DNA of 64,000 nt from Streptomyces sp. SUK 48. Lineage in GTDB: Bacteria > Actinomycetota > Actinomycetes > Streptomycetales > Streptomycetaceae. Each line of letters begins with the position of its first letter. Within the stretch, counting starts at the first letter, position 1. The stretch covers positions 6,548,001 to 6,612,000 of the forward strand of contig NZ_CP045740.1 of assembly GCF_009650765.1 (NCBI RefSeq). Direction: 5' to 3'. A program made the position numbers and the translations under genes. Positions 1 through 64,000 of this stretch are shown piece by piece. The notes beneath the pieces are model-generated. The model searched no databases. It saw only the letters and a list, made by a program, of their open reading frames with translations, and was not told where the DNA came from.

Positions 1-92
1 TCCCCGGTCGAAAAGCCCCGTCGGCCCCACCGGCCCCGCCGGCCTCCGCTGACCCGCGCTGACCAGCGGTGATGAGTCACGCATGCCCATGA

Positions 93-130
93 TGAGACAA
101 TCATGTCTCACATGGGTTACTCTTGTCTCA
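93..130. promoter_or_regulatory. putative TetR operator
   Basis: TGAGACA (93-99) and TGTCTCA (104-110) form a perfect inverted repeat with a 4-bp spacer. A third half-site TGTCTCA lies at 124-130 and runs into the likely start codon of the TetR gene. The position fits an autoregulatory operator that also controls the coupled exporter. Confidence 0.6.
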
Positions 131-681
131 TGGCCCTGGATCGAGACCATGTACTGCGCAGCGCCGCCGCCCTGCTGACCCGCAAGTCCACCGCGACCAT
201 GGACGAGGTCGCCAAGGCCGCCGGGATCAGCCGGGCGACCCTGCACCGGCACTTCGCCGGCCGCGACGCGCTCGTACGCGCGCTGGAGGCGCTCGGCATC
301 GCCGAGTGCGAGGCGGCGCTGGAGCGGGCCCGCCCTGAGGAGGGGTCCGCGACCGAGGCCGTACGCCGGCTGGTCGGCGAGATCCAGTCGGCCGCGGGAC
401 TGCTCGCCTTCCTGTACGGCGAGAGCCAGCTGTGGGAGGGCGACCGGCAGAACAACGGCTGGCAGCGGCTCGACAGCCGGATCGGCGCCCTGTTCCAGCG
501 CGGACAGCGGGCCGGCGAGTTCCGCATCGACCTGACCCCGGTCTGGCTCACCGAGGCGCTGTACGGCCTGACCGCCTCCTGCGCCTGGGCCACCCTGGAC
601 GGCCGCGTGGCCGCCCGCGACTTTTCGACCATGGTCGCCGAGCTGCTGCTCGGCGGCGCTCTACGGAGAGAGGAATCATGA
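130..681 (+). CDS. TetR/AcrR family transcriptional regulator
   Basis: A 183-residue regulator, probably a ligand-responsive repressor of the exporter gene that follows. The N-terminal helix-turn-helix is at about residues 22-46 (MDEVAKAAGISRATLHRHF), followed by a roughly 135-residue all-helical ligand/dimerisation domain of normal TetR length. I prefer the ATG at 130: residues before it (from an ATG at 103) are encoded by the palindromic operator and look non-coding, and no good ribosome-binding site precedes either start. Its stop overlaps the exporter start (ATGA at 678-681), so the two are translationally coupled. The ligand cannot be told from sequence. Confidence 0.88.
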   Translation: MALDRDHVLRSAAALLTRKSTATMDEVAKAAGISRATLHRHFAGRDALVRALEALGIAECEAALERARPEEGSATEAVRRLVGEIQSAAGLLAFLYGESQLWEGDRQNNGWQRLDSRIGALFQRGQRAGEFRIDLTPVWLTEALYGLTASCAWATLDGRVAARDFSTMVAELLLGGALRREES

Positions 682-2228
682 CCAGCACAGTGCAGCCGGC
701 CAAGACGGCGCGGCCCACGCCGCGCCCGGGCCGCTGGCTCGCGCTCTGCGTCCTGGTCCTGGCCGTGCTGCTGGTGGCCGTCGACGCCACCGTGCTCGGC
801 CTGGCGACCCCCTACATCAGCGAGGACCTGCACCCCTCCGGCACCCAGCTGCTGTGGATCGGTGACGTCTACTCCTTCGTCATCGCCGGTCTGCTGGTCT
901 CCATGGGCAGCCTCGGCGACCGCATCGGGCGCAAGCGCATCCTGCTCTGCGGCGCCACCGCGTTCGGCGCGGTATCCGTGCTCAACGCCTATGCCACGAC
1001 ACCGGAGTTGATGATCCTCGCCCGGGCGCTGCTCGGTGTCGCGGGCGCGACCCTGATGCCGGCCACCCTCGCCCTGATCCGCAACCTCTTCCACGACCCG
1101 CGCGAGCGCAGCCTCGCCGTCGGCATCTGGGGCGCGACGGCCTCGGCCGGTACGGCGGTCGGCCCCATCGTCGGCGGCTTCCTGCTGGAGCACTTCTGGT
1201 GGGGCTCGGTCTTCCTGATCAACCTGCCCGTGATGGCGGTCCTCGTCCTGGTCGGCATCCGCACCCTGCCCGAGTCCCGCAACCCGAACCCGGGCCCCTG
1301 GGACCTGGCCAGCGTGCTGCTCTCCCTCGTCGGCATGATCGGCGTGGTCTACGCCGTCAAGGAGGCGGCCACCCACGGCTTCTCCTGGCCGACGCTCGCC
1401 GCGGGTCTGCTGGGCGCGGGCGCGCTGTACGGCTTCGTGCGCCGCCAGCTGACCATGCCGGCCCCGCTGCTGGACATGCGGCTGTTCCGGCACCGCGGCT
1501 TCAGCGGTGCGGTGCTCGCCGACCTGCTGACCGTGCTCGGCATGTCCGGCCTGGTCTTCTTCCTCTCCCAGTACCTCCAACTCGTGCAGGACCGGCGCCC
1601 GTTCGAGGCGGGCCTCGCCGAACTGCCCGCCGCCGTGGGCGCGGTGGTGGCCGGACTGCTCGCGGGCCGCGCCGCCCGGCGTTTCTCGGTCCGCTCGGTG
1701 GTCTCGGCCGGCCTCGCCGCGGTCGGCCTGTCCCTGGCCGTGCTGACCTGCCTCGGCCAGTCCACGGGCTACCCGGTGCTCGGCGCCGCCCTGCTGGTGG
1801 TGGGCGCCGGCGCGGGCCTGTCGTTCACGGTCACCGCCGACGTCATCCTCTCCAGCGTCCCCAAGGAGCAGGCGGGCGCCGCCTCCGCGGTCTCCGAGAC
1901 GGCCTACGAACTGGGCGCCGCCCTCGGCATCGCCCTGCTCGGCTCCATCGTGACCGCCGTCTACAGCGGCTTTAGGGGCCCGGCCGGCACCCCGCCGGGC
2001 GCCCATGAATCGCTGGGCGCGGCCGTGGAGGCGTCGGCCCAGCTGCCGCCGAGCACGGCCGAGCCCCTCCTGGACGCGGCCCGTGACGCCTTCGTGCACG
2101 GCCTCCACCTGGCCGCGGGCGCGGGCGCGGCGGTCCTGCTGGGCACGGCGGCCGCGGCGTGGTTCCTGCTGAAGGGGCAGAACCTAGAAAACCCAGAAAA
2201 CCCAGAAAACCCGGAGAACGCCGAGTGA
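678..2228 (+). CDS. MFS drug exporter, DHA2 (14-TM) family
   Basis: A 516-residue proton-coupled efflux permease of the EmrB/QacA type in the cytoplasmic membrane. It has about 14 hydrophobic segments. MFS motif A (GSLGDRIGRKR) is at about residues 77-87, and an Asp lies in TM1 (AVDATVLGLATP) as in drug:H+ antiporters. The ATG at 678 has GGAGAGAGG upstream and overlaps the TetR stop, so the pair forms an operon and drug-responsive control by the TetR protein is the natural inference. The C-terminus ends in an odd (ENP)n tail encoded by an A-rich 9-bp repeat. The substrate is unknown. Confidence 0.9.
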   Translation: MTSTVQPAKTARPTPRPGRWLALCVLVLAVLLVAVDATVLGLATPYISEDLHPSGTQLLWIGDVYSFVIAGLLVSMGSLGDRIGRKRILLCGATAFGAVSVLNAYATTPELMILARALLGVAGATLMPATLALIRNLFHDPRERSLAVGIWGATASAGTAVGPIVGGFLLEHFWWGSVFLINLPVMAVLVLVGIRTLPESRNPNPGPWDLASVLLSLVGMIGVVYAVKEAATHGFSWPTLAAGLLGAGALYGFVRRQLTMPAPLLDMRLFRHRGFSGAVLADLLTVLGMSGLVFFLSQYLQLVQDRRPFEAGLAELPAAVGAVVAGLLAGRAARRFSVRSVVSAGLAAVGLSLAVLTCLGQSTGYPVLGAALLVVGAGAGLSFTVTADVILSSVPKEQAGAASAVSETAYELGAALGIALLGSIVTAVYSGFRGPAGTPPGAHESLGAAVEASAQLPPSTAEPLLDAARDAFVHGLHLAAGAGAAVLLGTAAAAWFLLKGQNLENPENPENPENAE

Positions 2229-2241
2229 GCGCCGAGTGAGC
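2184..2241 (+). repeat. 9-bp A-rich microsatellite plus 11-bp duplication at gene end
   Basis: About three tandem copies of a 9-bp unit (gaaaaccca) encode Glu-Asn-Pro triplets. They are followed by an exact 11-bp duplication (gccgagtgagc, 2220-2230 and 2231-2241) that repeats the stop codon of the MFS gene. The A-rich unit contrasts with the surrounding GC-rich sequence. Confidence 0.8.
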
Positions 2242-2257
2242 GCGGCCCGCTCGGCGC
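2229..2257. terminator. bidirectional hairpin between convergent genes
   Basis: GCGCCGAG (2229-2236) pairs with CTCGGCGC (2250-2257) across a 13-nt loop, between the stop codons of the exporter and the multicopper oxidase. There is no U-tract, as is usual for Streptomyces. Confidence 0.55.
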
Positions 2258-2261
2258 CCCC

Positions 2262-3941
2262 TCAGCGCTTGTAGCCGAGCACCGTCATCATCCCGCTCTC
2301 CGAGTGGTACTGGTTGTGGCAGTGCACCATCCACAGCCCGGGGTTGTCCGCGTCGAACTCCACCACCAGCTTGCGATGCGGCAGCACCAGCGCCGTGTCC
2401 TTGCGCGCGCCGACCGCGTCCAGCCCGGTCATCGCGAAGGTGTGCCCGTGCAGATGCATCGGGTGCCACATGTCCGTCGCGTTGATGAGGGTCAGCCGCA
2501 CCCGCTCCCCGGCATGGATCTCGTGCCGCTGGCGGACGTCGTACGGCTTGTGGTCGAAGCCCCAGTCGAACTTCGCCATGCTGCCGGTGATCTTGATGCG
2601 CAGCTGGCGGTCCGGGTGCCGCTCGGGCAGGGCCACCGAGTCGGCCGGCACCAGCCGCCGCGCGGGCACGCACTCGCCGTCCAGTTCGTCGGGGCGGACA
2701 TCCGGCGCGGGAAGGTTCTTCCCCTTGTCGGTGCGCAGGACGGCGAGCGCGCCGCCCTTCTTGCCCTCGGCCAGCGCGACCAGCGGGAAGCAGCCGTCCT
2801 TGGCGGTCACCAGCACGTCGTACCGCTCGGACATCCCGATGAGCAGGGCGTCGGTCTCCTTGTGCCGCACGGGGTAGCCGTCGGTGTGCGTGACCGTCAT
2901 GGCGTGGCCGCCGAGCGAGACCCGGAAGGCGGTCTCCGAACCCGCGTTGACGAAGCGCACCCGGATGCGGTCGCCGGGCCGGCAGCGGAACTCCTGGGGG
3001 TGGTGCGGCAGCCGCCCGTTGGCGAGGTAGTACGGATAGTCGACGCTGCCGCCGTCGCCGTCGAGCATGCGGCTGTGGGAGTCGTGCAGCACCCGGTCCG
3101 GACCGCCCCCGGCCTTCCTGGACGGCGCCGGCTTCGCCTTGGCCGACCCGCTCGCGCGCGGCGAGGGGCTCCCGCTCGCGTGCGGGTGCTCCGGGCCCAT
3201 GCCCATGCCGGCCATGGAGCCGCCCGGCTTGAGCTGTTCGAGCACGCTGTCGGGGGTGGAGCCGTCCACGCCGTCCAGCCAGTCGTCCAGGACGACGACC
3301 CACTCCTTGTCGTAGGCGAGCGTCTCCTTGGGATCGTCCACGACCAGCGGCGCGTACAGCGCGCGGTCGGGCTGCATCCCGACATGGGAGTGCAGGAGAT
3401 ACGTGCCGGGGTGCTTCACGGTGAACCGGTAGCGGTAGTCCAGGCCGGCCGGGATCGGCCGCTGCGTCAGATCCGGGACGCCGTCCATGTCGCAGCGCAG
3501 CCGCACCCCGTGGGAGTGCAGGGTGGTGGTGGTCGGCAGCCGGTTGGCGAGCGTCAGATCGAGGACGTCGCCCGCGGTCACCCGGACCAGCGGCCCCGGC
3601 ACCGTGTCGTTGTACGCCCAGGTGCGCACCGAGCGCCCGCCCAGGTCGAGCTTGGTCTCCGCGGCGGTGAACCGGTAGGTGCGGACCCGCCCCGCCCCGC
3701 GCTTCCGCTCGGTGGCGAGCACCTCCGGGTCCGACGGGTTGACGTACCCCTTGGGCCCCGCCGGTACGAAGTTCCCCTCGATGCCCGCCCCGAGGGGACC
3801 GGTGTCCGGGTGGTGCGGACCGGAGCGGGTCTCCGGCTCCGAACCGGAGCCGCAGGCCGCCAGGAATCCCGCGCCGACGGCTGCGATCGGGACACGGAGG
3901 AGGGTTCGCCGCGAAGGTGTATCCATGTCTGCATCAGACAT
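2262..3941 (-). CDS. multicopper oxidase, Tat-exported lipoprotein
   Basis: A 559-residue three-domain laccase-like oxidase, probably oxidising Cu(I) or phenolic substrates on the outer face of the membrane. The N-terminus holds a twin-arginine motif (SRRTLLR) and a lipobox (LAAC, Cys30). Copper ligands are visible: HSHG (142-145), HSHV (184-187), HPMHLHGH (493-500) and the T1/T3 motif HCHNQYHSESGM (540-551), which ends in the axial Met. Between domains is a Met/His/Ser/Pro/Lys-rich insert (about residues 235-285, with MAGMGMGPEHPH) that may bind copper. The start may instead be the ATG at 3926 (MDTPSRR); a perfect inverted repeat covers both candidates. It converges on the MFS gene. The physiological substrate is unknown. 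Confidence 0.9.
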   Translation of the reverse strand: MSDADMDTPSRRTLLRVPIAAVGAGFLAACGSGSEPETRSGPHHPDTGPLGAGIEGNFVPAGPKGYVNPSDPEVLATERKRGAGRVRTYRFTAAETKLDLGGRSVRTWAYNDTVPGPLVRVTAGDVLDLTLANRLPTTTTLHSHGVRLRCDMDGVPDLTQRPIPAGLDYRYRFTVKHPGTYLLHSHVGMQPDRALYAPLVVDDPKETLAYDKEWVVVLDDWLDGVDGSTPDSVLEQLKPGGSMAGMGMGPEHPHASGSPSPRASGSAKAKPAPSRKAGGGPDRVLHDSHSRMLDGDGGSVDYPYYLANGRLPHHPQEFRCRPGDRIRVRFVNAGSETAFRVSLGGHAMTVTHTDGYPVRHKETDALLIGMSERYDVLVTAKDGCFPLVALAEGKKGGALAVLRTDKGKNLPAPDVRPDELDGECVPARRLVPADSVALPERHPDRQLRIKITGSMAKFDWGFDHKPYDVRQRHEIHAGERVRLTLINATDMWHPMHLHGHTFAMTGLDAVGARKDTALVLPHRKLVVEFDADNPGLWMVHCHNQYHSESGMMTVLGYKR

Positions 3942-3942
3942 G
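3924..3942. promoter_or_regulatory. perfect inverted repeat over the start of the multicopper oxidase
   Basis: CATGTCTG (3924-3931), a 3-bp spacer and CAGACATG (3935-3942). It spans both candidate ATG codons on the minus strand. It could be an operator or a hairpin masking initiation. Confidence 0.45.
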
Positions 3943-4020
3943 TTCTGTGGATCACGCGCTCGGGGGCGTAGGCCGAATGACCCTGCCCCAGGGCAGATTC
4001 ACACCGGCAGACGGACGAAC

Positions 4021-4053
4021 GCGGGCCGCCCCGGTCGTACCGGAACGGCCCGC
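4021..4053. terminator. hairpin terminator after the PlsC-like gene
   Basis: GCGGGCCG (4021-4028) pairs with CGGCCCGC (4046-4053), with an inner CCGG/CCGG pair. It is just downstream of the minus-strand acyltransferase stop. Confidence 0.55.
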
Positions 4054-4073
4054 GGCCATCTGCTGCGCCGGAC

Positions 4074-4745
4074 TCAGGCGGCCTTCGCCTTGGTGGCGTA
4101 CATGTCGACGTACTCCTGCCCGGACAGCCGCATGACCTCGGTCATCACGGAGTCGGTGACGGCGCGCAGCACATAGCGGTCGCGGTCCATGCCGTCGTAG
4201 CGGGAGAACTCCATCGCCGGGCCGAACCGCACGGTGACCTTGCCGGGCCGCGGCATGCCGTTGCCGCCGGGCTGGAGCTTGTCGGTGCCGATCATCGCGA
4301 ACGGCACCACCGGCGCGCCGGTCATCAGGGTCAGCCGGGCGATGCCCGTACGCCCCCGGTACAGACGGCCGTCGGGGGAGCGGGTGCCCTCCGGGTAGAT
4401 CCCGAAGACCTTGCCCTCCTCCAGGACCCGGCGGCCCGTCATCAGCGCCGCCACACCGCCGTTGGCGCCGTCCCGGTCCACCGGGATCATGCCGACGCCG
4501 GTGAAGAACCACGCCATCAGCCGGCCCTTGAAGCCCTTGCCGGTGACGTACTCGTCCTTGCCGATGAAGAGCACCTGACGCTTCGTGACGACCGGGAGCA
4601 CGATCGAGTCGATGAAGGTGAGGTGGTTTCCGGCCAGAATCACCGGGCCGTCCCCCGGGATGTTCTCCGCGCCCTCCACCTGTGGGCGGAACATCAGGCG
4701 CATGATCGGGCCGAGCACTGCCTTGATGAGGCGGAAGCGGGACAA
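4074..4745 (-). CDS. PlsC-type 1-acylglycerol-3-phosphate acyltransferase
   Basis: A 223-residue membrane-associated acyltransferase that probably converts lysophosphatidic acid to phosphatidic acid in phospholipid synthesis. It has the HX4D catalytic motif (NHLTFIDS, near residue 45) and the substrate-binding motif EGTRSPDGRL with the following RGRTGIARL. Size and motif order fit the PlsC family. I choose the TTG at 4745 because GGAGGA lies 5 nt upstream of it; longer starts have no homologous-looking residues. It could act on another lysophospholipid, since Streptomyces has several paralogues. It is transcribed alone and ends at a hairpin. Confidence 0.85.
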   Translation of the reverse strand: MSRFRLIKAVLGPIMRLMFRPQVEGAENIPGDGPVILAGNHLTFIDSIVLPVVTKRQVLFIGKDEYVTGKGFKGRLMAWFFTGVGMIPVDRDGANGGVAALMTGRRVLEEGKVFGIYPEGTRSPDGRLYRGRTGIARLTLMTGAPVVPFAMIGTDKLQPGGNGMPRPGKVTVRFGPAMEFSRYDGMDRDRYVLRAVTDSVMTEVMRLSGQEYVDMYATKAKAA

Positions 4746-5129
4746 CGGGTCCTCCGATGTCAGGGGGCGATATGAATCTGTGCGATATGGGTCTGTGCAG
4801 GTGAGGACATTACTCGCGGCTCCGCCGCCGACGCACATCGGGGACGGGCGGTTCACCGACGTCTTACGAAGTGTTGACATCGGTTTACCTGGTTCACCTG
4901 CGGTGACGCGTGGCGGACGGCGTGTGACGCCCTTGTGCCGATGTGACGGACATCGCTCGTCCCGTCCCCGTACGCGACACTCCGTCACCTGCCCGCACAC
5001 ACGGGCCATACGCCCGCACCCGCGAGTTCGACGCGAAGCCGCCCTCCTGTCATATGCGCGCCCCTACGATCTCCCGGACTGATGAGCATCGGACTGATGA
5101 GCGAAGACAGAAGACGGCAGGAGGCCGCC
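4746..5129. other. divergent intergenic region with a 15-bp direct repeat
   Basis: 384 bp between divergent genes with no convincing ORF. It holds an imperfect 15-bp tandem repeat (4767-4781 and 4782-4796, two mismatches) near the start of the acyltransferase gene, and an isolated TTGACA at 4874-4879 without a clear partner -10. Promoters for both flanking genes should be here, but I cannot place them. Confidence 0.5.
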
Positions 5130-6311
5130 ATGGGAACCGAGCGTACGACCGAGACGCAGCCACAGACGCAGGCCACGGGACGGCGGGCGCTCCTCGGCGC
5201 CGCGATGCTGGGCGCGGGCGGCGCGGTCCTCGGACTGTCCGGCACCGCCCGGGCCGCCGAGGCCCCGGCGGCGAGGCGTACCGCGCGCGGGCTCAAGGGC
5301 CTGCCGGTGCCGGCCATCGTCGGCCACCGCGGCGCCAGCGGCTACCGGCCCGAACACACCTTCGGCTCCTACGAGCTGGCCCTCGACCTCGGCGCCGACA
5401 TCGTGGAGGCCGGCGACCTGTGCCCCACCAAGGACGGCCATCTGGTGTGCCGGCACGAACCGGAGATCGGCGGCACCACCGATGTCGCGGACCACCCCGA
5501 GTTCGCCGCCCGCAAGACCACCAAGGTGCTCGACGGCGTCCCCACCACCGGCTGGTTCACCGAGGACTTCACCCTCGCCGAGCTGAAGACGCTGCGCGCG
5601 ATCGAGCGCATCCCGGCCAACCGGCCGCACAACACCCTCTACAACGGCCGCTGGGAGATCCCCACCTTCGAGGAAGTCCTGAAGTGGCAGGACGAGCAGA
5701 CCCGCAAGCGCGGCAAGCAGGTCTGGATCTACCCGGAGACCAAGCACCCCACCTACTTCCGCAAGCTGGGCCTCGCCCTGGAGGAGCGGGTGGCCAAGCT
5801 GCTGCGCAGGCACGGCAAGGACACCCGCAACTCCCCGGTGATCCTCCAGTCGTTCGAGCCCACCAGCATCCAGAGGCTGAACCGGCTGGTCGACAACCCG
5901 CTCGTGGTGCTGCTGTCCACGGCCGACAGCCGCCCCTTCGACTTCGTGGAGGCGGGCGACCCGCGCACGGTCGCCGACCTGATCACCCCCAAGGGCCTGC
6001 GGGAGATCGCCGGTTACGCCCAGGGCATCGGCCCCACCCTGGACCTCGTCATCCCCAAGAAGGCGGACGGCTCCCTCGGCGAGCCCTCCACCCTGGTCTC
6101 CGACGCGCACCGGGTCGGCCTGATCCTGCACCCCTACACGATGCGCAACGAGAACCCCTTCCTGCCCGCCGAGTTCCGCAAGGGCGGCGCGGCCGACGGC
6201 TACGGCGACCCCTTCGGCGCCTTCAAGGCGTACTTCGCGACCGGCATCGACGGCGTCTTCACGGACAACGCCGACACCGGCGTCCTGGCCCGCGCCGACT
6301 TCCTGGGCTGA
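5130..6311 (+). CDS. glycerophosphodiester phosphodiesterase, secreted (GlpQ-like)
   Basis: A 393-residue exported enzyme hydrolysing glycerophosphodiesters to glycerol-3-phosphate and an alcohol, for phosphate or carbon scavenging. The N-terminus has a Tat-type signal (GRRALLGAAML) and a probable cleavage site after TARA near residue 42. The GDPD signature begins HRGASGYRPEHT (His66, Arg67, Glu75), with EAGDLCPTKDGHLVCRHE providing further metal/catalytic residues. The length fits periplasmic GlpQ rather than the short cytosolic UgpQ type. The ATG at 5130 has AGGAGG 5 nt upstream; an upstream ATG at 5082 lacks one. It stands alone, and a phosphate-limitation (PHO) box was not recognised. Confidence 0.9.
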   Translation: MGTERTTETQPQTQATGRRALLGAAMLGAGGAVLGLSGTARAAEAPAARRTARGLKGLPVPAIVGHRGASGYRPEHTFGSYELALDLGADIVEAGDLCPTKDGHLVCRHEPEIGGTTDVADHPEFAARKTTKVLDGVPTTGWFTEDFTLAELKTLRAIERIPANRPHNTLYNGRWEIPTFEEVLKWQDEQTRKRGKQVWIYPETKHPTYFRKLGLALEERVAKLLRRHGKDTRNSPVILQSFEPTSIQRLNRLVDNPLVVLLSTADSRPFDFVEAGDPRTVADLITPKGLREIAGYAQGIGPTLDLVIPKKADGSLGEPSTLVSDAHRVGLILHPYTMRNENPFLPAEFRKGGAADGYGDPFGAFKAYFATGIDGVFTDNADTGVLARADFLG

Positions 6312-6354
6312 CCCGCACACCGCCCGCCGCGCTGCCCCCCGCGATCTCCCGGAA

Positions 6355-6382
6355 GGCCCCGCCTCGCCGGGAGGCCGGGGGG
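6355..6382 (+). terminator. imperfect hairpin terminator
   Basis: A GGCCCCGCCTC arm and a GAGGCCGGGG arm pair with one bulge, 44 nt after the phosphodiesterase stop. Confidence 0.4.
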
Positions 6383-6492
6383 AGTTGGCTATGTCACAGG
6401 GCGTCCCCGGGCGACGACGGTTGCCTCCCGCCGCGCGCGGGATAGGAGTGTGGGGGACGACAGGTGATCAGGTGAGCGGGAGGCATGCGCAC

Positions 6493-6990
6493 ATGGGCAT
6501 GAGCGTGACCATCTCGGTGGCGACCGAAGAGGACGCGGAGGACATCTTCCGCCTCCAGTACCTGTGCTTCCAGAGCGAGGCGCGGCTGTACGGCAACTAC
6601 CGCATCGACCCGCTCGTCGAGACCCTCGACGCCGTCCGCGGGGAGATCGGCGTCGACTGCGTCTTCGTCGCCCGGCTCGGCGACGAGGTGATCGGCGCCG
6701 TACGCGGCAGGATCACCGAGGACGGCTCCGCCGCCATCGCCCGCCTCTGCGTCCACCCCCGGCTCCAGGGCCACGGCATCGGCGCCCGCCTGCTGCGCGC
6801 CGCCGAGGCCGACCTGGCCGGGGAGCGCGGCGCCACCCTCTTCCGCCTCCGGACGGGCCACCGCAGCGAGGGCAACCTGCGCCTCTACCGCCGCGTCGGC
6901 TACGAGCCCGTGGGCAGGTCGAAGGGAACGGACGGCGTCGACCTGATCGTGCTGGAGAAGCCGGCGGCCACGTACGCGGCGACGGCGTGA
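6493..6990 (+). CDS. GNAT family N-acetyltransferase
   Basis: A 165-residue acetyl-CoA-dependent acetyltransferase. The acetyl-CoA loop is visible as RLCVHPRLQGHGIGARLLRAAE (the Q/RxxGxG/A motif is QGHGIG), and a C-terminal region ending YEPVGRSKG closes a single GNAT fold. I start at ATG 6493, where GGGAGG lies 9 nt upstream; ATG 6499 is also possible. Residues further upstream look non-coding. The acceptor is unknown and the neighbours give no hint. Confidence 0.85.
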   Translation: MGMSVTISVATEEDAEDIFRLQYLCFQSEARLYGNYRIDPLVETLDAVRGEIGVDCVFVARLGDEVIGAVRGRITEDGSAAIARLCVHPRLQGHGIGARLLRAAEADLAGERGATLFRLRTGHRSEGNLRLYRRVGYEPVGRSKGTDGVDLIVLEKPAATYAATA

Positions 6991-7008
6991 GCGGCGCGCC
7001 CGCGCACC

Positions 7009-7428
7009 TCAACCAGCCGCCCGCGACCGCGCCTTCCGCAGCCAGTACATCGCGGAGACGGGCAGCAGCACGGGGATGAACACGTACCCCATCCCGTAGT
7101 CGGACCACACCGTGGAGTCGGGGAACGCCGAGGGGTCGACCACCGTCCACGTGCCCACGAGCAGCACACCGGCCAGCTCGACCCCGCAGCACAGCAGCGC
7201 CGCCCGCCGGGCCACGTCCCCGCCCCGCACCAGGGTGTACGTGATGAACGCGTAGATCAGCCCGGCGACCGCGGACAGCGCGTACGCCAGCGGCGCCCGC
7301 CCGAAGTCCGTCGCGATCTGGTAGACGGAACGCGACAGCGCGCCGACGACCATCACGCCGTAGAACCACACGAGCAGCATTCCCGGCCCGCTGATCAACC
7401 GGGCCGGCTTCTCCTCGACCGTCGTCAT
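7009..7428 (-). CDS. small integral membrane protein
   Basis: 139 residues with four predicted membrane spans (about 13-32, 45-66, 75-96, 112-130) and a basic C-terminus (RKARSRAAG). I do not recognise a family with a known function. It begins 2 nt after the stop of the preceding minus-strand membrane protein and has GGAGG 5 nt before its ATG, so the two form an operon and may form a membrane pair. Confidence 0.75.
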   Translation of the reverse strand: MTTVEEKPARLISGPGMLLVWFYGVMVVGALSRSVYQIATDFGRAPLAYALSAVAGLIYAFITYTLVRGGDVARRAALLCCGVELAGVLLVGTWTVVDPSAFPDSTVWSDYGMGYVFIPVLLPVSAMYWLRKARSRAAG

Positions 7429-7430
7429 CC

Positions 7431-7790
7431 TCAGCCTCCCCAGATGTCAAAGAGCCGGACCTGAAGGACGGCCAGCACCACGCCGCCCGCCGCGGCCGTC
7501 ACCGAACCCCACCGGGTCCGCTCGGCCAGCGACATGAAGCCCGCGGCCGGCACGCACGCGAACGCGCCCAGCAGATACGCCACGAAGATCGCGGTCCCCT
7601 GCGCCGGCTTCTCGCCCCGGGCCAGCTGCACGATCCCGATCACCAGCTGGACCACCGCCAGCAGCGACACCACGGCCATGCCGATGAAGTGCCAGTCCTT
7701 CGTCGGCTGGTCACGATAGGCGGCCCAGCCGCACCACGCGGCGAGCAGCAGCGCGGCGACCCCGGTCACCAGCGTCAGGACAGTGAGCAT
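7431..7790 (-). CDS. small integral membrane protein
   Basis: 119 residues from the ATG at 7790, with about four hydrophobic segments (LTLVTGVAALLLAAWCGW, a second around VVSLLAVVQLVIGIVQL, then two more). The function is not recognised. A longer start at 7904 would overlap the divergent HAD gene and its promoter, so I reject it. It is the first gene of a two-gene operon with the membrane protein ending at 7009. Confidence 0.7.
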   Translation of the reverse strand: MLTVLTLVTGVAALLLAAWCGWAAYRDQPTKDWHFIGMAVVSLLAVVQLVIGIVQLARGEKPAQGTAIFVAYLLGAFACVPAAGFMSLAERTRWGSVTAAAGGVVLAVLQVRLFDIWGG

Positions 7791-7860
7791 GCGGTCGACC
7801 TTATTACGGCGGAAACGGGCCAACGCCGCCGACCCCGCCGTACGCCGTAGGGTCGAGGCC

Positions 7861-8505
7861 ATGACGATCCACGCCCACGCACTCCTGTTCGACAACGACG
7901 GCACCCTGGTCTCCTCCTACGACTCCGTCGTGCGCTGCTGGACGGTCTGGGCCAAGGAGTACGGGGTCACGGCCGAACAGTTCGGGCAGGTGGAGCTGCA
8001 CGGCCGTACCGCGGCCGAGATCGTCGCCGACCTGCTGCCCGCGGACCTGGTGCCCCGGGCCGTCGCCCGGGTCGAGCAGCTGGAGGTGGCGGACGTCTCC
8101 GGCGTACGGCTGCTGCCCGGCACCCGGGAGTTCCTGGACTCCCTGCCCGCCGACCGCTGGGCCGTGGTCACCTCCGCCACCCGCCGGCTCGCCGAGGCCC
8201 GCCTGGCGGCCGTGGGTGTCACCCCGAAGTGCCTGGTCAGCGCCGACGACGTCACCCGGGGCAAGCCCGACCCCGAGCCCTATCTGCTGGCCGCCCGGCA
8301 GCTCGGCGCGGACCCGGCCGACTGCGTGGTCTTCGAGGACGCCCCCGCCGGACTGCGCGCGGCCCGCGCGGCTGGCATGCGCACCGTGGCGTTGGCCACA
8401 ACCCACCGGGCCGAGGAGCTCGACGCCGACCTCGTCGTGGACGACCTCGCGGCCTTGCGCGCACTGGTCACCGACGGGGAAGTGGCGGTCTCCGTCCGCG
8501 ACTGA
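7861..8505 (+). CDS. HAD-superfamily sugar-phosphatase-like hydrolase
   Basis: A 214-residue cytosolic phosphatase. Motif I is FDNDGTLVSS, with the nucleophile in DNDGT near residue 11 (the first D; the middle residue N is a common variant). Motif II is VVTSATR. Motif III and IV residues are GKPDPEPY and VVFEDAPAGLRAA. The cap is a small helical type between motifs I and II, as in beta-phosphoglucomutase-like sugar phosphatases (2-deoxyglucose-6-P or mannitol-1-P phosphatase). The ATG is preceded by TAGGGT and exactly 7 nt, with no ribosome-binding site, suggesting a leaderless mRNA. The substrate is unknown. Confidence 0.88.
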   Translation: MTIHAHALLFDNDGTLVSSYDSVVRCWTVWAKEYGVTAEQFGQVELHGRTAAEIVADLLPADLVPRAVARVEQLEVADVSGVRLLPGTREFLDSLPADRWAVVTSATRRLAEARLAAVGVTPKCLVSADDVTRGKPDPEPYLLAARQLGADPADCVVFEDAPAGLRAARAAGMRTVALATTHRAEELDADLVVDDLAALRALVTDGEVAVSVRD

Positions 8506-8588
8506 GCCCGCCCCCGGGGTGTCCGCCGCTGTCCACTATGCGGACGGCGGCCACCGCTCTTCGGCGGGCTTCTGCTTTACTGGGCCGC

Positions 8589-8681
8589 ATGACCACGACG
8601 AACAGCCGCATCCCTGCGACCGAGGCGACCATGACGCCCGGTGCTGTTTGTCTGTGTCCGTGTCGAATGTGCGCCTTCTAG
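8589..8681 (+). CDS. Cys-rich leader peptide upstream of metNIQ
   Basis: A 30-residue ORF ending MTPGAVCLCPCRMCAF, with four Cys in the last ten codons, three of them TGT, a codon rarely used in this genome type. The rare codons GTT and CGA sit beside them. An internal ATG at 8631 (16 residues) has GAGG 5 nt upstream and may be the true start; the ATG at 8589 has only TTTACT 7 nt upstream. It lies 219 nt before metN, and two hairpins follow (8712-8730 and 8733-8762). This is the layout of a cysteine-responsive attenuator; Cys-rich regulatory leader ORFs are known before sulfur genes in actinobacteria. Its role here is inferred. Confidence 0.7.
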   Translation: MTTTNSRIPATEATMTPGAVCLCPCRMCAF

Positions 8682-8711
8682 AGGGCCCCCGCACCACCTG
8701 AGCCTCGCGCC

Positions 8712-8762
8712 CCGAAGCGAGAGCCGCGGCCCGTCCCACGCCCCTACCCGGGCGAGTGGGAC
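8712..8762 (+). promoter_or_regulatory. candidate attenuator hairpins between leader peptide and metN
   Basis: A first small stem pairs CTCGC with GCGAG around a C-rich loop near 8713-8730. It is followed by a perfect nested hairpin: GTCCCAC (8733-8739) with GTGGGAC (8756-8762), enclosing GCCC (8740-8743) with GGGC (8750-8753). A G/C-rich block next to the leader stop (gagggccccc) could pair alternatively with the later cgagggcc. Confidence 0.5.
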
Positions 8763-8900
8763 CCGAGGGCCGTACCGCGCACACGACGTTCTCCCGCCTC
8801 ACCGCCACCCGAGAACCGTGCCGCGTACCCCACGAACGCACGCAACGCACCCGTGCCCGGGCACACCCGCGCCCGCGCACTCGACAGTGACGGAAATCCT

Positions 8901-9935
8901 GTGATCACCACATCGGGCCTGACCAAGGTCTACCGCTCCCGCGGCCGCGATGTCACCGCCCTCGACGGCGTCGATCTCCACGTCCGCGAGGGCGAGGTCT
9001 ACGGCGTCATCGGCCAGTCCGGCGCCGGCAAGTCCTCGCTCATCCGCTGCGTCAACCTGCTGGAGCGCCCCACCTCCGGCACGGTGACCGTCGCCGGGCA
9101 GGACCTCACCGCCCTGGCCGGCCGCGGCCCGCGCGCGGGCCGGGAACTGCGCCAGGCGCGCAGCCGGGTCGGCATGGTCTTCCAGCACTTCAACCTGCTG
9201 TCCTCGCGGACCGTGCAGGACAACATCGAGCTGCCGCTGGAGATCCTCGGCACCTCCGGGAAGGAACGCTCCCGCAAGGCGCTGGAACTGCTCGACCTGG
9301 TCGGCCTCGCCGACAAGGCCAGGAGCTACCCCGCCCAGCTCTCCGGCGGCCAGAAGCAGCGCGTCGGCATCGCCCGCGCCCTGGCCGGCGACCCCAAGGT
9401 GCTGCTCTCCGACGAGGCCACCAGCGCCCTCGACCCGGAGACCACCCGCTCCATCCTCCAGCTGCTGCGCGACCTGAACCGGCAGCTCGGCCTCACCGTC
9501 CTGCTCATCACCCATGAGATGGACGTGGTCAAGTCGATCTGCGACTCCGCCGCCCTGATGGAGCGGGGCCGGATCGTGGAGTCCGGCACGGTCAGCGAGC
9601 TGCTGGCGACCCCCGGCTCCCAGCTGGCCGCCGCGCTGTTCCCGGTGAGCGGCGAGCGCACCGGCACGGAGCGCACCGTCGTCGACGTCACCTTCCACGG
9701 CGAGGCCGCGACCCAGCCGGTCATCTCCCAGCTGTCGCGCACCTACAACATCGACATCTCGATCCTCGGCGCCGCCATCGACACCGTCGGCGGCCTCCAG
9801 ATCGGCCGGATGCGCATCGAACTGCCCGGCCGCTACGAGGACAACGTGGTGCCCATCGGCTTCCTGCGCGAGCAGGGGCTCCAGATCGACGTCGTGGGCC
9901 AGGAGGCCGCACTGGTGAAGGAAGGTGCCAAGTGA
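8901..9935 (+). CDS. metN: methionine ABC transporter ATP-binding protein
   Basis: A 344-residue ATPase that energises D/L-methionine uptake with the next two gene products. Walker A is GQSGAGKSS, the ABC signature is LSGGQKQR, Walker B ends LLSDEAT, and the H-loop is LLITHEMD. After about residue 265 there is a NIL domain (from TVVDVTFHGEAA to ELPGRYEDN), the regulatory ACT-like domain that binds methionine and inhibits MetNI in transinhibition. The length matches MetN (about 343). I start at GTG 8901, as the residues encoded before it look random. Its stop overlaps the permease start (GTGA). Confidence 0.93.
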   Translation: MITTSGLTKVYRSRGRDVTALDGVDLHVREGEVYGVIGQSGAGKSSLIRCVNLLERPTSGTVTVAGQDLTALAGRGPRAGRELRQARSRVGMVFQHFNLLSSRTVQDNIELPLEILGTSGKERSRKALELLDLVGLADKARSYPAQLSGGQKQRVGIARALAGDPKVLLSDEATSALDPETTRSILQLLRDLNRQLGLTVLLITHEMDVVKSICDSAALMERGRIVESGTVSELLATPGSQLAAALFPVSGERTGTERTVVDVTFHGEAATQPVISQLSRTYNIDISILGAAIDTVGGLQIGRMRIELPGRYEDNVVPIGFLREQGLQIDVVGQEAALVKEGAK

Positions 9936-10684
9936 CCTGGTCCGAGATGCAGCCGCTGCTGTCCGACGCGTGTTCCCAGACCTTCGACATGGTGCTCTGG
10001 TCCACCCTGATCGCCGTCGTCGTGGGCCTCCCGCTCGGCCTCCTCCTCGTCCTCACGGACCGCGGGGGCCTGCTCCAGAACGTCGTCGCCAACAAGGTGA
10101 TCGGCCAGATCGTGAACGTCGGCCGCTCGCTGCCGTTCATCATCCTGATGGTCGCCCTGATGAGCTTCACCCGCTGGGTCACCGGGACGACGATCGGCAC
10201 CGCCGCCGCGGTCGTGCCGCTCGCCATCGGCGGCATCCCGTTCTTCGCCCGCCTGGTCGAGACGGCCGTGCGCGAGGTGGACGGCGGCCTCGTGGAGGCC
10301 GTGCAGTCCATGGGCGGCAACACCTGGACCATCGTCCGCAAGGTGCTCGTCCCCGAGTCCCTGCCCGCGCTGATCGCCAGCACCACCACCACGGTCATCG
10401 CCCTCATCGGCTACTCCGCCATGGCCGGCACGGTCGGCGGCGGCGGCCTCGGCGACCTCGCCGTCCGCTACGGCTACCAGCGCTTCGAGACCGAGCTGAT
10501 GTGGATCACCGTCGGCATCCTCGCCGTCGTCATCTCCCTCATCCAGTTCGCCGGTGACTTCGCGGCCCGCGCCCTGCACCGCCGCGGCGGCCGCTCGGGC
10601 CCCGGGCCCAGGCTGCGGCTGCTGAAGGCCAAGGGCGACAAGGAGCCGGACACGGACACGGCCGAGGTCGCCAAGGCCGCGTAG
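9932..10684 (+). CDS. metI: methionine ABC transporter permease
   Basis: A 250-residue inner-membrane permease with five to six spans, size as expected for MetI. The EAA coupling motif appears as EAVQSMGGNTWTIVRKVLVPES at about residues 122-143. The GTG start overlaps the metN stop, so the pair is translationally coupled. The C-terminus carries a charged cytosolic tail of about 40 residues, longer than in E. coli. Confidence 0.92.
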   Translation: MTWSEMQPLLSDACSQTFDMVLWSTLIAVVVGLPLGLLLVLTDRGGLLQNVVANKVIGQIVNVGRSLPFIILMVALMSFTRWVTGTTIGTAAAVVPLAIGGIPFFARLVETAVREVDGGLVEAVQSMGGNTWTIVRKVLVPESLPALIASTTTTVIALIGYSAMAGTVGGGGLGDLAVRYGYQRFETELMWITVGILAVVISLIQFAGDFAARALHRRGGRSGPGPRLRLLKAKGDKEPDTDTAEVAKAA

Positions 10685-10841
10685 GCATCGGCCGGCCCGC
10701 ACGTCGAAACGTTTCTGCTGAGCGGCCGCCCCCAGAACTCCCCGTCGCCCACCCGTCACCCGACCACCACCCCTCGACGAGGCGCTCCGCGCCCACCCCC
10801 CTCATCCGGGGTCGCACCACCCTTAAGGAAAGGCACTTTTC

Positions 10842-11672
10842 GTGCGTAACACCGCCAAGTTCACCACCGCCGTCCTCGCCGCCGGAGCCCTCACCTTCGG
10901 GCTGACCGCCTGCGGCTCCGGAAACTCCTCCGCCTCCCACGACTACAGCGGACCGCTGGTCGTCGCCGCCAGCCCGGTCCCGCACGCCGAGATCCTGAAC
11001 TTCGTCGAGAAGAACCTCGCGAAGAAGGCCGGGCTCGACCTCCAGGTCAAGGAGTTCACCGACTACATCACGCCGAACACGGCGACCGAGGACGGCTCGG
11101 TGGGCGCCAACTACTTCCAGAACCAGCCGTACCTGGACGACTTCAACAAGAAGCGCGGCACCCACATCGTGCCCGTCGTCACGGTGCACCTGGAGCCCCT
11201 CGGCCTGTACTCCCACAAGGTCAAGAAGGCGGGCGACCTGAGGAGCGGTGCGACCGTCGCCGTCCCCAACGACGCCGTCAACGAGGGCCGCGCCCTGAAG
11301 CTGCTCGCCGACAACGGGCTCATCACCCTCAAGTCCGGCGCCGGCAACGAGGCCACCCCCGAGGACATCGCCAAGAACCCCAAGCACCTCCAGTTCAAGG
11401 AGGTCGAGGCGGCCCAGACCCCGCGCTCCCTGGACGACGTGGACGCGGCGGTCGTCAACGGCAACTACGCCATCTCCGCGGGCCTCAAGCCCGCCAAGGA
11501 CGCCCTCGTCCTGGAGTCCGCGAAGAACAACCCGTACGGCAACTTCCTCGCGGTGAAGAAGGGCAACGAGAACGACCCCCGGGTCAAGAAGCTCGCCAAG
11601 CTCCTCACCTCGCCCGAGGTCAAGAAGTTCATCGAGGACAAGTACCAGGGCTCGGTCATCCCGTCCTTCTGA
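10842..11672 (+). CDS. metQ: methionine-binding lipoprotein, NlpA/MetQ family
   Basis: A 276-residue extracellular substrate-binding lipoprotein delivering methionine to MetNI. It has a signal peptide with lipobox LTAC (Cys24) and the MetQ/NlpA fold: LVVAASPVPHAEIL, then VKEFTDYITPN, ANYFQNQPYLDDF and VTVHLEPLGLYSHK, the conserved ligand-pocket segments. The GTG start has AAGGAAAGG about 8 nt upstream. It lies 157 nt after metI in the same direction and is followed by a strong hairpin, so it closes the operon. The family also includes binders of Met-containing dipeptides. Confidence 0.92.
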   Translation: MRNTAKFTTAVLAAGALTFGLTACGSGNSSASHDYSGPLVVAASPVPHAEILNFVEKNLAKKAGLDLQVKEFTDYITPNTATEDGSVGANYFQNQPYLDDFNKKRGTHIVPVVTVHLEPLGLYSHKVKKAGDLRSGATVAVPNDAVNEGRALKLLADNGLITLKSGAGNEATPEDIAKNPKHLQFKEVEAAQTPRSLDDVDAAVVNGNYAISAGLKPAKDALVLESAKNNPYGNFLAVKKGNENDPRVKKLAKLLTSPEVKKFIEDKYQGSVIPSF

Positions 11673-11701
11673 TCCGGCCACCGGCAGCGCACGGCATCGC
11701 G

Positions 11702-11746
11702 ACGCACGGGGTCCGCTCCCTCACCGGGAGTTGACCCCGTCGTGCG
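11702..11746 (+). terminator. hairpin terminator of the metNIQ operon
   Basis: A GCACGGGGTC arm and a GACCCCGTcGTGC arm pair with a one-base bulge, 30 nt after the metQ stop. Confidence 0.65.
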
Positions 11747-11812
11747 GTTCGGTGGTTTCATGCTGCATGCTGGGCAGTTCAGCAGGTACTTCCGAAGGTT
11801 ACGGAGCGGCGC

Positions 11813-12451
11813 ATGACAAGCACCTTCCCCAACATCTCCATCAGCACGGAGCGGTTGGTGCTGCGCCCCCTCGACGAGGACGACGTACCCGCCCTGGCCG
11901 AGATGATGAACGACGAGCAGGTCGCCGCCTGGACCGACGTGCCCCAGCCGTTCACCGAGGCCGGTGCCTGGCGCTGGATCGGCGAGCGCGCGCCCGCCGA
12001 ACGCGCCGCGGGCCGCGGACTCGACCTCGCCGTCACCGAGTTCCTCACCCAGCGCCTGGTCGGCGTCGTCCAGCTGACCAGGACCAACTGGCACATCCGC
12101 GCCACCGAGCTGTCGTACATCGTCGCCCCCTGGGCCCGCGGCGAGGGCTACGCCTCGGAGGCCGCGCTCGCCACCGCCCGCTGGCTCTTCGGCGACCAGC
12201 GCTTCGAGCGCATCGAACTGCGCACCGCCGCCGACAACACCGCCTCCCAGCAGGTCGCCCAGAAGATCGGCTGCATCAGCGAGGGCGTGCTGCGCAACGC
12301 GTGCATAGTCCATGTGCGCACCGAGGACGGGGGCTGGGCCGATCTGCGCACCGACTTCATCGTGTGGAGCCTGCTGCCGGAGGACCTGGAGGGCGCCGAC
12401 GAGCAGCTCGCCGACACCAGCGGCTTCACGTCGTACGCCGACTGGAACTGA
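11813..12451 (+). CDS. GNAT family N-acetyltransferase, RimJ/RimL type
   Basis: 212 residues. The N-terminus STERLVLRPLDEDDVPAL is typical of RimJ/RimL-type acetyltransferases. The acetyl-CoA loop appears around WARGEGYASEAALATARW, followed by the conserved DNTASQQVAQKIG. The family acetylates ribosomal protein N-termini, amino sugars or peptides, and the acceptor here is unknown. The ATG has GGAG 8 nt upstream. It is transcribed after the met operon terminator and sits just before cobL, with no evident link to either. Confidence 0.87.
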   Translation: MTSTFPNISISTERLVLRPLDEDDVPALAEMMNDEQVAAWTDVPQPFTEAGAWRWIGERAPAERAAGRGLDLAVTEFLTQRLVGVVQLTRTNWHIRATELSYIVAPWARGEGYASEAALATARWLFGDQRFERIELRTAADNTASQQVAQKIGCISEGVLRNACIVHVRTEDGGWADLRTDFIVWSLLPEDLEGADEQLADTSGFTSYADWN

Positions 12452-12545
12452 TCCCCGCCACGGCCGCCCGGCCGGGTACCCTCACGGAGCCCGCTCATGG
12501 GCCCTGTACCCCTGACGACCTGCGAAAACCTGGAGATGGACGACG

Positions 12546-13769
12546 ATGGCCGACCGGGTCACGGTGATCGGCTGGGACGGCTCGCCGCTGACCGACGCGG
12601 CACGCTCCGCTCTCGGCGCCGCCACCCTCGTGGCAGGCGCGGCCCACCACCTGGCACTGCCCGAGATCCCGCCCATTGCCGAACGCGTCCGGCTCGGCAG
12701 CGTCGCGCTCGCCGCCCGCCGCATCGCCGGCCACCGCGGCACGGCGGTCGTGCTCGCGGACGGCGACCCCGGCTTCTTCGGCGTCGTACGCACCCTGCGC
12801 GCACCGGAGTTCGGCCTGGAGGTGGAGGTCGTCCCCGGTGTCTCCTCCGTCGCCGCCGCCTTCGCCCGCGCCGGGATGCCCTGGGACGACGCCCAGGTCG
12901 TCGTGGCCCATCCGCGCACCCTGCGCCGGGCCGTGAACGTCTGCCGCGCCCACGCCAAGGTGGCCGTCCTCACCTCACCGGGCGCGGGCCCCGCCGAACT
13001 CGGCCTGCTCCTCGCGGGCGTCCACCGCACCTTCGTCATCTGCGAGGAACTGGGCACCGAACGCGAACAGGTCTCCGTCGTCACCTCCGACAAGGCCCCC
13101 GACCACACCTGGCGCGACCCCAACGTCGTCATCGTCATCGGCGGCCCGGTGAGCGCGGCCGAGGACGGCGGCTGGATCGCCGGCCGCGACCCGGGCTCCG
13201 GCCCGCGCGGCTGGGTCCAGCCCGACGAGGTGTACGGCGAGGGCACCCCGCTCGGCGAGGGCGAGACCGAGCTGCTGCGCGCCGCCCAACTCGCCCGCCT
13301 CGGGCCCCGGGTCGGCGACCTCGTGTGGGACATCGGCTGCGGTTCCGGCGCGTTCGCCGTCGAAGCGGCGCGCGCCGGCGCCGCCGTCATCGCCGTCGAC
13401 CGCGACCCGGCCGCCTGCGCCCGCGCCGACGGCGCCGCCCGCCGCTACGGCGTCCAGCTCGAAGTGGTGCACGGCAGCGCCCCGCACATCCTGGAGGACC
13501 TGCCCGAACCCGATGTGGTCCGGGTCGGCGGCGGGGGAGCGGCCGTGGTGTCGGCGGTCGCGGACCGGCGCCCGCAGCGCATCGTCGCCCATGCCGCGAC
13601 CCGCGACGCGGCCGAACTCGTCGGCCGCGACCTGACCGAGCACGGATACCGCGTCGAGTGCGCCCTGCTCCAGTCCGTCGAACTCGACACCCGTGCCTGG
13701 CGGGAGACCGAGCGGAACGTCGCGTTCCTGCTCAGCGGGGTACTGTCCGATCGCCCCGTGATCCGTTAG
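12546..13769 (+). CDS. cobL: precorrin-6Y C5,15-methyltransferase (decarboxylating), CbiE-CbiT fusion
   Basis: A 407-residue bifunctional enzyme of corrin ring synthesis: SAM-dependent methylation at C5 and C15 with loss of the C12 acetate carboxyl. Residues 1-200 are the CbiE tetrapyrrole methylase domain (ADGDPGFFGVVRTL; EVVPGVSSVAAAFA). Residues 215-407 are the CbiT Rossmann methyltransferase (VWDIGCGSGAFAVEAARAG, VIAVDRDP). The fused length is as in CobL. The ATG has GGAG upstream. It forms a small cobalamin group with the CobT fusion and the SUMT gene downstream; other cob genes must lie elsewhere. Confidence 0.93.
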   Translation: MADRVTVIGWDGSPLTDAARSALGAATLVAGAAHHLALPEIPPIAERVRLGSVALAARRIAGHRGTAVVLADGDPGFFGVVRTLRAPEFGLEVEVVPGVSSVAAAFARAGMPWDDAQVVVAHPRTLRRAVNVCRAHAKVAVLTSPGAGPAELGLLLAGVHRTFVICEELGTEREQVSVVTSDKAPDHTWRDPNVVIVIGGPVSAAEDGGWIAGRDPGSGPRGWVQPDEVYGEGTPLGEGETELLRAAQLARLGPRVGDLVWDIGCGSGAFAVEAARAGAAVIAVDRDPAACARADGAARRYGVQLEVVHGSAPHILEDLPEPDVVRVGGGGAAVVSAVADRRPQRIVAHAATRDAAELVGRDLTEHGYRVECALLQSVELDTRAWRETERNVAFLLSGVLSDRPVIR

Positions 13770-14104
13770 TCGTACCGCGCGCGGTAGGCTGGCCGATCGT
13801 TGTACCGCACCGGTGGCCCGGAACTTCGTTCGCCAATGTCCGGAACGCACGCCCGTTCCGGACCGGGGTGGTACGGCGAACCCGTGGACGCGCAACGTGG
13901 CGTAGTCCACAGCGGCCTGTCGCGGATCATGCTGTCGCGACGGCGCAACGACCGGGACAATGCCACTGAATGGCTTTGTCGCCTTTTCCGGCGGGTCGTT
14001 CGTGCCGCTGGGCACGCACGCTCGTTCTTCACCATGGGGCGGTCGGTGTGCCGTTCCGGGTGAGCTGGTCGTAGGAGCACTAACCGATTGGGCGAGGGGT
14101 ACGC
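13770..14104 (+). other. cobL-cobT intergenic region
   Basis: 335 bp with no convincing gene. TAGGCT at 13785-13790 could be a -10 hexamer. GCCACTG at about 13972 resembles a fragment of the cobalamin riboswitch core, but the B12 box and the remaining conserved core are absent, so I do not call a riboswitch. Confidence 0.5.
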
Positions 14105-17100
14105 ATGACCGACACCGGCCAGGTCCCGGGCGAGGGGCAGCCGGAGGGCGCAGGCATGGTGGAGCAGCCGGGCGTCACCGCGCACGGCGCGTACACCTAC
14201 CTCTCCGAGGCTCCCGCCGAGGACGAAGACCTGCTGCTGCCGGGCGCCCAGGGCGCATGGGGCAACGAGGTGCCGCCGCCCGCCCCGGAGCCGGTGGTCG
14301 AGACCCTCCACGAGGCATCGGGGCGCGACACGGGGTCCGTGGACCTCACCGGTGTCCGCCTTCCGTCCGCGCAGGAGACGTCGGCGCCGCGCCGCCCGCT
14401 GCACCTCGGCCCGCCCATCCCCGACACCTCCGCGGGACGGGTCCGGACCCTCGCCGACCGGGGCCCCGAGTATCTCGACGCCCAGCCCCTGCGGGAGATG
14501 GGCCCGCAGAGCGCGGCCCCCTGGGGCGCGGCTCCGGGGGGTACGGCCGTGGCGGCGCCGGTCGTCGGCCAGGCACCGGGCGCGGTGGACACCGCCCCGG
14601 CAGCGGCCCAGGCACCGGGCGTGGTGGAGACCGGACAGGTCGCCGTCCAGGTGATCGGTGTGCCGGTGGCCGCCGCCGAGGCCGTGCCGGTCGCCATCGA
14701 GGTGCCGGTGCCGGACGCCGACGCGACCGCCGACGCGACCGCCGAGGCGGCCGCCGACGCCGGGGCGCCGGGTGCGGCTCCGGACGCGGTCGTCGTGCCC
14801 GAGGCACCGGCCGCGGAGGCTGCGGCGGCTGCCGGGCCGGTCGCCGCGGAGGTGCCCGTGGCGCGGGTCGCCGAGCAGGTGCCGGGTGCGGAAACGGTTG
14901 ACCCGGCGTTCGCCGGGACGCCCGAAGCCGCCGGTGCGGACGCCGCGCAGGTGGTACCGGGCCAGGACGGTCCGCAGCCCCTCGACAGTCAGGACGCTGT
15001 CCTGGCACCGCAGGTTCCGCGGGGACCCGAGGTGGTGCCGCAGGCGGTGGCCGAGGAAGCGGTGGCGCCGCAGGCCGAGGAGAGCGCGCCGGCCGTCGCG
15101 GAGCCCGCTCAGGTGCCGGACGCCCAGGTGGCCGAGGCCGCTCCCGCGCCGCAGGTCCAGCCGGTCCAGGAGGCGCGGCCCGTCGAGGCGGGGGCGCCCG
15201 CGCGGCCCGAGGCTCAGGTCGCGGGTGCCGCCGTGCCGGTCGCCGAGGCCGCCCAGCCGGTCGAGCCGGCCGCTGCCGAGCCCGTGCAGGTGACCGAGCC
15301 GGTCGAGGCCGTCCAGGCGTCCCAGCCGGTCGAGGGCGTCCAGGCGTCCCAGCCGGTCGAGCCGGTCGCGGCCGAGGCCGCCGAGGTCGTCGAAGCCGTC
15401 GAGGCCGTGCCGGCCGCCGAACCGGTCGAGCCCGTCGCCGTCGACGCCGTCCAGGTGATCCAGCCGGCCGAGCCCGTGGCCGCCGACGCCCCCCAGCCCG
15501 TTCAGCCCGCCGAGCCCGTGGCCGCCCCGGTCGAGCAGGTCCAGGCAGTCGAGCAGGCCGAGGCGGTCGAGGCGGTCGAGGTTCCCGCCGTCCCCGCCCC
15601 GGACGCCCACCAGGCCCAGGGCCCGCAGACCGTGGAGCCCGTCGTCCAGGCCGCCCCGGCCGCGCCCGGCGTCCCGCAGCAGCCCGTACAGCCGGAGGCA
15701 CCGGCCGAAGCGCAGGCGCAGCCGGCCGCTCAGGACCCGGCGGTCCAGGCGGCTCCCGTCGCCGACCCCGCGCCGGTCGCGGCCGACCCCGCCGTACCCG
15801 CTCCCCAGCAGCCCGCCGACGCCACCCCGGCACCGGTCGCCGCCGTGGCCGCGGAGCCGCAGGGCGCCGTCGCGGCCGTGGAAGCCGAGGCCGCGCAGCC
15901 GCAGGCCGTCGCCCACCCGGCCACCGCCGCACCCGTCGCCCCTGCCGCTCCCGTGGCCCCCGCCGCTCCCGAGCAGCCGCAGGCCGTCCCGGCGCCCGCC
16001 GAAGCCGAAGCTCAGGTGCCCGCCGAAGCCGCGGCCCCCGCCGACGACGCACCGCTGCCCGCCGAAGCCCCGGCGCCCGCCGAAGCCCCGGCGCCCGCCG
16101 AGGCCGTGGCACCTGCCGAGACCGTGACACCCGCCGAGGCCGTGACACTCGTGGACGCCGCGCTGCCCGCGAGCGCCGCGCTGCCCGCCGAAGTCCCCGT
16201 CCAGCAGGGCCCCGTGCCGACGGACGCCCCCGTGGAGCCCGTCCCCGCCGAGCAGCTGCCCGGGGTGCTCCCGGAGCAGGCTTCCGAGCCGCCGCTCGGG
16301 GAGTTCGTGCCGGTCGAGGGCCAGGTGCCGAGCGCGCCGCAGCTCGCGCCGACCCCGCCGCACCCCCTCGTGCTGCCCGCCCAGGGCCCCGCGCCGCAGG
16401 CCAGCGTGCCCGCGCCCCGGGAGGCCGAGGCCGTACCGCACGCCGAGGCCCCGGAGCCCGCTGCCGCGCGGGGAGAGATCCCGGCCGACGAGGCACCGGC
16501 CCCCGCGCCGCAGTCCACCGGCCCCGCCGCCCCCGGCTACGACGACGCCGAGCGCGAGGCCGTGCTCAAGGTGATGCGCGAGCGCCGCGACATCCGCAAC
16601 GGCTTCCGGAGCGACCCCATCCCGCACGAGGTGCTGCTGCGCGTCCTGGAGGCCGCGCACACCGCGCCCTCCGTCGGCCACTCGCAGCCCTGGGACTTCG
16701 TCGTCATCCGGTCCGCCGAGACCCGCGAGACCATGCACGAACTGGCCGTGCGCCAGCGCGAGGCGTACGCGAAGTCGCTGCCCAAGGGCCGGGCGAAGCA
16801 GTTCAAGGAACTGAAGATCGAGGCGATCCTCGACACCCCGGTGAACATCGTGGTCACCGCCGCCCCGACCCGTGGCGGCCGGCACACCCTGGGCCGGTAC
16901 ACCCAGCCCCAGATGGCGCCGTACTCCGCCGCGCTCGCCGTGGAGAACCTCTGGCTCGCCGCCCGCGCCGAGGGCCTGGGCGTAGGCTGGGTCAGCTTCT
17001 TCGACGAGCGCGAGATGGTGCGGGCCCTCGGCCTGCCCGAGCACCTGGAGGTCATCGCCTACCTGTGCGTCGGGTACGTCGACGAATTCCCGGACGAGCC

Positions 17101-18253
17101 CGAGCTGATGCAGGCCGGCTGGTCCAAGCGACGCCCCCTGTCCTGGGTGGTGCACGAAGAGACGTACGGCCGCCGCGCCCTGCCCGGAGAGGAACCCCAC
17201 GACCTGCTTGCCGAGACCGTCGCCCAGATCCGCCCGCTCGACGCCAAGGCCCTCGGCGAGGCATGGGAGCGACAGAAGCGCATGACCAAGCCGGCCGGCG
17301 CGCTCGGCATGCTGGAGATCATCTCCGCACAGCTGTCGGGCCTGTCCCGGCAGTGCCCGCCGCCGATCCCGGAGCCCGCGGCCGTCGCCATCTTCGCGGG
17401 TGACCACGGGGTGCACGCCCAGGGCGTCACCCCCTGGCCCCAGGAGGTCACCGGCCAGATGGTGGCCAACTTCCTGGGCGGGGGCGCGGTCTGCAACGCC
17501 TTCGCCGCCCAGGTCGGCGCCGAGGTGTGCGTCGTGGACGTCGGCGTCGCCGCCGACCTGCCCGCCACCCCCGGCCTGCTGCCCCGCAAGATCCGCGGCG
17601 GCACCTCCGACATGACCGCCGGGCCCGCGATGAGCCGCGAGGAGGCCAAGGCCGCCATCGAGGTCGGCATCGAGACCGCCCGCGACCTGGTCGCGGCCGG
17701 CAACAAGGCGCTGCTCACCGGTGAGATGGGCATCGCCAACACCACCGCGTCCGCCGCGCTGATCTCCGTCTTCACCGCCACCGACCCGGCCGAGGTCACC
17801 GGCCGCGGCACCGGCATCAACGACGAGACGCTGGCCCGCAAGACCGAGGTGGTCCGGCGCGCCCTGGAACTCCACCAGCCGGACCCGGCCGACCCCATCG
17901 GCGTCCTCGCGGCCCTCGGCGGCTTCGAGCACGCGGCGATGGTCGGCCTGCTGCTCGGCGGCGCGTCCCTGCGCACCCCGGTCATCCTGGACGGCGTGAG
18001 CGCCGGGGCCGCGGCCCTGGTGGCCCGGGCCATCGCCCCCGAGGTCCTCGCGGCCTGCATCGCCGGCCACCGCAGCGCCGAGCCGGGCCATGTCGCGGCC
18101 CTCAACAAGCTCGGCCTGCGCCCCCTGATCGACCTCGACCTGCGTCTCGGCGAGGGCACCGGTGCCCTGCTCGCCCTGCCGCTGGTGCAGAGCGCGGCGA
18201 GAGCGATGCACGAGGTGGCGACGTTCGACTCGGCGGGCGTCACGGAGAAGTAG
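14105..18253 (+). CDS. cobT: low-complexity / BluB / CobT fusion protein for cobalamin lower-ligand synthesis and attachment
   Basis: 1382 residues in three parts. Residues 1 to about 805 are an acidic Ala/Pro/Val/Glu/Gln-rich region without Cys, with short internal repeats such as ASQPVEGVQASQPVE and many PVE/APAEA units. About 811-1030 is a BluB-type flavin nitroreductase (DIRNGFRSDPIP, APSVGHSQPWDFV, the GVGWVSFFD region), which in characterised BluB turns FMNH2 into 5,6-dimethylbenzimidazole. About 1035-1382 is CobT (AIFAGDHGVHAQGVT, TGEMGIANTTASAAL, catalytic Glu in RLGEGTGALLAL), which makes alpha-ribazole phosphate. The fusion would couple synthesis of the lower ligand to its activation. 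ATG 14105 follows GAGGGG; the true N-terminus could be internal. The tail-less enzyme domains are clear, the long N-terminus unexplained. Confidence 0.9.
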   Translation: MTDTGQVPGEGQPEGAGMVEQPGVTAHGAYTYLSEAPAEDEDLLLPGAQGAWGNEVPPPAPEPVVETLHEASGRDTGSVDLTGVRLPSAQETSAPRRPLHLGPPIPDTSAGRVRTLADRGPEYLDAQPLREMGPQSAAPWGAAPGGTAVAAPVVGQAPGAVDTAPAAAQAPGVVETGQVAVQVIGVPVAAAEAVPVAIEVPVPDADATADATAEAAADAGAPGAAPDAVVVPEAPAAEAAAAAGPVAAEVPVARVAEQVPGAETVDPAFAGTPEAAGADAAQVVPGQDGPQPLDSQDAVLAPQVPRGPEVVPQAVAEEAVAPQAEESAPAVAEPAQVPDAQVAEAAPAPQVQPVQEARPVEAGAPARPEAQVAGAAVPVAEAAQPVEPAAAEPVQVTEPVEAVQASQPVEGVQASQPVEPVAAEAAEVVEAVEAVPAAEPVEPVAVDAVQVIQPAEPVAADAPQPVQPAEPVAAPVEQVQAVEQAEAVEAVEVPAVPAPDAHQAQGPQTVEPVVQAAPAAPGVPQQPVQPEAPAEAQAQPAAQDPAVQAAPVADPAPVAADPAVPAPQQPADATPAPVAAVAAEPQGAVAAVEAEAAQPQAVAHPATAAPVAPAAPVAPAAPEQPQAVPAPAEAEAQVPAEAAAPADDAPLPAEAPAPAEAPAPAEAVAPAETVTPAEAVTLVDAALPASAALPAEVPVQQGPVPTDAPVEPVPAEQLPGVLPEQASEPPLGEFVPVEGQVPSAPQLAPTPPHPLVLPAQGPAPQASVPAPREAEAVPHAEAPEPAAARGEIPADEAPAPAPQSTGPAAPGYDDAEREAVLKVMRERRDIRNGFRSDPIPHEVLLRVLEAAHTAPSVGHSQPWDFVVIRSAETRETMHELAVRQREAYAKSLPKGRAKQFKELKIEAILDTPVNIVVTAAPTRGGRHTLGRYTQPQMAPYSAALAVENLWLAARAEGLGVGWVSFFDEREMVRALGLPEHLEVIAYLCVGYVDEFPDEPELMQAGWSKRRPLSWVVHEETYGRRALPGEEPHDLLAETVAQIRPLDAKALGEAWERQKRMTKPAGALGMLEIISAQLSGLSRQCPPPIPEPAAVAIFAGDHGVHAQGVTPWPQEVTGQMVANFLGGGAVCNAFAAQVGAEVCVVDVGVAADLPATPGLLPRKIRGGTSDMTAGPAMSREEAKAAIEVGIETARDLVAAGNKALLTGEMGIANTTASAALISVFTATDPAEVTGRGTGINDETLARKTEVVRRALELHQPDPADPIGVLAALGGFEHAAMVGLLLGGASLRTPVILDGVSAGAAALVARAIAPEVLAACIAGHRSAEPGHVAALNKLGLRPLIDLDLRLGEGTGALLALPLVQSAARAMHEVATFDSAGVTEK

Positions 18254-18291
18254 CCGTCCGGCGTCCGGGACATCGGCGCCGTAGCGACACC

Positions 18292-18347
18292 TGGGTGGTC
18301 GTGAGCATTCGTTCCGCTGCGGCGGAACGGGTGGGCGCGACCACCCA
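18292..18347 (+). terminator. two-level hairpin after cobT
   Basis: An outer 10-bp stem TGGGTGGTCG (18292-18301) / CGACCACCCA (18338-18347) encloses a perfect 7-bp hairpin GTTCCGC-TGCG-GCGGAAC (18311-18328). It is probably a terminator. Confidence 0.6.
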
Positions 18348-18470
18348 CCGGTCTGTGCCCGGCCGGTCTGCGCCGACCATCCGTCCCAGCCCCCGAACAC
18401 CTGCTCCATACTCACCGACGCCCACGTAAAATCCGCACGTCAGGGCCATCACAACGCCCCCGGAGGAGCC

Positions 18471-19703
18471 ATGGCCGAACACCCCGCCTACCCCGTAGGT
18501 CTGCGCCTCTCCGGCCGCCGCGTGGTCGTCCTCGGCGCCGGACAGGTCGCCCAGCGCCGTCTGCCCGCCCTGATCGCGGCCGGCGCGGACCTCGTCCTCG
18601 TCTCCCCTGAGGCGACCCCCTCGGTCGAGGCGATGGCGGACGCCGGCGAGCTCACCTGGCACCGGCGGCGCTACCAGGACGGCGACCTCGCCGACGCCTG
18701 GTACGCCCTCATCGCCACCAGCGACCCCGACGCCAACGCCGCCGCCTCCGCCGAGGCCGAGCGGCACCGCGTCTGGTGCGTCCGCTCCGACGACGCCGAC
18801 CGGGCCACCGCCTGGACCCCCGCCACCGGCACCAGCGAGGGCGTCACGGTCGCCGTCCTCACCACGCAAGCCCGCGGCCGCGACCCCCGGCACACCGCCG
18901 CCATCCGGGACGCGGTCGTCGAGGGCCTGCGCGACGGCACCCTCGTCGCCCCCCACCACCGCACCCGCACCCCCGGCGTCGCCCTGGTCGGCGGCGGCCC
19001 CGGCGACCCCGACCTGATCACGGTCCGCGGCCGCCGGCTGCTCGCCGAGGCGGACGTCGTCATCGCCGACCGGCTCGGCCCCCGCGACCTGCTCGCCGAA
19101 CTCCCGCCGCATGTCGAGGTGATCGACGCGGCGAAGATCCCGTACGGCCGCTACATGGCCCAGGAGGCCATCAACAACGCCCTGATCGAGCACGCCGGAC
19201 AGGGCAAGTCGGTCGTACGGCTCAAGGGCGGCGACCCCTTCGTCTTCGGCCGGGGCATGGAGGAGATCCAGGCGCTCGCCGAGGCCGGCATCCCCTGCAC
19301 CGTCGTGCCGGGCATCTCCAGCTCCATCTCGGTGCCCGGCGCGGCCGGCATCCCGGTCACCCACCGGGGCGTCGCCCATGAGTTCACGGTCGTCAGCGGC
19401 CATGTCGCCCCCGACGACGCGCGTTCGCTGGTCGACTGGCCGGCGCTGGCCAGGCTCACCGGCACGCTGGTGATCCTGATGGGCGTCGACAAGATCGGGA
19501 AGATCGCCGAGACGCTCATGGCGCACGGCAAGTCCCCGACGACCCCGGTCGCGCTGGTCCAGGAAGGTACGACGGCCGCGCAGCGCCGGGTCGACGCCAC
19601 CCTCGCCACGGTCGCCGAGACCGTCCGCGCCGAGGACGTGAGGCCCCCGGCGGTCATCGTGATCGGCGAGGTCGTGACCGAGGGCCCCGCCCGGGCCGAC
19701 TGA
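18471..19703 (+). CDS. cobA: uroporphyrinogen-III C-methyltransferase with N-terminal siroheme synthase-like domain
   Basis: A 410-residue CysG-like protein. Residues 1-150 form an NAD-binding precorrin-2 dehydrogenase-like domain (VVVLGAGQVAQRRL). Residues 165-410 form the SAM-dependent SUMT domain with VGGGPGDPDLITVRG, GDPFVFGRG and VVPGISSSI, adding methyls at C2 and C7 of uroporphyrinogen III to give precorrin-2 for cobalamin and siroheme. It is about 50 residues shorter than E. coli CysG; whether the ferrochelatase function is present is not evident. GGAGGAG lies 3 nt before the ATG. It follows the cobT terminator, so it probably has its own promoter. Confidence 0.92.
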   Translation: MAEHPAYPVGLRLSGRRVVVLGAGQVAQRRLPALIAAGADLVLVSPEATPSVEAMADAGELTWHRRRYQDGDLADAWYALIATSDPDANAAASAEAERHRVWCVRSDDADRATAWTPATGTSEGVTVAVLTTQARGRDPRHTAAIRDAVVEGLRDGTLVAPHHRTRTPGVALVGGGPGDPDLITVRGRRLLAEADVVIADRLGPRDLLAELPPHVEVIDAAKIPYGRYMAQEAINNALIEHAGQGKSVVRLKGGDPFVFGRGMEEIQALAEAGIPCTVVPGISSSISVPGAAGIPVTHRGVAHEFTVVSGHVAPDDARSLVDWPALARLTGTLVILMGVDKIGKIAETLMAHGKSPTTPVALVQEGTTAAQRRVDATLATVAETVRAEDVRPPAVIVIGEVVTEGPARAD

Positions 19704-19791
19704 CCGAATACCCTCTTGATCACGCGTAACCTCGGGTAACGCATCCTACCCAGCCGTTGGCACCACACCCAGGACAAGGCAGTATCACCCT

Positions 19792-20610
19792 GTGGCCGAT
19801 CTCATCACCGTCGAGGACCCCGACGACCCGCGCCTCGTGGACTACACGGACCTGACCGACGTCGAGCTGCGCCGCAAGCGCGAGCCCGCCGAGGGTCTGT
19901 TCATCGCCGAGGGCGAGAAGGTCATCCGCCGGGCCAAGGAAGCCGGCTACGCGATGCGCTCCATGCTGCTCTCGGCCAAGTGGATCGACGTCATGCGCGA
20001 CGTCATCGACGAGCTCCCCGCCCCCGTCTACGCCGTGAGCCCCGAACTCGCCGAGCGCGTCACCGGCTACCACGTGCACCGCGGCGCCCTCGCCTCCATG
20101 CAGCGCAAGCCGCTGCCGACCGCCGCCGAACTGCTCGGCTCCGCCCGCCGCGTGGTGGTCATGGAGTCGGTCAACGACCACACCAACATCGGCGCCATCT
20201 TCCGCTCCGCGGCCGCCCTCGGCATGGACGCGGTCCTGCTCTCGCCGGACTGCGCCGACCCGCTGTACCGGCGCAGCGTCAAGGTGTCGATGGGCGCCGT
20301 GTTCTCGGTGCCGTACGCCCGCCTGGAGAACTGGCCGAAGGGCCTGGACCAGGTCCGCGAGTCCGGCTTCACCCTGCTCGCCCTCACCCCGGACGAGAAG
20401 GCCCGCAGCCTGGACGAGGCCGCCCCGCACACGATGGACAGGGTCGCGCTGATGCTGGGCGCCGAGGGCGGCGGCCTGTCCAGGCAGGCCCTGGTCGCCG
20501 CCGACGAATGGGTCCGCATCCCGATGTCCCACGGCGTCGACTCGCTCAACGTGGGCGCGGCGGCCGCGGTCGCCTTCTACGCGGTGGCGACGGGACGACC
20601 GAGGTCCTGA
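19792..20610 (+). CDS. TrmH/SpoU-family RNA 2'-O-methyltransferase
   Basis: A 272-residue SPOUT methyltransferase acting on tRNA or rRNA. The three conserved motifs are present: SVNDHTNIGAIFRSA (motif 1), LMLGAEGGGLS (motif 2) and IPMSHGVDSLNVGAAAAVA (motif 3), forming the SAM-binding trefoil knot. An N-terminal RNA-binding extension (residues 1-100, with EGLFIAEGEKVIRRA) is like that of TsnR/TrmH types. The GTG start has only a weak ribosome-binding site. The target nucleotide cannot be assigned. Thiostrepton-resistance methyltransferases belong to the same superfamily, but nothing here suggests that role. Confidence 0.88.
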   Translation: MADLITVEDPDDPRLVDYTDLTDVELRRKREPAEGLFIAEGEKVIRRAKEAGYAMRSMLLSAKWIDVMRDVIDELPAPVYAVSPELAERVTGYHVHRGALASMQRKPLPTAAELLGSARRVVVMESVNDHTNIGAIFRSAAALGMDAVLLSPDCADPLYRRSVKVSMGAVFSVPYARLENWPKGLDQVRESGFTLLALTPDEKARSLDEAAPHTMDRVALMLGAEGGGLSRQALVAADEWVRIPMSHGVDSLNVGAAAAVAFYAVATGRPRS

Positions 20611-20616
20611 CCTCTG

Positions 20617-22062
20617 CTACGCCCCGGTGCCGGAACGCGTGGACCCGTACGGGACGTCGCCGTACGACCGCGTGCCCCCGGCCGCCCGCGAGCCGTCGGC
20701 CGACTGCTGCTGCGACGGGCGTACGACCGTCCCCGCGCTCCCGCCGGACGTGCCCCCGAACGTGCTCCCGAGCCCGCCACCCAGCCCCCGGGTCGGGCCC
20801 TGGCAGCCCTGGGCCAGGGCGATGCCGAGGGCCACGAGCAGGGTCACCACGAAGAACACGGTGAGCCGCTGACGCAGCAGACGGGGGTTGGCGGGGCGCA
20901 GCCCGGTCTTCGTGGTGCGCGCCGCCGGGCGCCGGGCGCCGCCGCGGGTGCCGGGACGGCCGCCACTGGCGGAACGAGGGCCGCCACTGGCGGAACGGGG
21001 GCCACCGCCCCGCTGCTCGGGAGCGGGCCGGCCCGGACGCGGGGGAGTGCCGCCGGCGCGTGCGCCACCCCGTGAGGGCACCCCGCCCCGGGGGGCGGTA
21101 CCGCGCGGCGGCGGCGTGCCGGGGGCCTGGCGGCGCGCGGCGCGCTGCGGCTCGGGGTAGGTGTCGACGAGCCGCCCGGTGGGCCGGTCCGCCTCCGCCG
21201 CGCGCGGGGAGGGCGGCCGTACCTCGGTCAGGCCCTGGGCCTCGCGGGCCGCGATCTCCTTGAGCCGCAGCGACAGTTGGAGCGTGCTGGGCCGGTCCTC
21301 GGGGTCCTTGGCGAGACAGGCCCGGATCAGCGGGGCGAGCGCGTCGGGCACGCCGTGCAGATGCGGCTCCTCGTGCACCACCCGGTACAGCATCACCTCC
21401 GAACTGCCGTGTCCGAAGGGGGAGTCGCCGGTCGAGGCGTAGGCGAGGGTCGCGCCCAGCGAGAAGACGTCGGTGGCCGGGGTGACGGCCGCGCCGCGCA
21501 CCTGCTCGGGGGCGAGGAAGCCGGGGGAGCCCACGGCAGTGCCCACATGGGTGAGGGTGGAGGCGCCGGTGGACCAGGCGATGCCGAAGTCGATGATCCG
21601 CGGCCCCTTGGGGGACAGCAGGATGTTGGAGGGCTTCAGGTCCCGGTGGACCACCCCCGCCTCGTGCACCGCGACCAGGCCCTCGGACAGCGCCGCGCCG
21701 ATCGCCGCCGCGTCGGCCGCGAGCAGCGCGCCCTCGTCGGCGACCCGGTCGTGCAGCGAGGGCCCGGGGACGTACTGGGTGGCGAACCAGGGGCGCTCGG
21801 CCTCCAGGTCGGCGGCCACCAGCCGGGCCGTGCAGCCGCCCCGGATACGACGGGCCGCGGAGACCTCGCGCGCGAACCGCGAACGGAACTCCTGGTCCTC
21901 GGCGAGATCGGGCCGGATCACCTTCAGCGCGACCCGCTGGCCCTTCTTGTCGGAGCCGAGGTAGACCACGCCCATCCCGCCCGCGCCGAGCCGTCGGTGA
22001 AGCCTGAACGAGCCGACGACGCGCGGGTCCTCGCGCCTCAGGCGCATCATCGCCATGTTCAT
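20617..22062 (-). CDS. membrane-anchored Ser/Thr protein kinase (PknB-like kinase domain)
   Basis: About 481 residues. The kinase domain has a Gly-rich loop (LGAGGMGVVYLG), Lys47 in VALKVIRP, HRDLKPSN (139-146), DFGIAW (158-163) and APE (184-186), so it should be active. A Pro/Gly/Arg-rich linker of about 120 residues (GGGPRSASGG repeated twice) leads to one transmembrane helix at about 400-419 and a 60-residue Gly/Ser-rich external tail without PASTA repeats. I prefer the ATG at 22062, after GCAGCGGGG; 22092 is an alternative. It converges on the RNA methyltransferase only 6 nt away. The sensory input and targets are unknown. Confidence 0.9.
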   Translation of the reverse strand: MNMAMMRLRREDPRVVGSFRLHRRLGAGGMGVVYLGSDKKGQRVALKVIRPDLAEDQEFRSRFAREVSAARRIRGGCTARLVAADLEAERPWFATQYVPGPSLHDRVADEGALLAADAAAIGAALSEGLVAVHEAGVVHRDLKPSNILLSPKGPRIIDFGIAWSTGASTLTHVGTAVGSPGFLAPEQVRGAAVTPATDVFSLGATLAYASTGDSPFGHGSSEVMLYRVVHEEPHLHGVPDALAPLIRACLAKDPEDRPSTLQLSLRLKEIAAREAQGLTEVRPPSPRAAEADRPTGRLVDTYPEPQRAARRQAPGTPPPRGTAPRGGVPSRGGARAGGTPPRPGRPAPEQRGGGPRSASGGPRSASGGRPGTRGGARRPAARTTKTGLRPANPRLLRQRLTVFFVVTLLVALGIALAQGCQGPTRGLGGGLGSTFGGTSGGSAGTVVRPSQQQSADGSRAAGGTRSYGDVPYGSTRSGTGA

Positions 22063-22378
22063 CCCCGCTGCCCGGTCCCTCTGACGTGGCACAGCTTACG
22101 TTTACCGGGCCGCCCGCGCGCAGAGGCCGCGCCCTCTCGGCCCGACGGATTGTGCGCGCCGCGCCGGAGAGGTGAGGCGCGGTCAGGACGCCAGTGCACA
22201 CCGCACTCTTGACCGACCGTCACCGCCAACCGGGCTTGCCCGCAGGGTCGTTGACCCCGCCGCGACCAGGGGCCACCGCTCGGTCCGCCCTTCCCGCGGC
22301 CCACCGCGGACGCCCCGCCGCACCCGCCGCGGGCCGCCGCCCGAGCCGTGCCCGGCACCCGCCGCATGACCGTTCCGA

Positions 22379-22392
22379 GTGATCGAAGTCAC
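22379..22392. promoter_or_regulatory. Crp-like palindrome
   Basis: GTGATCGAAGTCAC is a GTGA-N6-TCAC palindrome and also matches the pattern GTG-N6-GNCAC reported for Streptomyces Crp. It lies 370 bp upstream of the 58-residue protein gene and 317 bp upstream of the divergent kinase. Confidence 0.45.
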
Positions 22393-22584
22393 GCGTTCCG
22401 GGGCGCCGCCCGCATCCGACATGCCCGACACGGCGGGCGACCCCTCGGGGAAGACCCCGAGACCTAGGTCCGGCTCTCCACCCAGGGGAGTAGTCGGCGG
22501 CCGGGGGCTCATCCTCCGGGAGGCCCGCCAATCGGTACGAGGGCATGACGCCCGGTTCGGGGCCCGCGCCTAGATTTGAGCTCA

Positions 22585-22630
22585 AGCGGCGGGTGCAGCG
22601 CTCGTCCCCCGAGGTCGGACACCCGCCGCT
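22585..22630 (+). promoter_or_regulatory. stem-loop in 5' leader
   Basis: AGCGGCGGGTG (22585-22595) pairs perfectly with CACCCGCCGCT (22620-22630), with an inner CTCG/CGAG pair. It begins about 9 nt after the TAGATT hexamer, so it could be the very 5' end of the transcript. Confidence 0.5.
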
Positions 22631-22654
22631 GTGAAGAAGCAGGACGAACCAGCG

Positions 22655-22719
22655 GAACAAGCGGAACGAACTGCGAGAACAAGCGGAACGAACTGCGAGA
22701 ACAAGCAGAACAACTGCAT
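22655..22719 (+). repeat. 22-bp direct tandem repeats
   Basis: Two exact 22-bp copies (22655-22676 and 22677-22698) and a degenerate third (22699-22719) of an A-rich unit beginning gaacaagcgg. They lie directly upstream of the ribosome-binding site of the small membrane-protein gene. Confidence 0.85.
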
Positions 22720-22750
22720 GGACAACACGAGACGGTCAGGAGAGGGACCA

Positions 22751-22926
22751 TGACCCATCCGGCACCGCGACGCCCCGCGTTCGCACCCCGCCGCACGGGT
22801 CGCCGCCACCCCTTGGTGGCGACGCTCATGGCCCTTCCCCTGGCGGCCCTGCTCCTGCTCGTCTTCGACGGCTGGGAGACGGTGGCCACACAGGCGTCGT
22901 CCGTGGGTGCGATGCTGGGGCGCTGA
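22751..22926 (+). CDS. 58-residue single-span membrane protein
   Basis: A small protein with a basic Pro/Arg-rich N-terminus (residues 1-20), one hydrophobic helix (about 24-41, LVATLMALPLAALLLLVF) and a short tail. AGGAGAGGG lies 3 nt before the ATG, a strong signal that it is translated. The same frame is open upstream to 22576 through the tandem repeats, but that start lacks a ribosome-binding site. No family is recognised. Its long structured leader suggests regulated expression. Confidence 0.6.
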
Positions 22927-23014
22927 GCGGCGACCCCAGGCCCGAAAGAGCGGTTCGGGCGGGGACATCCATCCATGAAACCCCGTGGGGACGGGGGTGC
23001 GGCGGACGGCACAT

Positions 23015-23046
23015 ATGCCGGCGCAGCTGGGGAGCTGCGCCGGCAT
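23015..23046 (+). terminator. perfect 14-bp stem-loop
   Basis: ATGCCGGCGCAGCT (23015-23028), GGGG loop, AGCTGCGCCGGCAT (23033-23046). It lies between the small membrane protein and the phosphotransferase gene and supports a downstream start for the latter. Confidence 0.75.
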
Positions 23047-23124
23047 CGCCGTTTCCGCGCCGGAACCAGCACCCCCCACTCCGCCGTCGTACCCCTCACC
23101 CCGTCCCTGACCGACCGAGGACCC

Positions 23125-24012
23125 GTGACCTTCCTCCCCGCGCTCACGGCACACGTCCGCGCCGCCGGCACCCCGGCCGCGCCCACCACCCTCGCCGACC
23201 GCCCCGACGCCACCGTCCTCCGCCTCGGGGACACCGTCGTCAAGGCGCACGCCCCCGGCACCGACCCCGCCCGCCTGGCCCGCCGCCTCGAAACGGCCGC
23301 CGCGCTCCCCGGCATCCTCCTGCCCCCGCTCACGTCCACCACGGAAGAACTGCACGACCGCCTGGTCACCTCCTGGCCGTACGGCACCCCCGTGGACCCC
23401 GACGCCCCCGCCGCCGCCCCCTGGGAAGCCGTGGCCGGCCTCCTCGCCGGGCTGCACACCAGCACGCCCCACCCGGCGTCACCCCCGATGCGCGGCCCCG
23501 CCAAGGCCGCCCGCGCCGTCACCCGGCTCCGGGCCGCCCTCGGCGCGGACCCCCACCCCGCCGGCCGCCCTGTCCTCGACGCCTGGGCCGCCCTCCCCGC
23601 CTGGGCCCGCGCCGAGGCCCCGATGCCCGGTCCCGCCGTCCTCTGCCACGGCGACCTCCACCTCGGCCAACTCGTCCGGTACCCCGCCCCCGACGGACCC
23701 TGGCGGCTCATCGACGTGGACGACCTGGGACTCGGCGTCCCCGCCTGGGACCTCGCCCGGCCCGCCGCCTGGTACGCCTGCGGACTGCTGCCGCCCGACG
23801 ACTGGACCCGCTTCCTGAGCGCCTACCGGCAGGCGAACGGCCCCGCCGTCCCCGCCACCGGCGACCCCTGGGCCGCCCTGGACGTCCCGGCCCGCGCCCT
23901 CACCGTCCAGACGGCCGCCCTGGCGATCACCAAGGCGCTCGCCGCGGGCCGCCCGCTGGACGGGATCGAGCAGGCCGTCGTCGACGCCTGCGCCCGTATG
24001 CCCGCGCGGTGA
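23125..24012 (+). CDS. APH-family phosphotransferase
   Basis: A 295-residue kinase of the aminoglycoside phosphotransferase/choline kinase fold. Visible motifs are the catalytic loop LCHGDLHLGQL (Brenner motif HGDxxxxN with Gln replacing the usual Asn) and the metal-binding LIDVDDLGLG. The N-lobe Lys is probably in TVVKAHAPG. Such proteins phosphorylate small molecules (antibiotics, sugars, homoserine); true resistance enzymes cannot be distinguished from metabolic ones here. I use GTG 23125, since the upstream frame runs through a terminator hairpin. Codon use is normal for the window, so recent transfer is unlikely. Confidence 0.82.
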   Translation: MTFLPALTAHVRAAGTPAAPTTLADRPDATVLRLGDTVVKAHAPGTDPARLARRLETAAALPGILLPPLTSTTEELHDRLVTSWPYGTPVDPDAPAAAPWEAVAGLLAGLHTSTPHPASPPMRGPAKAARAVTRLRAALGADPHPAGRPVLDAWAALPAWARAEAPMPGPAVLCHGDLHLGQLVRYPAPDGPWRLIDVDDLGLGVPAWDLARPAAWYACGLLPPDDWTRFLSAYRQANGPAVPATGDPWAALDVPARALTVQTAALAITKALAAGRPLDGIEQAVVDACARMPAR

Positions 24013-24113
24013 CCCGGGGACTTCCGCGAAATCGTTGCAACCACGCGCGGCGAAACGGAGTCTGTGCAGGGGAAACACCAAGCAGTACCGACCGGCGAGG
24101 AGTTGAGCCGACG

Positions 24114-24434
24114 ATGCAGTGTCCGAAGTGCCACGCACCCATGCAGACGTACAACCGCAGCGGCGTCCAGATCGAGCAGTGCGGCGGGTGCCGCGGCATC
24201 TTCCTCGACTACGGCGAGCTGGAGGCGCTGACCCAGGTCGAGTCCCAGTGGTCCAAGCCCGTCCCGCCGGCCCCGCCCGCCGCCCCGCAGGGGTACCCGG
24301 CCCCGTCCGCGCCCGCCTGGGGCGCGCCGTACGGCGGCCACGGCGGCGGTCACTACGAGCACGGGCACCACGGTCATCACGGCCACCACGACCGTCACCA
24401 CCGCAGCTTCACGCACATGCTGTTCTCCAGCTGA
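24114..24434 (+). CDS. zinc-ribbon (TFIIB-type) protein with His-rich tail
   Basis: 106 residues. The N-terminal zf-TFIIB domain has CPKC (3-6) and CGGCRGIFLDYGELEAL (24-40), giving a four-Cys zinc knuckle. A Pro/Ala/Tyr-rich linker follows, then a His/Gly-rich stretch (GHYEHGHHGHHGHHDRHH) that could bind metal. This is a widely conserved small actinobacterial protein of unknown role. The ATG has GAGGAG about 11 nt upstream. A strong bidirectional terminator follows. Confidence 0.82.
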   Translation: MQCPKCHAPMQTYNRSGVQIEQCGGCRGIFLDYGELEALTQVESQWSKPVPPAPPAAPQGYPAPSAPAWGAPYGGHGGGHYEHGHHGHHGHHDRHHRSFTHMLFSS

Positions 24435-24445
24435 GACGCACGAGA

Positions 24446-24477
24446 AAGCCCCCGGCCGTGGAAACGGCCGGGGGCTT
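24446..24477. terminator. bidirectional terminator
   Basis: AAGCCCCCGGCCGT-GGAA-ACGGCCGGGGGCTT, a perfect 14-bp stem. It serves the zinc-ribbon gene (+) and the minus-strand tRNA cluster. Confidence 0.9.
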
Positions 24478-24486
24478 CTCGGTGTG

Positions 24487-24558
24487 TGGACGATACTGGG
24501 ATTGAACCAGTGACCTCTTCCGTGTCAGGGAAGCGCTCTCCCGCTGAGCTAATCGTCC
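24487..24558 (-). tRNA. tRNA-Val (GAC)
   Basis: A 72-nt cloverleaf on the minus strand. The anticodon loop CTGACAC between CTTCC and GGAAG gives GAC, with T-loop GGTTCAATCCC and discriminator A. It is the last of five tRNAs in this cluster. Confidence 0.97.
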
Positions 24559-24587
24559 GCGGACAGTGATCCGGGGATCACGGTCAG

Positions 24588-24659
24588 TGCGCGATACTGG
24601 GATTGAACCAGTGACCTCTTCCGTGTCAGGGAAGCGCTCTCCCGCTGAGCTAATCGCGC
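24588..24659 (-). tRNA. tRNA-Val (GAC)
   Basis: The same body and anticodon loop CTGACAC as its neighbours, but the acceptor stem is GCGCGAT/ATCGCGC instead of GGACGAT/ATCGTCC, with compensating changes on both arms. Discriminator A. Confidence 0.97.
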
Positions 24660-24710
24660 GGGCTTGGATCTTCGAGAGACCCGGGATCTCCGGACGGACC
24701 GGGGATCCAG

Positions 24711-24782
24711 TGGACGATACTGGGATTGAACCAGTGACCTCTTCCGTGTCAGGGAAGCGCTCTCCCGCTGAGCTAATCGTCC
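24711..24782 (-). tRNA. tRNA-Val (GAC)
   Basis: A 72-nt tRNA identical to the copy at 24487-24558, including the acceptor stem. Confidence 0.97.
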
Positions 24783-24786
24783 TTGG

Positions 24787-24857
24787 AGGTGGAGACGGGA
24801 TTTGAACCCGTGTAGACGGCTTTGCAGGCCGTTGCCTCGCCTCTCGGCCACTCCACC
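24787..24857 (-). tRNA. tRNA-Cys (GCA)
   Basis: A 71-nt tRNA. Anticodon loop CTGCAAA between ACGGC and GCCGT gives GCA, acceptor GGTGGAG/CTCCACC, discriminator U as required for Cys identity. Confidence 0.97.
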
Positions 24858-24895
24858 AGGAGTGTAGGGGATCGGGATGACCCCTTCTTCCTTCG

Positions 24896-24968
24896 AGCGG
24901 ACGACGAGGCTCGAACTCGCGACCTCAACCTTGGCAAGGTTGCGCTCTACCAACTGAGCTACGTCCGC
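24896..24968 (-). tRNA. tRNA-Gly (GCC)
   Basis: A 73-nt tRNA. Anticodon loop TTGCCAA between CAACC and GGTTG gives GCC, acceptor GCGGACG/CGTCCGC, discriminator U. It is the first gene of the minus-strand cluster. Confidence 0.97.
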
Positions 24969-25146
24969 TTGTCGTTTCGGTCCGCTTCCGCGTCCCGGCG
25001 ACGTGTTGAACTCTAGCGGATTCCCGGGCCAGTACAAAAACGCGTTTGCGCAGCGTGCTGCGGTGCACCCGGCGGACCCGGTGGTCAGGGCCCCCTCCGG
25101 GACATCCCCGGGTCACCTCCGGGACACCCCACCTAGACTCGGGCAC

Positions 25147-26202
25147 GTGCTCCACCATGCTCCCGGCCTTCCCCCGCTCGCCCGCTTCGGCGACCGTCTC
25201 GCCACCGGCCTCCTCGACGTCACCAGCGATCCCGCCGCCCTGGAGTCCACCGGTTTCTGGGCCGTGTGCGCGGACTTCGAGGGCCGTCTGACCTGCGCAC
25301 GCTTCGCGGACGTACGACACGCCCCGGTGCCCGCCCCGGCGCCCGGCGCCTGGCACGGCCCCGCGGTGGGGGACTGGGCCACCTCCCTGGACCGCGCCGC
25401 CTACACCGCGGCCGTCCGCCGCATCCGCGCCCACATAGCGGCCGGCGAGGTCTACCAGGCCAACCTCTGCCGGGTGCTCAGCGCGCCGATCGCCCCCGAC
25501 GCCGACGTGGACGCCCTGACCGCCCTGCTGGCCCGCGGCAACCCGGCGCCGTACGCGGGCACGATCCGGCTGCCCGCGCACGGCGTGGAGCTCGCCACCG
25601 CCTCCCCGGAACTGTTCCTGCGCCGCCGCGGCCGCACCGTGGAGTCGGGCCCCATCAAGGGCACCGGCCGCACCGAGGCGGACCTCCTGGAGAAGGACTA
25701 CGCCGAGAACGTGATGATCGTGGACCTGGTCCGCAACGACATCGGACGCGTCTGCGCCACCGGCAGCGTCACCGTCCCCGACCTGTGCGTCGTGGAGAAG
25801 CACCCCGGGCTGGTCCACCTCGTCTCCACCGTCCGCGGCGAGCTGCGCGCCGGCGCGGGCTGGCCCGAGCTGCTCGGCGCCGCCTTCCCGCCCGGCTCCG
25901 TCACCGGCGCGCCCAAGTCCAGCGCCCTGCGGATCATCGAGGACCTGGAACCGGTGCCGCGCGGCCCCTACTGCGGCGGCATCGGCTGGGTGGACGCCGA
26001 CCAGGGCACCGCCGAGCTGGCCGTGGGCATCCGCACCTTCTGGATCGACCGCGCCGACGGAGTCCTGCGTTTTGGCTCCGGCGCAGGGATCACCTGGGGG
26101 TCGGACCCGGAGGGGGAGTGGCGGGAGACCGAACTGAAGGCGTCCCGGCTGCTCGCGGTAGCGTCGGGGTCGTACGAGGCGAGTGGAGAGGCATGCGCAT
26201 GA
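25147..26202 (+). CDS. pabB: aminodeoxychorismate synthase component I (chorismate-binding)
   Basis: 351 residues, catalysing amination of chorismate to 4-amino-4-deoxychorismate for folate. It has the chorismate-enzyme signatures GEVYQANLCR, SPELFLRR, the PIKGT motif whose Lys marks PabB rather than anthranilate synthase (PIAGT), DLVRNDIGRVC, and GSVTGAPK. It is about 100 residues shorter than E. coli PabB, lacking much of the N-terminal subdomain. No glutamine amidotransferase (pabA) is adjacent. GTG 25147 is preceded by TAGACT plus 7 nt and no ribosome-binding site, suggesting a leaderless mRNA. It overlaps pabC by 4 nt. Confidence 0.9.
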   Translation: MLHHAPGLPPLARFGDRLATGLLDVTSDPAALESTGFWAVCADFEGRLTCARFADVRHAPVPAPAPGAWHGPAVGDWATSLDRAAYTAAVRRIRAHIAAGEVYQANLCRVLSAPIAPDADVDALTALLARGNPAPYAGTIRLPAHGVELATASPELFLRRRGRTVESGPIKGTGRTEADLLEKDYAENVMIVDLVRNDIGRVCATGSVTVPDLCVVEKHPGLVHLVSTVRGELRAGAGWPELLGAAFPPGSVTGAPKSSALRIIEDLEPVPRGPYCGGIGWVDADQGTAELAVGIRTFWIDRADGVLRFGSGAGITWGSDPEGEWRETELKASRLLAVASGSYEASGEACA

Positions 26203-27023
26203 GGATCTGGCTGGACGGCGGGCTGCGGGACGCGGATTCCGCCCGGGTCTCCGTGTTCGACCACGGGCTGACCGTCGGTGACGGCATCTTCGAGACGGTG
26301 AAGGCGGCCGAGGGGCGCACCTTCGCGCTCACCCGGCACCTCGACCGGCTGACCCGCTCGGCCCGTGGCCTCGGGCTGCCCGACCCCGACCACGACGAGA
26401 TCCGCGAGGCGTGCGCCGCCGTGCTCGCGGCCAACCCGATGCCGCTCGGCCGGCTGCGGATCACCTACACCGGCGGCCACGGCCCGCTCGGTTCCGACCG
26501 CGGCGAGCACGGCCCGACCCTGGTGGTCGCCCTCGGCGAGACCTCCCGTCGCCCCGACAGCACGGCCGTGATCACCGTCCCCTGGACCCGCAACGAGCGC
26601 GGCGCGCTGACCGGCCTGAAGACCACCTCGTACGCCGAGAACGTGGTCGCCCTCGCCCGCGCCCACGAACAGGGCGCCTCCGAGGCCCTGTTCGCCAACA
26701 CCGTCGACCAGCTGTGCGAGGGCACCGGCTCGAACGTCTTCGTCGTCCTGAACGGCGAGATCCACACCCCGCCGGTCTCCTCCGGCTGCCTCCCCGGCAT
26801 CACCCGCGCCCTCGCCGTCGAATGGACCGGCGCCAAGGAGACCGACCTCCCGCTCGACGTGCTGGACCGCGCCGACGAGATCTTCCTGACCTCCACCCTG
26901 CGCGACATCCAGGCGGTGCACCGGGTGAACGACCGCGAACTCCCCGGCGCCCCGGGCCCGGTGACCGCGAAGTCGATGCAGATCTTCGAGGAACGCGCGG
27001 CGGAGAACCTCGACCCACGCTGA
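26199..27023 (+). CDS. pabC: 4-amino-4-deoxychorismate lyase (class IV aminotransferase fold)
   Basis: A 274-residue PLP enzyme that eliminates pyruvate from aminodeoxychorismate to give p-aminobenzoate. The PLP lysine is in TGLKTTSYAENV, and other class IV marks are FDHGLTVGDGIFET and GTGSNVFVV. ATG 26199 overlaps the pabB stop (ATGA) and has GGAGAGG 8 nt upstream; 26193 is too close to that site. The fold is shared with branched-chain and D-amino acid aminotransferases, but coupling to pabB makes the lyase the best call. The stop lies 24 nt before the repeat array starts. Confidence 0.88.
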   Translation: MRIWLDGGLRDADSARVSVFDHGLTVGDGIFETVKAAEGRTFALTRHLDRLTRSARGLGLPDPDHDEIREACAAVLAANPMPLGRLRITYTGGHGPLGSDRGEHGPTLVVALGETSRRPDSTAVITVPWTRNERGALTGLKTTSYAENVVALARAHEQGASEALFANTVDQLCEGTGSNVFVVLNGEIHTPPVSSGCLPGITRALAVEWTGAKETDLPLDVLDRADEIFLTSTLRDIQAVHRVNDRELPGAPGPVTAKSMQIFEERAAENLDPR

Positions 27024-27045
27024 CACGCCGACCGGCCCCCGGGAC

Positions 27046-28440
27046 ACGCGACGAGATCCCGCCGTCCCGGCCCGACTTCCACCGCCCGACTCCCGGCCTC
27101 GCCGCCCGGCTCCGGTTCCCGGGCTCGGCTTCCGGCTCCAGCCCCGACTCCCGGACCGGGCCTCGCCGTCAGGTCCCGGCCTCGGCTTCCGGCCCTACCC
27201 CGGTTCCTGGCCTCGCTGCACGGCTCCGGGTCCCGGCCCTGGTCTCGGTCTCGCCGCTCGGCTCCGGCTCGGGTCCCTGGTCTCGGTTCCCGGTTCCAGC
27301 CCCGACTCCCGGACCGGGCCCCGTCGCCCGGTCCCGGCCTTCGGCATCCCGCCCTACCCCGGTTCCTGGCCTCGCTGCACGGCTCCGGGTCCCGGCCCTG
27401 GTCTCGGTTCTCGGTCTCGCGGCCCGGCTCCGGCTCCGGTTCCCGGGCTCGGCTCCCGGCTTCAGCCCCGACTCCCGGACCGGGCCCCGTCGCCCGGTCC
27501 CGGCCTCGGCTTCCGGCCCTACCCCGGTTCCTGGCCTCGCCGCCCGGCTCCGGGTCCCGGTCCTGGTCTCGGTTCCCGGTTCCAGCCCCGACTCCCGGGC
27601 CGGACCCCGTCGCCCGGTCCCGGCCTCGGCTTCCGGCCCTACCCCGGTTCCTGGCCTCGCCGCCCGGCTCCGGTTCCTGGCCTTGCCGCCCGGCTCCGGG
27701 TCCCGGCCCTGGTCTCGGTCTCGCCGCTCGGCTCCGGCTCGGGTCCCTGGTCTCGGTTCCCGGTTCCAGCCCCGACTCCCGGACCGGGCCCCGCCGCCCG
27801 GTCCCGGCCTCGGCTTCCGGCCCTACCCCGGTTCCTGGCCTCGCTGCACGGCTCCGGGTCCCGGCCCTTGCCTCAGCTCCGGGTCCCGGCCCTGGCCCTG
27901 GCCTCGGTTCTCGGTCTCGCCACCCGGCTCCGGCTCGGGTCCCCGGGCTCGGCTCCCGGCCCCAGCCCCGACTCCCGGACCGGGCCCCGACTCCCGGTCC
28001 CGGCCTCGGCTTCCGGCTTCAGCCTCTGCCTCGCCGCACGGCCCGGGCTCTCGGCCTCGACTCCCGGCCCCAGCCCTGGCTCCCGGCCTCGCTGCCCGGT
28101 CCCGGACTCCGGCTCTCGGTCTCGGCTTCGGGCCCTGGCCCTGACTCGGCCCCGCCGCCCGACTCCCGGCTCCAGCCCTGGCTCTGGCTCCCGGTCCCGC
28201 CTCCCAGTTCCGGCCCCGGTTCCCGGCTCCAGCCCTGGTCCCTGGCCTCGCCGCCCGACTCCCGGGCCCGACTCCTCACCTCGCCGCCCGACCCCCGGCC
28301 CCGACTCCAGCCTCGGCTCTGGCTTCCGACCCGGCTCGGGTCGGAAGCCCCTGGTCCCGAGTCCCGGCCTTGCCGCCCGGCCTCTGCCTCGCCGCCCGGC
28401 TCCGGCCCCAACTCCCTGTGGGCCGCCCGATCCGGCTGAC
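27046..28440. repeat. 1.4-kb degenerate C-rich repeat array
   Basis: Almost no A on the plus strand; built of 6-bp words such as ggctcc, ggtccc, ggcctc and cccgac. Higher-order units recur: CCAGCCCCGACTCCCGG at 27138, 27296, 27462 (first base T), 27582, 27766 and 27962, spaced 158, 166, 120, 184 and 196 bp. CGGCCTCGGCTTCCGGCCC followed by TACCCCGGTTCCTGGCCTCGC also recurs five times (once mutated). A block of over 70 bp is identical at about 27249-27323 and 27719-27793. Every frame is open because stop codons cannot form, so open frames here are not evidence of coding. The minus strand is G-rich. Confidence 0.9.
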
Positions 28441-28470
28441 GCGGCCCCCGTCGTGGGTAGAACAGGTGTG

Positions 28471-29298
28471 ATGACCACGACCCTGCGGCCGGCCGAGCCG
28501 CTTCAGCAGCATTCCGACGGCACGCGCTCGCGCCGCTACCAGGTGTGCGTGAACAGTCGTCCCGTCGGCGAGATCCGCCTCGGCACCTCGCCGACCCTCG
28601 GGGAGACGGTGGCCCGCGTCGACGAGCTGCGGATCGCCGAGGGGGACCGGCGGCGCGGCCGGGGGACGATCGCCGCGCTCGCCGCGGAGGAGGTGGCGCG
28701 CGGCTGGGGCTGCCGGCAGATCGAGACCGTCGTGCCCGCGGCCTCGGCGGACGGCGCGCTGCGGCTGTTCGACGCCCTCGGCTACACCCTGCGCAACCGG
28801 GGCATGGTGAAACGCCTCGGCGCCGAACCGCCCGCGCCGCCGCCCGACCTCCGCGAACGGCTTATGACCGAGGGGGAGTTCGAGGAGTGGCAGGCCCGCG
28901 AGCACGAGCGCTACGCCCGCAACTGGGCCGAGCGGGGCGTCCCCGAGGCCGTCGCCCGCGCCAAGGCCCTCGACGACCAGGCCCGGCTGCTGCCGCGCGG
29001 ACTCGCGACCCACGGCATGCTGCTCAGCGTCCTGGAACGCGCGGGCACCCGGGTCGGCACCCTGTGGCTGGCCCTGCGGGAGGACCGGGCGTACGTGTAC
29101 GACGTCGAGACCGCCGCGGCCGAGCGCGGCCGGGGGTACGGCCGTGCCCTGATGCTCCTCGCGGAACGCCAGGCGCTGGCGTCCGGCCGCCCGCTCCTCG
29201 GCCTCAACGTGTTCGCGGGCAACGCCCCGGCGGAGCGGTTGTACGAGTCGCTCGGCTACGAGACGGTGACGTACTCCCTGTCGAAGCCGCTGCTGTAG
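28471..29298 (+). CDS. tandem GNAT-domain N-acetyltransferase
   Basis: 275 residues with two GNAT folds: the first at about 25-115 (RIAEGDRRRGRGTIAALAAEEVARGW), the second at about 180-275 (YVYDVETAAAERGRGYGRALMLLAERQAL). Such two-domain acetyltransferases include mycothiol synthase-like and Eis-like enzymes, but I cannot assign the substrate. ATG 28471 is preceded by TAGAAC plus 7 nt and no ribosome-binding site, hence possibly leaderless. The frame is also open through the repeat array upstream, so a low-complexity N-terminal extension cannot be excluded, but I consider it unlikely. Confidence 0.82.
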   Translation: MTTTLRPAEPLQQHSDGTRSRRYQVCVNSRPVGEIRLGTSPTLGETVARVDELRIAEGDRRRGRGTIAALAAEEVARGWGCRQIETVVPAASADGALRLFDALGYTLRNRGMVKRLGAEPPAPPPDLRERLMTEGEFEEWQAREHERYARNWAERGVPEAVARAKALDDQARLLPRGLATHGMLLSVLERAGTRVGTLWLALREDRAYVYDVETAAAERGRGYGRALMLLAERQALASGRPLLGLNVFAGNAPAERLYESLGYETVTYSLSKPLL

Positions 29299-29350
29299 GC
29301 GAGGCGGCGCCGCGTGGTGCCGCCCGGCCTTCCCGGGCCCGGGGGAGTCC

Positions 29351-29875
29351 TCAGCTCTGCTGCTCGCCCAGCAGCCGGTCCGCGATCTCCTCGATCCGGG
29401 CGCGCAGCCCCTCCTGGCTCTTGCCGCCGTCCAGCCGCTCGCCGCCGATGACGTACGTCGGGGTGCCGGTCACGCCGATCGCCTTGCCCTCGGCCTGGTC
29501 GGCGTCGACGATCAGGATGTGCCGGCCGTCGATCAGCGCGGTGTCGAACTCCTCGGCGTCCAGGCCGAGTTCACGGGCCACCTCGACCAGCAGGGGTTCC
29601 CCCGTACCGCCCAGCTCGTCGACCCGCGCCAGGACTGCCTCCACGTACGGCCAGCCGTCGCCCTGCGCCAGCGCCTCCTCGGCGGCCTGCGCGGCGGCGA
29701 AGGCGTGCTTGTGCCGCTCCAGCGGGAAGTGCCGCAGCCGCACGTCCAGCCGGTCGCCGTACCGGGCACGCAGGGCGCGCACGTCGTCGAGGGCGGTACG
29801 GCAGTCGGGGCACTGGAGTTCGCACCAGACGTCGAGGACGACGGCGTCGGTGCGCACGGGGGAGGAGTCGCTCAT
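29351..29875 (-). CDS. DsbA-family thioredoxin-like oxidoreductase (FrnE type)
   Basis: 174 residues, cytosolic (no signal peptide). CPDC active site in WCELQCPDCRTALD near residue 22, a helical insertion, then the cis-Pro loop GVTGTPTYVIGG. This matches DsbA/2-hydroxychromene-2-carboxylate isomerase-like proteins such as FrnE. It probably acts in thiol-disulfide exchange, possibly under oxidative stress. The ribosome-binding site is weak. It converges on the GNAT gene. Confidence 0.85.
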   Translation of the reverse strand: MSDSSPVRTDAVVLDVWCELQCPDCRTALDDVRALRARYGDRLDVRLRHFPLERHKHAFAAAQAAEEALAQGDGWPYVEAVLARVDELGGTGEPLLVEVARELGLDAEEFDTALIDGRHILIVDADQAEGKAIGVTGTPTYVIGGERLDGGKSQEGLRARIEEIADRLLGEQQS

Positions 29876-30163
29876 ACCCCCCAGTCTTCCAGGCCGGCCA
29901 CGACCGCCCCAATCCGGACCTGGGCACGGGACCGCGGCGCCCCCGGGGGTCCGGCACCGCCCCCGCGTCCCTGCCCCTCGCGGCCCTGCCCACCGGCACC
30001 CGAGGAGGAGGGGACCCGGAGATCACCCTGATCTGTGGCCGGGACCGTGGCCCCGCACGGGCCCGGCGGTGCAGGATGGAAGGGACGAAGCGCACGTCGG
30101 CGACGCCGTGGTGCCGCTCCGCCGTCGCTTCCGCCACCCGACCGAGCCCGCCTGGAGGACCGG

Positions 30164-30631
30164 ATGATCGCCGAGACAGTCTGCTCCGCCGTGTCCGCGG
30201 CGGGCCTGGGTATCGCGGTGGTCACGGCCTACCGCAGACGTTTCCTGGCGGCGGCCCGCATCGCGGCCTACGCGCTGGTGCCGGTCGGCCTGGTGCTGAC
30301 CGGCGTCGTGGGCTGGCTCTCGGACACCGCCCTCAGCCCCACCGCTTGGGCCGGCTTCGGCGTGCTGGCCGCGGCCTGGCTGCTGTTCGCCGCCACCCGC
30401 GCGGTGGAGCGCCGCAGGGGCGGCGCGGGCGCGGAGCACGGCACGCCGGCCGACACCGGGTCGATACGCCCGGGGGCCACGGCACCCGCCTCCTCCACCC
30501 CGGCCCTGCGCCAGGGCCGGGGCAGGGGAACGGCGCAAGGGCAGGCGCAGGGCCAGAGCCAGGGCAAGAGCCCGGCGTCCGGCGACGACTTCAGCGACAT
30601 CGAGGCGATCCTCAAGAAGCACGGCATATGA
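30164..30631 (+). CDS. small membrane protein with Gln/Gly-rich linker
   Basis: 155 residues. Three hydrophobic segments (about 5-22, 30-52, 60-80), then a Gly/Gln/Ala-rich linker (GRGTAQGQAQGQSQG) and a charged C-terminal tail DDFSDIEAILKKHGI that looks like a conserved peptide motif. GGAGG lies 5 nt before the ATG. No known function; the tail could be a docking helix for a partner. 133 nt later is another tiny membrane-protein gene in the same direction. Confidence 0.75.
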   Translation: MIAETVCSAVSAAGLGIAVVTAYRRRFLAAARIAAYALVPVGLVLTGVVGWLSDTALSPTAWAGFGVLAAAWLLFAATRAVERRRGGAGAEHGTPADTGSIRPGATAPASSTPALRQGRGRGTAQGQAQGQSQGKSPASGDDFSDIEAILKKHGI

Positions 30632-30795
30632 CAGTCACATGACTCGCCGGATCGTCACAGTGCGTCCGCGGTCGTCCGGATTCGTTCACCAGCCGAAGCG
30701 AGCCGGAAGCAAGATCATGGGATTCGGCGAACTCCCGCAAGATCGTGGGCCGTGATCGCTGACGGGGCGGCGGGTGCGCCATCATCGGCCGCGAG

Positions 30796-30948
30796 ATGCT
30801 GGATACGACACAGAGCGAGGCCGCGCCGCCGAAGGACGAGCCGCGCGGGTGCCTCTTCGCCCTTTCCCAGCCACCGCTGATGATCTTCCTTGCGGTGATC
30901 GGGTGTCTGATCCTCATGGCTGCGCTGCACGATCTGCTGTTGCTGTGA
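30796..30948 (+). CDS. 50-residue membrane protein
   Basis: Acidic/polar N-terminus (residues 1-20) followed by one long hydrophobic segment (FALSQPPLMIFLAVIGCLIL and on to the C-terminus LLLL). Coding support is modest: Streptomyces-like codons, GAG just before the ATG, and a perfect hairpin 14 nt after the stop. Function unknown. Confidence 0.5.
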   Translation: MLDTTQSEAAPPKDEPRGCLFALSQPPLMIFLAVIGCLILMAALHDLLLL

Positions 30949-30961
30949 GCCGTACACGTCC

Positions 30962-30984
30962 GTCCCGGCGCCACCCGCCGGGAC
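30962..30984 (+). terminator. hairpin terminator
   Basis: GTCCCGGCG-CCACC-CGCCGGGAC, a perfect 9-bp stem after the 50-residue ORF. Confidence 0.55.
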
Positions 30985-31087
30985 CGACGTCGCCCGAGGA
31001 CCGCCGCCGTCGACAGGGCGCCGTCCCCGGTCGCATTCATCCGCTCGCACCAGATCGGGCCAGATCGGCCCGGTCGGATCAGAACGG

Positions 31088-31648
31088 TCAGCCGGTCGCT
31101 TCCTTGCGCCGCGCCCGGTAGGCGGCCACATGCAGCCGGTTGCCGCAGGTGCGGCTGTCGCAGTAGCGGCGGGAGCGGTTGCGGGACAGGTCCACGAAGG
31201 CGCGGCGGCAGTCCGGGGCCTCGCAGCGGCGCAGGCGCTCCTCCTCGCCGGCCACGACGAAGAAGGCCAGGGCCATGCCGCAGTCGGCGGCGAGATGGTC
31301 GGCCACGGAGGAACCCGGGGCGTAGTAGTGGACATGCCAGTCGTAGCCGTCGTGATTCGTCAGCCGCGGGGTGGTGCTCGCCGCCGCGACCAGCTCGTTG
31401 ATCAGCCCGGCGGCGCTCCTGGCATCCGGGGCCGCGAAGATCGCCGCGAACCGCGCCCGCACCGCCCGGACCGCCGAGAGGTCGGCCGAGGAGACCACAC
31501 CGACATCGCTGATCCCGTGACTGCGTACGAATTCCGCGAGGGCCGGGACATCGGGCAGCCCCTCCGGCGCCGACTCGTCCTCCGGCGCGGTGTTGACCAG
31601 GTCCACCACGGTGTCGAGGGCGCACCGGGTGTCATGGGTGATCAGCAC
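31088..31648 (-). CDS. CGNR zinc-finger / ABATE-domain protein
   Basis: 186 residues. The N-terminal ABATE region (DTVVDLVNTA...) is followed by a C-terminal CGNR zinc finger: RRCEAPDCRRAFVD, then RRYCDSRTCGNRLHVAAYRARR, with four Cys for zinc. The family is thought to include stress-linked transcription factors. GTG 31648 has GGGAGCG 5 nt upstream; longer starts cross a region with a lac-operator-like palindrome and look non-coding. The regulated genes are unknown. Confidence 0.85.
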   Translation of the reverse strand: MLITHDTRCALDTVVDLVNTAPEDESAPEGLPDVPALAEFVRSHGISDVGVVSSADLSAVRAVRARFAAIFAAPDARSAAGLINELVAAASTTPRLTNHDGYDWHVHYYAPGSSVADHLAADCGMALAFFVVAGEEERLRRCEAPDCRRAFVDLSRNRSRRYCDSRTCGNRLHVAAYRARRKEATG

Positions 31649-31959
31649 GTTTCGCTCCCTGGCCTGGGGGTCGGGCAGGCGCCCGCCGATGCTGGCCGAT
31701 CGTAGCGACAACGCGTCCCCCGCACCGGGCCCTGTCCGGCCCCGGCCGCCGGTGGAACGCCGCCGGGGGCCCAGGAGTGTCCGGAAGCCGCCGTACGCCC
31801 GTCCCCGGGCCGTCTCGGCGGCCCGCGGGCGCGCGCACGACGGACCGACGCCGCTTCCGTGAGCGCTCACGGTGACGCCGCCGGCCCGTGCCGTATGCGG
31901 TTGTCCTGGCCCGAGCCGTCTCCCCGAGTGGACGGCGCCGGGCTGCTCGGAAGGGCGGG
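31649..31959. other. intergenic region with LacI-operator-like palindrome
   Basis: 311 bp between ssgB and the CGNR gene, both on the minus strand. It holds CCGTGAGCGCTCACGG (31857-31872) and no convincing gene. Confidence 0.6.
31857..31872. promoter_or_regulatory. perfect 16-bp palindrome resembling a LacI-family operator
   Basis: CCGTGAGCGCTCACGG. The 12-bp core GTGAGCGCTCAC equals the core of the symmetric lac operator, with the central CG step typical of LacI-family sites. It has no loop, so it is a poor terminator. Confidence 0.4.
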
Positions 31960-32373
31960 CTAGCTTTCCGCCAGGATGTGGGAGAGCTCCTGGTCCAGAT
32001 CGAAGTGCCGGTGCTCCGTGCCGGGCGGCACGGCGGCGTCGGTTCGCTTCAGGAAGGACTCGAGGGCCCGTGCGGGCGCCTCGAGCAGGGCCTCCCCCTC
32101 AGGGGAGCTGAGGGCGATGCAGACAACGCCCTGACCGTGGCTGCGGGACGGCCAGACGCGGACGTCTCCGGTTCCGGTGGGCCGGTGCAGCCCCTCGGCG
32201 AGGAGGTCGCGGGCGAACACCCACTCGACGGTCTCCTCGGCTCCGGTGTGGAAGGTGGCGTGCACGGCGTAGGGGTCGGCCGTGTCGTACCGCAAGCCTG
32301 CGGGGACAGGCAGGGAGGACTCGCTCGACACAACGAGGCGCAGGTGCAGCTCGCAGCTGACCGTGGTGTTCAT
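31960..32373 (-). CDS. ssgB: sporulation-specific cell division protein SsgB
   Basis: A 137-residue SsgA-like protein. In Streptomyces SsgB recruits FtsZ to future septum sites in aerial hyphae and, with SsgA, starts sporulation-specific division. The sequence (MNTTVSCELHLRLVVSSESS..., ending DQELSHILAES) is recognisable as the almost invariant SsgB, with the family core VWPSRSHGQGVVCIALSSPEG. The ATG at 32373 has a weak ribosome-binding site. In S. coelicolor the gene depends on the stress sigma factor SigH, and a matching GTTT-N14-GGTGGC element lies upstream. It is monocistronic and divergent from the PGPGW protein gene. Confidence 0.97.
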   Translation of the reverse strand: MNTTVSCELHLRLVVSSESSLPVPAGLRYDTADPYAVHATFHTGAEETVEWVFARDLLAEGLHRPTGTGDVRVWPSRSHGQGVVCIALSSPEGEALLEAPARALESFLKRTDAAVPPGTEHRHFDLDQELSHILAES

Positions 32374-32434
32374 AAGCGCCAGGGCCTTTCGCTCAGTGTG
32401 CGCTCGGGGATTCGCACGTCGGCGAAATCGACAT

Positions 32435-32458
32435 GCCACCTACGGTGCCGTTGTAAAC
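32435..32458 (-). promoter_or_regulatory. candidate SigH-type promoter of ssgB
   Basis: On the minus strand GTTT (complement of 32455-32458), a 14-nt spacer, then GGTGGC (complement of 32435-32440). This approximates the SigB/SigH-group pattern GTTT-N14-16-GGGTAY. Confidence 0.45.
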
Positions 32459-32531
32459 CCCTCTGAGGGTTTTGCGTGCGTTTACGACACTCTTCCGGCC
32501 GAGAACTCGTACCGGATCTACGACCATTCCG

Positions 32532-32545
32532 GTGACGTGAATCAC
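32532..32545. promoter_or_regulatory. GTGA-N6-TCAC palindrome (Crp-like)
   Basis: GTGACGTGAATCAC lies 19 bp before the PGPGW gene, just upstream of its putative -10 TAGCGT (32551-32556), and about 160 bp upstream of ssgB on the other strand. Confidence 0.4.
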
Positions 32546-32563
32546 TCGGGTAGCGTTGTCGGT

Positions 32564-32959
32564 ATGAATACGGGGAGTGACGAACAGGGGCTCGGGTCGC
32601 GCGCGCCCGAATTCATCAAGGCGCGTCGGCTGCTGCACCGCGGCTGGCAGGCCGGCGTCTTCATGATCGGCCTCGCGGTCGTGATCGCCGGCGTCGCCAT
32701 GCTCGCGCTGCCCGGACCCGGCTGGGTGGTGATCTTCGCGGGCATGGCGATCTGGGCGACCGAGTTCGTCTGGGCCCAGGTGGTGCTCCGCTGGACCAAA
32801 CGCAAGGTCACCGAGGCGGCACAGCGTGCCCTGGACCCCGAGGTGCGCCGCCGCAACATCGTGCTGACGGTGGCCGGAGCGGTGATCATCGCTGTGCTGT
32901 GCACGATCTACCTGTGGCGGTTCGGGTTCGTGCCGCCCTGGAGGATCAAGGGCCGGTGA
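32564..32959 (+). CDS. PGPGW-motif transmembrane protein (TIGR02611-like)
   Basis: 131 residues. An N-terminal amphipathic region, two close membrane spans containing the diagnostic LALPGPGWVVIFAG, a basic loop (WTKRKVTEAAQ), and a third span near residues 103-122. The family is conserved in actinobacteria without an assigned function. The ATG is preceded by TAGCGT and exactly 7 nt with no ribosome-binding site, so a leaderless transcript is likely. It is divergent from ssgB and directly upstream of a tRNA-Val gene. Confidence 0.85.
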   Translation: MNTGSDEQGLGSRAPEFIKARRLLHRGWQAGVFMIGLAVVIAGVAMLALPGPGWVVIFAGMAIWATEFVWAQVVLRWTKRKVTEAAQRALDPEVRRRNIVLTVAGAVIIAVLCTIYLWRFGFVPPWRIKGR

Positions 32960-33043
32960 GCCGCTCGCGCGGCTCCCCGCGCGCACCGCCGGGCCGCTGG
33001 TCGAAGGCACCGCCTGACATGGGGTAATGTTCTTCCTGTGCCC

Positions 33044-33115
33044 GGGCGATTAGCTCAGTGGGAGAGCGCTTCGTTCACACCGAAGAGGTCACTGGTTCGA
33101 ACCCAGTATCGCCCA
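33044..33115 (+). tRNA. tRNA-Val (CAC)
   Basis: 72 nt. Anticodon loop TTCACAC between CTTCG and CGAAG gives CAC, acceptor GGGCGAT/ATCGCCC, discriminator A. A perfect terminator hairpin follows. Confidence 0.97.
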
Positions 33116-33124
33116 CCCCGGACC

Positions 33125-33158
33125 GACGGCCCCTCCGCGAAAGAGCGGAGGGGCCGTC
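33125..33158 (+). terminator. terminator after tRNA-Val
   Basis: GACGGCCCCTCCGC-GAAAGA-GCGGAGGGGCCGTC, a perfect 14-bp stem. Confidence 0.9.
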
Positions 33159-33235
33159 GTCGTATTCACCGGTCATGACGAGCCGTCACCCGGTGGGAGA
33201 AGTTCCGGCCACGCACAACTGGCCAAACCCGTCGG

Positions 33236-33251
33236 GGTTTTCCGGAAAACC
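33236..33251. repeat. perfect 16-bp palindrome GGTTTTCCGGAAAACC
   Basis: An A/T-containing palindrome in a GC-rich intergenic region, 133 bp upstream of the SRPBCC gene. It could be a dimeric protein site; I see no second copy. Confidence 0.6.
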
Positions 33252-33383
33252 GCCGGCTTTCCCGCGCGCCGCGCCGGGAGCCGGGAATTCCGGGTGACAT
33301 CAACGCCCGCAAAAAGTAAGCGATCTGAGGTCCGATCAGCGCGCGGCGGGGGGTGGCCGCCCGGGGGCGGGCAGACTCGGCAC

Positions 33384-33830
33384 ATGGACTGGAACCACTA
33401 CCGCTTCCGCAGCCCATGGCGCCTGCCCGTGCCCCCGGCCGCCGTCTTCGCCGTACTGGAACGCCCCGAGGACTACCCCCACTGGTGGCCCCAGGTGCGC
33501 TCGGTGACCCGGCTCGACGACACCACCGGCGTCCTCACCATCCGCTCCGCCCTGCCGTACGCCATGACCTTCACCGCGCACGAGCGGCGCCGCGATCCGG
33601 CCGCGGGAATCCTGGAGATCGCCATGAGCGGCGACATCGAGGGCTGGGCCCGCTGGACGGTCACCGCCGCGGACCCCGGCACGCTCGCCGTCTACGAGCA
33701 GGAGGTCGACGTCCGCAAGCCCCTGCTCCGGCGGCTGGCCGTGCCCGGCCGCGCGGTCTTCCGCGCCAACCACCGCCTGATGATGCGCGCCGGACGGCGC
33801 GGACTGCTGCGCCGGCTGGAAGCGGTTTGA
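33384..33830 (+). CDS. SRPBCC (START/Bet v1-like) family protein
   Basis: 148 residues with the polyketide cyclase/dehydrase-type hydrophobic-pocket fold: WRLPVPPAAVFAVLERPEDYPHWWPQV at the N-terminus, typical of SRPBCC proteins, and a basic C-terminal helix (MMRAGRRGLLRRLEAV). The family binds lipids or small hydrophobic ligands; the role here is unknown. CAGACT plus 6 nt precedes the ATG and no ribosome-binding site is present. The gene sits between two identical tRNA-Val(CAC) genes, and the promoter of the second begins in its stop codon. Confidence 0.85.
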   Translation: MDWNHYRFRSPWRLPVPPAAVFAVLERPEDYPHWWPQVRSVTRLDDTTGVLTIRSALPYAMTFTAHERRRDPAAGILEIAMSGDIEGWARWTVTAADPGTLAVYEQEVDVRKPLLRRLAVPGRAVFRANHRLMMRAGRRGLLRRLEAV

Positions 33831-33856
33831 AGGATCGGCGTCGGGACCTGTATTGT
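33827..33856 (+). promoter_or_regulatory. promoter of second tRNA-Val (CAC)
   Basis: TTGAAG (33827-33832), 18-bp spacer, TATTGT (33851-33856), ending 13 nt before the tRNA. The -35 overlaps the stop codon of the SRPBCC gene. Confidence 0.65.
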
Positions 33857-33869
33857 TCAGTGCGTTCCC

Positions 33870-33941
33870 GGGCGATTAGCTCAGTGGGAGAGCGCTTCGT
33901 TCACACCGAAGAGGTCACTGGTTCGAACCCAGTATCGCCCA
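33870..33941 (+). tRNA. tRNA-Val (CAC)
   Basis: A 72-nt tRNA identical to the copy at 33044-33115 (anticodon loop TTCACAC). Confidence 0.97.
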
Positions 33942-33947
33942 CCGGGA

Positions 33948-33978
33948 AAGAGCCGGTCCGCACAGCGGACCGGCTCTT
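33948..33978. terminator. bidirectional terminator
   Basis: AAGAGCCGGTCCGC-ACA-GCGGACCGGCTCTT, a perfect 14-bp stem between tRNA-Val and the convergent exonuclease gene. Confidence 0.9.
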
Positions 33979-34023
33979 CTGCTGCCCAGGGCCGCGAGCC
34001 CGGCATGATCCGAACGAGAGGCC

Positions 34024-34749
34024 CTACGCCGCCGCCGGCATCTCCGGCCGCAGCGGCCACTCCGTGTGGACCGTCTCCTCCGAGCCGTTGCGCGCGAACC
34101 AGGACTGGAGGCCGCGGGCCTGGGCGGCATGCCAGTTGGCCTGGAGGGTGTGCAGCTCGGCGGGGGAGAGGCGTTCGAGGCGGGTGGCGAAGCGGCGGCC
34201 CAGCGCGCGGACCACCTCCAGCGCGGCCAGCGCGTCCGCCGCCGCGTCGTGCGCCCCCTCCAGCTCCACGTCGTAATGCGCGCACAGATCCGTCAGCGTG
34301 CGGCGCCCCTTGCGATAGCGGTCCAGATGCTTGTCCAGCACCCGCGGATCCAGCACCCGCAGCGGCACCGACGGGAACCACCGCTCCAGCGACGACGCCC
34401 GGTGCCGGCGCAACTCCCGGTCCAGCAGCGTCAGATCGAACGGCGCGTTCATCACCACCAGCGGACGCCCCCGCGCCGCGTGCTCCGCCAGCTGCTCGGC
34501 TATCTCGAACATCACCGGCGCCGGCCAGCGCCCGTTGCGCTGAAGGTGCTCCTCCGTCAGACCGTGCACCGCCGTCGCCCCCGCCGGCACCGGGACACCC
34601 GGGTTCACCAGCCAGCGCGAGACGCGGGGCAGGGTCTCCGGGGCGTCCTGGACGACGACGGCGGCCGACACGATCCGGTCGGTCTCGACGTCCACACCCG
34701 TGGTCTCCGTGTCGAAGGCGGCCAGCGGCCCCTCGTACCAGTACGTCAT
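34024..34749 (-). CDS. DnaQ-like 3'-5' exonuclease
   Basis: A 241-residue DEDDh exonuclease related to the epsilon subunit of DNA polymerase III. Exo I is FDTETTGVD, Exo II is VVMNAPFDLTLLD, Exo III is AHDAAADALAA with the catalytic His-Asp. No BRCT or GIY-YIG domain follows; the C-terminal 50 residues contain a Trp-rich segment (LQANWHAAQARGLQSWFARN) common to actinobacterial homologues. It could be a stand-alone proofreading or repair nuclease. Divergent from the DUF4365 pair. Confidence 0.9.
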   Translation of the reverse strand: MTYWYEGPLAAFDTETTGVDVETDRIVSAAVVVQDAPETLPRVSRWLVNPGVPVPAGATAVHGLTEEHLQRNGRWPAPVMFEIAEQLAEHAARGRPLVVMNAPFDLTLLDRELRRHRASSLERWFPSVPLRVLDPRVLDKHLDRYRKGRRTLTDLCAHYDVELEGAHDAAADALAALEVVRALGRRFATRLERLSPAELHTLQANWHAAQARGLQSWFARNGSEETVHTEWPLRPEMPAAA

Positions 34750-34917
34750 CCCAACCCAACTCCTCGTTCACCCTCGGCAGATGACGTCCCGTCTTCTGCC
34801 CGTTTGGTGATACCCGGGCCGTTTGCGCCGTACGCCGGACGGAGACAACAGGAGTACGGGTCTTTGCAGTTCAGCAGCCCGCAGCGGGGAAACTCTTGGC
34901 TCGGAAGGCTGTTGGTC

Positions 34918-35484
34918 ATGGCCACTCTGCAGCCCGAGCGCGGTGGGCTGCTGCCCGAGCGCACGGGCACCGTCCGCGGCTCGCTCGCCATCACCGCCTG
35001 CATGGAGACACTCCAGGTCGGCTACCTCCACGCGGTCGCCGCCGCGGCCGGCTGCTCGCTGTCCCAGCCCTTCCCGGACAACGGCATCGACTGGCACGTC
35101 AGCCACAGCGCGCCCGGCCACACCGTCGACGACGAGGTCACCGTCAAGGTCCAGCTGAAGGCCACGTACCAGATACCGCCGCATCCCCCGGGCCGCACCT
35201 TCTCCTTCACCCTCGACAACGACCATCTGCGCAAGCTCGCCCGCACACCCGTCTCGGTGCACAAGATCCTCGTCGTGATGCTGGTCCCGCGCGCCCAGGA
35301 CGACTGGCTGCGCGCCGGCCACGACCGGCTCGACCTCAGGCACTGCTGCTACTGGGTCAACCTGGCCGGCCACCCGCTCACCGGCCGGACCCGGACCACC
35401 GTGCGGATACCGACCACACGCATCTTCGACGACCGGGCGCTGTGCGAGATCATGACCCGTGTCGGGACGGGAGGCAGACCATGA
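34918..35484 (+). CDS. DUF4365-type protein, PD-(D/E)XK nuclease-like
   Basis: 188 residues. Residues compatible with a PD-(D/E)XK core are visible: Glu30 ([11 protein letters not shown]), Asp58 (NGIDWHV) and Q79-L-K81 in [11 protein letters not shown]4365 proteins are widespread and grouped with restriction-endonuclease-like folds. No signal peptide or membrane segment. GGAAGG lies 9 nt before the ATG. Its stop overlaps the next ATG (ATGA), so the two are translationally coupled. It may act in nucleic acid processing or defence, but the pair lies in the core genome next to thrS, which argues for a housekeeping role. Confidence 0.72.
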
Positions 35485-36695
35485 GGAACCGTCCCCCCGA
35501 GCAGCCGGTGCCGCCCCGGCCGCACCCCGAAGCCCTCCCGTGGCACCGCCCGCCGGACCCCGCCGACGTCGACCCCGCCGTCCTCGCCGCCCTGCTGCGC
35601 CGGCACGGCTGGCAGCGCCGCGGCGGGGCCGCCGGACGCTACGGACGCTGGACCCCGCCGGGACCGGGCGGCGCCGGCACCAGCCTGCTGGTCCCCGAGA
35701 ACCGGGCCTTCCCCGACAGCGACGACCTCCTCGCCGAGGCCCTGGACGCCCTCGCCCGCGCCGGCACCTCCGCCGCCCGCGAGGTGCTGATCGGCCTCGC
35801 CGTACCCAGCGACGAGATCCGCTGGTGGCGCGACACCCCGAGCGGCCCGGCCGGCGCCGCTTCCTGGGGCCACGAGGAGCAACTGCGCGAGGCCGGGCGC
35901 CAGTTGCTGCTCGCCGCCGCGCTCGCCACCCGCGCCCGGACCGGCTACCACGGCGCCCGCCACCGCCGCGCCGCCACCGCACTCCTCGACGACGTCCTCG
36001 TCGGCCCCGCCGCCGAGGACGGCCGGCTGACCGCCTTCGCCCCGGTGGCCGTCGCCCGCCCCGTCGCCGTCCGCCTCCACCAGGCCCTGTACGCCGCCCG
36101 CGAGGCCATCGACTACCGGCGCGCCACCGGCGGCATGGACGCCTTCGACGGCGCCGTCGAAGCGGGCGTCAGCCGCGAGCTGACCGAGGCCATCGGCGCG
36201 CTGGTGCGCGGCACCGAGGGCGCCGGGGTCGCCGTCGCCTGGGCACCCGCCGCCGGCGTCCCCGAGGGCTGCGCCCCGGGCGCCGAACCCGTCGAGTTCT
36301 CCCCCGGCGACCTGCCCGTGCTGCGCGAGGCCGCCGCCCGCTATCTGCACGAGGAACCCTCCGTGCCGGTGCGGATCACCGGCGCCGTGGTGCGCCTGCG
36401 CCGCTCGGGCCCGCGCGGCGAGGGCACCGTACGGCTGCGCGTCCTCGCGGGCGCCGAGGTGCCGCACGTCCGCGTCACCCTGGACGAGGAGGACTACCGC
36501 ATCGCGGGCCACGCCCATCTCGTCGGCCTCCCGGTGCGGGTGCACGGCCGGCTGGAGCGGCGCGGCGGCTTCCGCAGGCTGACCGGCGCCTCCGGGGTCG
36601 TACCCGTGCAGGTGGACGACGCCGAGCGGGACCGGCTGATGAAATCCCTCCAGGAGAACCTGGACTTCTTCGAGGAGGCGTGCGGGGAGGCGTGA
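35481..36695 (+). CDS. unknown protein coupled to DUF4365 gene
   Basis: 404 residues, cytosolic, with no family I recognise. Residues 1-70 are Pro/Arg-rich with a winged-helix-like stretch ([14 protein letters not shown]). The middle (about 90-260) is helical and Ala-rich. The C-terminal 100 residues are beta-rich with [20 protein letters not shown] and [11 protein letters not shown], suggestive of an OB- or Sm-like barrel, ending in an acidic helix [12 protein letters not shown]. It starts inside the stop of the DUF4365 gene, so the two products are probably made in fixed ratio and may form a complex. Confidence 0.75.
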
Positions 36696-36720
36696 GGGGC
36701 CGGGGACCGACCGTAACCGT

Positions 36721-36751
36721 TTCGCGGTCGGTGCCCTCGGGTCGGTACGAT
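36721..36751 (+). promoter_or_regulatory. candidate thrS promoter
   Basis: -10 TACGAT (36746-36751) with TTCGCG (36721-36726) 19 bp upstream. The -35 is embedded in an inverted repeat, ACCGACCG (about 36709) / CGGTCGGT. Confidence 0.4.
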
Positions 36752-36808
36752 CGCCTGTGCGCGCGCTCCTGGTATGGCGCCGCACCCACCTTCAGTCAGG
36801 AGAGACCG

Positions 36809-38785
36809 GTGTCAGACGTCCGTGTGATCATCCAACGCGATTCCGAGCGGGAAGAACGCGTGGTGACGACGGGCACTACGGCCGCCGACCTCTTCGCGGG
36901 CGAGCGCTCGATCATCGCCGCGCGCGTGGCCGGCGAGCTGAAGGACCTCGCGTACGAACTGTCCGACGGCGACGAGGTCGAGGCCGTCGAGCTCGCCTCC
37001 GAGGACGGCCTGAACATCCTGCGCCACTCCACCGCGCACGTCATGGCGCAGGCCGTGCAGGAGCTGTTCCCCGAGGCCAAGCTGGGCATCGGCCCCCCGG
37101 TCAAGGACGGTTTCTACTACGACTTCGACGTCGAGAAGCCGTTCACGCCCGAGGATCTCAAGGCCATCGAGAAGAAGATGCAGGAGATCCAGAAGCGCGG
37201 GCAGAAGTTCGCCCGCCGCGTCGTCACCGACGAGGCCGCCCGCGAGGAGCTGGCCGACGAGCCGTACAAGCTGGAGCTGATCGGCCTCAAGGGCGCCGCG
37301 TCGCACGACGACGGCGCGGACGTCGAGGTCGGCGCCGGCGAGCTGACGATGTACGACAACCTGGACGCCAAGACCGGCGAGCTGTGCTGGAAGGACCTCT
37401 GCCGGGGTCCGCACCTGCCCTCCACCCGCCTCATCCCGGCGTTCAAGCTGATGCGCAACGCGGCCGCCTACTGGCGCGGCAGCGAGAAGAACCCGATGCT
37501 CCAGCGCATCTACGGCACCGCCTGGCCGTCCAAGGACGAGCTGAAGGCGTACCTGGAGTTCCTCGCCGAGGCCGAGAAGCGCGACCACCGCAAGCTCGGC
37601 GCCGAGCTGGACCTCTTCTCCATCCCCGAGCAGATCGGCTCCGGCCTCGCCGTCTTCCACCCCAAGGGCGGCATCATCCGCCGCACCATGGAGGACTACT
37701 CGCGGCGCCGCCACGAGGAGGAGGGCTACGAGTTCGTCTACACCCCGCACGCGACGAAGGGGAAGCTCTTCGAGACCTCGGGCCACCTGGACTGGTACGC
37801 CGACGGCATGTACCCGCCCATGCAGCTCGACGAGGGCGTGGACTACTACCTCAAGCCCATGAACTGCCCGATGCACAACCTGATCTTCGACGCGCGCGGC
37901 CGCTCCTACCGCGAACTGCCGCTGCGCCTCTTCGAGTTCGGGACCGTGTACCGGTACGAGAAGTCGGGCGTCGTGCACGGCCTCACCCGTGCCCGCGGCT
38001 TCACGCAGGACGACGCGCACATCTACTGCACCCGTGAGCAGATGTCCGAGGAGCTGGACAAGACGCTCACCTTCGTCCTCGGCCTGCTGCGGGACTACGG
38101 TCTGACCGACTTCTACCTGGAGCTGTCCACCAAGGACCCGGAGAAGTTCGTCGGCTCCGACGAGGTCTGGGAGGAGGCGACCGAGACCCTGCGCCAGGTC
38201 GCCGAGAAGCAGGGCCTGCCCCTGGTCCCGGACCCGGGCGGCGCCGCGTTCTACGGCCCCAAGATCTCGGTCCAGACCAAGGACGCCATCGGCCGCACCT
38301 GGCAGATGTCGACCATCCAGCTCGACTTCAACCTGCCCGAGCGGTTCGACCTGGAGTTCACCGGCTCCGACGGCGCCAAGCAGCGTCCGGTCATGATCCA
38401 CCGCGCGCTGTTCGGCTCCATCGAGCGGTTCTTCGCGGTGCTCCTGGAGCACTACGCGGGCGCGTTCCCGGCGTGGCTGGCTCCGGTGCAGGCGGTCGGC
38501 ATCCCGATCGGCGACGCGCACGTCGAGTACCTGGAGAAGTTCGCCGCGGCGGCCCGCAAGCAGGGCCTGCGCGTCGAGGTGGACTCCTCCTCGGACCGCA
38601 TGCAGAAGAAGATCCGCAACGCGCAGAAGCAGAAGGTGCCCTTCATGGTCATCGCGGGCGACGAGGACATGTCGAACGGCTCGGTGTCCTTCCGCTACCG
38701 CGACGGCTCCCAGGAGAACGGCATCCCGGTCGACGAGGCCATCGCCAAGATCGCCACGATCGTGGCGGAGCGGGCCCAGGTCTGA
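36809..38785 (+). CDS. thrS: threonyl-tRNA synthetase
   Basis: A 658-residue class II synthetase charging tRNA-Thr. N-terminal TGS domain (about 1-60), editing domain with [16 protein letters not shown], catalytic core with [12 protein letters not shown], motif 2 [27 protein letters not shown] and motif 3 [11 protein letters not shown], then the anticodon-binding domain ([13 protein letters not shown]...). The length is normal. GTG 36809 has AGGAG 6 nt upstream. No T-box leader is visible. In mycobacteria thrS likewise precedes the HIT gene and the PI-mannoside genes. Confidence 0.97.
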
Positions 38786-38798
38786 CCCTGGCCGAGAA

Positions 38799-38831
38799 GG
38801 GCCCCCGGCGGACGTCCGTCCCCGGGGGCCC
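38799..38831 (+). terminator. thrS terminator
   Basis: GGGCCCCCGG pairs with CCGGGGGCCC around a loop containing a further GGAC/GTCC pair. Confidence 0.75.
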
Positions 38832-38869
38832 TGGCCTGTACGGGGGCCTTACGCCATATGCTGCACAGC

Positions 38870-39415
38870 ATGACGAGTGAGCCGGAGCAGCAGATCGGCG
38901 TGGGGACGCAGGACGCGTTCCAGCGCCTGTGGACGCCTCATCGGATGGCCTACATCCAGGGCGAGAACAAGCCGAGCGGCCCGGAGGCCGGAGACGGCTG
39001 TCCCTTCTGCTCGATCCCGGCCAAATCCGACGAGGACGGGCTGATCATCCGCCGCGGCGAGCATGTCTACGCCGTCCTCAACCTGTATCCGTACAACGGC
39101 GGCCATCTGATGACCGTGCCCTACCGGCACGTGGCCGACTACACGGAGCTCTCCGCCCAGGAGACCGCCGAGCTGGCGGAGCTGACCAAGCAGGCGATGA
39201 CCGCGCTGCGCACCGCGTCCGGGGCGCACGGCTTCAACATCGGCATGAACCAGGGCGCGGTGGCGGGCGCCGGCATCGCCGCTCATCTGCACCAGCACGT
39301 GGTGCCCCGCTGGGGCGGCGACACCAATTTCATGCCCGTCGTGGGCCACACCAAGGTCCTCCCGCAGCTCCTCGCCGACACCCGCGCGATGCTGGCGGAC
39401 GCCTGGCCCGCGTAG
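38870..39415 (+). CDS. HIT-family protein (Ap4A phosphorylase-like)
   Basis: 181 residues with the histidine-triad motif HLHQHVVPRW near residue 143, preceded by GFNIGMNQGAVAGAGI, as in actinobacterial Ap4A phosphorylase (mycobacterial Rv2613c type, also next to thrS and pgsA). GCPFCSIP near residue 44 gives a CxxC pair. It probably phosphorolyses diadenosine tetraphosphate. I start at ATG 38870: TATGCT plus exactly 7 nt precedes it with no ribosome-binding site, a leaderless arrangement; 38858 is the alternative. The last 13 codons and the stop are repeated exactly just downstream by a 47-bp tandem duplication. Confidence 0.92.
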   Translation: MTSEPEQQIGVGTQDAFQRLWTPHRMAYIQGENKPSGPEAGDGCPFCSIPAKSDEDGLIIRRGEHVYAVLNLYPYNGGHLMTVPYRHVADYTELSAQETAELAELTKQAMTALRTASGAHGFNIGMNQGAVAGAGIAAHLHQHVVPRWGGDTNFMPVVGHTKVLPQLLADTRAMLADAWPA

Positions 39416-39470
39416 ACCGGTACGACACCCGCGCGATGCTGGCGGACGCCTGGCCCGCGTAGACCGGTAC
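39377..39470 (+). repeat. exact 47-bp tandem duplication over the HIT gene 3' end
   Basis: 39377-39423 and 39424-39470 are identical over 47 bp. The first copy holds the last codons and the stop of the HIT gene. The second regenerates DTRAMLADAWPA-stop out of frame with the gene, after its stop. Confidence 0.95.
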
Positions 39471-39480
39471 GGCTGCGGAA

Positions 39481-39512
39481 AGAGGGCGCCCCCCACGCGG
39501 GGAGGCGCCCTC
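39481..39512. terminator. bidirectional terminator
   Basis: AGAGGGCGCC/GGCGCCCTCT with inner CCCC-ACGC-GGGG and one bulged A, between convergent genes. Confidence 0.85.
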
Positions 39513-39529
39513 TCCGGGTTCCGGGCGCG

Positions 39530-41176
39530 CTACGCGTCGTACAGGTCCGCCTTCCGCGGCGACGGGTCCTGGACCATGCCGCTGAGCACCGAGGAGCGGT
39601 TGCCGAACTTCTCCGTGTCGACGCCGTGGTCCTTGAGCACCTTGATCGCGGCCGAGTGCACGACCCGCAGCACCGGGGTGGCCGCGCGCAGCGCGTCGTC
39701 GGCCATGAAGCGGTGCTTCCACGGCTGGTCGGCCCAGGCGTGCCGCAGGCCGAACGGCTCGGGCAGGCCCAGCGAGCCGCCGAGCCAGTTGAGCAGTGGC
39801 GGGTACCAGGCCAGCGGGGCGCGCACGCCGAGCCGTACGACCTCGTCCGTGGTCATCAGCGGCAGGTTGATCTTGCGGGTCTCCCAGAACTTGAAGGTCT
39901 TGGTGACCTCCTTGGTCCGTCCCTCCGGCTTGCTCCAGAACAGGCCGTTCACCGGGCCGAGCGCGTGGCCGGTGACCTCGATGCGCAGCGTCTCGTGCAG
40001 CACGGTGACGGTGATCATCATGGTGATCACCAGCTGGCCGTCCCACAGCGTCCACTGCACGCCCAGGTAGTGCCGGTCACCCTTGCCGAACTGCTGCTTG
40101 TTGCAGATGTCCTGTATGGCGTGCGGCTTGACCTGGAAGGCTTCCACGTCGGCGCCCTCGGGCCGGGACACCGCGCCCGCGCCCTCGGGGATCGGGGTGA
40201 CGATCCAGTGCTTGACCGACGGCTTGGGGAAGCCCCCGGTGTTCAGCGGGCCGCGCTCCAGCAGGGACAGCTTGTCGTGGATCGCGCGGATGACGTCCCA
40301 GCTGCGGAAGGGGTGGATCTCGCGGCCGGGGTCGTCGGAGATCAGTTCCTCGGCGAGCTGCCAGGAGCCCCAGCGGGTGCCCATGCCGAGTATGCCCTTG
40401 GGGCCGGCGTAGAAGACCGAGTTGGACTGCTGTTCGGCGGTGAGCCGGGCCAGGGACTCGCGCAGCGCGTCGGCCGCGGTCTGGTTCGGGCCGCGCGGCA
40501 CCGCCTCGGGCACCTTGATGCCGACGCTGCTGCCCGAGAGCAGGCCGTCCCAGCGGGCGCGCAGGTCCTGGGCGGTGCGTTCGCAGATCCGCTTGGCCAG
40601 GTACCAGCCGACGACGGGCAGCACGACGGCCGCTCGCGCGTACCAGCCCCAGAAGCCGCCGAACGGCATCTTCCACAGGAACAGCGCGGCGAGCAGGCCC
40701 ACGCCGAGGAGCAGGGTGGTGCCCAGGGTGCCGGCCCGTTTGTCGTCCCGCCGGGCGACGAAGGCGCGCAGCTGGAAGACGAGCAGCCAGCCGATCAGGC
40801 CCGGCAGGAAGAGCACGCCGCACAGGACCGTCACGAGCGTCAGCCGGTTGTCGCGCTCCCGGCGGATGTTGTTGGCCGCCAGGCAGTGCTCGACCACGAA
40901 CTGGGGTTCGGAGCCGAAGGACTGGATGAGCGGCTTGCGGCCGGCGCCGAGCATGCGGTCCACGACGGCGCGCGAGAACGCCTCGCCGAGGTTGGGCCGG
41001 AACAGCGCGATCCTGCCGCCCCTGACGCTGGACTGGTGCCACTCGTTGTCCGCGTCCTTGATCTTGTCGACCGGGCCGTCCCGGTAGGCCGCGGAGGCCA
41101 GGGCGGCCGTCGCCGCCTGCTGGCCGTCGCCGGAGACGGGCACCTGGGGCCCGTCCCACTCGGTTCCAAACGACAT
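39530..41176 (-). CDS. large membrane protein of unknown function
   Basis: 548 residues from ATG 41176, which has GGGGGCGGG just upstream. About residues 110-200 hold three or four membrane spans (LTLVTVLCGVLFLPGLIGWL; TLLLGVGLLAALFLW; AAVVLPVVGWYLAKRI). Large soluble regions follow; a repeated cytosolic part includes FYAGPKGILGMGTRWGSWQLAEEL and, later, VITMMITVTVLHETLRIEVTGHALGPVNGL. No enzyme motif is recognised. It lies between the HIT and EF-G2-like genes, interrupting the otherwise conserved thrS-HIT-pgsA order, and is convergent to HIT. Confidence 0.8.
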   Translation of the reverse strand: MSFGTEWDGPQVPVSGDGQQAATAALASAAYRDGPVDKIKDADNEWHQSSVRGGRIALFRPNLGEAFSRAVVDRMLGAGRKPLIQSFGSEPQFVVEHCLAANNIRRERDNRLTLVTVLCGVLFLPGLIGWLLVFQLRAFVARRDDKRAGTLGTTLLLGVGLLAALFLWKMPFGGFWGWYARAAVVLPVVGWYLAKRICERTAQDLRARWDGLLSGSSVGIKVPEAVPRGPNQTAADALRESLARLTAEQQSNSVFYAGPKGILGMGTRWGSWQLAEELISDDPGREIHPFRSWDVIRAIHDKLSLLERGPLNTGGFPKPSVKHWIVTPIPEGAGAVSRPEGADVEAFQVKPHAIQDICNKQQFGKGDRHYLGVQWTLWDGQLVITMMITVTVLHETLRIEVTGHALGPVNGLFWSKPEGRTKEVTKTFKFWETRKINLPLMTTDEVVRLGVRAPLAWYPPLLNWLGGSLGLPEPFGLRHAWADQPWKHRFMADDALRAATPVLRVVHSAAIKVLKDHGVDTEKFGNRSSVLSGMVQDPSPRKADLYDA

Positions 41177-41388
41177 TCCCGCCCCCATCGCCGCCGGCGT
41201 CGCTCCTGCGGCCTTCCCGACTTCCCTGCCCCGCACACCTGTTGGGCCCGTCGTCGTACCGAAACCGGACGGCCGGCGCGGGACGTGCCCAGGTGATCAG
41301 CGTATCGGCCGGCACCGGCGAGCGGAGGGCGGACGGCCGAAGCCGTCCGCCCTCCGGAGCCGGGGCCGGCCGCCCCGGGGGCCGGGAA

Positions 41389-43587
41389 CTACCCGTCCTC
41401 CCCGCCCTGTTCGCGGATGCGTTCGGCGATCTGCGCGGGCATCGGCTCGTGCCGTGCGTACGCCCGGTCGAAGCGGGCCGTGCCGTGGGAGAGCGAGCGC
41501 AGGTCGACGGCGTAGCGGCCGATCTCGAACTCGGGGACCTCGGCCCGGATCAGGGTGCGTCCGGTGCCCACCTGTTCGGTGCCGAGCAGCCGGCCCCGGC
41601 GGCCCGACAGGTCGCTCATCACGGCGCCCACGTAGTCGTCGGGGACCAGGACGCCCACCTCGGCGACCGGCTCCAGCAGGTGGATCCGCGCGTCGGCGGC
41701 GGCCTCGCGCAGGGCGAGCGCGCCCGCGGTCTGGAAGGCGGCGTCGGAGGAGTCCACCGAGTGCGCCTTGCCGTCGAGCAGGGTGACCCGTACGTCCACG
41801 AGCGGATGCCCGGCGGCGACGCCCTTGGCGGCCTGGGCGCGGATGCCCTTCTCCACGGAGGGGATGAACTGGCGCGGCACCGCGCCGCCGACCACCTTGT
41901 CCACGAACTCGATGCCCGAGCCGCCCGGCAGCGGTTCGACCTCGATCTCGCAGATGGCGTACTGGCCGTGCCCGCCGGACTGCTTGACGTGCCGCCCGCG
42001 TCCGGCGGCCCGGTTCGCGAACGTCTCCCGCAGGGAGACCTTGTGCGGTACGACGTCGACCTGGACGCCGTAGCGGCTGCGCAGCCGTTCCAGCGCGACG
42101 TCCGCGTGCGCCTCGCCCAGGCACCACAGCACCACCTGGTGGGTGTCCTGGTTCTGCTCCAGGCGCATCGTCGGGTCCTCGGCGACCAGCCGGGACAGCC
42201 CCTGGGAGAGTTTGTCCTCGTCGGCCTTGCTGTGCGCCTGGATGGCGACGGGGAGCAGCGGGTCCGGCATCTGCCAGGGCTCCATCAGCAGCGGGTCGTC
42301 CTTGGCGGAGATCGTGTCCCCGGTCTCGGCGTGGCCGAGCTTGGCCACGCAGACCAGGTCGCCCGCGACGGCCTGGGTGAGGGGCCGCTGCTGTTTGCCG
42401 AAGGGCATGGACAGGGCGCCGATCTTCTCGTCGACGTCGTGGTCCTCGTGGCCCCGGTCGGTCAGACCGTGCCCGGAGACGTGCACCGTCCGGTCGGGGC
42501 GCAGCGTGCCGGAGAAGACGCGGACCAGGGAGATCCGGCCGACGTAGGGGTCGGACGCGGTCTTGACGACCTCGGCGGCCAGCGGTCCGTCGGTGTCGCA
42601 CGGCGTGAGCTCGCGGGCCTCGCCGTCGGGGGTGGTCACGCCGGGCACCGGGTGTTCGAAGGGGGTCGGGAAGCCGCCCGTGATCAGGTCGAGCAGTTCC
42701 ACGGTGCCGAGGCCCTGGCGGGCGCCGTCGGCGGCGGGGGCGGCCGCCAGGACCGGGAAGAAGCGGCCGCGGGCCACGGCCCGTTCGAGGTCCTGGACCA
42801 GGGTCTCGATCTCGACCTGCTCGCCGCCGAGGTAGCGGTCCATGAGGGTCTCGTCCTCGCTCTCGGCGATGATCCCCTCGATGAGCCGGTTGCGGGCCTC
42901 GTCCAGGTCGGGGAGCTGGTCCTCGCCGGGTTCGGACTCCTTGCGCTCGCCGCTCGAGTAGTCGAACAGCTTGCGGGTGAGCAGCCCCACCAGGCCGGTC
43001 ACGGGCGCGTGTCCGTCGGGGCCCTCGGCTGCGCGCAGCGGCAGGTAGAGGGGCAGGACCGCGTCCGGGTCGTCGTCGCCGAACGCCTCCGCGCAGATCC
43101 GGGTGGTCTCCTCGAAGTCGGCGCGGGCCGCCTCCAGGTGGGTGATCACGATCGCGCGGGGCATCCCGACGGCGGCGCACTCCTCCCAGACCATGCGGGT
43201 GGAGCCGTCCACGCCGTCCGAGGCGGAGACGACGAAGAGGGCCGCGTCCGCGGCGCGCAGACCGGCCCGCAGTTCCCCGACGAAGTCGGCGTATCCGGGG
43301 GTGTCCAGGATGTTTATCTTGATGCCGTCCCAGGAGACCGGTACCAGGGACAGCTGGACGGAGCGCTGCTGGCGGTGCTCGATCTCGTCGTAGTCGGAGA
43401 CGGAGCCGCCGTCCTCCACGCGGCCCGCCCGGTTCACCGCCCCGGCGGTCAGCGCGAGCGCCTCCACCAGGGTCGTCTTGCCCGATCCGGAGTGGCCGAC
43501 CAGCACCACATTCCGTATGGACGCGGGCTGGTCGGCCGTCAGAGCCCTGCCGGCGGCCCCGGGGTGTGTCTGGGTCTTGTCGCCCAT
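41389..43587 (-). CDS. elongation factor G-like GTPase (EF-G2)
   Basis: 732 residues with all EF-G domains. G1 is GHSGSGKTT (31-39), G3 is DTPGYADF. At the usual NKxD position (G4) the sequence reads THLE, so guanine recognition is altered. Switch I is also short compared with canonical EF-G. Domain IV has HVKQSGGHGQYA, the conserved GGHGQ region. EF-G2-like proteins of actinobacteria do not replace EF-G and their function is unclear. ATG 43587 has GGAGG 7 nt upstream. The reading frame is intact, so it is probably functional but specialised. Confidence 0.88.
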   Translation of the reverse strand: MGDKTQTHPGAAGRALTADQPASIRNVVLVGHSGSGKTTLVEALALTAGAVNRAGRVEDGGSVSDYDEIEHRQQRSVQLSLVPVSWDGIKINILDTPGYADFVGELRAGLRAADAALFVVSASDGVDGSTRMVWEECAAVGMPRAIVITHLEAARADFEETTRICAEAFGDDDPDAVLPLYLPLRAAEGPDGHAPVTGLVGLLTRKLFDYSSGERKESEPGEDQLPDLDEARNRLIEGIIAESEDETLMDRYLGGEQVEIETLVQDLERAVARGRFFPVLAAAPAADGARQGLGTVELLDLITGGFPTPFEHPVPGVTTPDGEARELTPCDTDGPLAAEVVKTASDPYVGRISLVRVFSGTLRPDRTVHVSGHGLTDRGHEDHDVDEKIGALSMPFGKQQRPLTQAVAGDLVCVAKLGHAETGDTISAKDDPLLMEPWQMPDPLLPVAIQAHSKADEDKLSQGLSRLVAEDPTMRLEQNQDTHQVVLWCLGEAHADVALERLRSRYGVQVDVVPHKVSLRETFANRAAGRGRHVKQSGGHGQYAICEIEVEPLPGGSGIEFVDKVVGGAVPRQFIPSVEKGIRAQAAKGVAAGHPLVDVRVTLLDGKAHSVDSSDAAFQTAGALALREAAADARIHLLEPVAEVGVLVPDDYVGAVMSDLSGRRGRLLGTEQVGTGRTLIRAEVPEFEIGRYAVDLRSLSHGTARFDRAYARHEPMPAQIAERIREQGGEDG

Positions 43588-43947
43588 GATCCTGCCTCCC
43601 GTGCACGGTGAGGTCATCGGGGCGCGGACACGCGAACCGCGTGCTGCGGCGGCTTCGGCGACGCCCGCGGTTCTTCGAGCTTTCCACTCCCGTCACGCCG
43701 CGTCCATACGACGGACCCGCGACGGACCCGATCCCGCCGCCGGTGCCCGGCGCGGGGCCGTACGGTTCCCGTACCGGCGCCCCTCGCGGGGTCGTGCGCA
43801 CCGCTCCCGGGCGGCTTCGCGCGAGCCCGGCGCACGACCTCGGCGCACGGGCCGCGGGTGCCCGCCCGCCACGCGTACGCGCGCGTGGCTACGATGGGCC
43901 AGCCGGCGGCCATCAGGGCCGCGGCGACACCGACCGTCGGGAAGGCC
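43588..43947. other. divergent intergenic region with operator-like palindrome
   Basis: 360 bp between the EF-G2-like gene and pgsA. It contains the palindrome at 43869-43888 and the -10-like TACGAT at 43890-43895. No convincing ORF. Confidence 0.5.
43869..43895 (+). promoter_or_regulatory. palindrome and -10 element upstream of pgsA
   Basis: CCACGCG-N6-CGCGTGG (43869-43888) directly abuts TACGAT (43890-43895), covering where the -35 should be. Repressor or activator control of the PI-mannoside operon is a reasonable reading. Confidence 0.45.
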
Positions 43948-44613
43948 ATGCTGAACAAGTACGCGCGTGCATTCTTCACGCGTGTCCTCACACCGTTCGC
44001 CGCGTTTCTCATCCGGCGGGGGGTGAGCCCCGACACGGTCACGCTGCTCGGCACGGCGGGCGTGGTGGCGGGCGCGCTGGTGTTCTACCCCCGGGGCGAG
44101 TTCTTCTGGGGCACGGTCGTGATCACCCTGTTCGTCTTCTCCGACCTGGTCGACGGCAACATGGCCCGCCAGCTGGGCCGCTCCAGCCGCTGGGGCGCCT
44201 TCCTGGACTCCACCCTGGACCGGGTCGCCGACAGCGCGATCTTCGGCGGCTTCGCGCTCTGGTACGCCGGGCAGGGCGACGACAACATGATGTGCGCGGT
44301 CTCGATCTTCTGCCTGGCCAGCGGCCAGGTGGTGTCGTACACCAAGGCGCGCGGCGAGTCGATCGGCCTCCCGGTCGCCGTCAACGGACTGGTCGAGCGT
44401 GCCGAGAGGCTGGTGATCTCGCTGGTCGCCGCCGGTTTCGCGGGGCTGCACACATTCGGTGTGCCGGGCATCCAGTGGCTGCTGCCGATCGCCCTGTGGA
44501 TCGTGGCCGCGGGCAGCCTGGTCACGCTGATCCAGCGGGTCGTCACCGTGCGCCGCGAGTCGGCGGAGGCCGAGGCGGCGGCCGCGCGGGACGCGAGCGG
44601 GGCGGCGCGGTGA
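43948..44613 (+). CDS. pgsA: CDP-alcohol phosphatidyltransferase, phosphatidylinositol phosphate synthase
   Basis: A 221-residue membrane enzyme joining CDP-diacylglycerol and inositol-1-phosphate, the first step to phosphatidylinositol and PI mannosides. The CDP-alcohol motif runs from DLVDGNMARQLG through GAFLDSTLDRVAD (DGxxAR...GxxxDxxxD). About six spans. Context (followed by acyltransferase and pimA) supports PI phosphate synthase over phosphatidylglycerophosphate synthase. ATG 43948 follows GGGAAGG closely. The stop overlaps the next GTG (GTGA). Confidence 0.92.
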   Translation: MLNKYARAFFTRVLTPFAAFLIRRGVSPDTVTLLGTAGVVAGALVFYPRGEFFWGTVVITLFVFSDLVDGNMARQLGRSSRWGAFLDSTLDRVADSAIFGGFALWYAGQGDDNMMCAVSIFCLASGQVVSYTKARGESIGLPVAVNGLVERAERLVISLVAAGFAGLHTFGVPGIQWLLPIALWIVAAGSLVTLIQRVVTVRRESAEAEAAAARDASGAAR

Positions 44614-45518
44614 GCGTCGCGGACCGGCTGAGCGACGCGCTGTACGGCGCGGGCTGGAGCACCGTCAAGAAGCTCCCGGAGCCCGTCGCCGCCCGCCTGG
44701 GGCGGACCGTCGCGGACCTCGTCTGGAAGAAGCGCGGCAAGGGCGTGCTGCGCCTGGAGGCGAACTATGCGCGCGTGGTGCCCGGCGCGAGCCCCGAGCG
44801 CCTCGCGGAGCTCTCCCGCGAGGGCATGCGCTCCTATCTGCGCTACTGGATGGAGTCCTTCCGGCTGCCCGCCTGGAGCCCCGAGCGGATCAAGGGCGGC
44901 TTCGTCCCCAAGGACATACACCACCTGACCGAGGGCCTGGCCGCCGGCAAGGGCGTGATCCTCGCCCTGCCGCACCTGGCCAACTGGGACCTGGCCGGTG
45001 CCTGGGTCACCACCGAGCTGCGCACCCCGTTCACCACGGTCGCCGAGCGCCTCAAGCCCGAGACGCTCTACGACCGCTTCGTCGCCTACCGCGAGGGCCT
45101 CGGCATGGAGGTGCTGCCGCACAGCGGCGGCTCCGCCTTCGGCACCCTGGCCCGCAGGCTGCGTGACGGCGGTCTGGTCTGCCTGGTCGCCGACCGCGAT
45201 CTGTCCGCCTCCGGCGTCGAGGTCGACTTCTTCGGCGAGAAGGCCCGGATGCCCGCGGGCCCCGCCCTGCTCGCCCAGCACACCGGCGCCCTGCTGCTGC
45301 CGGTCACCCTCTGGTACGACGACTCGCCGGTCATGCGGGGCCAGGTACACCCCCCGATCGAGGTGCCGGAGACGGGTACCCGCGCCGAGAAGGCGTCCGT
45401 CATGACCCAGGCCCTGGCCGACGCCTTCGCCACCGGGATCGCCGAGCACCCGGAGGACTGGCACATGCTCCAGCGGCTGTGGCTCGCCGACCTCGACCCC
45501 GCGAAGGGACCCTCGTGA
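44610..45518 (+). CDS. patA: phosphatidylinositol mannoside acyltransferase
   Basis: A 302-residue LpxL/HtrB-type acyltransferase, probably acylating the mannose of PIM at the cytosolic membrane face. HX4D catalytic motif in ALPHLANWDLAG; further conserved block GGLVCLVADRDLSASGVEVDFFG. GTG start overlaps the pgsA stop and its own stop overlaps the pimA start, giving a tightly coupled three-gene unit, as in mycobacteria (pgsA1-patA-pimA). Confidence 0.9.
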   Translation: MSVADRLSDALYGAGWSTVKKLPEPVAARLGRTVADLVWKKRGKGVLRLEANYARVVPGASPERLAELSREGMRSYLRYWMESFRLPAWSPERIKGGFVPKDIHHLTEGLAAGKGVILALPHLANWDLAGAWVTTELRTPFTTVAERLKPETLYDRFVAYREGLGMEVLPHSGGSAFGTLARRLRDGGLVCLVADRDLSASGVEVDFFGEKARMPAGPALLAQHTGALLLPVTLWYDDSPVMRGQVHPPIEVPETGTRAEKASVMTQALADAFATGIAEHPEDWHMLQRLWLADLDPAKGPS

Positions 45519-46678
45519 GAATCGGGATCGTCTGCCCGTACTCCTGGGACGTGCCCGGAGGCGTCCAGTTCCACATCCGCGACCTCGCCGAGTACTTCAT
45601 CCGCCTCGGCCACGAGGTCTCGGTGCTGGCCCCGGCCGACGACGACACCCCGCTGCCGCCCTACGTCGTCTCCGCGGGCCGCGCGGTCCCGGTGCCGTAC
45701 AACGGCTCGGTGGCCCGGCTGAACTTCGGCTTCCTGTCGGCGGCGCGGGTACGGCGCTGGCTGCACGACGGCGCGTTCGACGTGGTGCACATCCACGAGC
45801 CGACCTCGCCCTCGCTGGGCCTGCTCACCTGCTGGGCGGCGCAGGGCCCCATCGTGGCCACCTTCCACACCTCCAACCCGCGCTCGCGGGCGATGATCGC
45901 CGCGTACTCGATCCTCCAGGCCGCCCTGGAGAAGATCAGCGCCCGGATCGCGGTCAGCGAGTACGCCCGGCGCACGCTGGTCGAGCACCTGGGCGGGGAC
46001 GCGGTGGTCATCCCGAACGGCGTCGACGTCGACTTCTTCGCGAAGGCCGCGCCGAAACCCGAGTGGCAGGGGGAGACGATCGGCTTCATCGGCCGGATCG
46101 ACGAGCCCCGCAAGGGACTGCCCGTGCTGATGAAGGCCCTGCCGAGGATCATGGCCGCCCGTCCCGGCGCACGGCTGCTGGTCGCGGGCCGCGGCGACGA
46201 GGAGGCGGCCGTCGAGAACCTGCCCGCGGAGCTGCGCTCCCGGGTGGAGTTCCTCGGCATGGTCAGCGACGAGGACAAGGCCCGTCTGCTGCGCAGCGTG
46301 GACGTGTACGTGGCGCCCAACACCGGCGGCGAGAGCTTCGGCATCATCCTGGTCGAGGCCATGTCGGCGGGCGCCCCCGTGCTCGCCTCCGACCTCGACG
46401 CCTTCGTCCAGGTCCTCGACCAGGGGCGGGCGGGCGAGATCTTCGCCAATGAGGACGCGGACGCGCTCGCGGATGCCGCCGTACGGCTGCTGGCCGACCC
46501 GGAGCGCCGGGCCGCGCTGCGCGCGCACGGCAGCGCCCATGTGCGGCGCTTCGACTGGTCCACGGTCGGCGCGGACATCCTCTCCGTCTACGAGACGGTC
46601 ACGGACGGCACGACGGCGGTCGCGGCGGACGAGCGGTCGACGGGACTGCGGGCACGGTTCGGGCTGGCGCGGGACTGA
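45515..46678 (+). CDS. pimA: phosphatidylinositol alpha-mannosyltransferase
   Basis: A 387-residue GT4 glycosyltransferase transferring mannose from GDP-mannose to the 2-position of phosphatidylinositol. N-terminal Rossmann start RIGIVCPYSWDVPGGVQFHIRD, with GG for diphosphate contact. Donor site RIDEPRKGLPVLMKA and ESFGIILVEAMSAGAPV with the EX7E motif. GTG 45515 overlaps the acyltransferase stop. The length matches mycobacterial PimA. Confidence 0.93.
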   Translation: MRIGIVCPYSWDVPGGVQFHIRDLAEYFIRLGHEVSVLAPADDDTPLPPYVVSAGRAVPVPYNGSVARLNFGFLSAARVRRWLHDGAFDVVHIHEPTSPSLGLLTCWAAQGPIVATFHTSNPRSRAMIAAYSILQAALEKISARIAVSEYARRTLVEHLGGDAVVIPNGVDVDFFAKAAPKPEWQGETIGFIGRIDEPRKGLPVLMKALPRIMAARPGARLLVAGRGDEEAAVENLPAELRSRVEFLGMVSDEDKARLLRSVDVYVAPNTGGESFGIILVEAMSAGAPVLASDLDAFVQVLDQGRAGEIFANEDADALADAAVRLLADPERRAALRAHGSAHVRRFDWSTVGADILSVYETVTDGTTAVAADERSTGLRARFGLARD

Positions 46679-46773
46679 GGCCCCGGCCGGGACCAAAACC
46701 TGCCGCGGGAGTGAAGCAGGTGCCTTCCGGGCGCGCGTCCGGCGGGCCGCGGGGCTGCCGATAGCCTTCCCGC

Positions 46774-47316
46774 GTGACCGCAACCCTCATCTGGATCCTC
46801 GTCGCCCTCCTCGCGATCGGCGTCTACCTGAGCTGGACCGCAGGACGCCTGGACCGGCTGCACGTACGGATGGACGCCGCCCGCGCCGCGCTCGACGCCC
46901 AGCTGCTGCGCCGCGCCTCCGTGGCCCAGGAGCTCGCCACCTCCGGCGTGCTCGACCCGGCCGCCTCGATCGTGCTGTACGAGGCCGCGCACGCCGCCCG
47001 GCAGGCCGAGGAGGAGCAGCGGGAGGTCGCCGAGAGCGAGCTGAGCCAGGCCCTGCGCGCGGTGTTCGCGGAACCGGCCCAGGTGGAGGCCCTGCGCGAG
47101 GCGCCCGGCGGCGAGGACGCGGCCCATGAGCTGGCCGAGGCCGTGCGCCGGGTGCCGATGGCCCGCCGTTTCCACAACGACGCCGTGGGCGCCGCCCGCC
47201 GGCTGCGCGGGCACCGCAAGGTCCGCTGGTTCCGGCTGGCCGGCCACGCTCCCTTCCCGCTGGCCTTCGAGATGGACGACGAACCCCCCGCCGCCCTGGT
47301 GGAACGCGTCGCCTGA
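46774..47316 (+). CDS. LemA-like single-span membrane protein
   Basis: 180 residues. An N-terminal transmembrane helix (4-21), then long helices with coiled-coil character ([40 protein letters not shown]), and the segment [15 protein letters not shown] with a late [13 protein letters not shown], like the YNDAV and F-rich end of LemA proteins. Function unknown. GTG is preceded by TAGCCT plus 6 nt and no ribosome-binding site, so leaderless transcription is likely despite following pimA by 95 nt. Confidence 0.78.
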
Positions 47317-47364
47317 CCGCCCCTCACCTGGCATTCCCAGCGAAAACGAGCCACGGGCTTTCCA

Positions 47365-47391
47365 TTGGCCCTTGCTGTGGCCTGGTCCACT
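47365..47391. promoter_or_regulatory. candidate PdxR-type site upstream of pdxS
   Basis: TTGGCCC and, 11 nt on, TGGTCCACT (reverse complement AGTGGACCA) resemble the repeated half-sites bound by MocR-type PdxR regulators of pdxST in other actinobacteria. Recalled consensus, not searched. Confidence 0.3.
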
Positions 47392-47443
47392 CGCGTTTCC
47401 TCGGTGCAGCAGAGAACCCTCTTTCCCTTCAGTGAGGTCGCCC

Positions 47444-48349
47444 GTGTCCACCACCGAGAACCAGGCTCCCGAGACCGGCACCGCCCGCGTGAAGCGCGGC
47501 ATGGCCGAGCAGCTCAAGGGCGGCGTCATCATGGACGTCGTCACCCCGGAGCAGGCGAAGATCGCCGAGGACGCGGGCGCCGTCGCCGTCATGGCCCTGG
47601 AGCGGGTCCCGGCCGACATCCGCAAGGACGGCGGCGTGGCCCGGATGTCCGACCCGGACATGATCGAGGGCATCATCGACGCCGTCTCGATCCCGGTCAT
47701 GGCCAAGTCCCGCATCGGCCACTTCGTCGAGGCCCAGGTCCTGCAGTCCCTCGGTGTGGACTACATCGACGAGTCCGAGGTCCTCACCCCGGCCGACGAG
47801 GTCAACCACTCGGACAAGTGGGCGTTCACCACCCCGTTCGTGTGCGGTGCCACCAACCTGGGCGAGGCCCTGCGCCGTATCGCCGAGGGCGCCGCGATGA
47901 TCCGCTCCAAGGGCGAGGCCGGCACCGGCAACGTCGTGGAGGCCGTGCGCCACCTGCGCCAGATCAAGGGCGAGATCGCCAAGCTGCGCGGCTGCGACAA
48001 CAACGAGCTGTTCGCCGCCGCCAAGGAGCTGCGCGCCCCCTACGAGCTGGTCAAGGAGGTCGCCGAGCTGGGCAAGCTCCCCGTGGTGCTGTTCTCCGCC
48101 GGCGGCGTGGCCACCCCGGCCGACGCGGCCCTGATGCGTCAGCTCGGCGCCGAGGGCGTGTTCGTCGGCTCCGGCATCTTCAAGTCCGGCGACCCGGCCA
48201 AGCGCGCCGCCGCCATCGTGAAGGCCACCACCTTCTACGACGACCCGAAGATCATCGCGGAGGCGTCGCGCAACCTCGGCGAGGCCATGGTCGGCATCAA
48301 CTGCGACACCCTCCCCGAGACCGAGCGCTACGCGAACCGCGGCTGGTAA
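47444..48349 (+). CDS. pdxS: pyridoxal 5'-phosphate synthase, synthase subunit
   Basis: A 301-residue (beta/alpha)8 enzyme making PLP from ribose-5-phosphate, glyceraldehyde-3-phosphate and ammonia. Conserved blocks: [39 protein letters not shown] (Schiff-base lysine), [35 protein letters not shown] 47444 has GAGG 6 nt upstream. The glutaminase partner pdxT follows after 27 nt. Confidence 0.97.
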
Positions 48350-48376
48350 CCACGGGCCCACAGGTATACGAACCCC

Positions 48377-48982
48377 ATGAACACTCCTGTCATCGGTGTC
48401 CTGGCGCTCCAGGGCGACGTACGGGAGCACCTCATCGCCCTGGCCGCGGCGGACGCCGTGGCCAGGCCGGTGCGGCGCCCCGAGGAACTCGCCGAGGTCG
48501 ACGGCCTCGTCCTGCCCGGCGGCGAGTCCACCACCATCTCCAAGCTGGCCGTGCTCTTCGGCGTGATGGAGCCGCTGCGCGCCCGGGTGCGGGCCGGCCT
48601 GCCCGTCTACGGCACCTGCGCGGGCATGATCATGCTGGCCGACAAGATCCTCGACCCGCGCTCGGGCCAGGAGACCATCGGCGGCATCGACATGATCGTG
48701 CGCCGTAACGCCTTCGGACGCCAGAACGAGTCCTTCGAGGCCGCGGTCGACGTGCGCGGTGTCGCGGGCGATCCTGTGGAGGGCGTCTTCATCCGCGCTC
48801 CCTGGGTGGAGTCCGTGGGCGCGGACGCGGAGGTGCTCGCCGAGCACGGCGGCCACATCGTCGCCGTCCGCCAGGGCAACGCGCTCGCCACGTCGTTCCA
48901 TCCGGAGCTGACCGGCGACCACCGGGTGCACGCCCTGTTCGTCGACATGGTGCGCGCCAACGCCACCGCGGAGTCCTTGTAG
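48377..48982 (+). CDS. pdxT: pyridoxal 5'-phosphate synthase, glutaminase subunit
   Basis: A 201-residue class I-type glutamine amidotransferase channelling ammonia to Pdx[25 protein letters not shown], nucleophile Cys in [10 protein letters not shown], and the late His-Glu pair FHPELTGD complete the triad. TATACG plus 6 nt precedes the ATG without a clear ribosome-binding site, so a second, leaderless transcript inside the operon is possible. Confidence 0.96.
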
Positions 48983-49030
48983 GATCTCAGGCGTTCGTTC
49001 ATGGATGGGTAACGCGAAGGAGACAGGCAG

Positions 49031-49783
49031 ATGTCCGGCCACTCTAAATGGGCTACGACGAAGCACAAGAAGGCCGTGATCGACGCCAAGCGCGGCAAGC
49101 TCTTCGCGAAGCTGATCAAGAACATCGAGGTCGCGGCGCGCATGGGCGGTGTCGACCTCGAGGGCAACCCGACGCTCTATGACGCCGTCCAGAAGGCCAA
49201 GAAGCAGTCGGTCCCGAACAAGAACATCGACTCGGCGATCAAGCGCGGTGGCGGTCTCGAGGCCGGCGGTGCCGACTACGAGACGATCATGTACGAGGGT
49301 TACGGCCCGAACGGTGTCGCGGTGCTCATCGAGTGCCTCACCGACAACCGCAACCGCGCCGCCTCCGACGTGCGCGTGGCCATGACCCGCAACGGCGGCA
49401 ACATGGCCGACCCGGGCTCGGTGTCGTACCTCTTCCACCGCAAGGGCGTCATCATCGTCCCCAAGGGCGAGCTGACCGAGGACGACGTGCTCGGTGCCGT
49501 CCTGGACGCCGGTGCCGAGGAGGTCAACGACCTCGGCGAGTCCTTCGAGGTGCTCAGCGAGGCCACCGACCTGGTCGCGGTCCGCACCGCCCTCCAGGAG
49601 GCCGGGATCGACTACGACTCCGCCGAGGCCAACTTCGTCCCGACCATGCAGGTCGAGCTGGACGAGGAGGGCGCCAGGAAGATCTTCAAGCTGATCGACG
49701 CCCTGGAGGACAGCGACGACGTGCAGAACGTCTTCGCCAACTTCGACGTGAGCGACGAGGTCATGGAGAAGGTCGACGCGTAA
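49031..49783 (+). CDS. yebC: YebC/PmpR-family protein
   Basis: 250 residues. [23 protein letters not shown] start, [19 protein letters not shown], and the late acidic domain are characteristic. The family has been called a transcription regulator; recent work links members to translation of proline-rich stretches. AAGGAGACAG lies just before the ATG. It is placed between pdxT and ruvC as in many bacteria. Confidence 0.95.
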
Positions 49784-49894
49784 CGCGTACGGCTGACCGA
49801 CCGGGCCGACGGGACACACCCCGTCGGCCCGTCGCGTTCCCGGGTGCCGTACCGGTGCCCGTGCGGACGCCGACGGGGGCGTTGGTGCGCGGCG

Positions 49895-49917
49895 TTGTCA
49901 CTGGCACCCGATAGCCT
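49895..49917 (+). promoter_or_regulatory. RecA-NDp-like DNA-damage promoter of ruvC
   Basis: TTGTCACTG, 8 nt, TAGCCT. This matches the LexA-independent promoter TTGTCRGTG-N8-TANNNT with one mismatch (position 7). It lies 40 nt before the ruvC GTG. In mycobacteria such promoters depend on PafBC. Confidence 0.6.
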
Positions 49918-49956
49918 GCACAAACAGGTGATCGAGCGGTCAAAGGGAGGGGCCCC

Positions 49957-50496
49957 GTGCGGGTACTGGGGGTGGACCCGGGGCTGACCCGGTGCGGGGT
50001 CGGCGTGGTCGAGGGGGTCGCGGGGCGCCCGCTGACCATGATCGGCGTCGGTGTCGTGCGCACCCCCGCGGACGCCGAGCTCAGCCGGCGGCTGCTCGCC
50101 GTCGAGCAGGGCATCGAGGCGTGGCTGGACGAACACCGGCCCGAGTGCGTCGCCGTGGAGCGCGTCTTCAGCCAGCACAACGTACGCACCGTGATGGGCA
50201 CCGCCCAGGCCAGCGCCGTCGCCATGCTGTGCGCCGCCCGCCGCGGCATCCCCGTCGCACTGCACACCCCCAGCGAGGTCAAGGCCGCCGTCACCGGCTC
50301 GGGCCGCGCCGACAAGGCCCAGGTCGGCGCCATGGTCACCCGGCTGCTCCGGCTCGCCGCGCCCCCCAAGCCCGCCGACGCGGCCGACGCCCTCGCCCTC
50401 GCCATCTGCCACATCTGGCGCGCCCCCGCCCAGAACCGCCTCCAGCAGGCCGTCGCCCTGCACACCGCCCACGCAACGAAAGGCCGTACGGCATGA
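49957..50496 (+). CDS. ruvC: Holliday junction resolvase RuvC
   Basis: A 179-residue endonuclease cutting four-way junctions. Catalytic acidic residues in [15 protein letters not shown] (Asp near 6), ECVAVERVF (Glu), and the late [12 protein letters not shown] (Asp pair). GTG 49957 has GGGAGG 6 nt upstream. The stop overlaps the ruvA ATG. Confidence 0.97.
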
Positions 50497-51101
50497 TCGC
50501 GTTCGTCAGCGGCACGGTCGCCGCGCTCGCCCCCGACGCCGCGGTGGTGGAGGTCGGCGGTGTCGGCATGTCCGTCCAGTGCACCCCGGACACGCTCTCC
50601 ACGCTCCGCGTCGGACAGCCCGCCAAACTCCACACCTCCCTGGTCGTCCGCGAGGACTCGCTGACCCTGTACGGCTTCGCGGACGACGACGCCCGCCAGG
50701 TCTTCGTCCTGCTCCAGACCGCCAGCGGCGTCGGCCCCCGCCTCGCCCAGGCCATGCTCGCCGTGCACAGCCCCGACGCGCTGCGCCGGGCCGTCGCCAC
50801 CGGTGACGAGAAGGCCCTCACCGCCGTCCCCGGCATCGGCAAGAAGGGCGCCCAGAAACTGCTCCTGGAACTGAAGGACCGCCTCGGCGCGCCCGCCGGC
50901 ACCGCCCCCGCCGTCGGCGCCCCGGTCACCCAGGGCTGGCGCGACCAGCTGCACGCGGCCCTCATCGGCCTCGGCTACGCCACCCGCGAGGCCGAGGAAG
51001 CCGTCACCGCCGTGGCCCCGCAGGCCGAGGCCGCTGGCGGCATCCCGCAGGTCGGCCCGCTCCTGAAGGCCGCCCTGCAGACCCTGAACCGCGCACGCTG
51101 A
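50493..51101 (+). CDS. ruvA: Holliday junction DNA helicase subunit RuvA
   Basis: A 202-residue junction-binding tetramer subunit. OB domain 1-62 ([12 protein letters not shown]...), helix-hairpin-helix motifs around [17 protein letters not shown] and [21 protein letters not shown], and C-terminal RuvB-binding domain after about 150. ATGA overlap with ruvC. Confidence 0.97.
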
Positions 51102-51127
51102 CCCCCACCCCTATTGAGGCACACCAC

Positions 51128-52207
51128 ATGAACTGGGACGACATGGCCGACACCGCCGGTACGCCCGCCGCCGAGCGGCTGGTGGGCTCCGCCGCCGACG
51201 GCGAGGACCAGGCCGTCGAGGCCGCCCTGCGCCCCAAGGATCTCGGCGAGTTCATCGGCCAGGAGAAGGTCCGCGAACAGCTCGACCTGGTGCTGCGGGC
51301 GGCCCGCGCGCGCGGCGCCACCGCCGACCACGTCCTGCTCTCCGGCGCCCCCGGCCTCGGCAAGACCACCCTGTCGATGATCATCGCGGCCGAGATGGGC
51401 GCCCCCATCCGCATCACCTCGGGCCCCGCCATCCAGCACGCCGGCGACCTCGCCGCGATCCTCTCCTCCCTCCAGGAGGGCGAGGTGCTCTTCCTGGACG
51501 AGATCCACCGCATGTCCCGGCCCGCCGAGGAGATGCTGTACATGGCGATGGAGGACTTCCGCGTCGACGTCATCGTCGGCAAGGGCCCCGGCGCCACCGC
51601 CATCCCCCTCGAACTGCCCCCGTTCACCCTGGTCGGCGCCACCACCCGGGCCGGTCTGCTGCCGCCCCCGCTGCGCGACCGCTTCGGCTTCACCGCGCAC
51701 ATGGAGTTCTACGAGCCCCGCGAACTGGAGCGCGTCGTGCACCGCTCCGCGCAGCTCCTGGACGTCGGCATCGAGACGGACGGCGCCGCCGAGATCGCGG
51801 GCCGCTCCCGCGGCACCCCCCGTATCGCCAACCGCCTGCTGCGCCGCGTCCGCGACTACGCGCAGGTCAAGGCGGACGGCCTGATCACCCGGGACATCGC
51901 CGCGGCCGCCCTCGCCGTCTACGAGGTCGACGCGCGGGGCCTCGACCGGCTGGACCGCGCGGTCCTGCAGGCGTTGCTGAAGCTCTTCGGCGGCGGCCCC
52001 GTCGGCCTGTCCACGCTGGCCGTCGCGGTGGGGGAGGAGCGGGAGACCGTCGAGGAGGTCGCCGAACCCTTCCTGGTGCGCGAGGGACTGCTGGCCCGCA
52101 CCCCGCGCGGCCGCGTCGCCACGCCCGCCGCCTGGACGCACCTCGGTCTCACCCCGCCCGGCTCCGCCACCCCGGGAAACGGACAACCGGACCTGTTCGG
52201 GGCGTGA
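51128..52207 (+). CDS. ruvB: Holliday junction DNA helicase subunit RuvB
   Basis: A 359-residue AAA+ motor of branch migration. Walker [11 protein letters not shown], Walker [10 protein letters not shown], sensor 1 GATTRAG, arginine finger region LRDRFGF, C-terminal winged helix. 26 nt after ruvA. Confidence 0.97.
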
Positions 52208-52399
52208 CACCACCGGCCCCGGGCGGCCCTCCGCTTCGGCAGTGGCCCGGGGCGGAACCCAGGTGCCATGCTGGGCGTTGTTCCATGTGTGCGGACTCGC
52301 TTAGACTCCGCCGATGCCGCCCTTGCGGGTGGCGCCGACACACCCCCATCCCCGAAAAGGCCGCTCTCCGTCGCGGTCGCGCGAAGGAAATCCCGCCCC

Positions 52400-52906
52400 G
52401 TGAATCCGTATACCCTTCTCCCGTTCATCGTGCTCATCGCGGCCATGTTCCTGATGACGCGCTCTGCCAAGAAGAAGCAGACTCAGGCCGCGCAGATGCG
52501 CAATGAGATGCAGCCCGGCTCCGGTGTCCGCACGATCGGGGGAATGTACGCGACGGTCAAGGAAGTCAATGAGGACACCGTCCTCCTCGACGCCGCTCCC
52601 GGCGTGGACCTCCTCTTCGCGAAGAACGCGATCGGCGCCGTCCTCACCGACGACGAGTACAACCGCATCGTGCACGGCATCGAGCACGACCTGAAGTCCG
52701 ACGCCGGCATCGTCCCGGACGACGCCTCCTCTCTCACCGAGACCGACGAGACCGACGGATCTGCCGCCGCTGCCGCCGCCTCCGACGACAAGATCGACCT
52801 CGGTAAGAAGGACGCCGACAAGGACGTCGCCGGCGGGTCCGAGGCCGCCGAGGCCAAGACGGAGGACCAGCCGAAGAAGGCCGACGGCGACTCCGACGCG
52901 AAGTAG
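52400..52906 (+). CDS. yajC: preprotein translocase accessory subunit YajC
   Basis: 168 residues. One N-terminal transmembrane helix (LLPFIVLIAAMFLMTRSAKKKQ), the YajC core MQPGSGVRTIGGMYATV, then an Ala/Asp/Lys-rich acidic tail of about 70 residues, longer than in E. coli (110 total). It associates with SecDF. GTG 52400 follows AAGGAAA. Confidence 0.92.
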   Translation: MNPYTLLPFIVLIAAMFLMTRSAKKKQTQAAQMRNEMQPGSGVRTIGGMYATVKEVNEDTVLLDAAPGVDLLFAKNAIGAVLTDDEYNRIVHGIEHDLKSDAGIVPDDASSLTETDETDGSAAAAAASDDKIDLGKKDADKDVAGGSEAAEAKTEDQPKKADGDSDAK

Positions 52907-53051
52907 TCACACCCCGGTGGTGCGCGAGACGGCATAATCACGCCCCGCGCACCACCGGGCGCGTCTGCTTCCCGCACGGGAGCCCGACACCATGTCATGG
53001 CCGCCGAGCGCCGACCGGGCGCCGGAGCGGCCCGAGAGGGAGTACGAGAAG

Positions 53052-54842
53052 GTGGCAGCACCTAAGAAGGGCCGGAGCGCGAGTGCCCAGAGCAAACCAG
53101 GGCGCTCGCTGGCCCTGATCCTGATCGCCATCGTGGCGCTCACCGGAGGGATGTTCGCCTCAGGGCACACCACTCCGCGTCTCGGCATCGATCTCGCCGG
53201 TGGCACGAGCATCACGCTCAAGGCGAAGGCCGACCAGGGTTCCGCGGTCAACAAGGCCAACATGGACACCGCGGTCGAGATCATGAACCGCCGTGTCAAC
53301 GGCCTCGGCGTCTCCGAGGCGGAGGTGCAGACCCAGGGAACCGACAACATCATCGTCAACATCCCGCGGGGCACCAACTCCAAGGAGGCCCAGCAGCAGG
53401 TCGGCACCACCGCCAAGCTCTACTTCCGGCCGGTTCTGGCGAGCGAGCCCAGCGGCGCCGCGGCCAGCCCCTCGCCGAGCTCCTCCCCGACCGGCGGCTC
53501 CTCGCCCAAGCCGGGCTCCAGCTCCTCCCCGAGCGCCTCCTCCTCGGAGAAGGCGTCCTCCTCGTCGTCCTCGCCGTCGTCGAGCACGTCCCCGACCGCC
53601 ACCGCGACCACGCAGGGCCGTGCGGTCACCGACGCCCTCAAGGCCGGCTCCAGCCCCTCGCCGAGCGCGACGCCCACCGGCGGTTCCTCGCCCAAGCCAA
53701 CCCCCTCGGCCTCCGGCGGTACGGACACCTCCAAGCTCCAGGCCGCGTACACCGCCCTGGACTGCTCCAAGACGGCCGATCGCGCCGAGGCCGGCAACAA
53801 GGCCAAGCCGGGTGAGCCGACCATCGCCTGCGGCAAGGTCGGCAAGGGCTACTACAAGTACCTGCTCGGCCCGGCCGGCGTGGACGGCACCGAGGTGAAG
53901 AAGGCCCAGGCCGTCTTCGACACCCAGGGCGCCTCCGGCTGGCAGGTCCAGATGACCTTCGACTCCAAGGGCGCCAAGAAGTTCGCCGACATCACCGGCG
54001 CGCTGGCCAAGAACCAGGCCCCGCAGAACGAGTTCGGCATCGTCCTGGACGGCGAGGTCGTCTCCAGCCCGTATGTCAGCACCGCCATCACCGGCGGCCA
54101 GGCGGAGATCTCCGGCAGCTTCACGCAGCAGGAGGCGCAGAACCTCGCCAACATGCTGTCGTACGGCGCGCTGCCGCTCTCCTTCCAGGAGCAGTCCGTC
54201 ACCACCGTGACCGCCGCGCTCGGCGGCGCGCAGCTGCACGCCGGTCTGCTCGCGGGCGCCATCGGCCTCGCCCTGGTCGTGCTCTACCTGGTGGTCTACT
54301 ACCGCGGCCTGTCGCTCGTCGCCATGGCCTCCCTGATCGTCTCGGCGATCCTCACCTACGTGATCATGTCGCTGCTCGGCCCGGCCATCGGCTTCGCGCT
54401 GAACCTGCCGGCGGTCTGCGGTGCCATCGTCGCCATCGGTATCACCGCCGACTCGTTCATCGTGTACTTCGAACGCATCAGGGACGAGATCCGCGAGGGC
54501 CGCTCGCTGCGCCCCGCCGTCGAGCGTGCCTGGCCGCGCGCCCGGCGCACCGTCCTGGTCTCCGACTTCGTGTCGTTCCTCGCCGCCGCCGTGCTGTTCA
54601 TCGTGACCGTCGGCAAGGTCCAGGGCTTCGCGTTCACGCTGGGTCTGACCACCGTGCTCGACGTGGTCGTCGTCTTCCTGTTCACCAAGCCGCTGATGAC
54701 CCTGCTCGCCCGCCGCAAGTTCTTCGGCAACGGCCACAAGTGGTCCGGCCTCGACCCGAAGAGCCTCGGCGCCCATCCGCCGCTGCGCCGCACCCGCCGT
54801 CCCGCCGGTCCCGCCGGCCCTGTCGACCCGAAGGAGGCGTGA
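53052..54842 (+). CDS. secD: protein translocase subunit SecD
   Basis: 596 residues. With SecF it uses the proton gradient to pull exported proteins. First span 20-40, then PRLGIDLAGGTSITL and the large periplasmic domain. It is interrupted at about residues 126-227 by a Ser/Pro/Thr-rich insert ([20 protein letters not shown] repeats). The P1-head then continues, followed by five C-terminal spans with YGALPLSF, ADSFIVYFERIRDEIREGRS. I use GTG 53052 (GAGGGAG upstream); ATG 52992 also has a plausible site. Followed by secF after 3 nt. Confidence 0.93.
   Translation: MAAPKKGRSASAQSKPGRSLALILIAIVALTGGMFASGHTTPRLGIDLAGGTSITLKAKADQGSAVNKANMDTAVEIMNRRVNGLGVSEAEVQTQGTDNIIVNIPRGTNSKEAQQQVGTTAKLYFRPVLASEPSGAAASPSPSSSPTGGSSPKPGSSSSPSASSSEKASSSSSSPSSSTSPTATATTQGRAVTDALKAGSSPSPSATPTGGSSPKPTPSASGGTDTSKLQAAYTALDCSKTADRAEAGNKAKPGEPTIACGKVGKGYYKYLLGPAGVDGTEVKKAQAVFDTQGASGWQVQMTFDSKGAKKFADITGALAKNQAPQNEFGIVLDGEVVSSPYVSTAITGGQAEISGSFTQQEAQNLANMLSYGALPLSFQEQSVTTVTAALGGAQLHAGLLAGAIGLALVVLYLVVYYRGLSLVAMASLIVSAILTYVIMSLLGPAIGFALNLPAVCGAIVAIGITADSFIVYFERIRDEIREGRSLRPAVERAWPRARRTVLVSDFVSFLAAAVLFIVTVGKVQGFAFTLGLTTVLDVVVVFLFTKPLMTLLARRKFFGNGHKWSGLDPKSLGAHPPLRRTRRPAGPAGPVDPKEA
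53427..53730 (+). other. Ser/Pro-rich insert within SecD
   Basis: About 100 codons for Ser, Pro, Gly, Ala, Thr and Lys, including a duplicated SPSxSxTGGSSPKP motif. It falls in the extracytoplasmic domain between conserved segments FRPVLASEP and KLQAAYTALDC. Confidence 0.85.
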
Positions 54843-54845
54843 GCG

Positions 54846-55943
54846 ATGTCGAAACTCGGTTCCATCGGCGCCCGGCTGCACCGCGGCGAGATCAGCTACG
54901 ACTTCATCGGCAAGCGCAAGATCTGGTACGGCGTCTCGATCCTGATCACCATCACGGCCATCCTCGGCCTGGCGGTGCGCGGCCTGAACATGAGCATCGA
55001 CTTCCAGGGCGGCGCCGTCTTCACGACGCCGACCAAGATGAGCACCTCGGTCGCTCAGGCGGAGTCGTACGCCAAGGACGCCTCCGGCCACGAGGCCGTC
55101 GTGCAGAAGCTCGGCAACGGCAGCCTGCGCATCCAGGTCGCCGGCCTGGACACGGCCAAGTCCGACCAGGTCAAGCAGAGCCTGGCCAAGGACCTGAAGC
55201 TCAACCCCGAGAAGCTCGCCGCCGACCTGGTCGGCCCGAGCTGGGGCCAGGAGATCGCCAACAAGGCATGGGAGGGCCTGGCGATCTTCATGGTGCTCGT
55301 CGTGATCTACCTGGCCATCGCCTTCGAGTGGCGCATGGCCGTCGCGGCCCTGGTCGCGCTGATCCACGACATCACCATCACGACCGGTATCTACGCCCTG
55401 GTCGGCTTCGAGGTCTCGCCCGGCACGATCATCGGTCTGCTCACCATCCTCGGTTACTCGCTCTACGACACGGTCGTCGTCTTCGACAGCCTCAAGGAGC
55501 AGACGAAGGACATCACCAAGCAGACCCGCTTCACCTACAGCGAGATCGCCAACCGGTCGATCAACGGCACCCTGGTCCGCTCCATCAACACCACGGTCGT
55601 CGCCCTGCTGCCGGTCGCCGGTCTGCTCTTCATCGGCGGCGGCTTCCTCGGCGCCGGTGACCTCAACGACATCTCGCTGTCGCTGTTCGTCGGCCTCGCG
55701 GCCGGTGCGTACTCCTCGATCTTCATCGCCACCCCGCTGGTCGCCGACCTCAAGGAGCGCGAGCCCGCGCTCAAGGCCCTCACCAAGCGGGTCATGGCCA
55801 AGCGTGCCCAGGCCGGCTCGGAGGATGGTCCCGTGGGCGCGGGTGTGGACGCCGAGGACGCCGCGCCCGCCGTGGTCGGCCCGCGCAACCAGCCCTCCTC
55901 CCGCGGCCGTGGCCGCGGCCGCCAGGCGGGCAAGCGCCGATGA
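54846..55943 (+). CDS. secF: protein translocase subunit SecF
   Basis: 365 residues with six spans. SIDFQGGAVF periplasmic motif, GYSLYDTVVVFDSLKEQ and the NRSINGTLVRSINTT block, typical SecF. The C-terminus carries a basic Arg/Gly-rich tail (RGRGRGRQAGKRR). The stop overlaps the apt ATG. Confidence 0.95.
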   Translation: MSKLGSIGARLHRGEISYDFIGKRKIWYGVSILITITAILGLAVRGLNMSIDFQGGAVFTTPTKMSTSVAQAESYAKDASGHEAVVQKLGNGSLRIQVAGLDTAKSDQVKQSLAKDLKLNPEKLAADLVGPSWGQEIANKAWEGLAIFMVLVVIYLAIAFEWRMAVAALVALIHDITITTGIYALVGFEVSPGTIIGLLTILGYSLYDTVVVFDSLKEQTKDITKQTRFTYSEIANRSINGTLVRSINTTVVALLPVAGLLFIGGGFLGAGDLNDISLSLFVGLAAGAYSSIFIATPLVADLKEREPALKALTKRVMAKRAQAGSEDGPVGAGVDAEDAAPAVVGPRNQPSSRGRGRGRQAGKRR

Positions 55944-56479
55944 CCGACATCCAGGAGCTGCTGCTCAGCCGCATCCGTGACGTCGCGGACTACCCGGAGC
56001 CGGGCGTGATGTTCAAGGACATCACCCCGCTCCTGGCGGACCCCGCCGCGTTCACCGCCCTGACCGACGCGCTCGCCGGCATCGCCACGAGCACCGGCGC
56101 CACGAAGATCGTCGGTCTGGAGGCCCGGGGCTTCATCCTCGGCGCCCCGGTCGCCGTCCGCGCGGGCCTGGGCTTCATCCCGGTCCGCAAGGCGGGCAAG
56201 CTGCCCGGCGCCACCCTGAGCCAGGGCTACGACCTGGAGTACGGCTCGGCCGAGATCGAGGTGCACGCCGAGGACCTGACCTCCGGCGACCGCGTCCTGA
56301 TCGTGGACGACGTGCTGGCCACCGGTGGCACCGCCGAGGCGGCCATCCACCTCATCCGGCGCGCCGGTGCCGAGGTCGCGGGCCTCGCGGTCCTGATGGA
56401 GCTGGGCTTCCTCGGCGCCCGCGCCCGCCTGGAACCGACCCTCGCCGGAGTCCCCCTGGAAGCCCTCCTCCAGGTCTGA
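55940..56479 (+). CDS. apt: adenine phosphoribosyltransferase
   Basis: 179 residues, adenine + PRPP to AMP. PRPP-binding motif VLIVDDVLATGGTAEAA; base-binding segment EARGFILGAPVA; the flexible loop GKLPGATLSQGYDLEYG. It overlaps secF by 4 nt and is the last gene before a strong terminator. Functionally close to relA downstream (purine and ppGpp pools). Confidence 0.96.
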   Translation: MTDIQELLLSRIRDVADYPEPGVMFKDITPLLADPAAFTALTDALAGIATSTGATKIVGLEARGFILGAPVAVRAGLGFIPVRKAGKLPGATLSQGYDLEYGSAEIEVHAEDLTSGDRVLIVDDVLATGGTAEAAIHLIRRAGAEVAGLAVLMELGFLGARARLEPTLAGVPLEALLQV

Positions 56480-57109
56480 CCAGGCTCCGCCCGGCAAGCA
56501 ACCCCGTACGGCCGCCCCGGCACCCCACCGAGGCGGCCGTACGGCGTCCCCGCCCCGGTTTCCCCGTCCCCACCAGTTCGGCCCGGCCACCCCCGGCCCT
56601 CTCGGCTCTGCGGGGCTTCCCACAGCCGACCCCGCAGCCTGGTCTTCCTCGGTGCCGCGTCCCCGATCCCGCTGGCCTCTGCCGGGCCCCCGGCCCATGC
56701 GGGCGCCGAGGGCCCGGCAGAGCCCGGGGGCAGCCGGGGGCCGGAGGCGAGGGGGCGAGGGGCCTGGCCTCCGCCCTGTCCTCCCGGCGTCCACCCGGGC
56801 CCGGCCCCTGCCTGGGTCTGAGGCCCGCCCGCCTCCCCGGGCCGCCCGCTCCCCGGCGTCAGGCCGATTCCCCGGCCGCGCTGCCCGGTTTCCGCCGCCG
56901 GCTTCGGCCTTCCCCGGCCCCCTTCAACCGCCCCCGCCGCTCCCAAACATCACCTTCCGGCCATCCTTCGGAATCCCAGGTGCACCTTTGGCGTTACAGG
57001 GGTAGTCGGACCCTACGATCCGCCTCCGGGCGATCCGTGGCGGCGGGATCGCTACCATGGGGTCTCCGGAGCCTGACCGGGGGACCCGGAACGCGCACGA
57101 GGAGCCCTC
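56480..57109 (+). other. apt-relA intergenic region, C-rich with long hairpins
   Basis: 630 bp with strongly C-rich sequence and no convincing gene. It holds the apt terminator (56504-56544) and a second 13-bp perfect stem CTCTGCCGGGCCC (56677-56689) / GGGCCCGGCAGAG (56710-56722). TACGAT at 57014-57019 is a candidate relA -10. Confidence 0.6.
56504..56544 (+). terminator. terminator of the yajC-secDF-apt operon
   Basis: CCGTACGGCCGCC (56504-56516) pairs perfectly with GGCGGCCGTACGG (56532-56544). Confidence 0.8.
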
Positions 57110-59647
<2,538 letters not shown>

Positions 59648-59667
59648 GCGCCGTGCCGCAGCGCAGA

Positions 59668-59703
59668 TGAAAGGGCCCCGTACGCCTGTACGGGGCCCTT
59701 TCA
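59668..59703. terminator. bidirectional terminator
   Basis: TGAAAGGGCCCCGTAC-GCCT-GTACGGGGCCCTTTCA, a perfect 16-bp stem between relA and the convergent DUF349 gene. Confidence 0.95.
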
Positions 59704-59720
59704 CATCGGCAACAGGGAAA

Positions 59721-60950
59721 TCAGCCGCCGAACTCCTGGAGGCCCTTCAGCGCCTGCTCCAGCAGCGCCTGGCGGCCCTCCAGCTCCCGCTGGAGCTTGT
59801 CGGCCCTGGAGTTGTTGCCCTGGGCGCGGGCCTGCTCGATCTGCGTCCCGAGCTTGTCCACGGCGGCCTGGAGCTGACCGGTCAGACCCTCGGCACGCGC
59901 CCGCGCCTCCGGGTTCGTCCGGCGCCACTCGGCCTCCTCGGCCTCCTGGATCGCCCGCTCGACCGTGTGCATCCGGCCCTCGACCTTCGGGCGCGCGTCC
60001 CGCGGGACGTGGCCGATGGCCTCCCAGCGCTCGTTGATCGAACGGAAGGCGGCACGGGCGGCCTTCAGCTCGCCGACCGGCAGGAGCTTCTCGGCCTCCT
60101 CGGCCAGCTCCTCCTTGAGCTTCAGGTTCTCCGCCTGCTCCGCGTCCCGCTCGGCGAACACCGAGCTGCGCGCCGCGAAGAACACGTCCTGGGCGCCGCG
60201 GAAGCGGTTCCACAGGTCGTCCTCGTGCTCGCGCTGGGCGCGGCCCGCGGCCTTCCACTCCGACATCAGATCGCGGTAACGGGCCGCCGTCGGACCCCAG
60301 TCCGTGGAACCCGACAGCGACTCGGCTTCGGCGACCAGCCGCTCCTTGATCCGACGGGCGTCCTCGCGCTGCGCGTCCAGCTGTGCGAAGTGAGCCTTGC
60401 GGCGCTTGGAGAACGCCGACCGGGCGTGCGAGAAGCGGTGCCACAGCTCGTCGTCGGACTTGCGGTCCAGACGCGGCAGCCCCTTCCAGGTGTCCACCAG
60501 CGCCCGCAGCCGCTCACCCGCGGCCCGCCACTGGTCGGACTGCGCCAGCTGCTCCGCCTCGGCGACCAGGTCCTCCTTGGCCTTGCGGGCCTCGTCGGAC
60601 TGCTTGGCCCGCTGGACCTTGCGCTCCTCGCGGCGCGCCTCGACCGTCTCCACCAGCTTGTCCAACCGACCGCGCAGCGCGGCCAGATCGCCGACCGCGT
60701 GGTGCGCGTCCACCTGCTCGCGCAGGTGGTCGATGGCGGTCTGGGCGTCCTTCGCCGACAGGTCGGTGGTCCGCACTCGCTTCTCGAGGAGGCCGATCTC
60801 TACAACCAGGCCCTCGTACTTGCGCTCGAAGTAGGCCAGCGCCTCCTCAGGGGAGCCGGCCGCCCACGATCCGACGACCTGCTCGCCGTCGGCCGTACGC
60901 ACGTACACGGTCCCCGTCTCGTCGACGCGGCCCCACGGGTCGCTGCTCAC
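59721..60950 (-). CDS. DUF349-repeat coiled-coil protein
   Basis: 409 residues, almost wholly helical. An N-terminal beta hairpin-like segment (VYVRTADGEQVVGSW) then three or four DUF349 repeats, each about 75 residues with W-x-A/G and LW-x-RF motifs (DDELWHRFSHARSAF; DDLWNRFRGAQDVFF). Function uncertain; soluble. GGAGGAGG lies 6 nt before the GTG at 60950. Confidence 0.87.
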   Translation of the reverse strand: MSSDPWGRVDETGTVYVRTADGEQVVGSWAAGSPEEALAYFERKYEGLVVEIGLLEKRVRTTDLSAKDAQTAIDHLREQVDAHHAVGDLAALRGRLDKLVETVEARREERKVQRAKQSDEARKAKEDLVAEAEQLAQSDQWRAAGERLRALVDTWKGLPRLDRKSDDELWHRFSHARSAFSKRRKAHFAQLDAQREDARRIKERLVAEAESLSGSTDWGPTAARYRDLMSEWKAAGRAQREHEDDLWNRFRGAQDVFFAARSSVFAERDAEQAENLKLKEELAEEAEKLLPVGELKAARAAFRSINERWEAIGHVPRDARPKVEGRMHTVERAIQEAEEAEWRRTNPEARARAEGLTGQLQAAVDKLGTQIEQARAQGNNSRADKLQRELEGRQALLEQALKGLQEFGG

Positions 60951-61093
60951 AGCGCCTCCTCCACATGATGCCTGCGGGGTGCCTCAGCGCCCCGGGCATC
61001 GACCACAGTTTCGTCACGGCCAACATAGGCGACCAGCGGGTTCCCTGTCCGCATCCAGCGCGACCGAAATTCCACCGACGGCCCCGGCCGCCC

Positions 61094-61918
61094 TCAGGAC
61101 TTGACGACCGTCGCCTTGTTGATCACAACGGTCGCGTTCGGGGCGCCGTCACCCTGGCCGGTGCTCTCGCCCGCCGCCGCGATCTTGTTCAGCACCTTCA
61201 TGCCGGACGCGGAGATCGTGCCGAACGGCGTGTACTGGGGCGGCAGCGGGCTGTCCTTGTAGACCAGGAAGAACTGGCTGCCGCCGGTGTGCTTCTGGCC
61301 GGTGTTGGCCATCGCCACGGTGCCCGCCGGGTAGGTGTTCTTCTTCAGGGCGGCGTCCTTCAGGTTCTCGTCCGGCAGCGTGTAGCCGGGACCGCCCATG
61401 CCGGTGCCCTTCGGGTCGCCGCACTGGAGCACGAAGATGCCCTGCGTGGTCAGCCGGTGGCACTTGGTGTGGTCGAAGAAGCCCTTGCCCGCGAGGAAGT
61501 CGAAGGAGTTGACCGTGTGCGGGGCCGCCGACGTCTTCAGCGAGACCGGGATGTCACCGCACGTCGTCGACAGGTCGAGCGTGTACTTCGCCGACGTGTC
61601 GATCGACATCGCCGGCTCCTTCTTCCAGCTGAGCTGCTTCACCGAGCCCGCGGCCGGCTTCTGGCACGGGTCCGGCGCCTTGCTCGGCTTCGCGGACGCG
61701 CTCGGCTGCGTCTTGGCGCTCGCGTCGGTCTTCTTGTCGTCGCCCCCCAGCACATGGGTGGTGTAGAGCGCCACACTGCCGATCACGATCACGCCCAGTA
61801 CCGACGCGATCGCGGAGTTGCGCACGCGGGCCTTGCGCCGCGACTCGGTGCGCCGCTGCTGCTGTCGCAAGAACTTCTCCCGGGCGAGCTGACGCCGCCG
61901 CTGCTCCTGGCTGACCAC
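61094..61918 (-). CDS. ppiB: membrane-anchored peptidyl-prolyl cis-trans isomerase (cyclophilin)
   Basis: 274 residues. A basic Gln/Arg-rich N-terminus (QRRRQLAREKFLRQQQRR), one transmembrane helix (about 38-58), a Lys/Ala/Ser/Pro linker, then an extracellular cyclophilin domain (GDIPVSL, HRLTTQGIFVLQCGDP, GGPGYTLPDE, GSQFFLVYKDS). It catalyses proline isomerisation in exported proteins. GTG 61918 has AGGAG 7 nt upstream and is preferred to ATG 61933, which has none. Confidence 0.92.
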   Translation of the reverse strand: MVSQEQRRRQLAREKFLRQQQRRTESRRKARVRNSAIASVLGVIVIGSVALYTTHVLGGDDKKTDASAKTQPSASAKPSKAPDPCQKPAAGSVKQLSWKKEPAMSIDTSAKYTLDLSTTCGDIPVSLKTSAAPHTVNSFDFLAGKGFFDHTKCHRLTTQGIFVLQCGDPKGTGMGGPGYTLPDENLKDAALKKNTYPAGTVAMANTGQKHTGGSQFFLVYKDSPLPPQYTPFGTISASGMKVLNKIAAAGESTGQGDGAPNATVVINKATVVKS

Positions 61919-62098
61919 CGGGTTTCTCCTCATGCGTGTCGTGTGTCGAGCGGTACGCGTGCGTCCTCGTGGGCCGACCACTGCGTGTAGCCCCGTACCG
62001 TATATGGGTTCGCTGAGGAAACGGCAGCGCCGGTAGGCTCTGAGTGCGGCCGAGGCCGCCTTGTCACCACTCGTACACCGATGAAACGAAGGACGATC
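61919..62098. promoter_or_regulatory. divergent promoter region ppiB / MBL hydrolase
   Basis: 180 bp. TAGGCT at 62034-62039, with TTCGCT 19 bp upstream, is a candidate rightward promoter. A leftward -10 could be TACGGT (complement near 61995-62000). Confidence 0.4.
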
Positions 62099-62806
62099 GT
62101 GCTCATTGCCGGGTTCCCCGCCGGGGCCTGGGGGACGAACTGCTACCTCGTCGCCCCCGCCGCCGGTGAGGAGTGCGTGATCATCGACCCGGGCCACCAG
62201 GCCGCCGAGGGAGTCGAGGAAGCGCTGAAGAAGCATCGGCTCAAGCCCGTCGCCGTCGTCCTCACCCACGGCCACATCGACCATGTGGCCTCGGTCGTCC
62301 CCGTGTGCGGCGCCCATGACGTGCCCGCCTGGATCCACCCCGAGGACCGCTTCATGATGAGCGACCCGGAGAAGGCGCTCGGCCGCTCGATCGGCATGCC
62401 CCTCATGGGCGAGCTGACCGTGGGCGAGCCCGACGACGTCCGGGAGCTGGCCGACGGCGCGAAGCTGGAGCTGGCCGGGCTGGAGTTCTCCGTCGCGCAC
62501 GCGCCGGGCCATACCAAGGGGTCGGTGACCTTCCGGATGCCCGAGAGCGCGGACGTGCCGTCGGTGTTCTTCTCCGGGGATCTGCTGTTCGCCGGCTCCA
62601 TCGGACGCACCGATCTGCCGGGCGGATCCATGGCGGACATGCTCGGGTCGCTGGCACGGGTGTGCCTGCCGCTCGACGACTCCACCGTGGTCCTGTCCGG
62701 CCACGGCCCCCAGACGACCATCGGCCGCGAGCGCGCCACCAACCCCTATCTGCGGGACGTGGCAGCAGGCCAGGGAGCCCCCGCGGCTCCCCGACGAGGA
62801 ATGTGA
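62099..62806 (+). CDS. metallo-beta-lactamase-fold hydrolase (glyoxalase II-like)
   Basis: 235 residues. Metal-binding motif THGHIDHVA (HxHxDH) near residue 61, further His in [10 protein letters not shown], Asp in [20 protein letters not shown] and His in LSGHGPQT. This matches the small glyoxalase II-like hydrolases (YcbL type) that cleave S-lactoyl thioesters; actinomycetes would use a non-glutathione thiol. GTG 62099 has GAAGGA 5 nt upstream. It sits 13 nt before hisS and is probably cotranscribed. Confidence 0.88.
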
Positions 62807-62819
62807 CAAGAGAGCTTCC

Positions 62820-64000
62820 GTGAGCACCTTCCAGGCCCCCAAGGGCACCTACGACCTGATCCCGCCGGACTCCGCGACGTACCTGGCGGTCCGCGAGGCG
62901 ATCGCCGCCCCGCTGCGCAACTCCGGCTACGGCTACATCGAGACCCCCGGTTTTGAGAACGTCGAGCTGTTCGCGCGCGGTGTGGGCGAGTCCACCGACA
63001 TCGTCACCAAGGAGATGTACGCCTTCGAGACCAAGGGCGGCGACAAGCTCGCCCTGCGCCCCGAGGGCACGGCCTCCGTGCTGCGTGCGGCCCTGGAGGC
63101 CAACCTGCACAAGAGCGGCAACCTCCCGGTCAAGCTCTGGTACTCCGGCTCGTACTACCGCTACGAACGCCCGCAGAAGGGCCGCTACCGCCACTTCTCC
63201 CAGGTCGGTGCCGAGGCGATCGGCGCGGAGGACCCGGCGCTGGACGCCGAGCTGATCATCCTGGCCGACCAGGCGTACCGCTCGCTGGGCCTGCGGAACT
63301 TCCGCATCCTGCTCAACAGCCTGGGCGACAAGGAGTGCCGGCCGGTGTACCGGGCCGCGCTCCAGGACTTCCTGCGCGGTCTGGACCTCGACGAGGACAC
63401 GCTGCGGCGCGCCGAGATCAACCCGCTGCGCGTCCTGGACGACAAGCGCGAGTCGGTCCAGAAGCAGCTCACCGGCGCCCCGCTGCTGCGGGACTACCTG
63501 TGCGACGCCTGCAAGGCGTACCACGAGGAGGTCCGTGAGCTGATCACGGCGGCGGGCGTGGCCTTCGAGGACGATCCGAAGCTGGTCCGCGGCCTGGACT
63601 ACTACACCCGCACCACCTTCGAGTTCGTGCACGACGGCCTCGGCTCGCAGTCCGCGGTGGGCGGCGGCGGCCGCTACGACGGCCTGTCCGAGATGATCGG
63701 CGGCCCCGCGCTGCCCTCCGTCGGCTGGGCCCTCGGCGTCGACCGCACGGTCCTCGCGCTGGAGGCCGAGGGCGTGGCGCTGGACCTCCCGTCCACCACC
63801 TCCGTGTACGCCGTCCCGCTCGGCGAGGAGGCCCGCCGCTTCCTGTTCGCCAAGGTCACCGAGCTGCGCAAGGTGGGCATCGCGGCGGACTTCGCGTACG
63901 GCGGCAAGGGCCTCAAGGGCGCCATGAAGAACGCCAACCGCAGCGGCGCGCGCTACACCCTGGTTGCCGGCGAGCGCGACCTGGCCGAGGGCGTCGTCCA
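62820..64000 (+). CDS. hisS: histidyl-tRNA synthetase (3' truncated by window edge)
   Basis: A class II synthetase; the first 393 codons are present and the frame is open to the edge (normal length about 420). Motif 1 region near residues 40-60, motif 2 [17 protein letters not shown], HisA signatures [15 protein letters not shown] and GGGGRYDGL, then the start of the anticodon-binding domain ([13 protein letters not shown]). GTG 62820 follows a purine-rich stretch (acaagagag). Confidence 0.95.

Follow-up and report, generated by a model that had tools for sequence, protein, structure and literature searches.

The segment upstream of metNIQ in this Streptomyces genome is best read as a ribosome-mediated, cysteine-sensing attenuator of the operon, in which an RNA junction inside a short leader ORF would be opened or refolded according to the position of the ribosome; we place the probability of this reading at about 0.55. 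The leader ORF itself is already in print as metL (SLIV_29928) of S. lividans TK24, MSTTSDRTPATEATTTPGARCMCRRMCAF, which lies upstream of metNIQ without a typical Rho-independent terminator and was called methionine-dependent (PMC8079986). metL is the same element, with a peptide identical to two leaders of our collection (L126 and L127), so the first-pass annotation was not the first to see an attenuator candidate here. The accessible part of that publication describes a single species without cross-species comparison, and mentions neither the Cys codons nor an RNA fold within the ORF. What is new relative to it is a probable RNA three-way junction within codons 3-21, backed by some compensatory changes. 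A literature search, in which subscription papers were mostly outside the scope, returned no report of cysteine control of metNIQ or of an RNA fold in the leader. The features of the locus are as follows, with coordinates given in the window, i.e. the whole 64,000-nt stretch analyzed.

8576..8581, plus strand: -10 element TTTACT, 7 nt 5' of the leader ATG, as for a leaderless start
8589..8681, plus strand: leader ORF (metL), 30 codons, MTTTNSRIPATEATMTPGAVCLCPCRMCAF; 28-38 codons in relatives
8597..8606, plus strand: 5' strand of the probable closing stem P1, pairing with 8643-8652 (single-sequence fold, whole-region alignment, pair counts)
8607..8618, plus strand: hairpin P2, CGCA-TCCC-TGCG (single-sequence fold, pair counts)
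8619..8642, plus strand: hairpin P3, ACCG-A-GGCG / CGCC-CGGT with one bulged A (fold, pair counts, leader-only consensus fold)
8643..8652, plus strand: 3' strand of P1, overlapping the first Cys codon (fold, pair counts)
8649..8672, plus strand: Cys codons TGT 8649, TGT 8655, TGT 8661 and TGC 8670, with CGA ATG at 8664-8669
8682..8880, plus strand: C-rich, G-poor untranslated spacer (C 49%, G 28%), candidate Rho-loading region
8704..8721, plus strand: hairpin 1, CTCGC (8704-8708), loop GCCCCGAA, GCGAG (8717-8721); core in 128/139 leaders
8727..8772, plus strand: hairpin 2, nested, not conserved
8878..8896, plus strand: CACTCGACAGTGACGGAAA upstream of metN, complementary to the leader tail, with a weak SD GGAAA
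8901..9935, plus strand: metN, GTG start; best match TIGR02314, at 388.9 bits (cut-off 499.7)
9932..10684, plus strand: metI; best match NF008049, 201.6 against a cut-off of 212
10842..11672, plus strand: metQ; best match TIGR00363, 193.3 against a cut-off of 228.85

The leader ORF runs from ATG 8589 to a TAG stop at 8679-8681 and ends VCLCPCRMCAF; its 16-codon version starts at an internal ATG at 8631. The 16- or 30-codon Cys-rich ORF that had been proposed upstream of metNIQ is thus present, and a similar ORF occurs in 140 of 141 metN upstream regions, the lone exception being Actinoplanes (L046). The clustering of rare TGT codons was also borne out, with three TGT near the stop and TGT making up 6 of 112 Cys codons in the 40 predicted genes of the window. 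The MetN, MetI and MetQ models are the top family matches of the three downstream genes, all three below the curated cut-offs. On the 5' side, a hairpin that resembles a terminator and has a T-rich tail (8554-8577) lies between the upstream ORF, which ends at 8505, and the leader promoter.

The TTTACT element ends 6-7 nt 5' of the leader ATG in 130 of 139 distinct relatives, with variants in 3, and a second family of the same order carries TATAGT 7 nt 5' of the leader ATG in all six members. A generic sigma-70 scan found no promoter at the leader, and in this analysis it is the -10 spacing that points to a leaderless uORF. S. lividans TK24 metL is leaderless by RNA-seq according to the available text (PMC8079986); the transcript across the leader that the first-pass annotation had called for is reported for that strain, starting at the leader.

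For the comparative analysis we used 139 distinct leaders, 133 from Streptomyces and six from the second family, after removal of one duplicate (L031, equal to L017). Six named Streptomyces loci (L031-L036) tie the genus sample to Streptomyces; one of them, L031, is identical to the genus-genome locus L017. Leaders were sought with the pattern RM[C/R] near the stop, which 140 of the 141 regions passed; the counts include L046 as the only one of the other-taxon loci L037-L110, and leave out second-family G406, where too little sequence precedes metN. A covariance model of the leader (R1), calibrated on short random sequence and run with stricter filters in the genus and class searches, matched 379 of 392 same-genus genomes at E <= 1e-5, with a single match per genome except in G002. 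A metN match better than 1e-100 was absent from 15 of the 392 genomes, and 11 of the 13 R1-negative genomes belong to these 15 at that threshold. G008 and G050, also without R1, have metN at a contig end, where the leader would fall off the contig. R1 misses therefore mostly follow metN absence or contig ends. Four genomes combine an R1 match with a poor metN match: G224, G352 and G375 have metN fragments directly after the leader, and in G001, a genome that is 79% complete, metN was not found.

In a class sample of 197 genomes, 16 of them from the genus, R1 reached E <= 1e-3 in no genome outside the genus (best 0.0015). A leader outside the order was rejected as well: CGAATGTG occurs within 700 nt 5' of metN in 0 of 14 class-level metN loci, where R1 gave chance-level matches only; one of the 14 has TCGAATG at -380. 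Two loci from another family of the same class (L243 and L245) carry a different two-Cys uORF, MAPEH...RRCVPLPGGRCR, about 200-220 nt 5' of metN, possibly an independent or distant counterpart of the metN leader. In the own genome this leader holds the single copy of TGYCGAATGTGY; elsewhere in the order, beyond the genus, 15 genomes have 29 copies between them. The sequence is not unique in general, because among 20 places inspected 5 are metN leaders and 15 lack a metN start mark downstream.

The way in which the leader varies argues that it is translated. In the 111 leaders with the anchor, Cys1 (the first Cys codon) and CGA are 6, 9, 12, 15, 18, 24, 33 or 36 nt apart, all multiples of three, and the stops are divided between TAG (79) and TGA (60) among the 139 distinct leaders, both in frame. 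Taken together with the -10 spacing, these in-frame length changes and alternative stops speak for a read peptide.

Conservation of Cys codons in relatives had been set beforehand as a test of cysteine sensing and came out in its favor: all 139 distinct leaders keep at least two Cys in their final 20 residues, with turnover of individual positions. Cys1 is Cys in 126 of the 133 Streptomyces leaders and lost in 7, while the Cys after RM is replaced by Arg in 29 of 139. Over the last 14 residues Cys accounts for 22.1% (430/1946), Arg for 18.3% and Met for 16.1% in the 139 leaders, compared with 0.74% Cys and 1.7% Met in the window genes. Segments gained between Cys2 and RM often bring Cys with them (RLMC, PC, QC, HMC and RMC). 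Of 462 leader Cys codons, 293 are TGT and 169 TGC, so that TGT makes up ~63%, against 6 of 112 in the window genes. Cysteine is favored as the sensed amino acid by these Cys-rich tails, the Cys that are always kept, the gained segments that add Cys and the TGT excess. Attenuation by sensing of Cys-tRNA, and perhaps of Met too, is the best reading of these patterns, from which we infer the sensed amino acid.

A rather unlikely alternative is the proposal of the S. lividans authors that the leader senses methionine, here extended to Met and Cys jointly, with the Met codons of CMC and RMC as sensors. It agrees with the published name metL and with the predicted import of Met by the operon, and the enrichment of Met in the tail (16.1% of the last 14 residues) leaves methionine or joint sensing some probability. 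The window leader tail has a single Met codon against four Cys codons, 29 of the 133 genus leaders have a codon other than Met after Cys1, in 22 of them one for Leu, Thr, Val or Ala, and the gained Cys2-RM segments include Cys in more types than Met. The constant Met of RM also needs a qualified reading. ATG follows CGA in 139 of 139 leaders, and the hexamer CGA ATG is identical throughout, including the second family, which lacks the junction; the search pattern required RM[C/R] and so accounts in part for the constancy of the Arg and the Met, but not for the choice of the CGA codon. CGA is rare, with 2.8% of Arg codons in the window genes. The constant ATG thus sits within a constant CGAATG containing a rare codon, and a constraint at the nucleotide level may explain the constancy of Met. 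Cysteine sensing, our preferred reading, also has parallels in other bacteria.

In mycobacteria, leaderless polycysteine uORFs are reported to be cysteine-responsive in M. smegmatis (Canestrari et al. 2020, as cited in the accessible parts of PMC9031893, PMC9094748 and PMC13236596). The metN leader resembles them, as described there, in being a leaderless uORF with Cys codons 5' of sulfur genes. The mycobacterial uORFs have contiguous Cys codons and are followed by cysteine biosynthesis genes. In the metN leader the Cys codons are set apart from one another, as C-x-C..RMC in the window and almost all relatives, an RNA junction lies within the ORF, and the genes that follow encode an importer. 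Conserved terminator hairpins are likewise absent from the mycobacterial cys leaders (PMC1262725). The uORFC-8-2 motif 5' of cysS in Rhodobacterales, in the available description, places tandem Cys codons within a stem, with an intrinsic terminator downstream (PMC8632094); it shares with the metN leader a uORF, conserved Cys codons and structured RNA, but the structure of the metN leader lies mostly 5' of the Cys codons and has no terminator downstream. Three metN leaders, searched up to E 10, matched no NCBIfam leader model, NF042934 and NF042936 included. A second uORF of the own genome (L286/L288, near G000:C1:1942550-1942630), MPGTGIALVSRRHVDLGRMSSAICPAS, contains a TGT Cys codon and lies 5' of a sulfite/nitrite reductase-family (PF01077) gene; it matches NF042934 above the cut-off and NF042936 below it. 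This uORF and NF042934 represent a different sequence family from the metN leader.

The most significant fold of the region lies within the ORF (8596-8661, z -4.1) and was absent from the first-pass annotation. Folding of the leader-to-metN alignment gives a junction that spans codons 3-21, with P1 formed by ACGACGAGC/GCUCGUUGU, P2 by CGCA/UGCG and P3 by ACCG-A-GGCG/CGCCCGGU. In an alignment of 75 of 109 distinct Streptomyces leaders (A1), 95.2% of 1575 cells are paired, compared with 94.3% in shuffles and 26.6 to 50.9% in slid versions of the structure. Two-sided changes occur at 5 junction pairs, at least one per stem, compared with 1.6 in shuffles and no more than 3 in slid versions; the control slid by -2 has 12 two-sided cells against 10 in the real junction, yet 3 such pairs against 5. 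In P3, 2 of 8 pairs stay paired despite changes on both sides. Most junction pairs hardly vary, further pair types in the junction are no more numerous than in shuffles (218 of 500 reach the real count), and 29 of the 500 shuffles score as high in covariation. The leader-only consensus fold retains P3 and part of P2 and is without P1, whose 5' strand pairs with the tail instead. In the window lineage P1 has shifted register, with AACAGC/GCUGUU in place of GACGAGC/GCUCGUU. Among 45 sequences taken from the 133, the junction has a median fold z of -2.75, and 40 of the 45 fall below -2. Hence P3 is well supported, and the full three-way junction is probable. The junction is likely the reason for the very low synonymous variation of the leader, in which GGT (130/133), GCT (130/133) and CGT (114/133), all rare codons, are maintained.

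Such a structure could itself be the regulator, as a riboswitch or a protein-binding site, with the ORF incidental. We regard this as improbable, although little synonymous variation in the leader and pairing-preserving two-sided changes in all three stems would be expected of it. Length changes stay in frame and both TAG and TGA stops are in frame, as noted above, and the second family keeps the start, the Cys tail and the stop without matching P2/P3. In that family R1 scores ranged from 16.7 to 23.1 bits, with the match at the leader in five of the six members; the start and the tail carried it, and P2/P3 were omitted or unpaired. Unpaired junction and loop bases vary among leaders, unlike a ligand pocket. 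An Rfam search of window positions 7500-10500 gave no match at the junction; with E allowed up to 1, its one hit was a chance match within metN on the minus strand, and at gathering scores the whole window contains tRNAs only. Seven tRNA genes lie in two groups at 24487-24968 and 33044-33941.

For a ribosome-mediated attenuator that senses cysteine, the steps would be as follows. The leaderless mRNA would start at the leader ATG, as the S. lividans data of others (in the accessible text) and the -10 spacing here suggest. The ribosome would read ~30 codons and meet the cluster of Cys codons just 5' of the stop, where a shortage of Cys-tRNA would make it pause, and the pause would raise expression of the methionine importer. 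Methionine can supply cysteine via reverse transsulfuration. The closing stem P1 extends to the first Cys codon, so by its geometry a ribosome held there, given its usual footprint, would occlude P1 and P3 on their 3' sides and keep the junction melted; a ribosome at the stop would leave the junction free to refold. The output may lie in transcription, continuing through a C-rich spacer that would suit Rho, or in translation of metN, whose RBS is weak. The earlier idea that stalling at Cys codons opens expression is partly supported: the Cys codons are retained, while on the side of the output modeled opening of the RBS is near zero, a terminator is missing and hairpin 2 is unconserved.

Two hairpins, one of them nested, had been described downstream of the ORF. 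Both are present at the locus, and the nested one (hairpin 2) is not conserved. The region 8683-8780 folds at -47.7 kcal/mol (z -2.1) in the window, but hairpin 2 was rejected as a functional element, being unconserved in the alignment with a zone median z of -0.84 in 45 of 133 Streptomyces sequences. Hairpin 1 is conserved in sequence yet of ordinary stability (median z -0.42). Its 8-nt loop GCCCCGAA, sought with a pattern that allowed one extra C, is constant across 128 of the 139 relatives, and no member of the second family has it. The stop region retains AGGGCCC while the stop codon moves between TAG and TGA in most leaders, and pairing of the hairpin 1 loop, GGGC with GCCC, is possible.

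Between leader and metN the window has no intrinsic terminator and hence no attenuator of the trp type, and TTTT occurs in 9 of the 139 spacers. The C/G ratio of the window spacer is reached by 27 of 2552 overlapping 200-nt segments of the window on both strands, and the spacers of the 139 leaders have a median of 46% C and 28.5% G. Upstream of metN, TCGACAG is found in 123 of 139 regions; the 14 nt 5' of metN contain GGAG, GAGG or AGGA in 0 of 139 and weaker matches in all, with GGAAA in 89 and GGAAAA in 7. Simple unmasking of this RBS by a stalled ribosome drew no support from a thermodynamic model that placed the ribosome at 10 positions, using 133 Streptomyces sequences (131 for the second Cys and 101 for the third). 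The median change was about 0.1 kcal/mol with losses about equal to gains; with the ribosome at Cys1, for instance, the RBS became more open by over 1 kcal/mol in 31 sequences and less open by as much in 28.

The leader tail, UGUCGAAUGUGCG, pairs strongly with CGCACUCGACA 5' of metN in the whole-region consensus fold. This pairing beats shuffles, with a median z of -1.4 compared with -0.6 to +0.7 in control windows, but ranks among the best 2 of 40 in only 26% of the sequences. Cognate pairs were no better than swapped pairs (p 0.33, and p 0.35 in the 29 divergent rows), and the match is lost in L202 and L203. As coevolution was not found, this pairing was set aside as an established mechanism and kept as a candidate. 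For the output step we lean, on sequence grounds, towards Rho acting at the C-rich spacer over translation of metN from the weak RBS.

Published expression data bear on the signal. Under oxidative stress S. coelicolor raises metN 5.24-, metI 3.51- and metQ 2.26-fold, alongside 8- to 18-fold increases of sulfate-to-cysteine genes, with H2O2 named for the qRT-PCR in the available text (PMC4991794). The joint rise of metNIQ and cys genes fits a shared signal of cysteine shortage. Its authors credit the induction to the redox two-component system SenS-SenR, with a SenR-like site predicted 31 nt 5' of SCO1559 (PMC4991794). Control of metNIQ by SenS-SenR at the DNA level, with the leader of little weight, draws on that predicted site and seems to us quite unlikely: SCO1559 is outside the five EMSA targets given in the accessible part of the paper (PMC4991794), a distance of 31 nt would place the site inside the transcribed spacer and away from the leader promoter, and it would not account for the retention of ORF and junction throughout the genus. 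In an S. clavuligerus strain without a megaplasmid, metNIQ is the most up-regulated operon of its group according to the accessible text (PMC5702194). The operon is also raised in feather medium, again in the part available (PMC7181669), which sits awkwardly with cysteine shortage, as sulfur amino acids should be plentiful there.

The retention of the leader across the genus, together with its RNA fold, makes it probable that this genus-wide element tunes the metNIQ importer to the supply of sulfur amino acids. A more specific and tentative form of the cysteine-sensing attenuator, to which we would assign rather low odds, is a dual-coded one: the same bases would specify the sensing peptide and a junction placed 5' of the regulatory codons, the freed strands would reset the C-rich spacer through Rho loading or pairing at the metN RBS, and the constant rare CGA before AUG would act as a timing pause, so that cysteine shortage is coupled to methionine import without a terminator hairpin. 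If the cysteine-sensing reading is right, the published methionine assignment of metL would be corrected, and the order of events from ribosome stalling to gene output would be directly testable in model strains. About 60 nt would then be doubly constrained, as coding sequence and structured RNA, across nearly the whole genus, and control of methionine uptake by Cys-tRNA would join the sulfur circuits of Streptomyces.
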